From Candidatus Kaiserbacteria bacterium (GTDB taxonomy: Bacteria > Patescibacteriota > Minisyncoccia > Phycocordibacterales > UBA2100): a DNA stretch of 32,283 nt. The position numbers and the translations under genes were made by a program. The DNA is taken from the NCBI GenBank assembly GCA_016186695.1, contig JACPLC010000001.1, positions 1-32,283 on the forward strand, read 5' to 3'. How positions within the stretch are numbered: position 1 is the stretch's first letter; each line of letters starts with the position of its first letter. This document shows, piece after piece, positions 1 to 32,283 of the stretch. The notes beneath the pieces are model-generated. The model had not been told where the DNA came from. It worked only from the letters and a program-made list of their open reading frames with translations, and did no database searches.

Positions 1-16
1 CTAATTCAAGTATTCT

Positions 17-117
17 GCACCAAAACGGAAAGCGCAAGTCAGCGCTCGCCGCCTCGCGTAGCTCGGCGGCTCGCGCGACCAGCGTTTTCGGGCTGAATTC
101 GAATGTGCGATTTCGCA
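17..117. repeat. Left copy of a perfect 101-bp inverted repeat
   Basis: This segment is the exact reverse complement of 1546-1646. Identity stops at both ends of the pair: bases 1-16 do not continue the match to the tRNA side, and bases after 117 do not match those before 1546. The outer end begins GCACCA, the same six bases that end tRNA-Gly in the other copy. The two copies enclose almost the whole serine recombinase gene. The first 16 bases of the window hold nothing I can identify. The stretch from 118 to 176 is the short upstream region of the recombinase gene. Confidence 0.95.
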
Positions 118-176
118 TTCGGGAAAAAAGAATTTTTGGCCTTTCAATTATGCATTTACTCGCTAACCACTAACGT

Positions 177-1703
177 ATGAGATACGTAATCTACGCACGG
201 AAATCAACAGAGGACGAAGACCGTCAAATCCTAAGCATTCAAGCTCAGCTTGCTGAGCTGCATTCGTATTCCGCCAAAGAAAAATTTGATATTGTCGCTT
301 CCTTTCAGGAAGCGAAAACCGCCAAGGAGCCCGGGCGAACTGTGTTCGCAGAAATGCTGTCATTCATTGAGTGTGGGAAAGCAGATGGGATTATCTCGTG
401 GCACCCCGACAGATTGGCTCGCAACTCAGTAGACGGAGGCAAGATAATCCACCTAGTGGATCGTGGCTTGATTCGTTCCCTCAAATTTCCGACCTTCTGG
501 TTCGAACCGACGCCACAGGGTTTGTTCATGCTCAATATCGCCTTTGGGCAATCAAAATATTTTGTAGACAATTTGCGAGAGAACGTGAAGCGCGGACTAC
601 GACAGAAAATCAGAAATGGCGTGTGGCCAGGACGCGCGCCGGTGGGGTACGTGAACAACGCGAAGACGAGAGGAATTGACGTAGACAAAGAAAAGGCCGC
701 GAGGGTAAGAAAACTCTTCGAACTGTACGCCACCGGAGAACATACGCTGTATTCTCTCGCAAATTGGTGCAAGGAGCACAATCTACGCGGACACGGTAAC
801 AAACTGCTACGCGTCGGCAATATACAGAAAAATCTACAAAATATTTTCTACATCGGACTCATGAAATGGAAGGAGGAAATTTTTGAGGGAATCCACGAGC
901 CGATTCTGACAAAGAAACTTTTTGACAAGGTGCAGGAAGTCATGAAAAAGAAGGGTCGCACAAGACCCGACAAGAAACACATCTTCCCGTTGCGCGGACT
1001 ACTCAAATGCGCCTCGTGCGGCTGTGCAATCACCGCGCAGTACGCCAAAGGAAACGGTGGTATCTACCCCTACTACCGCTGCACCAAGAAACGAGGCGCA
1101 TGTACCGAACGCTACGTGAGCGAACAAAACCTCACAAACCAAATTCACAACTTCTTACAAAAAGTTTCTTTGTCTAGCCAAGACACGCAGAAAGTTTTGG
1201 CGGCGTTGGAGAGCGATGAACAAGAAGCAAAAGCAGAAGCGAGAACGGAGGCAGGGAATCTGAAAACGGAAATCCAAAAGCTAGACAACCGACTAGAAAA
1301 GTTGCTCAACCTCTATCTCGCCGACGCGCTATCCACAGCAGAGTACGCCGCCAAGAAAAACAAAATCATCTCCGAAAAGGCGACGCTGACCGAAAAAATT
1401 ACCGACATCGAGAAGCGCGGCGTGTCTTGGCTCGAACCAGCTCGTGAGTTCGTAAAGTCCTTGAACCAAGCCGCGAATCTGCTTTCCCGAAATGATTTGT
1501 CCGGAATGACAGCATTTCTGAAAAACATCGGCGCGAACCATTCTCTGCGAAATCGCACATTCGAATTCAGCCCGAAAACGCTGGTCGCGCGAGCCGCCGA
1601 GCTACGCGAGGCGGCGAGCGCTGACTTGCGCTTTCCGTTTTGGTGCGGGATGGGGGAATCGAACCCCCGACCACAGTTTGGAAAACTGTTATTTTGCCAT
1701 TAA
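177..1703 (+). CDS. Large serine recombinase (site-specific integrase/resolvase family)
   Basis: Serine recombinases cut and rejoin DNA at att-type sites through a serine nucleophile. The N-terminus reads YARKST with the catalytic serine at residue 10, followed by a resolvase fold to about residue 140. A recombinase domain follows (about 150-265). A zinc ribbon has cysteines at 278, 281, 302 and 309. A charged coiled-coil region lies at about 345-410. At 508 residues it fits the family. The start ATG has no clear Shine-Dalgarno site. The last 50 or so codons run through the right inverted repeat and then antisense through tRNA-Gly, ending in a stop inside the tRNA gene, so the residues GMGESNPRP near the C-terminus are an antisense-tRNA translation. 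The gene probably belongs to an element integrated at the tRNA 3' end. Its natural C-terminus may be shorter. Confidence 0.93.
   Translation: MRYVIYARKSTEDEDRQILSIQAQLAELHSYSAKEKFDIVASFQEAKTAKEPGRTVFAEMLSFIECGKADGIISWHPDRLARNSVDGGKIIHLVDRGLIRSLKFPTFWFEPTPQGLFMLNIAFGQSKYFVDNLRENVKRGLRQKIRNGVWPGRAPVGYVNNAKTRGIDVDKEKAARVRKLFELYATGEHTLYSLANWCKEHNLRGHGNKLLRVGNIQKNLQNIFYIGLMKWKEEIFEGIHEPILTKKLFDKVQEVMKKKGRTRPDKKHIFPLRGLLKCASCGCAITAQYAKGNGGIYPYYRCTKKRGACTERYVSEQNLTNQIHNFLQKVSLSSQDTQKVLAALESDEQEAKAEARTEAGNLKTEIQKLDNRLEKLLNLYLADALSTAEYAAKKNKIISEKATLTEKITDIEKRGVSWLEPAREFVKSLNQAANLLSRNDLSGMTAFLKNIGANHSLRNRTFEFSPKTLVARAAELREAASADLRFPFWCGMGESNPRPQFGKLLFCH
1546..1646. repeat. Right copy of the 101-bp inverted repeat, entering the tRNA-Gly 3' end
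   Basis: Exact reverse complement of 17-117. It begins within the recombinase coding sequence and ends two bases inside the tRNA acceptor stem, so it contains the encoded CCA and discriminator base. An endpoint at a tRNA 3' end is typical of integrase attachment sites, but those are normally direct repeats rather than inverted ones. Confidence 0.95.
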
Positions 1704-1714
1704 ACTAATCCCGC
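1641..1714 (-). tRNA. tRNA-Gly (anticodon TCC), CCA encoded
   Basis: On the minus strand a 7-bp acceptor stem (GCGGGAT with ATCCCGC) closes the gene. The anticodon stem ACAGT/ACTGT encloses loop TTTCCAA, giving anticodon TCC. The T arm is GGGGG-TTCGATT-CCCCC. The discriminator is A and CCA is encoded, for a total of 74 nt. The recombinase reading frame runs antisense through it, and the 101-bp repeat ends in its 3' end, which marks it as the probable integration site. Confidence 0.96.
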
Positions 1715-1750
1715 AATTATAGAACTCTACTCTGTAAATTTACTGAACGC

Positions 1751-1776
1751 AAAAATCCGCCGGACGGCGGATTTTT
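1751..1776 (-). terminator. Intrinsic terminator behind the HU gene
   Basis: An 11-bp stem (AAAAATCCGCC paired with GGCGGATTTTT) with a 4-nt loop. The A and T runs at the two ends make it functional in either direction. It follows the stop of the HU gene on the minus strand and precedes tRNA-Gly. Confidence 0.85.
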
Positions 1777-1797
1777 GCCTGCAAAACATTTGTTGTT

Positions 1798-2073
1798 TTA
1801 CTTCAGTGCGTCCTTGAGCGTCTTTGATGCACGGAACTTCGGAACTTTCATCGCCTTAATCTGAATCGTTGCGCCTGTGCGGGGATTGCGGCCCATGCGG
1901 CCGGCGCGGGTCTTTGCCTCGAAGATGCCGAGGCCCGCGATTGAGACTTCCTCACCGCTCTTCAATTTGTTCGTAATCATGTCGATAATTGCCTCAACGG
2001 CGCGCTCGCCGTCGGCCTTCGTGCAGCCGATCGTTGAAGCCACTTTCTCGACCAAGTCCATTTTATTTGCCAT
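1798..2073 (-). CDS. hup: HU-family DNA-binding protein
   Basis: Small histone-like protein that bends and compacts the nucleoid as a dimer. The 91-residue length is standard. The N-terminal helices begin with a Lys-rich segment, followed by the GLGIFE strand region. The beta-arm carries RNPRTG at about residues 62-67, with the proline that intercalates into DNA. The C-terminus is basic (FRASKTLKDALK). The start ATG has no Shine-Dalgarno match on the sense strand; the upstream sequence is A/T rich. It is a single-gene unit closed by the terminator at 1751-1776. I cannot tell HU from IHF subtypes, but HU is the likelier reading in this lineage. Confidence 0.95.
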   Translation of the reverse strand: MANKMDLVEKVASTIGCTKADGERAVEAIIDMITNKLKSGEEVSIAGLGIFEAKTRAGRMGRNPRTGATIQIKAMKVPKFRASKTLKDALK

Positions 2074-2151
2074 AGGAGTCTATAAATAGTGGTTAAAATA
2101 TGCGCGTTTTCGACCTCGCGACCATTTTGAGCCGTATTTTGGCCGTGTCAA

Positions 2152-2260
2152 CCCCGTACTACAATAAAGAATAAGTTTGAAGAATGGCAAAACCAAAAAG
2201 ACAGGCCTCGCTGTAGGCACGGTTCTTTGAGAATGAGCAAAAAAGTATTGTAGTACGGGG
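2152..2260. repeat. Small non-coding element with 15-bp perfect terminal inverted repeats
   Basis: CCCCGTACTACAATA at 2152-2166 is matched exactly in inverse by 2246-2260, with 79 bases between. The motif GTCAAC also occurs directly at both ends. No open reading frame of note lies inside. The ends (TTGTAGTACGGGG) resemble the ends of the GIY-YIG element (TTGTACTACCGGG) except at two positions. It may be a relict of a related MITE-like family, or an operator pair. The rest of the gap between HU and the TrmB-like gene shows nothing else I can name. Confidence 0.6.
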
Positions 2261-2322
2261 TCAACAGAACTTCAGATTTGAAGTCAATCTTGCCAACGCG
2301 TCAAAAGCGGCTTGAAATAAGC

Positions 2323-3081
2323 TCATACTCCTTTCTCCCAAACGATCTTGAATATCTGCCGCATCGCGTCTGCGGTACTCGCGTTGTCTATTACGGTCGC
2401 TTGGCGATTCTTTTCATCGAGTATCCATAGAAAACCATCACCGATACCTATCGACGCGTTGGGCGGATATTCGTATTGGTCGAGAAGGCGCATCTGTACT
2501 CGATCATCCGTCTTTGAAATATCGATAAGTTGCTTGTTGTATGCCTCGGCTCCTTTTCTTGGCATGATGATTTGGAACGAAATATCCATATCGAGGGCTT
2601 TGGTGTTCCACTTCTCGTACATGCGGGCGATTTCATCCACGTTTTCGCAGTCAATCATGCTTCCATAGAAGCCGTAGAACATTTTTCCTCGCATCGAATC
2701 GAATTTGTATGCGAGCGCCTGTTCAATACCGCGGACTCCATTGAAGAAATACACGCTCGCACCTTTTTTTGCAGAGAGCGCATTGAATTTCGGGAGCAGA
2801 TCGCGAACCGTTCGTACCCTTGATTCTTGATCACGGATGTAGTCGGAGATCTCAACGGCTGAAAAAAGTGCCTTCTTTGCATGCGGGACCTTCAAGACAA
2901 GACCTTTCTTGCGCAGCTCTTCCAAAATCACGTATACCGTGGGTTTTTTGACCTCGCATTGCTCTGCGATTCGATAGGCGGTTGCACTTCCAAGAGAGAG
3001 AAGCGCTAAGTAAACTCTCGCTTCCTTTTCCGTAAGGCCTACTTGTTCAAGAGAGCCAACCAGCTCCTTCTTTTGCGCCAT
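2323..3081 (-). CDS. TrmB-family transcriptional regulator
   Basis: Predicted DNA-binding regulator of 252 residues. The first 75 or so form a TrmB-type winged helix: the segment GLTEKEARVYLALLSLG leads into a helix-turn-helix (AYRIAEQCEVKKPTVYVILEEL) and a wing ending near KALFSA. A helical linker at about 80-100 follows. The rest is the C-terminal effector/dimerisation region typical of short TrmB-like proteins in CPR bacteria and archaea. Known members sense sugars or other metabolites; this ligand cannot be read from sequence. The start is fixed by a promoter whose -10 box lies 6 nt upstream, so the mRNA is probably leaderless. It diverges from the orphan pair at 3239-3892, which it may regulate. 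Confidence 0.85.
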   Translation of the reverse strand: MAQKKELVGSLEQVGLTEKEARVYLALLSLGSATAYRIAEQCEVKKPTVYVILEELRKKGLVLKVPHAKKALFSAVEISDYIRDQESRVRTVRDLLPKFNALSAKKGASVYFFNGVRGIEQALAYKFDSMRGKMFYGFYGSMIDCENVDEIARMYEKWNTKALDMDISFQIIMPRKGAEAYNKQLIDISKTDDRVQMRLLDQYEYPPNASIGIGDGFLWILDEKNRQATVIDNASTADAMRQIFKIVWEKGV

Positions 3082-3087
3082 GCATGC

Positions 3088-3115
3088 ACCTTAGCCGATC
3101 CATCCTAAAAGTCAA
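3088..3115 (-). promoter_or_regulatory. Promoter of the TrmB-like gene, leaderless start
   Basis: On the minus strand: -35 TTGACT at 3115-3110, a 16-nt spacer, and -10 TAAGGT at 3093-3088. Only 6 nt separate the -10 box from the ATG. The octamer TGACTAAT occurs near here (about 3122) and again at about 3183, so it may be an operator shared with the divergent genes. Confidence 0.6.
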
Positions 3116-3238
3116 TATTTCTGACTAATACTTTAACCGGCTCTTAATAAAGCAAATTATGTTGCTTGATTGAATATATATTTTGACTAATTAGGATCGA
3201 CATGGGCTCATTGCAAATCGGAAAGAGAGGTGAGACAA

Positions 3239-3436
3239 GTGCCCAAAGGATACAACGATCGTGCCATCAAAGGACTCCTCGAATATACGAAAGGCGTTAT
3301 GGAGTGCGTACTCCAAGACGTCAAAGAAGGAAAGCCGCTCGAGCAAGCTCTCAAAGAAGAGCTTCAGGAGATCGAATCGCGCCTCAAGGGCGACTACCGG
3401 GAGACGACGACGAGTTTCGAGAAGGTCGTCGGGTAG
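3239..3436 (+). CDS. Orphan small protein (65 aa)
   Basis: I do not recognise this gene. The start is taken as GTG at 3239 because a purine-rich AGAGAGG Shine-Dalgarno site ends 8 nt upstream; an in-frame GTG at 3230 overlaps that site and is less likely. The product is a charged, probably helical soluble protein with no signal peptide or membrane segment (KEGKPLEQALKEELQEIE in the middle). A strong hairpin follows the stop, then a second orphan gene with its own Shine-Dalgarno site. The strong ribosome site contrasts with the leaderless core genes nearby. Confidence 0.6.
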   Translation: MPKGYNDRAIKGLLEYTKGVMECVLQDVKEGKPLEQALKEELQEIESRLKGDYRETTTSFEKVVG

Positions 3437-3442
3437 CAACTA

Positions 3443-3468
3443 CGGAGAAGCGTTAAAACGCTTCTCCG
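3443..3468 (+). terminator. Hairpin between two orphan genes
   Basis: CGGAGAAGCG pairs perfectly with CGCTTCTCCG across a 6-nt loop, 6 nt after the orphan stop codon. No T-run follows, so it may stabilise the mRNA 3' end or act as a processing site rather than as a classic terminator. Confidence 0.55.
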
Positions 3469-3517
3469 CTTACTAACCGCAAGGCAACGGAGCGAATGGA
3501 GGAAAGGAAAAGATCAG

Positions 3518-3892
3518 ATGACTGAAAACAATCAAGTCGTTGTCAGCGTTCTAGAGGTTCTCGATGAAGTCGGGCTCAACCACTCCTGCACAATGGGCAA
3601 AATGCGCAAGATGGTGATCGTGGAGGGAGGTCTTAGCGACCCCATGAAAGCCTTCCGCGTCTCTACCTTTCGTGATGCCATCTCGGATGACGAAGGGTTC
3701 ATCAACGACCACATCGTTCAGCAGAACATGCTTCGGGCTAGGCGAGCTTTGCTCGCTTATGTCGCGGATGTTCTCCAAAAGAAGGGAGCCATTCTCAAGA
3801 GTAAGAACGACCCCCACGGTCTTACGGTGGATGAAACGTACCACTTCATCATCGAAGGTCAGGAAATCTACCTTGCGCTCATGCCCCGTTGA
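3518..3892 (+). CDS. Orphan protein (124 aa)
   Basis: No family recognised. The start ATG follows a strong purine tract (GGAGGAAAGGAAAAG) that serves as ribosome-binding site. The product has 124 residues, a mixed alpha/beta look and no membrane segment. The middle (RARRALLAYVADVLQKKG) is probably one amphipathic helix. It lies in the same direction as the 65-aa orphan and ends before a strong terminator. The pair looks like a small accessory unit between a TrmB-type regulator and RNase Y. The 115 bases after the stop hold no convincing gene. Confidence 0.65.
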   Translation: MTENNQVVVSVLEVLDEVGLNHSCTMGKMRKMVIVEGGLSDPMKAFRVSTFRDAISDDEGFINDHIVQQNMLRARRALLAYVADVLQKKGAILKSKNDPHGLTVDETYHFIIEGQEIYLALMPR

Positions 3893-4007
3893 ATCGGGCG
3901 CGCGATGTTCGGGATGGAGGAATCTATCTTGCGATCGGATCCGCACTTGTGGACGGTGTGATTGGAAGAGTGGGCCTGTTCCTTGAGGAATAATTCCCCA
4001 AATTTTA

Positions 4008-4037
4008 AACGGCCTCCAGGTTGGAGGCCGTTATTTT
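4008..4037 (+). terminator. Intrinsic terminator, usable in both directions
   Basis: AACGGCCTCCA and TGGAGGCCGTT form an 11-bp stem with a 3-nt loop followed by ATTTTT. It closes the orphan unit on the plus strand and lies 8 bases past the end of the convergent RNase Y gene, so it can serve both. Confidence 0.88.
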
Positions 4038-4044
4038 TATATTT

Positions 4045-5574
4045 TTATCTCGCGTATTCGATGACGCGGGTTTCGCGGATGACGGAGACTTTGATCTCGC
4101 CGGGGTACTGGAGTTCTTTTTCGATCTTGTCGGCGATATCACGGGCGAGTTTTCGAGCGTCGAGGTCGGTAATATCTTCAGGCTTCACGATGACACGTAC
4201 CTCGCGGCCGGCGGCGATGGCATAACTTTTCTCCACACCCGGCTGCCCGTTTGCGATCGCCTCAAGCTCTTCAAGCCGCTTGATGTAATTCTCCACCGAA
4301 TCACGTCGCGCGCCCGGCCGCCCGCCTGAAATGGCATCGGCTACCTGCACGATCATGCTCTCCGGTGTTTCGTACGGGTACTCTTCGTGGTGCGCCTGCA
4401 TGGCTTTTACCACTGCTTCCTCGACGCCGAATTTTTGGAGAATCCGGCGGCCGATCTCGACGTGCGTTCCCGGCACCTCGTGGTCGACGGCCTTGCCGAT
4501 GTCGTGGAAGAGCGCTCCGGCGCGAGCGGTTGCCTCGTTGGCACCGAGCTCGGAGGCGAGCATTCCCGCGAGGTGGGCGACTTCGACCGAGTGGTCGAGG
4601 ACATTTTGGCCGTAGCTTGTGCGGAAGTAGAGACGGCCGAGAATCATGAGAAGTTTCGGGTCGAGATTTTGCACTTTCGCGTTGTAGGCGGCTTCGGCGC
4701 CCTTCTTTTTAATGATGGTATTTATCTCTTCTTCGGCTTTCTTCACCATCTCCTCGATCTTCGCAGGCTGGATGCGGCCGTCGAGAATAAGATTCTCCAG
4801 AGCGATACGGGCGACCTGCCGGCGAATAGGATCAAAGGATGAAAGCGTGATGGTGCCCGGCGTGTCGTCGATAATCACATCGACGCCGGTCGCGCGCTCG
4901 AAGGCGCGGATGTTGCGACCCTCCTTGCCGATGATCTTGCCCTTGATCTCGTCGGAGGGAAGGGAAATAGTCGTTGCCAAAACGTCGGAAACGACGGAAT
5001 TGCCGAGCCGGTGCACGGCCGTCGTAAGTATTTCTTTTGCACGCTGTTCGAGGCGCTCATTTCCTGAAATTTCGAGCTTGCGCATGCGGCTCTCGATATC
5101 CGATTCGGACTGCTTTTCGACCGACGTGATCAGGTCGGCCTTTGCCTCTTCGGCAGAGAGGTGCGCGACCTTCTCGAGCCTCTCCAGCTCTGCGCGCGTG
5201 AGTTCCTCAAGTTTCTCCTTCGCGTTAGAAAGCTCTTCACTGCGCTTCGTCAGCGTTTCCTGCTCGGTGTCGAGCATGCCCTGCCGCTTGTCGAGCAACT
5301 CTTCCTTGCGTACGAGGCGCTCTTCGGTCGCTTTGAGCTCGCTCCCACGCTGCTTCAGCTCCCCCGTGATCTGCCCCTCCTTTTCTTTGGCGCGTGCTTC
5401 AGCCTCTTCGACAATGCGCTTCGAGCGCTCCTCCGCATCGAGGCGCATTTTGCGGATCTCGAGCTCCATCGAGCCTCGTTTACCCAGTGAGATGATCAAC
5501 CGGAGAAAATAGCCGATCCCAATGCCGGCCATCCCCGCAAGCGCGAGGAGCAAGAGAATTGTTTGTATTGACAT
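4045..5574 (-). CDS. rny: Ribonuclease Y
   Basis: Membrane-anchored endoribonuclease that starts mRNA decay in bacteria without RNase E. The 509-residue protein has all expected parts. A single N-terminal transmembrane helix lies at about residues 4-28. A long coiled coil (about 35-190) follows. A KH domain carries IIGKEGRNI and the FERATGVDVIIDD segment. The HD domain has the HSVEVAHL helix and the metal-binding FHDIGK motif. The C-terminus (EIKVSVIRETRVIEYA) is typical of the family. The gene lies 14 nt behind the GIY-YIG gene, probably on the same transcript, and its ATG lies within the outer edge of the GIY-YIG element. An RNase acting on structured messages is a notable cell partner for the hairpin-rich genes at 10.5-12.7 kb, but no link is shown. 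Confidence 0.97.
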   Translation of the reverse strand: MSIQTILLLLALAGMAGIGIGYFLRLIISLGKRGSMELEIRKMRLDAEERSKRIVEEAEARAKEKEGQITGELKQRGSELKATEERLVRKEELLDKRQGMLDTEQETLTKRSEELSNAKEKLEELTRAELERLEKVAHLSAEEAKADLITSVEKQSESDIESRMRKLEISGNERLEQRAKEILTTAVHRLGNSVVSDVLATTISLPSDEIKGKIIGKEGRNIRAFERATGVDVIIDDTPGTITLSSFDPIRRQVARIALENLILDGRIQPAKIEEMVKKAEEEINTIIKKKGAEAAYNAKVQNLDPKLLMILGRLYFRTSYGQNVLDHSVEVAHLAGMLASELGANEATARAGALFHDIGKAVDHEVPGTHVEIGRRILQKFGVEEAVVKAMQAHHEEYPYETPESMIVQVADAISGGRPGARRDSVENYIKRLEELEAIANGQPGVEKSYAIAAGREVRVIVKPEDITDLDARKLARDIADKIEKELQYPGEIKVSVIRETRVIEYAR

Positions 5575-5870
5575 ACCTGGTAGTACAACTAGTTAAGTTT
5601 GTAATAATCTCGAAGCCGTTTCGACAAAAATTTGCGCCCGTTTGTCGATTTCAAATACCGTTCGCGACGACGCGCATCGGAACGCGCAAGACAAGCTTCG
5701 TAGTAAATCAGTTCAAGTGGCCGACGTGGTGCGGTGGAGGGTACCGCGCCGTCGACGTGCTCGCGATATCGCGAACGAAGGTCTGTCGTGTATCCTATGT
5801 ATCGCTTGCGGTCGCGCTTGCTCTGCAAGACGTAGACGTACTCAAACGATTTAGTTGTACTACCGGGCAT
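5573..5870 (-). mobile_element. GIY-YIG mini-element bounded by 18-bp inverted repeats
   Basis: ATACCTGGTAGTACAACT at 5573-5590 and, on the other strand, ATGCCCGGTAGTACAACT at 5853-5870 match at 16 of 18 positions. The repeat at one end contains the start codon of the GIY-YIG gene (MPGSTT). At the other end it abuts the start codon of rny. The outer 12 bases (ATRCCYGGTAGT) recur at both ends of the element at 16232-16380. This suggests one family of small elements that insert next to start codons. Confidence 0.7.
5589..5870 (-). CDS. GIY-YIG nuclease superfamily protein
   Basis: A 93-residue stand-alone GIY-YIG domain of the small UPF0213/YhbQ type. The motif appears as YVYVL near residue 12 and KRYIGYT near residue 23. 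The expected arginine (DLRSRYREH), the glutamate-rich helix (DARRRERYLK) and the conserved YYEA follow. Members are structure-specific or site-specific DNA nucleases, and many in CPR genomes have no known function. The coding sequence fills almost the entire inverted-repeat element and begins in one repeat arm, so the nuclease is probably the element's own mobility or maintenance factor. That is inference. It is read through into rny. Confidence 0.92.
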   Translation of the reverse strand: MPGSTTKSFEYVYVLQSKRDRKRYIGYTTDLRSRYREHVDGAVPSTAPRRPLELIYYEACLARSDARRRERYLKSTNGRKFLSKRLRDYYKLN

Positions 5871-5871
5871 A

Positions 5872-5891
5872 CGCGTGGATCAATCCACGCG
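5872..5891. repeat. Short perfect hairpin upstream of the GIY-YIG gene
   Basis: CGCGTGGAT and ATCCACGCG pair over a 2-nt loop immediately outside the GIY-YIG element. The remaining stretch to about 6115 is non-coding and A/T rich. It holds the likely promoter of the GIY-YIG/rny transcript and shows no other feature I can name. Confidence 0.5.
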
Positions 5892-6019
5892 CGAGTGACT
5901 ATGTACGGACTACAAGCACTTTTGAGTGTACGGAAATAAACCTCTGCGAAGCGTTGCCGTTCATGGATTCATTCGCACGCGGAAAATTGAAAGACATAAA
6001 TAATACTAAGGTGTAGCGC

Positions 6020-6028
6020 GAGTATACC
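6020..6028 (-). promoter_or_regulatory. Probable extended -10 promoter for the GIY-YIG/rny transcript
   Basis: The minus strand reads TGGTATACT, an extended -10 box. TTGAAC lies 25 nt further upstream, too far for a standard -35, so the extended element would have to suffice. It predicts a leader of about 140 nt before the GIY-YIG gene. Confidence 0.4.
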
Positions 6029-6115
6029 ACCGAGTAGGGAAAAAGGAATAGGTTCAAGGTTCTAGTGAAAAAACCTGCAGTAGAGCCCTAGTCCCTATAA
6101 CCAAACACTTGTTCC

Positions 6116-6709
6116 CTAACCCAGCACTTTGTCGATAATGCCGTATTTCACGGCCTCGTCTGCAGTCATGAAGAAGTCGCGCTCGACGTCCTTCTCTACC
6201 TTTTCAAGCTTTTGACTCGTGTTTTTCGAGAGTATCTTGTTGAGACGTTCACGCAGTTTGATGATCTGCTTTGCGGTGATCTCGATGTCGGTGGCCTGCC
6301 CCTCGGCGCCGCCATGCGGCTGGTGGATCATTATCTCGGCGTTGGGGAGTGCGAAGCGCTTTCCTTTCGCGCCCGCCGAAAGAAGGATAGCGGCGCCCGA
6401 AGCCGCGAGCCCGACGCAGTAGGTGGCGACCGCCGGCTGGATGTGATTCATGGTGTCTACCATCGCAAGCGTTGAGGTCACCGCGCCGCCAGGGGAGTTG
6501 ATGTAGAGGGAAATCTCTTTCTTCGGGTCTTCCGACTGGAGGAAAAGGAGTTGCGCGATGATGAGGTTGGCGACCTCATCGTTGATGGGACCGCCGAGGA
6601 AGATGATGCGCTCCTTCAGAAGGCGCGAGTAAATATCGTATGCCCGCTCACCAAAAGAGGTCTTTTCGACGACCATCGGCACAAGCATTTGCGATCTTGG
6701 GGTTTGCAT
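6116..6709 (-). CDS. clpP: ATP-dependent Clp protease proteolytic subunit
   Basis: Serine peptidase that forms a double heptameric barrel and degrades proteins fed by Clp ATPases. The catalytic triad can be placed at Ser104 (GLAASGAA), His129 (MIHQPHGG) and Asp178 (ERDFF). The 25- and 49-residue spacings equal those of E. coli ClpP. At 197 residues it is full length. I chose the ATG at 6709 because a longer in-frame start at 6811 would overlap the divergent gene at 6767 and would lie upstream of a good promoter whose -10 box is 7 nt before this ATG. The mRNA is therefore probably leaderless. No Clp ATPase gene is in the window. Confidence 0.97.
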
Positions 6710-6716
6710 GCGGGGA

Positions 6717-6745
6717 AGTGTAGCTAAATTGCTCAGTGGGCGCAA
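6717..6745 (-). promoter_or_regulatory. clpP promoter, leaderless start
   Basis: On the minus strand: TTGCGC at 6745-6740, a 17-nt spacer, and TACACT at 6722-6717, then 7 nt to the ATG. The promoter overlaps that of the divergent 841-aa gene, so the two may be co-regulated or may compete. Confidence 0.65.
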
Positions 6746-6751
6746 ATCCGA

Positions 6752-6760
6752 TGCTATGCT
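6752..6760 (+). promoter_or_regulatory. Extended -10 promoter of the 841-aa gene, leaderless start
   Basis: TGCTATGCT is an extended -10 element ending 6 nt before the ATG at 6767. No -35 is evident. The position predicts transcription starting at or next to the start codon. Confidence 0.5.
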
Positions 6761-6766
6761 TGCCGT

Positions 6767-9292
6767 ATGCTTGAGGGTCCCCTCGATAAGCGCGAGCCAG
6801 TTTTTAAACACGATGAATCTCTTGCGCGCGAAGATACTTCAGCCAGAGAGGACGAGACATTTTCTCGGGCGCTCAATCGATGGTCGGCGAAACCAAGCAT
6901 CAAGGCAAAGCAAGAGCAGATCGACCGTACCGAAACTTTTCGCGGTAGCCTCGAAAAATTGGTACACGAGCGGAATGTCATGTCGACCATTAAGAATCCG
7001 GCGACCGGAGACGAAATGAATGTGCTCGATGAGCAGGCGCTACGCAAGGCTATCGACGCATCATTCGCAAAGGCGCGATCCTGGGGCGATAGGCTTCCCA
7101 AGGACGAACTGATAGCCGCTTTGTCTATAATACTAGGTGATAGACCGGTTCTTACGCGAGAGCAGGTGGTGCGGGGTGATTGGCAACCAAAATCCTTTTT
7201 TTATATTCCAGAATCTTCTAGTGCGGCGGTCGACATAACCGCAATTAAGAGCAGTCCGCCGTTCCATCACTTCGCTACGGATCTTGTCCTTCACGGTGAT
7301 CAGTTCGAGTACCCCTTTAGAGAACGCGGTGGTGATTCCGTAACCTCTCTTGAGACTCGAACAGCCGCACTCATATTCCACCCACAGTATGGAGACGGAT
7401 TCCGGAACGAAAAAGGCCAGCTGATGGTTCGCGATCTTGATACTCGAGACTACGTGCAGTTTTCAGGCGGTTTTCTTCGAGAGCACGGCATTGGGTACAA
7501 GAAATTTGGTCACCAATATGGGACGGCATCAGGGAAGAAAGGATTGTGGGGCAGGGCGGGCTCCGTAGAAATACGGAGTGTGCGAGAGGGTGTAACCGCC
7601 GGACTCCCGAATTTAGTGCGGAAGGGTCTGATTCGCCCTGTCGAGGATTTCAAACAAATGACATATGGCAGAGTGCATGTCGACGATCAGCGAGTAGAGC
7701 GTGCGGGCGTATCGTCCGCCGGCTCACGTCATATCCGGGGAGTGATTCATTACATTGGCAAAGAGTTCATCGGGAAAGACGTTCGCATTGTTGATATTTC
7801 CCCAACGTTGGGGGCTGTGATTGAAACGTCGGGAGGCGGTGAACGAGTTACGCACACGTTCAATATCATTTCTCGGGATCAAGCAAAGTCCGGTAAGAGC
7901 AACATGTGGCTTGCAGGAGCCCCACTCACACAAACTCGACCGTTCTCTGCAGAGGCAGTTGCACTGCCGCGCCGTACAGATGAATCTCTCGAACAGTATC
8001 ACGACCGGACTGAAAAAACTGATCGTGGACTTGCGCACCTACTTTTACACGTTATCCCGAAATACCCAGCATTGTCCAAAATGCTCCGGGACAAGCCAAC
8101 CTATGAACTAGCGTCGATTGCACAAGCCGCATATTTACTCGAGCGCGACAAACAAGCGCGGCATTTCGACGAATTTGTAAAAGCGCACGGAGAGCTCGGC
8201 ATTCGAACATTTCTTGTGACTGGAAATAACGATGAACTCCGCGAAAAGGTATTTGAATTCTCGCGTTCATCCTCGTCGGAGCACGTGCAAAAGGTGTTTC
8301 AAGCCTATGGCCAGCTCATAGATTCGGTCGACAACCTTCATGTGTATCTGTCAGAGCAGTTCGGAGATGCAAACAAGGAAGCAGTCAATGAGATTGCGAC
8401 AAGAAGGCTCAAGGTTGCCGAGCGCCTACTCGCCGCAGCATATGAGAACAAAGATGATACCGCGAAACTCGACGAACTTTCACGAGCTGCAGAGGCCAAT
8501 AATATCCTCATTACGGCAAGCCGTGTTCTCAAAGAACGGGGAGAGCTCGACCTTGCTCTTATGCGTGATGCCGAGATTCTTTCTGTTCGCGGTGGCGACA
8601 TATCTCCTCAAGACGCAGAAGCCGTGAAGGCGCTGCAATATCAGAGATACGGCGACGGCAAGGTTCGCGCCGACGAAGGCTATACTCTCGATACCGTGGA
8701 AGGCGCAATGGCCGGTCTTGAGAAGGCGCTCGAACAAAAGACTTCTCGCTTCCATCTGTTCAGACTAGACGGGAAGGTCGTCGCATGCGTGCGTTTTGAT
8801 CAACAAGACGAAGCTGGTCAGCACACAGAAAATCCAACACGACTTTACATGGCAACGGTCATGGGAGATAAAGCGATTGCCGGAGGCAAACTTGCCGAAG
8901 CGAATGCCGAAGCTGCCTTCCGTCAGGAACAAAAACAAGGACTGCCTATTTGTGCGACGGCAAAGCCCGAGTTGCAGATCGCGGAGAAGTATCTCGAGTG
9001 GGGATTTGTTGCCCGTTCGGCCTCCATGTACAAGAATCTCCCCATCCTCAATATCGAATGGGATCCGCGATCGGCCATCGACGACTCTTCGACTGAAGCA
9101 TATGTGTTTCCCTCCCACTTCGACGGCAAAGGCATGCTCGCGCGGCCAAGCCGCAAAGACCACGAGACTGCGTTCGCGCTGCATGCTGACAAGGTGCTGA
9201 CCCGACTCTATTACGATGAACAGCAGCAGCGGTACTGCGGAGTCTACGCCCGTGGCGCGCGCGCAGAAGTCTCTGAACGAGCGGCCGCGTGA
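6767..9292 (+). CDS. Large orphan protein with possible GNAT-like C-terminus (841 aa)
   Basis: I do not recognise this family as a whole. The first 110 residues are highly charged and probably partly disordered. Residues at about 190-400 look like a globular beta-rich region rich in HxxG and basic motifs. The middle (about 420-620) is helical. The stretch from about 655 to 770 resembles an acetyltransferase core of the GNAT type: a beta strand pair with KVVACVRF, a strand with [10 protein letters not shown], a helix, and a late FGFV-like segment ([12 protein letters not shown] style). No signal peptide or membrane helix is seen, so it is likely cytoplasmic. It diverges from clpP with overlapping promoters, and its 3' end overlaps the convergent TrmB-like gene by 49 bp. 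The GNAT assignment is weak. Confidence 0.8.
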
Positions 9293-10053
9293 GCAAGCGG
9301 GCTTTCCCAAAGTTTCTCGAAGAGCATTTTGTGCATCATATAGAGATTTGAGTCGGCGACGATGATGCCGATGAGTGTCTCCGCGCCAAGCGTAAAATAA
9401 GAGATTTTTCCATCGTAGATTTGCATGATAGTTTTAAACGGCGCAGGCGGCATATCGACCAACTTGATTTGCGTGAGCGTTGGTTTGAAATCACGGAAAA
9501 ACGTTCTGTTCATCTCGGTGTCCGCGCATATGAGATTCTTTTTCACATCAAGACGCTCGCGTGAGCGCACATATTCTCGGTTGAGTTCAGCAATGTATTT
9601 TTCGACTGCCAGAACGTCGGCATAGCTCAAGATAGTTTCTTTAGCGGTGAGCGAATCGTCGAGGACGGCCTTGACTCCATCCAAGCCCTCAAAAAAGCGG
9701 ACGCCGGGTTTGCCGCTTACGAGGTTGAAGTCGGACGTGAGTTTGCCGAGTACTCCTTCAAGCGCCGTCCGCGCGCCTTGCGCTGCCTCAAGTCGTTTCT
9801 CGATAATCTCTTTCAGCTTCAGGGGATGCGCCGGATAGAAGCGTGCAACCTTTCCGGATTCCTTTTTTTCTTCCACGAGGCCAATCGCGATCAGCTCGTC
9901 GAGAACGTTGTAGGTGAGAGGACGGCCGAGACCTGCGAGCCGAGCCGCGCTTGAAGCGGGGAGGCTACCATTCTTGACGAGCGCCTCATAGATGAGCGCT
10001 TGATTTTTCTCGAGTCCGCTCTGGACGAGCGACTGCTGGTAGGTGAGTTCCAC
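9244..10053 (-). CDS. TrmB-family transcriptional regulator (second copy)
   Basis: A 269-residue regulator of the same architecture as that at 2323-3081. The winged helix at about 1-75 has GLEKNQALIYEALVKNG, then a recognition region (SAARLAGLGRPLTYNVLDEL) and the wing VARFYPAHP. Helical segments and an effector-binding region follow, containing GVRFFEGLDGVKAVLDD, a motif common in these proteins. The start is GTG, fixed by a promoter whose -10 box ends 6 nt upstream. The end overlaps the convergent 841-aa gene, and the Ala/Arg-rich last 20 residues look like a recent extension. Several TGACA/TGTCA boxes in its upstream region suggest that it controls itself and the divergent hairpin-rich operon. 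Confidence 0.85.
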   Translation of the reverse strand: MELTYQQSLVQSGLEKNQALIYEALVKNGSLPASSAARLAGLGRPLTYNVLDELIAIGLVEEKKESGKVARFYPAHPLKLKEIIEKRLEAAQGARTALEGVLGKLTSDFNLVSGKPGVRFFEGLDGVKAVLDDSLTAKETILSYADVLAVEKYIAELNREYVRSRERLDVKKNLICADTEMNRTFFRDFKPTLTQIKLVDMPPAPFKTIMQIYDGKISYFTLGAETLIGIIVADSNLYMMHKMLFEKLWESPLAHAAARSETSARAPRA

Positions 10054-10059
10054 CCGGCC

Positions 10060-10087
10060 AATATAGCGGATAATAATTATTTGTCAA
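10060..10087 (-). promoter_or_regulatory. Promoter of the second TrmB-like gene, leaderless GTG start
   Basis: On the minus strand: consensus -35 TTGACA at 10087-10082, a 16-nt spacer, and -10 TATATT at 10065-10060, then 6 nt to the GTG start codon. Confidence 0.7.
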
Positions 10088-10184
10088 GATAGAATGACAA
10101 AAATATGGTGCTATGGCTTATTTACCTCTACAGAGACATATATGCAATGACAATTCTGTATCCAATGAATTGACAATATGTCAA
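10082..10184. promoter_or_regulatory. Cluster of TGACA/TGTCA boxes, candidate operator
   Basis: Pentamers TGTCA or TGACA occur at 10082, 10095, 10148, 10171 and 10180. Two pairs are inverted: 10082/10095 with an 8-nt spacer, and the 15-bp palindrome TTGACAATATGTCAA at 10170-10184. Each pair covers the -35 of one of two divergent promoters. This layout fits binding by the adjacent TrmB-like regulator, but it is an inference. Confidence 0.45.
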
Positions 10185-10198
10185 GCGCATAGTACAGT
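10170..10198 (+). promoter_or_regulatory. Promoter of the hairpin-rich accessory region
   Basis: Consensus -35 TTGACA at 10170-10175, a 17-nt spacer, and -10 TACAGT at 10193-10198. The predicted transcript has a leader of about 60 nt with a Shine-Dalgarno site before the ATG at 10269, unlike the leaderless core genes. The -35 lies inside a palindrome. Confidence 0.65.
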
Positions 10199-10268
10199 GC
10201 CGCCAGTTGAACTTTGGAGTGTATTGCGAAGCGCACCCTATTCTCTGACTAAGAGGAGAGAGTGGGGA

Positions 10269-10448
10269 ATGAGGCGCGGCTCGAAATACATTCGTTTGCC
10301 GGCAGGCGTGGAACTCGAGGATTGGGATCGCAAACATCCCTCCCGACTTCCCATTCATCCGCAAGATGGCCTGCCACCCGCCTTCGTCTCGCTGAAGCTC
10401 GACTTCGGCGGGCAGGCCCGCAAAGTTGAGCGAAAGCGGGGTGATTGA
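10269..10448 (+). CDS. Orphan small basic protein (59 aa)
   Basis: No family recognised. The ATG at 10269 follows a purine-rich GAGGAGAGA ribosome site. The 59-residue product is basic with a Pro-rich middle and no membrane segment. Its second half contains a long imperfect inverted repeat (GGCCTGCC...GGCAGGCC, roughly 10369-10424) of the same general look as hairpin repeats at 11316-11361 and 12809-12837. It is the first gene of the accessory region that continues to 13304. Coding status is plausible rather than certain. Confidence 0.5.
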   Translation: MRRGSKYIRLPAGVELEDWDRKHPSRLPIHPQDGLPPAFVSLKLDFGGQARKVERKRGD

Positions 10449-10884
10449 AGTCCAACATTGAGTTGAGACATCGGCTAAAGGTGAGAACCTAAACCAATTT
10501 TCGCCTTTAGAAATGTCTCTACTTCGAAAGAAGAGAAGAGACTGATCTTTGATAAACGTCGAGCAGATACGAATGGTGAGCTGACCATGACCACTCTATA
10601 CAGTTGCCTCACGGTGCTGTAGTGACGAGTGCACGACCATATTTGGGTTTACGAAATCCAAATATGTGGAAAGTTTCAAACCTCGTCGACGACCACTGTC
10701 TTTAGAGGAGAGAGTACGCAGACGGGATGTAATACCTTATCAGCTAATGGGAGCCGATCCGCCATCTGGCGGATCGGCATCCCGCCGCAGTGTTCCCACC
10801 AAATCACGATTACCATTAATTCTACTTTGGGGCGGCAGAACACTGCGGCGGGATTCCGTGGGGAATCCGACATAGGAGACGAAG
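10449..10884 (+). other. Structured non-coding leader before the 128-aa orphan
   Basis: This 436-base stretch has no convincing gene. It folds repeatedly on the plus strand. A two-part hairpin at 10465-10519 has 7- and 9-bp arms. A 13-bp stem at 10638-10666 contains one G-U pair. An 11-bp perfect stem lies at 10753-10778. A pair of 15-base arms at 10781-10795 and 10838-10852 encloses 42 bases, and a 7-bp stem lies at 10851-10868. The last ends just before the Shine-Dalgarno site of the next gene. It may be a long 5' untranslated region or a structured RNA in its own right. Confidence 0.6.
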
Positions 10885-11271
10885 ATGACCTCCGTCCCTG
10901 CAATCCGGAGTGGCGGACAAACGCCCGCGCTCCGAGTTGGAGAAGAACTCCCCGTCGGGGAGTTCTTCTGGATTCGGATATGTCTTGGCTTCGCGGAAAA
11001 CGCGAAGCATGGGCAGAATCTGCTCGACCCGGAAATGCCGGGAAGTGCGGATACGGACTGCCGTATCCGCGTCATACAGGAGCACGACGGTGTCGCAACC
11101 GTCGTGTTGATCCGAAACGAAATACCGTATGGCGCGCGAGCGCCGCACGGAACGATCTTCCTTCTGCCCACCGAACAAATTCTTCGGTGGCCAGAAATGG
11201 TGGAGGCGCGCATCCGTCAAGAACGGATCCGCGAGGAATACAAACGACAACTCGGGAGAGTTGTCGTTTGA
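10885..11271 (+). CDS. Orphan protein encoded by hairpin-rich sequence (128 aa)
   Basis: No family recognised. The ATG follows AGGAGACGAAG, a good ribosome site. The 128-residue product has a beta-rich middle (DCRIRVIQEHDGVATVVLI) and a charged C-terminal helix (WPEMVEARIRQERIREEY), with no signal or membrane segment. The coding sequence contains at least seven perfect hairpins, the strongest being 13-bp stems at 10941-10969 and 11241-11270. The latter spans the stop codon. The coherent protein ending and the ribosome site favour this frame over a longer overlapping frame at 10629-11351. Confidence 0.65.
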   Translation: MTSVPAIRSGGQTPALRVGEELPVGEFFWIRICLGFAENAKHGQNLLDPEMPGSADTDCRIRVIQEHDGVATVVLIRNEIPYGARAPHGTIFLLPTEQILRWPEMVEARIRQERIREEYKRQLGRVVV

Positions 11272-11283
11272 TCATGGTTTGGG

Positions 11284-11321
11284 GGAGCGACGACGCTGGT
11301 TACGTTGTCGCCGCTCCTTTT
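11284..11321 (+). terminator. Possible terminator behind the 128-aa orphan
   Basis: GGAGCG and CGCTCC enclose an inner ACGAC/GTTGT stem with one G-U pair, followed directly by TTTT. It could end or attenuate transcription between the two hairpin-rich genes. Confidence 0.5.
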
Positions 11322-11361
11322 GAGCTCGCCCTGAGTGAAGTCGGAGGGTGAATTCAAAAGG
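11316..11361 (+). repeat. Imperfect palindromic repeat (CCCTGAGTGAAGTCGGAGGG type)
   Basis: A 17-position stem with two G-U pairs and one C-A mismatch around the core CCCTGAGTGAAGTCGG. Its look recalls widespread bacterial intergenic palindromes of the CCCTGAGCGAAGTCGAAGGG kind. A related-looking copy is at about 12809-12837, and a weaker one lies in the gene at 10269. Confidence 0.55.
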
Positions 11362-11440
11362 GGCCGCAAATAATAGTCCCTCGGTTTTGCTCACTGTCCG
11401 GAAACAGTGGGAAGTCGTCACGCAAACAAAGCGTGACGCT

Positions 11441-11463
11441 CATGGCAAGGAGAAAATGCCATG
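11441..11463 (+). promoter_or_regulatory. Start-site hairpin with the Shine-Dalgarno in its loop
   Basis: CATGGCA at 11441-11447 pairs with TGCCATG at 11457-11463. The 9-nt loop is AGGAGAAAA, which is the Shine-Dalgarno site. The start codon of the 427-aa gene (11461-11463) forms the base of the 3' arm. The layout would expose the ribosome site but pair the start codon, a possible translational switch. Confidence 0.7.
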
Positions 11464-12744
11464 ACGAAATCTCGCATTGACCTCCGCTACGGCGGAGGCG
11501 AAATTGATATACTGCTCGACCTTCGGTCGAGCAGTCTCGTCGCCTATCACGGCGACGAGGTTCGGTATCGGGAGGGGGAAATCCCTCCGCCGAGCTTCCA
11601 CGCCCGCTACGGCGGGAAGCAATATTACTCGTCCCGATCCGGGGCGAGTGGTGCGGGGTGGGTTCCCGCGCGACCGTGGCTTGCCACGGTCACCGGCTAC
11701 CGCACGGATGTGCGGTCGCCGTGGCTCCCGCTGCTCTCGCAGTGGGACGAGAAGATTGCAAAAGTCTTCGGCACGCAGGTCTGCGTGCCGTTCTATTACC
11801 GCGGGAGCGGCCTGGCCGGCGATTGGCCAGCCGTGGTGCGGGGGCAGGATGGGCAACTTGCCCTTCTGCCAATCGAGGCGGTTGCCGACTATGTCGGCAA
11901 CCGAATCAGCGAGGAATACTTCTCGCTGAAGACCTGGGAGATCGGATTTATCCGATCTCCCCTGACGGAATTGGCTGTTGAGCCAGTTCCGATCAGAGTT
12001 CATCGCGATTGCCCGCCCGAGCATATCGGGCGGGTCGTGGAGGCCCTCGTCCTCGACGAGGTCTGCTTCCAGTGGCCGGAGCCGCGTCCGGTCACAATTA
12101 ACTTCTGGACCCGGCTCGGCCTTCACCGAGTCGGCGAGCACTTCTACAAAATTTCGCGGGGCGTCGCGCGCAAGCGCTACAACCCCGCGGAGTTGGAGAG
12201 CGCGGAGACTCTCCAGCAGGCGGTGCCGGCCAATGTCGCGGTCCTCGCTCCGGATTTGTACATCCAGGGCGAAGGCGAGTCGTGGACCGGAGTCGGCCGG
12301 TTCACGATCGACGGCGAGGGGACGGACTTCGAAGTCTACCTCGAGAGTCCCACCGAGGCGGCGCGGGCGATGGCGGGCGACGAGTCCGTCACCGCAGCGC
12401 TCCGCGAGCGGCTCATTGCCGGTGCGCGCGAGAAAATCGCGCGCGAAGCGGAGGCCCGCCGCTTGCAAGAAGCGTGGGCGGCCGAGCAGGCCGTTCGTGA
12501 GGGAAAGTTCCGCGCACTTTGCGAGCAGCACGCGGACCTAGATGTCACTCTTGAGGACTCGATTGCCGCTGGGAACTGCCGGCCCGGAACCGAAGGGTTC
12601 CGGGATAGGGAGTTCCCCGGCAAAAACTCTGTCACGGTCGGGAAGCTGGTTCGCTTCCTCTCCGTGTACGGAGTGCGGCGGGTGTTGGAGCACAAATTGC
12701 TCCCGCTCGCCCGAAGAGAGAATGAGGAGACGCCGAACTCCTAA
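11461..12744 (+). CDS. Orphan protein encoded by hairpin-tiled sequence (427 aa)
   Basis: I do not recognise this protein. It has 427 residues and no signal peptide or membrane helix. Residues 1-300 look globular with many short strands and aromatic residues. Residues at about 300-350 form an Arg/Glu/Ala-rich helix, probably a coiled coil (REKIAREAEARRLQEAW). The C-terminus is a short helical unit. The start is fixed by AGGAG in the loop of a start-site hairpin. The coding DNA carries at least 14 perfect stems of 7-11 bp, densest from 11480 to 12140 and thinner after 12220. G+C content is high. It lies downstream of a 128-aa orphan with the same property and upstream of a hairpin-poor orphan. 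The pattern may reflect RNA-level selection or an unusual mutational origin. Confidence 0.75.
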   Translation: MTKSRIDLRYGGGEIDILLDLRSSSLVAYHGDEVRYREGEIPPPSFHARYGGKQYYSSRSGASGAGWVPARPWLATVTGYRTDVRSPWLPLLSQWDEKIAKVFGTQVCVPFYYRGSGLAGDWPAVVRGQDGQLALLPIEAVADYVGNRISEEYFSLKTWEIGFIRSPLTELAVEPVPIRVHRDCPPEHIGRVVEALVLDEVCFQWPEPRPVTINFWTRLGLHRVGEHFYKISRGVARKRYNPAELESAETLQQAVPANVAVLAPDLYIQGEGESWTGVGRFTIDGEGTDFEVYLESPTEAARAMAGDESVTAALRERLIAGAREKIAREAEARRLQEAWAAEQAVREGKFRALCEQHADLDVTLEDSIAAGNCRPGTEGFRDREFPGKNSVTVGKLVRFLSVYGVRRVLEHKLLPLARRENEETPNS

Positions 12745-12763
12745 AAAAATCGGTAGGTTGGTT

Positions 12764-12800
12764 GGAGCGAGGCGCTTGGTCGCGCCTCGCCTCCTTCTTT
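12764..12800 (+). terminator. Terminator behind the 427-aa gene
   Basis: GCGAGGCGC and GCGCCTCGC form a 9-bp perfect stem with a 6-nt loop. It extends to 12-13 bp with one bulged base (GGAG with CTCC) and is followed by TTCTTT. Confidence 0.7.
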
Positions 12801-12902
12801 GGACGCGTCATTCGCTTGCCATGAGCACAGTCGAATGGTGCGTGCCAATCAGAGGAGACCGCAGTACTAAAGCAAAGCTTAGTACACGGCAAGGAGGAAA
12901 GG

Positions 12903-13304
12903 ATGATCGTTATCAAGATTCTGTCCGGTCCGCATGCGGGCAAGGAGCGGGAGGTGAACAACAACATGTATGAGGGAGCGGAAATCGACCCCGTACAGCT
13001 GTTGCACCAACTCGTGAATATCGGTTCGGTCTGGAAGATCGATTTCTCGCGGGCGAATCCTGCGGAAATCATCGACTGGGGCCGTGCCGACATGGTCGCT
13101 CGCATCATGCGCGCGCTCGTGCACGGCCGCGTCGTGGAGTTTATGGGTGTGCAGTATCGCGCCCAATCCCGCGATGAGATTCCGAGACTTGCCGGCGAGA
13201 TAGAAGACGCCATCGTCTACAGCGGCCATCATGTGGTGGTCGCTCGCGATGACGAAAACGGCGTCTTGATCGAGATCGGACAGCGCGAACACCCGCTCCA
13301 GTGA
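12903..13304 (+). CDS. Orphan protein (133 aa)
   Basis: No family recognised. The ATG follows a consensus AAGGAGGAAAGG ribosome site. A 7-bp hairpin (GTACTAA/TTAGTAC, 12864-12885) lies just upstream. The soluble 133-residue product begins with a beta-strand segment (MIVIKILSGPHAGKEREV), has a helical middle (GRADMVARIMRALVHGR) and ends with probable strands (DAIVYSGHHVVVARDDE). Unlike the two preceding genes it does not carry dense hairpins, although a 10-bp stem at 13285-13319 spans its stop codon. It is probably the last gene of the accessory region. Confidence 0.7.
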   Translation: MIVIKILSGPHAGKEREVNNNMYEGAEIDPVQLLHQLVNIGSVWKIDFSRANPAEIIDWGRADMVARIMRALVHGRVVEFMGVQYRAQSRDEIPRLAGEIEDAIVYSGHHVVVARDDENGVLIEIGQREHPLQ

Positions 13305-13319
13305 GGGGTGGGTGTTCGC
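13285..13319 (+). terminator. Hairpin spanning the stop codon of the 133-aa gene
   Basis: GCGAACACCC and GGGTGTTCGC pair perfectly across 15 bases that include the stop codon. There is no T-run; AAGTTTAAAACTT, itself a palindrome, follows. Confidence 0.5.
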
Positions 13320-13381
13320 AAAGTTTAAAACTTGCTGAAGAGCTGCGCGGTGTGAATGCAGAAGAGTAGCGTTTTTGTTTG

Positions 13382-13400
13382 CGTCGGCCCAAGGCCGACG
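13382..13400. repeat. Perfect hairpin in the gap before the trigger factor gene
   Basis: CGTCGGCC and GGCCGACG pair over a 3-nt loop, nested inside an outer GTAGCG/CGCTAC pair. This non-coding gap (13305-13493) separates two convergent genes and may act as a bidirectional terminator region. Confidence 0.5.
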
Positions 13401-13493
13401 GAGACGAAATCTCTCTCCTCGAGCGCTACTTATCTTTGCGTGCCCCTCGAGAGAAATCTCAGGGTAAACAGCGCGCGGCTCTTCGGTCGGTTT

Positions 13494-14564
13494 CTAATTC
13501 TGTTTTTCCAAAAATTCGAGGGTTGCTTCGTTGCGAAGCGCGTGGACGATATGGGCGCGGAGCGCTTCGGGGTCGGCGGAAGGGACGTGCTCCCGCGCGT
13601 GCGCAAGCTCTTTTTCGAGCCGACCCTGATCGGCCTGCAGATTTTCCTTCCGTGCGATCTCGGAGAGGATAAGGCGGACTTTTGCGCGCTTGTCTGCCGC
13701 GTCTTTCCACTCCACGCGAAGTTGCTCACGCGTCTTCTTCGCCTGCGCGAGGTAGCCATCCCAATTCCCGCCCATGCGCTCAAGGTCGTGCTTGATGCGC
13801 GCTTCCATGTCGTCGAGCTCGTACTCGCGGAGCGCTGCCGGATACCTGATCGTCGATTCCTTCACCAGCTCATCGAGTATCATGGCGCGCCGTTTCTCGC
13901 GTGCCTGCATCTCCTTTTCCGTTTTGATGTTGTTGCGCACTGCCTCCGAAAATTTTTCAACGTTCTCAAGTCCCAATGATTGTACAAACTCCTCGTCGAG
14001 CGCCGGCAACTCCTCCTCTTTCATTGCCCTCGATTCCTCGTGTGCTTTTTGCGGCTCCAATCCTGCCTCCATCTTCCCGATGCGTGCACGCTCCCGTCGA
14101 AGGTGCGTGAGCGCCTCCTTATGCTCCTCGTCTGTGACGGAGATCTCCTCCTTTTGTGCGTTGATATTGGCGGCGATTTTCTTGTAGGTGGGGAGCGTGA
14201 CCTCGGGCGCGAGCGCGGCACGGGCAGAAAAGGCGAGTGATTTTCCGGATTCAGGCGTTTCGATCGAGACGCGGGGGGGTTCGATGATGAGGAGTTTTTC
14301 CGCGGCGAGCAGTTCTGGCAGTTCATGCTGCACCGCGTGTTCGGCCGCATTCTTCAGGATCGTCGGCTCTCCATAGATTTGTATGATGCGCTCGAGCGGC
14401 GCTTTGCCCGGACGGAAGCCGTCGAGCTTCGCCGATTTTTGTATCTCATTCAAAGCCTCGGTGCGATACTCCTGCATCGCTTCGGCGGGAATTTCCGCGC
14501 GCACCTCAACTTCCCACGCGTTTTCATCGCGCGAGACTTTTACGTTTGTCAAATCGTGCATCAT
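13494..14564 (-). CDS. tig: Trigger factor lacking the PPIase domain
   Basis: Ribosome-bound chaperone that shields nascent chains at the exit tunnel. The ribosome-binding signature GFRPGKAP sits at residues 49-56. The N-terminal domain runs to about 115. The linker (APEVTLPTYKKI, then about 40 helical residues) leads, after only about 20 residues, into the helical C-terminal domain beginning near ELPALDEEFVQSLG. E. coli trigger factor has about 95 more residues there, forming the FKBP-type PPIase domain, so this 356-residue protein lacks prolyl isomerase activity. The start is set by an extended -10 promoter that ends 6 nt before the first of two adjacent ATG codons. Confidence 0.95.
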   Translation of the reverse strand: MMHDLTNVKVSRDENAWEVEVRAEIPAEAMQEYRTEALNEIQKSAKLDGFRPGKAPLERIIQIYGEPTILKNAAEHAVQHELPELLAAEKLLIIEPPRVSIETPESGKSLAFSARAALAPEVTLPTYKKIAANINAQKEEISVTDEEHKEALTHLRRERARIGKMEAGLEPQKAHEESRAMKEEELPALDEEFVQSLGLENVEKFSEAVRNNIKTEKEMQAREKRRAMILDELVKESTIRYPAALREYELDDMEARIKHDLERMGGNWDGYLAQAKKTREQLRVEWKDAADKRAKVRLILSEIARKENLQADQGRLEKELAHAREHVPSADPEALRAHIVHALRNEATLEFLEKQN

Positions 14565-14570
14565 CAGCCG

Positions 14571-14579
14571 AGTGTATCA
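14571..14579 (-). promoter_or_regulatory. Extended -10 promoter of tig, leaderless start
   Basis: The minus strand reads TGATACACT with 6 nt to the ATG at 14564. No clear -35 is present. Confidence 0.55.
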
Positions 14580-14603
14580 GAAAACTTTTTGTGTACCATA
14601 ACT

Positions 14604-14639
14604 ATCCCGATACGTAGTTTAAAAACTAAGTATCGGGAT
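14604..14639. terminator. Strong hairpin between tig and the upstream gene
   Basis: ATCCCGATAC and GTATCGGGAT form a 10-bp stem that continues inward for about five more pairs after one mismatch. It lies downstream of the minus-strand gene at 14704 and upstream of the tig promoter. Neither side has a good T-run. Confidence 0.6.
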
Positions 14640-14703
14640 GGAAAAATCATTTGGACAATTGATAGAGATGAGAAACAATATATGGAGCTTCACCTACGAA
14701 CCA

Positions 14704-15999
14704 CTACTCGGGTATGATCGGTTCGACATAGTAGGTCGAGGGATCATCGGGAGATTGATAGATTCTTGAAGGGTCTTGCTGCGCTGCCTCGAGCGCGGGG
14801 ATCATCGCACGCATAGAGTGATTGTAGACTCCATATCGATTCTCGACTGCGCTTGGGTATCGCGCACTAACGAATGTGATGGCCTCGTCCTCTATGCTTA
14901 CAAGCTCCTCATCGCTTAGGCTTTCTTCGTTCTGCAGTGAGTCCAAGAGTGCTATGGCATTCCATCCGAGCTGCGTTCCGGCATCGAGCATACCGTACTG
15001 TTGCATGAGCTCGGTGTGCGCGAGTGCTGCTATCCAAAAGTACGCTCGCTTGAGATCCTGGGGGATTTCCATCCCAATCGATGTGTCATCGATGGCGTCT
15101 TTGAACGAATCAGATCCGAGGGCATATACCTGTGCTATTCGATACATGGACGGCGTATCGTAGTAATGTTCGGCCGCACATCCGTAGAACTGGAATGCCG
15201 TGTCAAAACGGCCGGAAATAGCGGCCTTGAAGCCAACATAATGTATGGCAGTCGGAAGTTGATCGTCCGGATATTCTTTATTCTGCAGTTTGCATACGAG
15301 CTCTGTCGCGTCTGTATCGGTAATGTCTTGCGTAATCTTTTCGTGCTCCACTCCGAAAAGGTCGGCACCTTTGAACGTGGCGTTCTTGCCGCAGTAGGTA
15401 CTGTATATGGAAGAAAGGACAGCATCTGGGAGGGCTTCGAATTGCCGCTTTGCACCTGCCGATTGGATATCGGTATACTCGGACTGCAGCTCGTCCATTT
15501 TCTCGTACAACTTCGACATCTTTGCGAAATACGAAGCCGACTCCTCGTTGGTAGCTTCAGGGTTGAGATCCTCCAAAGTTGCATCGGAGAGCGTCGAGAG
15601 TTCTGCCTTGAGCTCGTTGAGCCGTTTTGCGTCGGCGGCATCTTGCGGTGATGCCCCACTCTCGCACGATGACGTGCGAGGGGAAATCAGGGCATCAAAC
15701 CCGCCGGCAACGTATGCGTAGATAAGAGCGGCTCCGCCAATCGAAACTGTGACGGCGACTGCTGCGGGAATAAGATATCTTCGATATTGAAAATGCGTGT
15801 GCTGATGAACTGTATCTTGCGCTACTTGCTGTAATGGCTGCTGCGTCGGTTGGGAAGCAGAATTTCTGTTCGTCGAGAAGATTTCACCGATTTCTTCTTG
15901 CGAAAAGCCTTCTACCGAAAGCATTTTCTCGATATTCGCGCGCGGCATACCAGAGGCCAACTGACGCGCAACAGTCTCGCGGACATTCTGCTCGATCAT
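14704..15999 (-). CDS. Membrane-anchored hypothetical protein (431 aa)
   Basis: Family not recognised. The first 45 residues form a short helical unit (RETVARQLASGMPRANIEKM, then GFSQEEIGEIF). A Gln/His-rich linker is followed by one transmembrane helix at about 74-98. The remaining part is probably outside the membrane. It begins with a helical coiled-coil-like stretch (about 120-175) and continues into a repeat-like helical region with PSMYRIAQVYALG and RAYFWIAALAHTE segments that recall Sel1/TPR units. Four Cys occur in the outer part. The start lies 9 bases behind the stop of the 74-aa membrane protein, so the two are co-transcribed. Confidence 0.75.
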   Translation of the reverse strand: MIEQNVRETVARQLASGMPRANIEKMLSVEGFSQEEIGEIFSTNRNSASQPTQQPLQQVAQDTVHQHTHFQYRRYLIPAAVAVTVSIGGAALIYAYVAGGFDALISPRTSSCESGASPQDAADAKRLNELKAELSTLSDATLEDLNPEATNEESASYFAKMSKLYEKMDELQSEYTDIQSAGAKRQFEALPDAVLSSIYSTYCGKNATFKGADLFGVEHEKITQDITDTDATELVCKLQNKEYPDDQLPTAIHYVGFKAAISGRFDTAFQFYGCAAEHYYDTPSMYRIAQVYALGSDSFKDAIDDTSIGMEIPQDLKRAYFWIAALAHTELMQQYGMLDAGTQLGWNAIALLDSLQNEESLSDEELVSIEDEAITFVSARYPSAVENRYGVYNHSMRAMIPALEAAQQDPSRIYQSPDDPSTYYVEPIIPE

Positions 16000-16008
16000 G
16001 GAACGTCA

Positions 16009-16233
16009 CTACGACGTCGAGGAATCTCCAGGGATAAATGGAAGCTGGTCCACGGAATTCTTTTTATTCAAATACGCTCCCCAGAAGTAGAGTGCGCCAA
16101 AGCCGAGAAGAATGACGATGATGACGATGCCGATCCATGCACCGGCGCCGCTCTTTCGTGCCGCGCGGCTGTGCTCCGGAAGCATGTGTCCCGTGTCCGT
16201 CGATACGTTTGGCATGTTGGCGACAGGAGGCAT
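16009..16233 (-). CDS. Small single-pass membrane protein (74 aa)
   Basis: No family recognised. Residues at about 32-54 form one transmembrane helix (GAWIGIVIIVILLGFGALYF) between a Pro/Thr-rich N-terminus and a short polar C-terminus. It lies directly upstream of the 431-aa membrane protein and in the same direction, which suggests a joint envelope role. Its start codon abuts the end of the repeat element at 16232-16380, whose last bases (CCGGGT) precede the ATG. Confidence 0.65.
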   Translation of the reverse strand: MPPVANMPNVSTDTGHMLPEHSRAARKSGAGAWIGIVIIVILLGFGALYFWGAYLNKKNSVDQLPFIPGDSSTS

Positions 16234-16380
16234 ACCCGGTTAGTAGAATGTGCCTTTGCGGCAGACGCCTGCCGGCTGCCGCGGCGTTAGCGACCAATTC
16301 CCACTCGTTGCACTTTGTATATGTTCGTTATTTGTTTTCATAGTTTTTGTAAGCCTAAGGCACATTTCACTACCGGGCAT
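16232..16380 (-). mobile_element. 149-bp element sharing ends with the GIY-YIG element
   Basis: The ends are ATACCCGGTTAGTAGAATGTGCCTT-like at 16232-16256 and, on the other strand, ATGCCCGGTAGTGAAATGTGCC at 16380-16359. Apart from a few mismatches and one gap they are inverted copies. The outer ATRCCCGGTAGT also bounds the GIY-YIG element at 5573-5870, and here too a start codon (16233) abuts one end. The interior has a 7-bp hairpin (GCGGCAG/CTGCCGC) and a 46-codon frame starting MPGS, like the GIY-YIG gene, but with no GIY-YIG motif. It is probably a non-autonomous or decayed relative. Confidence 0.65.
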
Positions 16381-16432
16381 ACCGCTAGTATAGCGGCGAG
16401 TCGCGAGAGAGCCTATAAGGAAGTGGATAACC

Positions 16433-16969
16433 CTACTTTCCGAATTTCTTTTGGTAGAGCTCTATAGAGCGCTGTATTGCTTTCAGGGCGTCTGCCCTCC
16501 CAGAGAAGCCATGCACGGTGATCTCAACAGGCTTTTGCTTGAGTTTTTTGTTCTGCTCGAAGAAGTGCTGGAGCTCTTTCAACGTATGCTTCGCGATGTC
16601 TTCGAGGTCGTTCACGTGGTCAAACCTGACGTCTTCTGTGGGCACGCCGATCACCTTGTCGTCGCTCTCGCCATCGTCTGTCATTTTCATCAAACCGACT
16701 GGACGCACGGAAACGACGATCCCCGGCGGGATAGGGTTTGTCGTGAGTACTATCACATCCATCGCATCGCCGTCGTCCCAGAGCGTTCGCGGAACGAAGC
16801 CGTAGTCGCACGGATAGGTGGCCGCGGAATAGTTGACGCGGTCGAGCTTGATGAGACCGGTCTCTTTGTCTATCTCGTATTTATTGTGCGAGCCGCGCGG
16901 GATCTCGACGATAACGTTGAACTCTTCGGGAGCTTTCTCTCCGAGCGAAATGTCGTGCCAGAGGTTCAT
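16433..16969 (-). CDS. ppa: Inorganic pyrophosphatase, family I
   Basis: Hydrolyses pyrophosphate to phosphate, pulling biosynthetic reactions forward in the cytoplasm. The 178-residue protein has the family order: EIPRGSHNKYE near residues 22-32, the YPCDYGFVP segment at 52-60, and the metal-binding signature with Asp66, Asp68 and Asp71. The signature reads DGDAMD where most members have Pro or Glu at the fourth place, a mild deviation. The promoter is close to consensus and its -10 box lies 6 nt from the ATG, so the mRNA is probably leaderless. Confidence 0.96.
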   Translation of the reverse strand: MNLWHDISLGEKAPEEFNVIVEIPRGSHNKYEIDKETGLIKLDRVNYSAATYPCDYGFVPRTLWDDGDAMDVIVLTTNPIPPGIVVSVRPVGLMKMTDDGESDDKVIGVPTEDVRFDHVNDLEDIAKHTLKELQHFFEQNKKLKQKPVEITVHGFSGRADALKAIQRSIELYQKKFGK

Positions 16970-16975
16970 AGAGAA

Positions 16976-17004
16976 AGTGTAACGTGGACAGTGAACCTCG
17001 GCAA
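16976..17004 (-). promoter_or_regulatory. ppa promoter, leaderless start
   Basis: On the minus strand: TTGCCG at 17004-16999, a 17-nt spacer, and TACACT at 16981-16976, then 6 nt to the ATG. It lies directly behind the nusA stop codon. Confidence 0.7.
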
Positions 17005-18300
17005 TTATTCTTTGGGAGTTTCCTTTTCGGGTTCTTTTGCAGGCTCGGTTGCATCCACTTCACCTCCCGACTTCTCTTCGGCGGCCTCCGCCGAGGCCTC
17101 CTCAACCTCCTCCCCGCCCGACTGAACGTCGTCAGTCGTTCGGGCGGGTTTCTTTTTTTGCTCAACATCCACGCCGCCCTCCTCGGTGCCGGCGATCTGT
17201 TGCCCTCCCGTGGAGCGGATATCTATCTTCCAGCCGGTGAGACGTGCCGCAAGACGGACATTCTGGCCACCGCGACCTATCGCAAGCGATTGCTGATCTT
17301 CCGCGACCTGCACGACCGCACGATTTTCATCTTCGAAAAGTTCGATGCCCAAAACTTGCGCGGGCTTCAAAGCCTCTTTCACGTATTCTCCTGCTTCTTC
17401 AGACCATTCGACGACGTCTATCTTCTCGCCGCCGAGCTCGGAGGTGACGACGGCGACGCGCACACCCCGCTGTCCGACCAAGGCACCCACCGGATCGACG
17501 TGCTCGTCATTTGATTTCACCGCAATTTTCGCGCGGCTTCCCGGCTCGCGAACGATTCCTTTCACCTCAACGACGGCATTCGCAAGCTCCGGTACTTCGG
17601 CCTCAAAAAGCTTCGAGAGAAAGCGGGGGTGCGAGCGCGAGAGTCGGATGAACGTGCCGCGGATGCCTTCATCAACACGAAGCAGCAATGCGCGAATGCG
17701 CTCGCCCTGCCGGTAACGCTCACCGGGGATTTGCTCGTCGTAGGGGAGGATGGCGGTCGCGCGGCCGAGGTCGACGTAGAGGTTGCCGCGCTCGAAGCGC
17801 TGCACGTGGCCTGTCACGATGTCGCCTTCGCGCTGCCCGTATTCCGAGATGATGCTCGCGCGCTCTGCTTCGCGCACCTTCTGCATGATGACCTGCTTGG
17901 CGGCCTGCGCGGCGATACGCCCGAAATCTTCGCGCGATTCCAGCGGAAAGGAAATTTCCTCATCAAGCTGCGCGTCTTTTTTGATGCGCCGCGCATCTTC
18001 CAAGAGGATGTGCTGCTCCGGATTGAATCGCGAGCGGTGATCCTCGTCGCTCGTCGGCTCTTCGCCCTCCATGCGCACTAATGAGCCGTCGACTACGATC
18101 TTTGCCTGACGGAATTCCATATCGCCTGTCGCGGGGTTGAAACTCGCGCGGATGATCTGCCCGCGTTTGCCGTACTCGCGGCGGTAGGCGGCGGCGAGCG
18201 CTGTCGCAAGCGCCTCTACCACGCTCTCGCGCGAAATGCCGCGCTCTGCCTGAAGCTCATCAAGCGCGCTGTTCAGAGATTTGAGATCGAATAGAGCCAT
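17005..18300 (-). CDS. nusA: Transcription termination/antitermination factor NusA
   Basis: RNA polymerase-associated factor that modulates pausing, termination and antitermination. The 431-residue protein has an N-terminal polymerase-binding domain (about 1-135). The S1 domain begins at GDIVTGHVQRFERGNLYVDL. The first KH domain contains DPVGALVGQRGVRV and GGEKIDVVEWS. The second KH domain contains SLAIGRGGQNVRLAARLTGW. A long acidic, Glu/Ala/Pro-rich tail of about 70 residues replaces the E. coli AR repeats. A promoter-like element lies about 90 bases upstream, leaving a short leader that includes degenerate TTAGTG-type repeats. Confidence 0.96.
   Translation of the reverse strand: MALFDLKSLNSALDELQAERGISRESVVEALATALAAAYRREYGKRGQIIRASFNPATGDMEFRQAKIVVDGSLVRMEGEEPTSDEDHRSRFNPEQHILLEDARRIKKDAQLDEEISFPLESREDFGRIAAQAAKQVIMQKVREAERASIISEYGQREGDIVTGHVQRFERGNLYVDLGRATAILPYDEQIPGERYRQGERIRALLLRVDEGIRGTFIRLSRSHPRFLSKLFEAEVPELANAVVEVKGIVREPGSRAKIAVKSNDEHVDPVGALVGQRGVRVAVVTSELGGEKIDVVEWSEEAGEYVKEALKPAQVLGIELFEDENRAVVQVAEDQQSLAIGRGGQNVRLAARLTGWKIDIRSTGGQQIAGTEEGGVDVEQKKKPARTTDDVQSGGEEVEEASAEAAEEKSGGEVDATEPAKEPEKETPKE
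17113..17158 (+). terminator. Antisense intrinsic terminator inside the nusA tail
   Basis: On the plus strand CCCGCCCGA pairs with TCGGGCGGG around an inner CTGA/TCAG, followed by TTTCTTTTTTT. It lies within the acidic tail coding region of nusA, which is read on the other strand. It would stop antisense transcription into nusA, or it may be an accident of Lys-codon runs. Confidence 0.45.
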
Positions 18301-18305
18301 AGGAA

Positions 18306-18372
18306 CAGTGGTTAGTTGTTAGTGAATAGTGATTAGTAAGCACCCTTTAAAAAAAGTGTCCGCCAAAGGCGG
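18306..18372. repeat. Degenerate TTAGTG-type repeats and a short hairpin upstream of nusA
   Basis: GGTTAGT, GTTAGTG, ATAGTG and ATTAGTA follow each other from about 18311 to 18341. TCCGCC/GGCGGA forms a small hairpin at 18358-18372. Similar CTAACCACTAAC text precedes the recombinase start at about 163-175. Confidence 0.45.
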
Positions 18373-18388
18373 AACCAATGTCTGCAAT

Positions 18389-18415
18389 ATTATAGGAGCG
18401 ACTTTCAAAAGTCAA
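18389..18415 (-). promoter_or_regulatory. Probable nusA promoter
   Basis: On the minus strand: TTGACT at 18415-18410 and consensus TATAAT at 18394-18389, with a slightly short 15-nt spacer. It predicts a leader of about 80 nt before nusA, unlike the leaderless genes nearby. Confidence 0.55.
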
Positions 18416-18444
18416 TCCCGCCTGTTCTGAAGAACAGGCGGGAT
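18415..18444 (-). terminator. Strong hairpin behind the 96-aa orphan
   Basis: ATCCCGCCTGTTCT pairs perfectly with AGAACAGGCGGGAT over a 2-nt loop. It lies 54 bases past the stop of the minus-strand orphan and overlaps the -35 of the nusA promoter by one base, so it probably insulates nusA. No long T-run is present. Confidence 0.65.
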
Positions 18445-18498
18445 CAAATGAGTTGCCGTTCCCATCGGCCGCGTCTTCATCGTGTTTTCCATTAGGAA

Positions 18499-18789
18499 TC
18501 ACGAACTCATTGATCGTGCTTTCCGGACCGGCTTGCCCTGCTGCAGACGGGTAAATGCCCGAAATCCTCGCAGGAAGCCGATTTCGGCAGCAAGTTTGTC
18601 GAACGTGGGCGAGAGTGTGTGGATGCCTAGCTCCTGCGCTCTCGCAACAGTTTCGACATAAGCTTCCTGGGACTCCTTGAGGAAGAAGTCACGCAGACTC
18701 TTGTTCGCGCGACCGGGCATCAGGTCACCGAGCTCATCGTCAACTAGTTGGACGATGTGCGGATGGATCGAGTCAGGTTTCTGTGACAC
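18499..18789 (-). CDS. Orphan protein (96 aa)
   Basis: No family recognised. The start is GTG at 18789, with AGGGAG 6 nt upstream as ribosome site. The product is soluble, helical and slightly basic at the end (KPVRKARSMSS). It stands alone, divergent from pilB, with a strong hairpin downstream. Ribosome site, private terminator and lack of known relatives match the other orphan cassettes in the window. Confidence 0.65.
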   Translation of the reverse strand: MSQKPDSIHPHIVQLVDDELGDLMPGRANKSLRDFFLKESQEAYVETVARAQELGIHTLSPTFDKLAAEIGFLRGFRAFTRLQQGKPVRKARSMSS

Positions 18790-18884
18790 GTTTGACTCCC
18801 TATTGCTTGTGCCTCAGCACCGAGAGGCTTGGAACGATTTGTCCCGCGGGATTGATAGCACTGGCGCACGGCGCTGTCTAGCTC

Positions 18885-18893
18885 TGATATAAT
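18885..18893 (+). promoter_or_regulatory. Extended -10 promoter of pilB, leaderless start
   Basis: TGATATAAT, a consensus extended -10 box, ends 7 nt before the ATG at 18901. No -35 at the proper distance. Confidence 0.65.
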
Positions 18894-18900
18894 TGTCTTG

Positions 18901-20637
18901 ATGTACATTAGTGATACTCATTTGAAGTCGTTTCTCGCCGACGCGGGGTTGGTGAGCCAGAGAGATTTTGACGCGGCGGAGGCGGAGGCGAAAGAAACGG
19001 GGAAGCCGATAGGAGAAATCCTCACCACGCACAACACGATCGGCGAGGACGAGCTGCGACGCACGTATGCGTATATTTTGGGAATTCCGTTTGTCTCGCT
19101 CACGGGCACGAAGATCAAGTACGAGGTGCTCTCGCTCGTTCCCGAGCCGGTCGCGCGCCGCAACAACGTCATTGCCTACAACCACCGCGGCGAAGAGCTC
19201 GAGGTGGCGATGCTCGACACCGACGACCTTGCGGCCATCGACTTCATCAAGAAGAAAACGCAGCTGAAAATCCTGCCGCGCCTCACCGACGTGGCTTCGA
19301 TCAAGGCTGCACTCAAACAGTACCAGCAGAGTCTCAAGGATAATCTGGGCGAGGTCATCCGGCGCGAGACCGAGGTCTTGGAGAAGGGAGAGACGGAGAA
19401 AGATAAAGATCTCCAGCAGGTCGCCGAAGGCGTGCCGGCGGTGCGCATCGTGGATACGCTCTTGAGACACGCGAACGCGCAAAATGCCTCTGACATCCAC
19501 ATCGAACCGATGGAGGAGAAACTTCTCATCCGCTACCGCATCGACGGCATCCTGCACGACGCGATGGAGCTGCCAAAATCCGCGGCGCCCGCGGTGATCG
19601 CGCGCGTGAAGGTTCTCTCGAATCTCCGGCTCGACGAGCACCGCCTTCCGCAGGACGGCCGCTTCGGCGCCGAATACGGGGGCGAGAAAATCTCCTTCCG
19701 CGTTTCCGTGCTCCCCACCTACTTCGGCGAAAAAGTCGTCATGCGCCTTTTGCGCGATTCCATCTCCGGCTTTACGCTCGAGAGCATCGGCTTCCATGGG
19801 CTCGCGCTCGAGCGTATGCACGAAGCTATACGCGCGACGACCGGCATGATACTCGCCTGCGGGCCGACCGGCGCCGGAAAATCGACGACCCTCTACACGC
19901 TCCTCGATCTCGTGAACACGCCGCACGTGAACATCTCAACGATCGAGGACCCTATCGAGTATCAGATGAAACGCGTGAACCAAACACAGGTGCGCCCCGA
20001 GATCGGCTTTACCTTCGCCAACGGCCTTCGCTCACTCGTGCGCCAAGACCCAGACATCATCATGGTCGGAGAGATCCGCGACAAGGAAACTGCCTCACTC
20101 GCTATCAACGCCGCGCTTACCGGCCACCTCGTGCTTTCGACCTTGCACACAAATTCAGCCGCGGGCGCTATCCCGCGCTTGCTCGACATGGGCGTTGAGC
20201 CTTTCCTTCTCGTCTCGACGCTGCGCGTGTGCATGGGGCAGCGGCTCGTGCGTGTCTTAACCTCGAACAAAGAAAAGTACGAGCTCTCGCGCGACGAGCA
20301 GGGGCACCTCGAACGCTCCATCGATGCGGGAGCTGTTTTGAAGGCGCTCAAAGAGGAAAAAGTGGTGCCGAAGGACGCGACGTGGAAAGATGTTTCATTC
20401 TGCCGATCGAAAGACGGCGCCGAATCTCCTGCGGCATTCGCAGGACGCAAGGGGATTTACGAAGTGCTTCCTGTGACCTCGACCATCAAAGAGTTGGTGA
20501 TGAAAAACGCAACCTCGGACGATATCGACAAACAGGCACGCAGCGAAGGCATGCTCACCATGACCGAAGACGGCATTTTCAAGGCCGCGCAAGGCCTCAC
20601 GACGATAGAAGAGGTGCTGCGCGTGGTGACGGAATGA
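18901..20637 (+). CDS. pilB: Type IV pilus assembly ATPase (PilB/GspE family)
   Basis: Hexameric cytoplasmic ATPase that drives pilus extension. The MshEN-type N-terminal domain (about 1-150) is followed by the N2 region. The ATPase core has Walker A GPTGAGKST at about 321-329. The Asp-box region around IEDPIEYQ, Walker B near DIIMVGEIRD (about 384-393) and a His-box segment (TGHLVLSTLHTNSA) follow. The usual zinc-binding tetracysteine of PilB/GspE is not intact; SNKEKYELS stands where cysteines are expected. I chose ATG 18901 over TTG 18898 because a promoter -10 box ends 7 nt before it. The last 35 bases are duplicated at 22266-22300, beyond a two-gene islet, which separates pilB from pilC. 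Confidence 0.96.
   Translation: MYISDTHLKSFLADAGLVSQRDFDAAEAEAKETGKPIGEILTTHNTIGEDELRRTYAYILGIPFVSLTGTKIKYEVLSLVPEPVARRNNVIAYNHRGEELEVAMLDTDDLAAIDFIKKKTQLKILPRLTDVASIKAALKQYQQSLKDNLGEVIRRETEVLEKGETEKDKDLQQVAEGVPAVRIVDTLLRHANAQNASDIHIEPMEEKLLIRYRIDGILHDAMELPKSAAPAVIARVKVLSNLRLDEHRLPQDGRFGAEYGGEKISFRVSVLPTYFGEKVVMRLLRDSISGFTLESIGFHGLALERMHEAIRATTGMILACGPTGAGKSTTLYTLLDLVNTPHVNISTIEDPIEYQMKRVNQTQVRPEIGFTFANGLRSLVRQDPDIIMVGEIRDKETASLAINAALTGHLVLSTLHTNSAAGAIPRLLDMGVEPFLLVSTLRVCMGQRLVRVLTSNKEKYELSRDEQGHLERSIDAGAVLKALKEEKVVPKDATWKDVSFCRSKDGAESPAAFAGRKGIYEVLPVTSTIKELVMKNATSDDIDKQARSEGMLTMTEDGIFKAAQGLTTIEEVLRVVTE
20603..20637 (+). repeat. Direct repeat, copy 1: 3' end of pilB
   Basis: These last 35 bases of pilB, including its stop codon, match 22266-22300 at 32 positions. 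The two copies bracket the islet of two genes at 20647-22271. Confidence 0.9.
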
Positions 20638-20646
20638 GTTTTTCAC

Positions 20647-21447
20647 ATGAAAGAAATCGGCAAGCCCGAAATCGTTCAGAAGCGCGCTGAAGGAATTGAC
20701 AAAGCAAGAGAAAGACTTGTCCAGCTGAAAGAACTTGGCGGTGAACTACGAAGTTTGGAGGAAGACGCATTTGTGCGGCGTGCGGAGAAACTTCCAACAG
20801 ACGCTGAGATATCAAGGAAAATTGATGAGATAACCAAGTTTGTCGAGCCGCAACTCCCTTTTTTGCGTGATTCATTGAAAAACCCTCTCCTGCTTAAATC
20901 TGCCCTCGGAGCGTGCTATGAGCTTATCACTGCTGTCCCACTGATATTGCGAATCGCGGAGCGGGTCGCCGATTCTTCAGAGGAGCTCAAAAAACATCTT
21001 GAGAATTTCTCCGAGCTAACATATCCAATCCTTAACCTCATGAGTGAGTCGTATATAGCAATAGTAGGTGAGTCCGACGAGAAACGCGACCTCCCGCGCA
21101 GCGCCCTCAAAATACAGCATGCTATCGACGGCGCAGCTCCATCGCTGAAGTTGTTCTTCGGTGAAGCAAATCCGCCCCAGGGCAGAGAAGTTCAAATGCG
21201 ATTACATATACTTGGCGATTTGCTCTCTGTGTGTAGCAAAGGGAAAGCAGACTGGGCAATCAGTGCGTTGGGAACAATTATTGCCGACGTAATCTCCGGA
21301 AAAGACTACATGCCGCACTATTCATCTGAAGCAGTGATGGAAAACATCGTCCGGAAACGGGATCGCACAGAGGTTCCTGAAGGAACAATCACTCGATTTG
21401 ATCTCGAATCAAAATTGATACTTCTAGAGCCGGAGCAGATAAGATAA
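20647..21447 (+). CDS. Islet protein of unknown function, helical (266 aa)
   Basis: I do not recognise this protein. The 266-residue product is largely alpha-helical and charged, with no signal or transmembrane segment. Two helical blocks (about 1-65 and 80-150) are separated by a Pro/Phe-containing turn. The ATG lies 9 bases past the pilB stop, so it is probably read from the pilB transcript. It is followed after 20 bases by the caspase-like gene and is probably its partner. A/T content and codon use are visibly more relaxed than in pilB, consistent with acquired DNA. Confidence 0.75.
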   Translation: MKEIGKPEIVQKRAEGIDKARERLVQLKELGGELRSLEEDAFVRRAEKLPTDAEISRKIDEITKFVEPQLPFLRDSLKNPLLLKSALGACYELITAVPLILRIAERVADSSEELKKHLENFSELTYPILNLMSESYIAIVGESDEKRDLPRSALKIQHAIDGAAPSLKLFFGEANPPQGREVQMRLHILGDLLSVCSKGKADWAISALGTIIADVISGKDYMPHYSSEAVMENIVRKRDRTEVPEGTITRFDLESKLILLEPEQIR

Positions 21448-21467
21448 TAGGTGTACTGCGTGCAGCA

Positions 21468-22271
21468 TTGACCAAATTCGACCTGCCCCTGAAGGCATAT
21501 GCTGATGAGCAGGAATTCCAAGGAAAACTTGTTGCAGGAGTAAGTTTATCTCGCGTACTAGATCAATTTAGTGTAATCCATTCGCTGGAAAACAAATATC
21601 CAGGCAGCATAAAGGAATTGCACTCGCGCTTTGGTCTTAGAAGATTTTCTCGTTATCCAGCATGGGTTCTTGAAAAGCAATACCTTGAACGTGACGAGGT
21701 CGAGAAACCATGCGGTGTTTTTATGAGTGGAATGGAAGATGCGGGAAATGTCTTCGCGAGTGAGAATGATCGCGTTGTCGTGGAGAGCACCACACGACAA
21801 CTGCAGGAGCTCGGCTGCGCAGTTCGTTTCATTGAATGTAACGGAAAGCAAGAGATGTTTGATTATTTTAAACTCCTCGATTCTTCCTATGGCACTTATC
21901 AGAAGATACCGTTTTGGTTTATCCGTTCGCATGCCGGCAGATGGGACTGGGAATTAGGCGCTAATGATGATGACGGTCATGTTAACGAGCATGATTTTGC
22001 AAAAGAGGATTTCAAAAAAATGAGAGACTATTTTTCTGATCAACCGACAATTATATTTGACGGTTGTTCACTCGGTCGCAAAGGCGGCATCGCTCAAAAA
22101 ACGTCTGAATTTTTCGATGCGGAAGTTCTCGCCCCTAAAGGTATGCAGAGTGCGTTAACAAGCATTGCTATCTCAAAGCAGAATGATCGCCTAATTTTTC
22201 GTCCGCTCTACGATGTCGATAGAGAGAAGGAGGTCGCACCGCATGTCTACTTGAGGGGACGAAAGCGATAG
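21468..22271 (+). CDS. Caspase-like (clan CD) cysteine peptidase, predicted
   Basis: A 267-residue protein whose second half fits a caspase-type fold. A hydrophobic strand ends in SHAG with a candidate catalytic His155. A second strand (TIIFDGC) carries a candidate catalytic Cys200, followed by Ser-Leu-Gly. The 45-residue spacing and DxC context resemble clan CD peptidases (caspases, CHAT proteins, gingipains). Strands and helices before His155 (RVVVESTTRQLQELGCAVRFI) fit the fold. Residues 1-90 are unassigned. The start is TTG at 21468, the first plausible codon, with a weak AGGTG upstream. The stop codon lies inside the second copy of the pilB-end repeat. With the upstream helical gene it forms an islet inside the pilus operon. 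A defence or toxin role is a guess. Confidence 0.65.
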   Translation: MTKFDLPLKAYADEQEFQGKLVAGVSLSRVLDQFSVIHSLENKYPGSIKELHSRFGLRRFSRYPAWVLEKQYLERDEVEKPCGVFMSGMEDAGNVFASENDRVVVESTTRQLQELGCAVRFIECNGKQEMFDYFKLLDSSYGTYQKIPFWFIRSHAGRWDWELGANDDDGHVNEHDFAKEDFKKMRDYFSDQPTIIFDGCSLGRKGGIAQKTSEFFDAEVLAPKGMQSALTSIAISKQNDRLIFRPLYDVDREKEVAPHVYLRGRKR

Positions 22272-22300
22272 AAGAAGTCTTGCGCGTGGTGACGGAATGA
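22266..22300 (+). repeat. Direct repeat, copy 2: relict of the pilB 3' end
   Basis: Matches 20603-20637 with three substitutions and ends in the same GACGGAATGA. It contains the stop codon of the caspase-like gene in another frame. It probably marks the original end of pilB or the far attachment end of the islet. Confidence 0.9.
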
Positions 22301-22393
22301 CACGGCGTTGACGTAACAGGTTTTCTCCTATTGAATTCCCGCGGTGTACTGACGCAGTGTCAGATTTGTAAACCCAAAACAAGGGAGTGTGAG

Positions 22394-22645
22394 ATGACGT
22401 CTTCTGAGCAAGCGAAAGGTGATGATCAGTCCCGCGCCGCCAATCTTTGGGGCTGGGTGACTGGATTGGTTTTCGCGATCGGTCTAGTCGCCGCATTGGG
22501 CGCGTACGGCCCAGAGCCGGGATATCCGGTCTTGCGCAACGGAGCAGCAGCTGTTGCCCTGCTGTCCTTCGTGATCCTTGCAGCAATCGCTGTAATTTGG
22601 GCCGTGTTGGGCCTGATCCTGGACCTCCTCGAGATCGAGGGGTAG
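22394..22645 (+). CDS. Small membrane protein with two transmembrane helices (83 aa)
   Basis: No family recognised. The ATG at 22394 follows AAGGGAGTGTGAG, a usable ribosome site; an upstream in-frame ATG at 22331 lacks one. The 83-residue product has a polar N-terminus and two hydrophobic helices (about 19-39 and 51-77) with a short loop between. A strong terminator follows. The unit has its own ribosome site and terminator and lies within the pilus locus, but no pilus role is indicated. Confidence 0.65.
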   Translation: MTSSEQAKGDDQSRAANLWGWVTGLVFAIGLVAALGAYGPEPGYPVLRNGAAAVALLSFVILAAIAVIWAVLGLILDLLEIEG

Positions 22646-22680
22646 ACCAGTCGTCGCTAACAAACGCAGACGCAAACAAT

Positions 22681-22713
22681 AGGGCTCGGATGGAATGCCG
22701 AGCCCTGTTCATT
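22681..22713 (+). terminator. Terminator behind the 83-aa membrane protein
   Basis: AGGGCTCGG and CCGAGCCCT form a 9-bp perfect stem with an 8-nt loop, followed by GTTCATTT. Confidence 0.75.
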
Positions 22714-22786
22714 TGACGCTCGTGTTCTTCCATAGTTGTATTCATGCGGCAAACCGTACCTTGATGGTTTGCAGAAAGGGATCAAA

Positions 22787-23158
22787 ATGAGGGTTTTTCT
22801 GTTCCTTACAGGACTTCTTGCGGCGGCAATAGCCGTGAGCGTCCTGCCGGCGTACGGTGGAGTAGCACTACCCCCCGTTCTGGCATGGCTGCCGAAGATA
22901 GTTCCCCCGGAAGTGCTGGCGTTTCCCGCTTTTATGTTCTGGATCTTCGCGATCCTCGCGGCCGTTCTCGTCGGCTTCGTGTTCTTTGGACACGCTGGTG
23001 TCGCGCTCGTTCTCATCACCATCGTGGTGGTGGTGGCACTGGTTGAATTCGGATTCGTCGCGCTCCCGGTCGGCCTCGCGTTCATGACAAAGGCTGTACC
23101 ATGGGTCGGCGCCGCCAGTCTCGCTGCACTTGCCGCCATAACGTTCTTGAGTTCGTAG
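22787..23158 (+). CDS. Membrane protein with about four transmembrane helices (123 aa)
   Basis: No family recognised. The ATG follows AGAAAGGGATCAAA, a moderate ribosome site. The product is strongly hydrophobic: helices at about 3-24, 44-66, 69-95 and 101-121. The first could instead be an uncleaved signal. It is a single-gene unit closed by a strong terminator, like the 83-aa gene before it. The two lie between the islet and pilC. Confidence 0.68.
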   Translation: MRVFLFLTGLLAAAIAVSVLPAYGGVALPPVLAWLPKIVPPEVLAFPAFMFWIFAILAAVLVGFVFFGHAGVALVLITIVVVVALVEFGFVALPVGLAFMTKAVPWVGAASLAALAAITFLSS

Positions 23159-23181
23159 CACGATGTGGTGGTCTAACAAAG

Positions 23182-23223
23182 AGGACTTGGCGTCCACAGC
23201 GATGCCAAGTCCTTACCATTTTT
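23182..23223 (+). terminator. Terminator behind the 123-aa membrane protein
   Basis: AGGACTTGGC and GCCAAGTCCT form a 10-bp perfect stem with a 12-nt loop, followed by TACCATTTTT. It isolates pilC, which has its own promoter. Confidence 0.85.
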
Positions 23224-23238
23224 GCGCGCTGTTGCGGC

Positions 23239-23244
23239 TATACT
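23239..23244 (+). promoter_or_regulatory. -10 box of pilC, leaderless start
   Basis: TATACT ends 7 nt before the pilC ATG. No clear -35 at 17 nt. The placement matches the other leaderless core genes. Confidence 0.5.
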
Positions 23245-23251
23245 TAATTGA

Positions 23252-24472
23252 ATGGCTAAGTTCCAATACACCGCGGAGAAAGCGGGAGGGGAAACATACA
23301 CCGGTGTGGCAGAAGCGCACGACCGCTTCGAGCTCTATTCCATCGTGCGACGCGAGGGCGGGAAAATTGTCTCGCTCTCCGAAGAAGGAGCGGACAACTG
23401 GCTTTCTCTCAAGCATTGGAACGCGATGTTCACCTCGGTGAAGGAGTACGACAAGATCCTCTTTGCAAGAAATCTCGGCGCGATGCTTTCCGCAGGTCTC
23501 GCGCTTTCGCGAGCGCTCTCGGTGATGGAGCGGCAACTCAAGAATCCCAAACTCTCGGCGACGGTCACCCAGATCTCGAGCGACGTACGCCGCGGGGCCT
23601 CTCTCCACGAAGCGCTCGCGAAATTTCCGCGGATGTTTTCCAACCTGTTCGTCTCGATGGTGCGTGCCGGCGAGGAGGGTGGGAGCCTCCCCGATGCGCT
23701 TTCGGTGGTTTCCGAGCAGATGGAGCGTATGTATACCTTAAAGAAGAAGATCCGCGGCGCGCTTATCTATCCTATTATCATCATTATCGCCATTATCGGC
23801 ATCGGCTCCCTGATGATGGTCTACGTCGTGCCCACGCTCGCGCAGACCTTTGAAGAAATGGGCGCCCAGCTGCCGACCTCGACGCGGATCATTATCGCGA
23901 TAAGTGATTTTCTCGTCGCGCACACATTGCTTGCACTCGGGGGCGCGATCGCGTTCCTCGTCTTTATCACCGGAGCGCTTCGCACCACCGCGGGCAAGCG
24001 TGCATCCGACCTTATCTTTCTCCATACACCGATGATCGGAGTGATGGTACGCGAAGTGAACGCCGCGCGCACCGCGCGCACGCTCTCCTCGCTCCTTTCT
24101 TCGGGCGTCGACGTGCTTGCTTCTCTCGAGATCACAGGGCAGGTGGTGCAAAACTCATACTTTCGCGAAGTCATCAAAGACGCGGCAGCGAGCGTTGCAA
24201 AAGGGGAACCCCTCTCGACCTCTTTTGCGAGACGCGGCGATCTCTATCCTGCGTTTGTGGGCGAGATGATGGCGGTCGGCGAAGAGACGGGCGCGCTTTC
24301 CGAAATGCTGAAGCGCCTCGCTGCGTATTACGAAGAAGAGGTCGATCGCAAAACGAAAGACATGTCCACGATCATCGAACCCTTCCTGATGGTTATCATC
24401 GGCGGCGCTGTCGGCTTCTTCGCGGTTTCGATGATTACGCCGATATACTCTCTCTCGGCAAATATTGGATAG
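23252..24472 (+). CDS. pilC: Type IV pilus inner-membrane platform protein
   Basis: Integral membrane protein that couples PilB to pilin assembly. The 406-residue protein has a short N-terminal domain (about 1-60) and two GspF-type helical repeats. The first contains FARNLGAMLSAGLALSRAL and the AGEEGGSLPDAL segment. The second contains the related TLSSLLSSGVDVLASLEIT and AVGEETGALSEML. Transmembrane helices lie at about 168-192, 217-240 and 375-400. It has its own promoter after a terminator, probably because intervening genes separated it from pilB. Confidence 0.96.
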   Translation: MAKFQYTAEKAGGETYTGVAEAHDRFELYSIVRREGGKIVSLSEEGADNWLSLKHWNAMFTSVKEYDKILFARNLGAMLSAGLALSRALSVMERQLKNPKLSATVTQISSDVRRGASLHEALAKFPRMFSNLFVSMVRAGEEGGSLPDALSVVSEQMERMYTLKKKIRGALIYPIIIIIAIIGIGSLMMVYVVPTLAQTFEEMGAQLPTSTRIIIAISDFLVAHTLLALGGAIAFLVFITGALRTTAGKRASDLIFLHTPMIGVMVREVNAARTARTLSSLLSSGVDVLASLEITGQVVQNSYFREVIKDAAASVAKGEPLSTSFARRGDLYPAFVGEMMAVGEETGALSEMLKRLAAYYEEEVDRKTKDMSTIIEPFLMVIIGGAVGFFAVSMITPIYSLSANIG

Positions 24473-24557
24473 CTTCGAGCTTAAAGCTTCGAGCTTCGAC
24501 ATGAATACAGAAGCGCACATTCCATCTCGCAGCTCGCAGCTCGCAACTCGCAGCTCG
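24472..24557. repeat. GCTTCGAGCTT and CGCAGCT micro-repeats at a gene junction
   Basis: AGCTTCGAGCTTAAAGCTTCGAGCTTCG is a set of overlapping palindromic units (longest palindrome in it under 20 bases). It is followed by four copies of TCGCAGCTCGCA-like units inside the first codons of the next gene. Such text is often seen at gene edges in CPR genomes and may be a replication-slippage repeat. Confidence 0.6.
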
Positions 24558-26291
24558 TCGCGCGGCGTGACGCTTATCGACACTGTCGTCGGTTCAGCCC
24601 TTGTCCTTGTTGCGTTCGTCGGCATTGCAGGTGTCTTTCAGCTTTCCATTGATGTCGTCACGAACAACAGGGCGCGCGCAGGAGCGATCGCGCTTGCGAA
24701 CGAGTGGATGGAGTACGTACGCTCACTCGAGTTTGACGATGTCGGCACAATGGGCGGCATTCCCGCGGGCGTCGTGCCGCAGGAAGAGACGGTGACTCTC
24801 AACGGAATTCCGTATACGCGCCGCACCACCATCCAGTTCGTTGACGATCCATACGACGGTCTCGGGGCGGCAGACACATTCCCGACCGCGGCTCCGGTAT
24901 TTGTCGATTATAAAGCAGTGCGCGTTGCGATTTCGTGGCAATCCCGCCAAGGTGAACGCACGGTGTACTTCGTCACGCGCGTCGAGCCGCAAAACGGGAT
25001 CGAGGTCGCATGCACATCTTCGTGCGGAACGCTTTCCATTTCCGTTTTCAACGCGCTCTCGCAACCCGTGCCGAACGCAAGAGTGCGGGTCGTCAACACA
25101 AGCACAACTCCCGCCATAGATCTCACTACGTACACAAACATCGGCGGAGCAGTCGTGCTCGCGGGTGCGCCGGTTTCTTCCGGTTACGAGGTCACCGTTT
25201 CGAAGACAGGGTACAACTCCGCACAAACATACAGCGCGAGCCCGAGCAATCCCTCTCCCGTGCCTCCGCATCAGCAGGTATTCCTGAATCAGACCACCGC
25301 GCTTGTCTTCGCGCCTCCCCAGTCCGGCCTAGACGTGCTTGCCACGAAGACTGTCTACACGTACTCCGCGATCGCGACCTCCACGTGGAACGAGGCCTTC
25401 AGCGGCGAGAGTCAGATCGCTTCCTCGACCAATATCACGGTTGTGGGTGGCCTCGCGCGCCTCACGGGCTCGGGTTCGTATCCCGAATACGGAGAACTTG
25501 AATCAGTCGCGATTACTCCCAACTATCTCGCGAAGTGGCGGACGTTTAGCTGGACAGGCTCCACCCCAGCGCAAACGGCGGTCACGTTCCGCTTCTACGA
25601 TATAGGAGGCGTGCTTGTTCCCGACTCGATGCTCTCCGGCAACAGCGCGGGCCTCACGGCAACTTCCATCGATCTCACGGATGTCTCAACGAGTACCTAC
25701 TCATCGCTCTTGGTGAGAGCGCGCCTTACGACGGGGGACGCGAGCACGACACCTTCCATCGACTCGTATTCCGTTTCTTACGACTACGGTCCGGTACCGC
25801 GCCCCTCGACACCACTCCACCTGCGAGGTCGCGACAAGATCATCGGCTCGGGTCCCGTGTACAAGTATGATCAGGATCTGCAGACAGGCGCCGATAGCAC
25901 ACTCACGGTCTCAGGGCTGGAGTGGGATACGTACGAAGTGAGTTTCCCGAGCATTCCGACGCAGACAATCGCCATCGCATGCAACCCGCACCCCGAATAC
26001 CTCGCGCCCGGCTCATCAGTGAGCTCGCGTTTCTACCTCGCGCCGGTTGCAGCGCACGCGCTCGGCGTGGAAGTTCGCGCGGGAGGAGCGCTCCTCTCGG
26101 GTGCCTCGGCGGCACTCTCGAAGACGGGATACAGCGCGACCACGACGACCACGTGCGGGCAGGCATACTTCAACTATCTTTCGGACGGAACCTACACACT
26201 CTCGGTGAGCGCATCCGGCTATCAGACCTATACCAATCCAAATGTTTCCGTCTCCGGCACCTCGACCGTGCAGGTCACCTTGAATCCATGA
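24501..26291 (+). CDS. Pilin-like surface protein with carboxypeptidase-regulatory-like domains (596 aa)
   Basis: Probably a minor pilin or pilus-tip adhesin. The N-terminus has a type III signal-like motif: a short polar leader, RGVTLID, then a hydrophobic helix (VGSALVLVAFVGIAGVFQL). The usual Glu at position 5 after the cut is Asp here. Residues at about 185-270 and 525-596 look like carboxypeptidase-regulatory-like beta sandwiches (each with a SKTGY strand). The middle has Thr/Ser-rich beta structure. I chose ATG 24501; the frame opens earlier at TTG 24465 inside a repeat. The stop overlaps the next start (ATGA). Confidence 0.8.
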   Translation: MNTEAHIPSRSSQLATRSSSRGVTLIDTVVGSALVLVAFVGIAGVFQLSIDVVTNNRARAGAIALANEWMEYVRSLEFDDVGTMGGIPAGVVPQEETVTLNGIPYTRRTTIQFVDDPYDGLGAADTFPTAAPVFVDYKAVRVAISWQSRQGERTVYFVTRVEPQNGIEVACTSSCGTLSISVFNALSQPVPNARVRVVNTSTTPAIDLTTYTNIGGAVVLAGAPVSSGYEVTVSKTGYNSAQTYSASPSNPSPVPPHQQVFLNQTTALVFAPPQSGLDVLATKTVYTYSAIATSTWNEAFSGESQIASSTNITVVGGLARLTGSGSYPEYGELESVAITPNYLAKWRTFSWTGSTPAQTAVTFRFYDIGGVLVPDSMLSGNSAGLTATSIDLTDVSTSTYSSLLVRARLTTGDASTTPSIDSYSVSYDYGPVPRPSTPLHLRGRDKIIGSGPVYKYDQDLQTGADSTLTVSGLEWDTYEVSFPSIPTQTIAIACNPHPEYLAPGSSVSSRFYLAPVAAHALGVEVRAGGALLSGASAALSKTGYSATTTTTCGQAYFNYLSDGTYTLSVSASGYQTYTNPNVSVSGTSTVQVTLNP

Positions 26292-26878
26292 AAAAGAATC
26301 ACGGACTGACGATGCTCGAAGTTATTGTGTGGGTCAGCGTGTTCACCGTTGTGCTCGGGGCGATCGTCATCGCGATCATTTATTTCTACCGCACGAACAC
26401 CTACACACTCGGTCAGGCGACCGCTGTTTCCTCCGGACAGCGCGGATTAGACAACATGATGCGCGTCATCCGCGAAGCCGCATACGCTTCCGACGGTGCC
26501 TACCCGATCATTTCGATGGCGACGTCCTCGTTTTCCTTTTACGCCGATGTCGATACCGATGCTTCAATAGAGAAGATCCGCTACTTTCTGCAAGGCACCT
26601 CGCTCTTCGAAGGCATCGTGAATCCCTCGGGCGACCCCCCGGTGTATACCGGAGCGGAGGCAACCTCGACGGCAGCAGAATACATCCGCAATATCGCACA
26701 GGCGACCTCAACGTTCAGATACTATGACAAGAACGGTGCGCTGATGTCGGATTACTCGAAGATCGGCGACGTACGGTTTGTCACCGTCAACCTCATTATT
26801 GATGTCGATACCAATAGGCTTCCCGACCAGCTTACCCTCCGCTCGTCGGCTGGAATGCGTAATCTTGTTGGATACTGA
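26288..26878 (+). CDS. Prepilin-like protein (PulJ/PilW type, 196 aa)
   Basis: Likely minor pilin. The leader MKKNHG is followed by LTMLEVIVWVSVFTVVLGAI, a classic prepilin cleavage motif with Glu at position 5 and a long hydrophobic helix. The remaining 165 residues form a globular domain with an RGLDNMMRVIREAAYA helix, typical of PulJ-like minor pseudopilins. The start overlaps the stop of the preceding gene by 4 bases (ATGA), so translation is coupled. The next gene starts directly after its stop. Confidence 0.85.
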   Translation: MKKNHGLTMLEVIVWVSVFTVVLGAIVIAIIYFYRTNTYTLGQATAVSSGQRGLDNMMRVIREAAYASDGAYPIISMATSSFSFYADVDTDASIEKIRYFLQGTSLFEGIVNPSGDPPVYTGAEATSTAAEYIRNIAQATSTFRYYDKNGALMSDYSKIGDVRFVTVNLIIDVDTNRLPDQLTLRSSAGMRNLVGY

Positions 26879-28342
26879 ATGAGTATGACGCGTGACGTAC
26901 AACACATGAAAATTTCTCATTCGTCATCGCGGGGCGTTACCACCCTCCTTGCGGTCGGCTTCATCGGCGTTCTTACGATCGTGATGGGGACGATCGCGAG
27001 CTATGTGTTCCAACAATCGAAATACGGCCGTGCGCTCTTTGCGCGCGAACAGGCTCTCTCGATCGCGGAAGCGGGGCTCGAATACTACAAGTGGTTCCTT
27101 GCCCGAACGCCGACCGCGGTCCAAACCGGTGGGGGAATCGTGAGTCCGTACACGTACACGGTTTCGGATCCCGAGGGCGGCACGCTCGGGAGCGCCGAGG
27201 TGACGGCGACCGCTGCCTTGCAGTGCGGAAGAACGCAGTGGATAGACATCGCTTCGAAAGGCACGGCAAGCACAGACGTGAGCTTCCCTCGCACGCTCAC
27301 CGCGCGGTACATGAAGCCGTCTGTTGCGGAATATTCGTACATCGTCGGCGAGAATGTTTTGGTTGGGTCTGACCGGAACATCAAGGGGCCATACCACGGG
27401 AACGGCGGTGTGCGTATGAACGCGACGCACAACGCCGACGTGACGAGCTCTGTTTCGACGTGGAACTGCACGACAAGCTACGGCTGCAATCCCTCGCAGT
27501 CGAACGCGCCCGGCGTGCTCGGGACCGGAAGCAACCCGACTCTCTGGCGTTATCCCGCGCAGAGTATCAGCTTCGACGCGATCTCGGTGGATCTCGCAAA
27601 CCTGCAAGGATATGTGCAAAGCGGCGGAGGGTTGTACTTCGGTCCCGCGAACGGGAATGTCAACAATCGCGGCTACCACCTTGTCTTTAACGCAGACGGG
27701 ACCGTGACAGTGTCCCGAGTCAGCTCAACGGTCAGTGTGTGGGGCTATTCTACGCAGACTAATTGGCAGACCGAATACAACATCATGGGGAACGAAACAC
27801 TCGTCGGCACATACACAATTCCTTCGACGTGCAGCGTGATATTCGTCGAAGATCGTGTATGGATCGAGGGAACGGTAAAGGGGAAAGTGCTCGTCGTCGC
27901 GGCGACACCGACAGACGGAGGCACAAGCTCCGATGTTTTGCTCAAGGGTAATATTTTCTATGCGTCGAACGATGGTTCCAACGGTCTCACAATCGTCGCC
28001 GAACGCAATATTCTCTTTCCGCTGAACGCGCCGGAGACGATGGAGATCCATGGCATATTCATCGCGCAGAACGGGCGCTACGGACACAACGCATACACGA
28101 ATTCATGGCCCTATGCCGTTCCTTCGCAGTACAGTTCGTACGTGTTGAAGGACCAGCTGACAACTATTGGCACGGTCGTCTCGCGTCAGCGCACAGGTAC
28201 CGCGTGGGACTGTGGCGGCTACGTTTGCACCGGATTCCAGCAGCGCAACGACTTCTACGATCGTGTGCTCGCGTTCTCTCCGCCGCCATTTACGTCCGCG
28301 GCAGCCGCCGATTACGGTCTCCAGCTCTGGCGCGAACAGTAA
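26879..28342 (+). CDS. PilX-like pilus-associated protein (487 aa)
   Basis: The N-terminus (about 10-60) resembles the PilX N-domain: SRGVTTLLAVGFIGVLTIVM forms a transmembrane helix, followed by FAREQALSIAEAGLEYYKW, the characteristic segment after it. The large C-terminal part (about 90-487) is rich in Gly, Ser, Thr and aromatic residues and is probably an extracellular beta structure. It contains five Cys, including two C-x5-C pairs (NCTTSYGC and DCGGYVC-like). It is much larger than PilX of Proteobacteria. It is the last of the four co-directional pilus genes beginning with pilC. Confidence 0.8.
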   Translation: MSMTRDVQHMKISHSSSRGVTTLLAVGFIGVLTIVMGTIASYVFQQSKYGRALFAREQALSIAEAGLEYYKWFLARTPTAVQTGGGIVSPYTYTVSDPEGGTLGSAEVTATAALQCGRTQWIDIASKGTASTDVSFPRTLTARYMKPSVAEYSYIVGENVLVGSDRNIKGPYHGNGGVRMNATHNADVTSSVSTWNCTTSYGCNPSQSNAPGVLGTGSNPTLWRYPAQSISFDAISVDLANLQGYVQSGGGLYFGPANGNVNNRGYHLVFNADGTVTVSRVSSTVSVWGYSTQTNWQTEYNIMGNETLVGTYTIPSTCSVIFVEDRVWIEGTVKGKVLVVAATPTDGGTSSDVLLKGNIFYASNDGSNGLTIVAERNILFPLNAPETMEIHGIFIAQNGRYGHNAYTNSWPYAVPSQYSSYVLKDQLTTIGTVVSRQRTGTAWDCGGYVCTGFQQRNDFYDRVLAFSPPPFTSAAAADYGLQLWREQ

Positions 28343-28421
28343 TTTGCGCGAGTACTGATTCTGTGCTCTAGTCTTGCCAGCGCGCGATACGATTGTTCAA
28401 TGGGCGCGCAGGAGGTGAGAC

Positions 28422-29033
28422 ATGAAGAAGGCATTGCTTGCGGCAACTCTCGTTGCTGTGCTTGCGTTCGCGAGTCTGGCGCACGGCCAGTTCGGTGACT
28501 TCATTTTTCCTGGTGTTGGTGGAGGCGGGGCTGGATCCACCCCCTCGGCCCCGGATCAGCCGACCCAGAGCAAGTCCAACACCAACGTCGGCAAGGCGAT
28601 CTTGATTTGCATCGCCGCAGCTGACGTGAGCGAGTTCGTTGAGGTCGGACGGCATGGTGATGGATCGGCTGATCCACGCGACTTGACCATGCTCGAATCG
28701 CAACGAGCCGCAGAGCGCGGCTGTATTGCATTCGCTCTGCTACGTCCCCTCTACCGGTGGCCTGACAACTGGGCTACCTATCAGGTGGCGCGGTGGGCCC
28801 ATGCGTTCCGCAAGACCTCCCAAGGTCAGATGCTGTTCGCTCTGTGTCGTCGAGGACCGGCCGCTGATGGTTGCGAATCTGGCATGGCGCGTTTTGCCGA
28901 GGAGATGGTGTATGCGTACCATCACGGCGAACTGCGGACGGGGTTCGTGGCCGAGATGCACAAACTCGGATTCACGATTAGGATCGTGAATCTTGGGGAA
29001 AGCCCACGCAAGAAAAAGAAAAGAGGCGGTTAG
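28422..29033 (+). CDS. Secreted orphan protein (203 aa)
   Basis: No family recognised. A Sec signal peptide is clear: KK, a hydrophobic core (ALLAATLVAVLAFASLA), and a probable cut after AHG or AHGQ near residue 22. A Gly/Pro/Ser-rich stretch (28-50) leads to a helical domain with four or five Cys and a very basic end (KKKKRGG). The ATG follows AGGAGGTGAGAC, a consensus ribosome site. It has its own terminator. Again a strong-ribosome-site orphan cassette. Confidence 0.7.
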   Translation: MKKALLAATLVAVLAFASLAHGQFGDFIFPGVGGGGAGSTPSAPDQPTQSKSNTNVGKAILICIAAADVSEFVEVGRHGDGSADPRDLTMLESQRAAERGCIAFALLRPLYRWPDNWATYQVARWAHAFRKTSQGQMLFALCRRGPAADGCESGMARFAEEMVYAYHHGELRTGFVAEMHKLGFTIRIVNLGESPRKKKKRGG

Positions 29034-29060
29034 TGAACGGCATAACGCTAATGCCGCGTT

Positions 29061-29092
29061 GGGCGCTCTCACAAGGGCGCCCGAATTTTTTG
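29061..29092 (+). terminator. Terminator behind the secreted orphan
   Basis: GGGCGC and GCGCCC pair (29061-29082, possibly one more pair), followed by GAATTTTTTG. Confidence 0.75.
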
Positions 29093-29138
29093 TTATACTC
29101 CGAGCATGAAATCCATCGTCGTTGCGAATTCTTCCTAG
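29091..29138 (+). pseudogene. Gene stub: promoter and first ten codons resembling tpiA
   Basis: An extended -10 box TGTTATACT (29091-29099) ends 6 nt before an ATG at 29106 and encodes MKSIVVANSS then stop. The intact tpiA 650 bases downstream starts MAGKTIVVANWKM behind a similar TGCTATACT box. Both share the K-[ST]-IVVAN peptide, and the bases ATCGTCGTTGCGAATT and ATCGTTGTAGCGAATT differ at only two positions. I read this as a relict of the tpiA 5' end cut off by insertion of the regulator cassette. A leader peptide is the alternative. Confidence 0.55.
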
Positions 29139-29191
29139 GCCCGTGAATCCTGCTCCAGACTTTTAGTTCGTCGTTTTCTCTGCCTGTCCCG

Positions 29192-29213
29192 ATACTATGA
29201 TATATCATAGTAT
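29192..29213. promoter_or_regulatory. 22-bp perfect palindrome, copy 1 (candidate operator)
   Basis: ATACTATGATA joined to its reverse complement. It is identical to 29695-29716 and lies downstream of the TrpR-like gene and next to the tpiA-like stub. The size and symmetry suit a TrpR-like dimer. Confidence 0.7.
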
Positions 29214-29246
29214 TACTGGGGGCACAGTATCCCTGCATTGTCTCTG

Positions 29247-29675
29247 TCATTTCTCTTTCGGCCACGGGAAGAGCAGAAAATGGAGGGGGTATTTTTTCTT
29301 CAAGCGATACAGCGCGCTTGTCGCGTACATGTACCTGTCGAGCGACTTTGCGCGGCGTTTTGAGAATTCCTTTTCCATTTCCATAACAGCTCGCTCGTAT
29401 CCGGGAAACTGATCGTGTAACCATTGTTGGACTCTCTGTATCGTGTCAAAGCCAACGTGAAGCTGTTCTGCGAGGTCCACATGAGTGATGCCAGCAAGAA
29501 GTCGCCGTGCAATCAGTATTCGCCTGCCGAGCATGATGCGCTCGCTTTCAGTAAGAAGGTCGCGCAAGAAAAGTTTCATCGCATCGCGGCCGCGCACCGT
29601 GCCGGCCGCCGTATAGAGCGCATCCAGCGTTTCTATCCGTTCCTCTCTTGTTAGTTCTTTTGAGCGTACTTTCAT
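29247..29675 (-). CDS. TrpR/YerC-like DNA-binding regulator (142 aa)
   Basis: Residues at about 10-100 match the TrpR-like helical fold of the YerC/YecD family: ETLDALYTAAGT, the segment KLFLRDLLTESERIMLGRRI, then a helix-turn-helix (THVDLAEQLHVGFDTIQRVQQWL). A basic C-terminal extension of about 45 residues (FSKRRAKSLDRYMY, KKKYP) is unlike the short family members. The start ATG at 29675 follows GGAAG; an in-frame ATG at 29696 lies in the palindrome and is less likely. Identical 22-bp palindromes lie on both sides of the gene, so autoregulation is likely. The ligand is unknown. Confidence 0.82.
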   Translation of the reverse strand: MKVRSKELTREERIETLDALYTAAGTVRGRDAMKLFLRDLLTESERIMLGRRILIARRLLAGITHVDLAEQLHVGFDTIQRVQQWLHDQFPGYERAVMEMEKEFSKRRAKSLDRYMYATSALYRLKKKYPLHFLLFPWPKEK

Positions 29676-29694
29676 ACTTCCACTTCCGGTAATC

Positions 29695-29716
29695 ATACTA
29701 TGATATATCATAGTAT
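29695..29716. promoter_or_regulatory. 22-bp perfect palindrome, copy 2 (candidate operator)
   Basis: Identical to 29192-29213. It lies just upstream of the TrpR-like gene and about 50 bases before the tpiA promoter, where a bound dimer could affect both. Both copies are followed within about 12 bases by a GGGGG(C)ACAGT motif. Confidence 0.7.
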
Positions 29717-29762
29717 AAGTTTCAGTATGGGGGACAGTTGGGGATATCGAATGAGGATGGTT

Positions 29763-29771
29763 TGCTATACT
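29763..29771 (+). promoter_or_regulatory. Extended -10 promoter of tpiA
   Basis: TGCTATACT ends 13 nt before the ATG, which predicts a leader of only 6-7 nt with no ribosome site. Confidence 0.6.
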
Positions 29772-29784
29772 TCGGGAAAAGCAT

Positions 29785-30543
29785 ATGGCTGGAAAGACGA
29801 TCGTTGTAGCGAATTGGAAGATGAACCCCGCCACGATGCGCGAGGCAAAAAAGCTGTTTGATGCAGAGAGGAAAACGGCGGAAAAATCGAGAGGCTCAAG
29901 TGTAGTCATCGCGCCGCCCGCGATATTTTTGAGGGAGCTCTCCTCGATGTATCGCGGTTCCAAGGTGGCTTTCGCAGTGCAAAATGCCCACTTCGAAGCG
30001 GGCGGCGCGCACACGGGCGAGATCTCCCTCGTGCAGGCAAAAGATGCGCGCGCGAAATATGTCATCGTCGGCCACGCCGAGCGGCGCGCGGAAGGGGAGA
30101 CGGATGACGATGCGAGAAAAAAAGTTGCGGCAGCACTTTCGCTCAAAATGACGCCGATTCTCTGTGTCGGCGAATCGAGCCGCACCGACGAAGGGGAGCA
30201 ATACGATGTCGTTCGTGAGCAGCTGCGCCTTGGACTCGCCGACGTCGCCGCTTCTTCCCTTCCCCGTGTGCTCCTTGTATACGAGCCGCTCTGGACGATC
30301 GGGAAAGCAACCGCGATGAATCCGCGCGAGATGCACCAGATGGCGATTTTCATCAGGAAATGCGTCGTAGAGTCTCATGGCGAAGGCGGCCGCTCACTCA
30401 AAATTCTCTACGGCGGTTCCGTCGACGAAAAGAACGCCGCCGCGATGCTTCGTGAAGGCGATGTACTCGGTTTTCTCGTCGGCCGCGCGAGCGTGAAGGC
30501 GGATGAATTTGCAAAACTTCTGCAAGCGATCGAAACAGCATGA
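29785..30543 (+). CDS. tpiA: Triosephosphate isomerase
   Basis: Interconverts dihydroxyacetone phosphate and glyceraldehyde 3-phosphate in glycolysis. The 252-residue TIM barrel has the catalytic Lys12 (ANWKMN), His97 (VGHAERR) and Glu167 (YEPLWTIGKA), with the phosphate-gripping loop 6 and the ILYGGSV segment near the C-terminus. It overlaps pgk by 4 bases, so the two glycolytic enzymes are coupled. A stub resembling its first codons lies upstream at 29106. Confidence 0.98.
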   Translation: MAGKTIVVANWKMNPATMREAKKLFDAERKTAEKSRGSSVVIAPPAIFLRELSSMYRGSKVAFAVQNAHFEAGGAHTGEISLVQAKDARAKYVIVGHAERRAEGETDDDARKKVAAALSLKMTPILCVGESSRTDEGEQYDVVREQLRLGLADVAASSLPRVLLVYEPLWTIGKATAMNPREMHQMAIFIRKCVVESHGEGGRSLKILYGGSVDEKNAAAMLREGDVLGFLVGRASVKADEFAKLLQAIETA

Positions 30544-31667
30544 AGTGCATCGACCAAGTTCCTGATTCCGAACTCAAAGGAAAGCGCGTGCTCCTCCGCA
30601 GTGATTTCAATGTTCCGATTGGCAAAGACGGAGAAGTCGCCGACCGATTCCGGCTCGAGCAGGGATGGAAAACGGTGCAATATCTTCGCGATCGCAGCGC
30701 CAAAGTCATCATCATCTCGCATATCGGACGTGAGCCTTCGGAAAGTCTCGAGCCGGTCGCGCGGGAGCTGAAAAAATTCGGCTCCGTAGTGTTCGTTGCC
30801 GACATCGTCGGCGCCGCGGCGCGCGGAGCTGCGGAAGCGATGCGTGAAGGTGAACTTCTTCTTCTCGAGAATCTCCGACGTGATCCGCGCGAAACGGAAA
30901 ACGATCCGTCGTTCGCGCAAGAGCTCGCCTCACTTGGCGAACTCTATGTGGACGATGCCTTTGCTGCAGTACACCGTGCGCACGCGTCCATCGTTGGCGT
31001 CGCGAAGATTCTTCCTGCGTACGCCGGTCTCTTGGTGTGCGACGAGATACGCGAGATAGACGCCGCGCGCGCTCCGGAGCATCCATCGCTCGCGATCCTC
31101 GGCGGCGCAAAGTTTGAGACCAAGGCGCCACTCATCAAACTTCTTTTGGAAAAATACGACCATCTCTTCATCACCGGCGCGCTTTCTAATGATGTCTTCA
31201 AAGCGCGCGGTCTTTCCGTCGGCCGTTCGCTCATCTCCAAAGAACTTCCCGACGAGACGACTCTCTCAAACCCGCGCTTTCTTGCGCCGATCGACGTGAC
31301 GGCAGAAGATGCGAGCGGACACGCCAAGGTAAAAAAGCCGGAGGAGATTTTGGATAACGAACGCCTCGTCGACGTCGGCCCCGACACGGTCGCGATGCTC
31401 GCGCCGCATATCGCGCAAGCCAAATTTATTCTCTGGAACGGTCCGACCGGCATTTACGAGCAGGGATACATTCACTACACACAGCAGATAGGGGAGCTTA
31501 TCGCGGGGAGCCGGGCGAAAATCGTGATAGGCGGGGGCGACACGATTGCGGCTATCGAGGCCGCGGGTGTACCGAAAGAGAAACTTGGTTTCCTCTCGAC
31601 AGGCGGCGGCGCGATGCTGGAATACCTCCTGAAAGGCACGTTGCCGGGGATAGAAGTATTGAAATAG
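30540..31667 (+). CDS. pgk: Phosphoglycerate kinase
   Basis: Transfers phosphate from 1,3-bisphosphoglycerate to ADP. Recognisable parts: the substrate-binding RSDFNVP near residues 20-26, SHIGRE, the ENLRRDPRE segment (usually ENVRF), VDDAFAAVHRAHAS (usually NDAFGTAHRAHAS), LGGAKFETK, WNGPTGIYE, and GGGDT near residue 330 with the STGGGAMLE end. At 375 residues it is about 20 shorter than usual, mainly from trimmed loops. The ATGA overlap with tpiA indicates translational coupling. Confidence 0.97.
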   Translation: MKCIDQVPDSELKGKRVLLRSDFNVPIGKDGEVADRFRLEQGWKTVQYLRDRSAKVIIISHIGREPSESLEPVARELKKFGSVVFVADIVGAAARGAAEAMREGELLLLENLRRDPRETENDPSFAQELASLGELYVDDAFAAVHRAHASIVGVAKILPAYAGLLVCDEIREIDAARAPEHPSLAILGGAKFETKAPLIKLLLEKYDHLFITGALSNDVFKARGLSVGRSLISKELPDETTLSNPRFLAPIDVTAEDASGHAKVKKPEEILDNERLVDVGPDTVAMLAPHIAQAKFILWNGPTGIYEQGYIHYTQQIGELIAGSRAKIVIGGGDTIAAIEAAGVPKEKLGFLSTGGGAMLEYLLKGTLPGIEVLK

Positions 31668-31716
31668 GGCAGGGCTTGCGTAAGAAGCGCGGGAGGTCTA
31701 TCGTCATATGTGACGT

Positions 31717-32283
31717 ATGGACGCGCGTAGCTTCCTTATCGGGGCTCTATTTCTAGCTTTCGTCACCGTGAGCGGCGCCGTTCCTGCCCCTGCCTCTGCT
31801 CTGACGGTGGCCGAGATTCAGGCGCAGATCCAATCTCTCCTCTCAAGAATTGCATCGTTTGGCCAGCCGGCGGTGCAGAGTCAAAGCAGTGTGGTCGCAA
31901 ACCCGATTGCACAGCATCGGATCTGCAGCGCGCTCTATCGCAATCTTTCTATCGGCATGCGCGGCGACGACGTGCTTGCACTTCAGGAATTTTTGCAGGC
32001 GCAAGGGTATTTCTATGCCACTCCCACGGGCTATTACGGTCGCCTGACCGCACAAGCGGTCGCGCGCTGGCAGGCCGCAAACGGTATCTCTGCGGTTGGA
32101 GCCGTCGGCCCGCTCACGCGTGAGCGCATCCGTATCTGGTGCGGCGGAAGCGGTGGAGTTGTCTATGGAACACTGAACGCCTCACCCACATCCGGCTCCG
32201 CACCGCTCACCGTGAACTTTTCGTACTTCATTGGCGGCAACATATCGGACGGATACATGATCGAATTCGGCGACGGGACAACA
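31717..32283 (+). CDS. Secreted peptidoglycan-binding/PKD surface protein, 3' truncated by the window
   Basis: The 189 visible codons start with a Sec signal peptide (hydrophobic core FLIGALFLAFVTVSGAV, probable cut after ASA near residue 29). A short helical segment (TVAEIQAQIQSLLSRIASF) follows. A PG_binding_1-type domain (about 63-125) contains GMRGDDVLALQEFLQAQGYF, GYYGRLTAQAVARWQ and GAVGPLTRERI. A PKD-like domain begins at about 145 (ASPTSGSAPLTVNF, then IEFGDGT at the window end). This architecture is common in Parcubacteria cell-surface proteins. The start follows GGGAGG about 20 bases upstream. The 49 bases before it hold nothing else. Confidence 0.85.
   Translation, partial: MDARSFLIGALFLAFVTVSGAVPAPASALTVAEIQAQIQSLLSRIASFGQPAVQSQSSVVANPIAQHRICSALYRNLSIGMRGDDVLALQEFLQAQGYFYATPTGYYGRLTAQAVARWQAANGISAVGAVGPLTRERIRIWCGGSGGVVYGTLNASPTSGSAPLTVNFSYFIGGNISDGYMIEFGDGTT

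Follow-up and report, generated by a model that had tools for sequence, protein, structure and literature searches.

A serine recombinase between inverted arms at a tRNA-Gly gene: the probable tRNA-proximal end of a small Patescibacteria integrative element with a second, inverted attP

At the start of one contig of a Candidatus Kaiserbacteria genome, a serine recombinase gene is enclosed by two inverted arms, one of which runs into a tRNA-Gly gene. What kind of element has this shape, and why does the recombinase lie between inverted arms? We analyzed a stretch of 32,283 nucleotides (the window; GenBank assembly GCA_016186695.1, contig JACPLC010000001.1) together with its relatives. The two arms, 17–117 and 1546–1646, are reverse complements at 101 of 101 bp, just as a first-pass annotation of the window had described, and an exact inverted match of this length in 32 kb far exceeds chance expectation. 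The same annotation held that the identity stops outside the arms; indeed, only when 2 mismatches are allowed does the match grow, to 106 bp (12–117 and 1546–1651). It also placed the arm end at the tRNA 3′ GCACCA, in agreement with ARAGORN, whose tRNA-Gly(tcc) at 1641–1714 covers the outer 6 bp of the right arm (1641–1646). Base 1, which it had asked to be checked as a possible contig end, is base 1 of contig C8 (genome of 902 kb in 10 contigs); the contig therefore starts just 16 bp left of the left arm. The features of the locus are as follows.

1–16, minus strand: start of the attP half-site (P arm) of the adjoining cargo module, AGAATACTTGAATTAG when read outward; it resembles the P half-sites of relatives and is truncated by the contig end.
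17–117, plus strand: left arm, an inverted copy of the P′ half (here called Z), which together with 1–16 begins the internal intact attP; it is the reverse complement of 1546–1646, and relatives have P-core-Z here.
118–176, plus strand: leader from the arm to the start of the recombinase; relatives conserve its A/T-rich beginning, which is found again before the cargo gene in a close subgroup.
177–1703, plus strand: large serine recombinase, assigned by its domains, with a nearly invariant catalytic Ser10.
1546–1646, plus strand: right arm Z, assigned by the repeat match; recombinase C-terminal tail and element side of attL.
1641–1646, minus strand: core GCACCA (acceptor-stem end, discriminator and CCA), common to attL, the internal attP and attR (attR as seen in relatives).
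1641–1714, minus strand: tRNA-Gly(tcc), the integration target (ARAGORN); its T-loop TCGAACC (1659–1665) is the attB-type binding motif according to the 5-bp rule described below.
1798–2073, minus strand: HU-family DNA-binding gene, chromosomal flank and marker for finding the same tRNA-Gly locus in relatives.

Between the HU gene and a TrmB-like gene, the window also contains a 21-bp inverted pair (90%; 2146–2166 and 2246–2266, 79 bp apart). We rejected it as a small repeat element; it is single-copy in the genome.

The ORF at 177–1703 encodes a large serine recombinase with Resolvase, Recombinase and Zn_ribbon_recom domains and the catalytic serine, the set expected of a serine integrase. 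The reading frame has no stop codon of its own; the right arm encodes the C-terminal tail, and the frame continues antisense into tRNA-Gly. The family is related by sequence to the A118 and Ccr recombinases, and its score stays below the Ccr cut-off (86.5 bits vs 900 for CcrB). An integron was rejected as well, as it needs the tyrosine integrase IntI and the window has serine recombinase domains.

Protein searches of 60 related genomes detected relatives of the recombinase in 40. The 3′ end of the recombinase mostly faces an opposite-strand tRNA gene, which varies from locus to locus; inverted arms particular to the locus, ∼70–173 bp in size, are present in about 17 of 27 loci. A scan of GTDB genomes gave 80 recombinase loci, most of them from genomes titled Patescibacteria; some records carry other phylum names and may be misbinned. 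Of the 50 GTDB loci that can be tested, 43 have arms around the recombinase, as do most genomes of the same order. Among the 63 loci whose arms reach 60 bp or more, the median arm length is 99 bp and the median identity is 98.9%, with 22 perfect pairs. The arm sequence is nearly perfect within a locus and differs between loci. Across 57 loci, 28 tRNA anticodon types are targeted. When treated in the same way, none of 13 unrelated serine recombinase loci (phages, plasmids, IMG/VR) showed inverted arms. This small mobile element of tRNA ends is common in Patescibacteria. Near the tRNA-Phe gene of one related genome, we also observed a recombinase C-terminal remnant (L053 8482–8701, G033) adjoining the tRNA; it is a degraded element, and the site is occupied in another genome (G009).

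These comparisons bear on the simplest artefact, namely that the left arm is a chimera created by assembly or amplification where the contig ends. The contig does begin at base 1, and the contigs of relatives often stop at the same place, with a contig end within 500 bp upstream of the recombinase in 23 of the 80 GTDB loci (L116–L195), as a chimera would have it. However, the same layout with different arms is found inside long contigs (L039, L126, L193, L156 on a 685-kb contig), always at functional boundaries, and the chimera is refuted by these comparative data. The first-pass judgement that a fold-back chimera explains the arms poorly is strengthened, since dozens of independent assemblies share the layout with different arm sequences. 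We ascribe the frequent contig ends at these recombinases to the paired-arm element itself; paired arms seem to form a systematic assembly breakpoint in Patescibacteria.

What lies beyond the left arm can be seen in the larger loci. Directly beyond it, a second inverted-repeat pair encloses a cargo module and shares a few bases with the first pair (L038, L039, L042, L051 in the window's own genome, and L037). Of the 41 GTDB loci that could be tested, 29 have such an abutting second module; the remaining ones may have lost their far arm by decay, or it may be located outside the examined stretch. The arm identities of the two modules within a locus are moderately correlated (rho 0.44, p 0.011, n 33). 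Read outward, the junctions are tRNA-core-Z next to the tRNA, an inversely oriented P-core-Z in the middle and, at the far end, P-core-chromosome. Where the locus is cleanly delimited, the far core almost always equals the tRNA end in direct orientation, as for CCACC in L038, GCACCA in L118 and L126, CCGC in L142 and L147 and CAGC in L167. The attR of L038 continues into sequence resembling that found downstream of tRNA genes in the genus. The relatives thus behave as tRNA-targeted elements: attL and attR share their core in direct orientation, and the tRNA is preserved.

In serine integrases, the motif bound by the zinc domain lies 5 bp nearer the centre in attB than in attP (PMC3783163). On the tRNA side this motif is the T-loop (TCGAACC when read outward); the P arm has a conserved motif of CGAAC type. 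Measured from the shared boundary, the P-arm motif is exactly 5 bp more distant in 47 of 55 loci. This shift, characteristic of the half-sites of serine integrases, independently identifies the tRNA as the attB half-site and the left flank as the attP half-site. The shift is 1 in L119 and L122, where the right neighbour of the arm is a P arm and no tRNA. The P motif is present in the left flank of 51 of 57 loci; the remaining 6 are undecided, and plain chromosome was found in none. The Z arm carries no clear copy of a T-loop-like motif, and its half-site type is therefore assigned from its position and the subfamily consensus. As the junctions obey the rules of serine integrases, the integrated order is attL, recombinase, intact inverted attP, cargo and attR, and this three-site layout (attL, inverted intact attP, attR) is shown in the relatives. 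An insertion sequence with terminal inverted repeats was rejected: wherever its neighbour can be judged, the left arm adjoins an attP half-site and a second module instead of target DNA.

How far does the window itself agree? The first-pass annotation had proposed looking for a second tRNA left of the left arm. None is visible in the 16 bp present there; these bases are unlike a tRNA 3′ end, and the 40 bp at this position in relatives are a P half-site. The 16 bp match the P half-site of L008 (AGAATACTTGCAATAG) at 14–15 of 16 positions and also resemble the P half-sites of L118, L122 and L123 (AGTATTCTTGAATTAG). They differ by 1 base from an attR of the same genome (G000:C4:7449). The contig ends directly short of the expected CGAAC binding motif of the P arm, so that the window's own P motif would fall just off the contig. 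Of the element, the window thus holds attL, the recombinase and 16 bp at the beginning of an attP arm; attR and cargo are missing from it.

Since the recombinase is enclosed by inverted arms, the segment between them could be a switch of the Hin type, flipped repeatedly by the recombinase, and the first-pass annotation had raised an invertible segment. Two loci (L157 and L158) do have the opposite orientation. However, in the GTDB loci the recombinase points toward the tRNA in 57 and away from it in only these 2, the largest cargo ORF is likewise biased, being directed away from the middle attP in 24 of 28, and the outer half-sites differ in type (tRNA attB vs attP). The orientation counts do not bear out a freely flipping segment, and we regard a switch as very unlikely.

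We consider it probable that the window contains the tRNA-side end of a small integrative Patescibacteria element, with the integrated order attL, recombinase, inverted intact attP, cargo and attR, and that its circle carries two inverted attP sites. Perfect arms surround the recombinase because attL and the internal attP have the Z half in common, and a second arm pair surrounds the cargo because the internal attP and attR have the P half in common. The first-pass alternative of two copies integrated in opposite orientation was right about part of the structure: the attachment site is duplicated inversely, but the whole element is not. In the excised circle, two identical inverted attP copies would divide the DNA into a recombinase half and a cargo half. 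The recombinase would join one of the attP copies to the terminal base pairs of the tRNA gene and would read the conserved T-loop as its binding motif. The tRNA would stay whole, with the discriminator and CCA supplied by the integrated arm, and the second attP would survive integration. In element-free relatives, the same tRNA-Gly often has no encoded CCA (e.g. ...CCCGCAC|AAA); in the window the Z arm starts with the discriminator and CCA, and the element is thus able to provide both.

The two attP copies may be kept identical in the circle by gene conversion or by attP × attP exchange, and would decay once integrated. Near-perfect arms in many loci, weaker ones elsewhere and the moderate correlation between the modules fit such homogenisation before and decay after integration. 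Intramolecular attP × attP recombination is reported for A118 integrase and Ccr, and since the recombinase is related to both, exchange between the two copies is conceivable. If both copies were equally active, orientations of ∼1:1 would be expected; the observed 57:2 indicates that one copy is favoured or that the other product is lost. It is possible that the rare orientation is disfavoured as the tRNA promoter then reads into the recombinase. A likely benefit of the spare attP would be its freedom to drift to another core, and thereby to another tRNA target. No evident free circle was found in IMG/VR, where one candidate of 4.6 kb (L197) ends inside an arm and does not close.

The inverted attP copy could instead arise at or after integration, for instance when replication switches templates or restarts at the attachment site. 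The arms, nearly perfect within loci and different between them, and the correlated arm ages of the two modules would suit this. L157, however, does not. It is integrated at tRNA-Trp via the attP copy on the 5′ side of the recombinase, and its stretch 2564–4250 contains two attachment sites with different arms and different cores, one of the tRNA-Trp type at the insertion and CCGCCA at the recombinase 3′ end. Because the cores differ, both attP sites probably existed before integration. Copying at integration therefore seems improbable to us, if somewhat less so than the switch.

A further possibility is that the recombinase and the cargo are independent cassettes, circles that each have a palindromic attachment site and integrate successively at one tRNA. 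Each unit indeed has an inverted repeat of its own at its borders, and stacking occurs: in L119 (5706–6796) and at the right end of L122, one site holds two elements, of which the newer seems to have entered between the tRNA and its older neighbour. At tRNA-Val of the window's genome, there is also an element of ∼0.7 kb without recombinase (L085 771–1522; G000:C4 ∼7449–7464), bounded by GCACCA cores and by the same P end. But the ends of this small element are unequal, one Z-like and one P, the unit order is constant, and no recombinase unit stands clearly alone beside chromosome, given the counts of P motifs in the left flanks. We regard independent cassettes as unlikely, although they are the least unlikely of the alternatives considered here. 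The tRNA-Val element is likely a non-autonomous relative.

One group of observations is left unexplained by two inverted attP sites, namely exact 21–29 bp copies near the arms. In a close subgroup (L037, L044, L119, L122 and partly L157), the cargo module holds exact copies, 21–29 bp in size, of the sequences next to the arms on their recombinase side. These perfect inverted copies tie the ends of each module to the interior of the other (L037 7001–7077 and 6391–6417; L122 6691–6770 and 5803–5830; also L119 and L044). In L037 and L122, the start of the leader (118–176 in the window) recurs before the cargo gene as perfect copies of 28–29 bp, and the ends of the subgroup's cargo module match the N-terminal codons of the recombinase. 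This cargo module has the look of a recombinase unit that was gutted and circularly permuted.

Compared with known systems, the element shares domain order, attP × attB logic, the 5-bp motif shift and the position of the recombinase gene beside the att site with the large serine integrases of phages (A118, phiC31 and Bxb1 type). Different from these, which have one attP without an inverted copy, as in the control loci, a second intact attP stays inside. In the yeast 2-micron plasmid (Flp/FRT), the 3′ end of the recombinase gene lies in a repeat, as it does here. By inference, the element would also resemble this plasmid in being a circle that a pair of inverted repeats divides, with a recombination site in either repeat; two inverted repeats with recombination sites and two unique regions were found in integrated relatives only. 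Unlike the 2-micron plasmid, it has a serine rather than a tyrosine recombinase, integrates at tRNA genes, carries varied host genes as cargo and is known from its integrated form alone. The 599-bp inverted repeats of the 2-micron plasmid carry Flp sites, giving two isomers and double rolling circle replication (PMC3147054). As a possibility that we consider less likely than not, the element may be a bacterial counterpart of this plasmid, in which attP × attP recombination between the two inverted sites would flip or amplify the circle; it may hold two tRNA specificities, as in L157, with one copy free to evolve a new target.

SCC elements with Ccr are also serine-recombinase cassettes with accessory genes and inverted repeats near their ends, their CcrA/B/C proteins are distantly similar to the recombinase, and attP × attP recombination is reported for Ccr. 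In contrast to SCC, the target here is a tRNA rather than rlmH, the scores fall far under the Ccr cut-offs, the paired arms are long and there are two modules. With tRNA-targeted islands and satellites, the element shares insertion at the tRNA 3′ end, direct core repeats at attL and attR and a preserved tRNA; it differs in being very small (cargo mostly 1–6 kb), in its internal inverted attP and in targeting nearly all tRNA isotypes. We searched the literature for serine recombinase elements of Patescibacteria or Parcubacteria, for large serine recombinases associated with terminal inverted repeats and for attP sites in pairs. Within the limited reach of this search, outside which most subscription papers and preprints lay, no description of a doubled inverted attP with two modules was found. 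The component parts are of known kinds, and the doubled inverted attP with two modules is apparently undescribed for serine integrases. It makes tRNA retargeting and attP × attP exchange testable, and the many natural pairs of recombinase and tRNA target could serve as DNA-integration tools.

The element would be a compact vehicle of gene transfer, apparently widespread in Patescibacteria, a group in which little is known about how genes are exchanged. Small cargo modules (∼1 kb) hold one gene, for example a methyltransferase (L129) or a short secreted or membrane-like protein. Larger ones encode a type IIG restriction enzyme (L159), DNA methyltransferases (L147, L170 and L179), a type III res-like protein (L160) or a DrmD-like helicase (L193). 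The restriction-modification and helicase cargo (L159, L160, L170, L179 and L193) is typical of phage defence.
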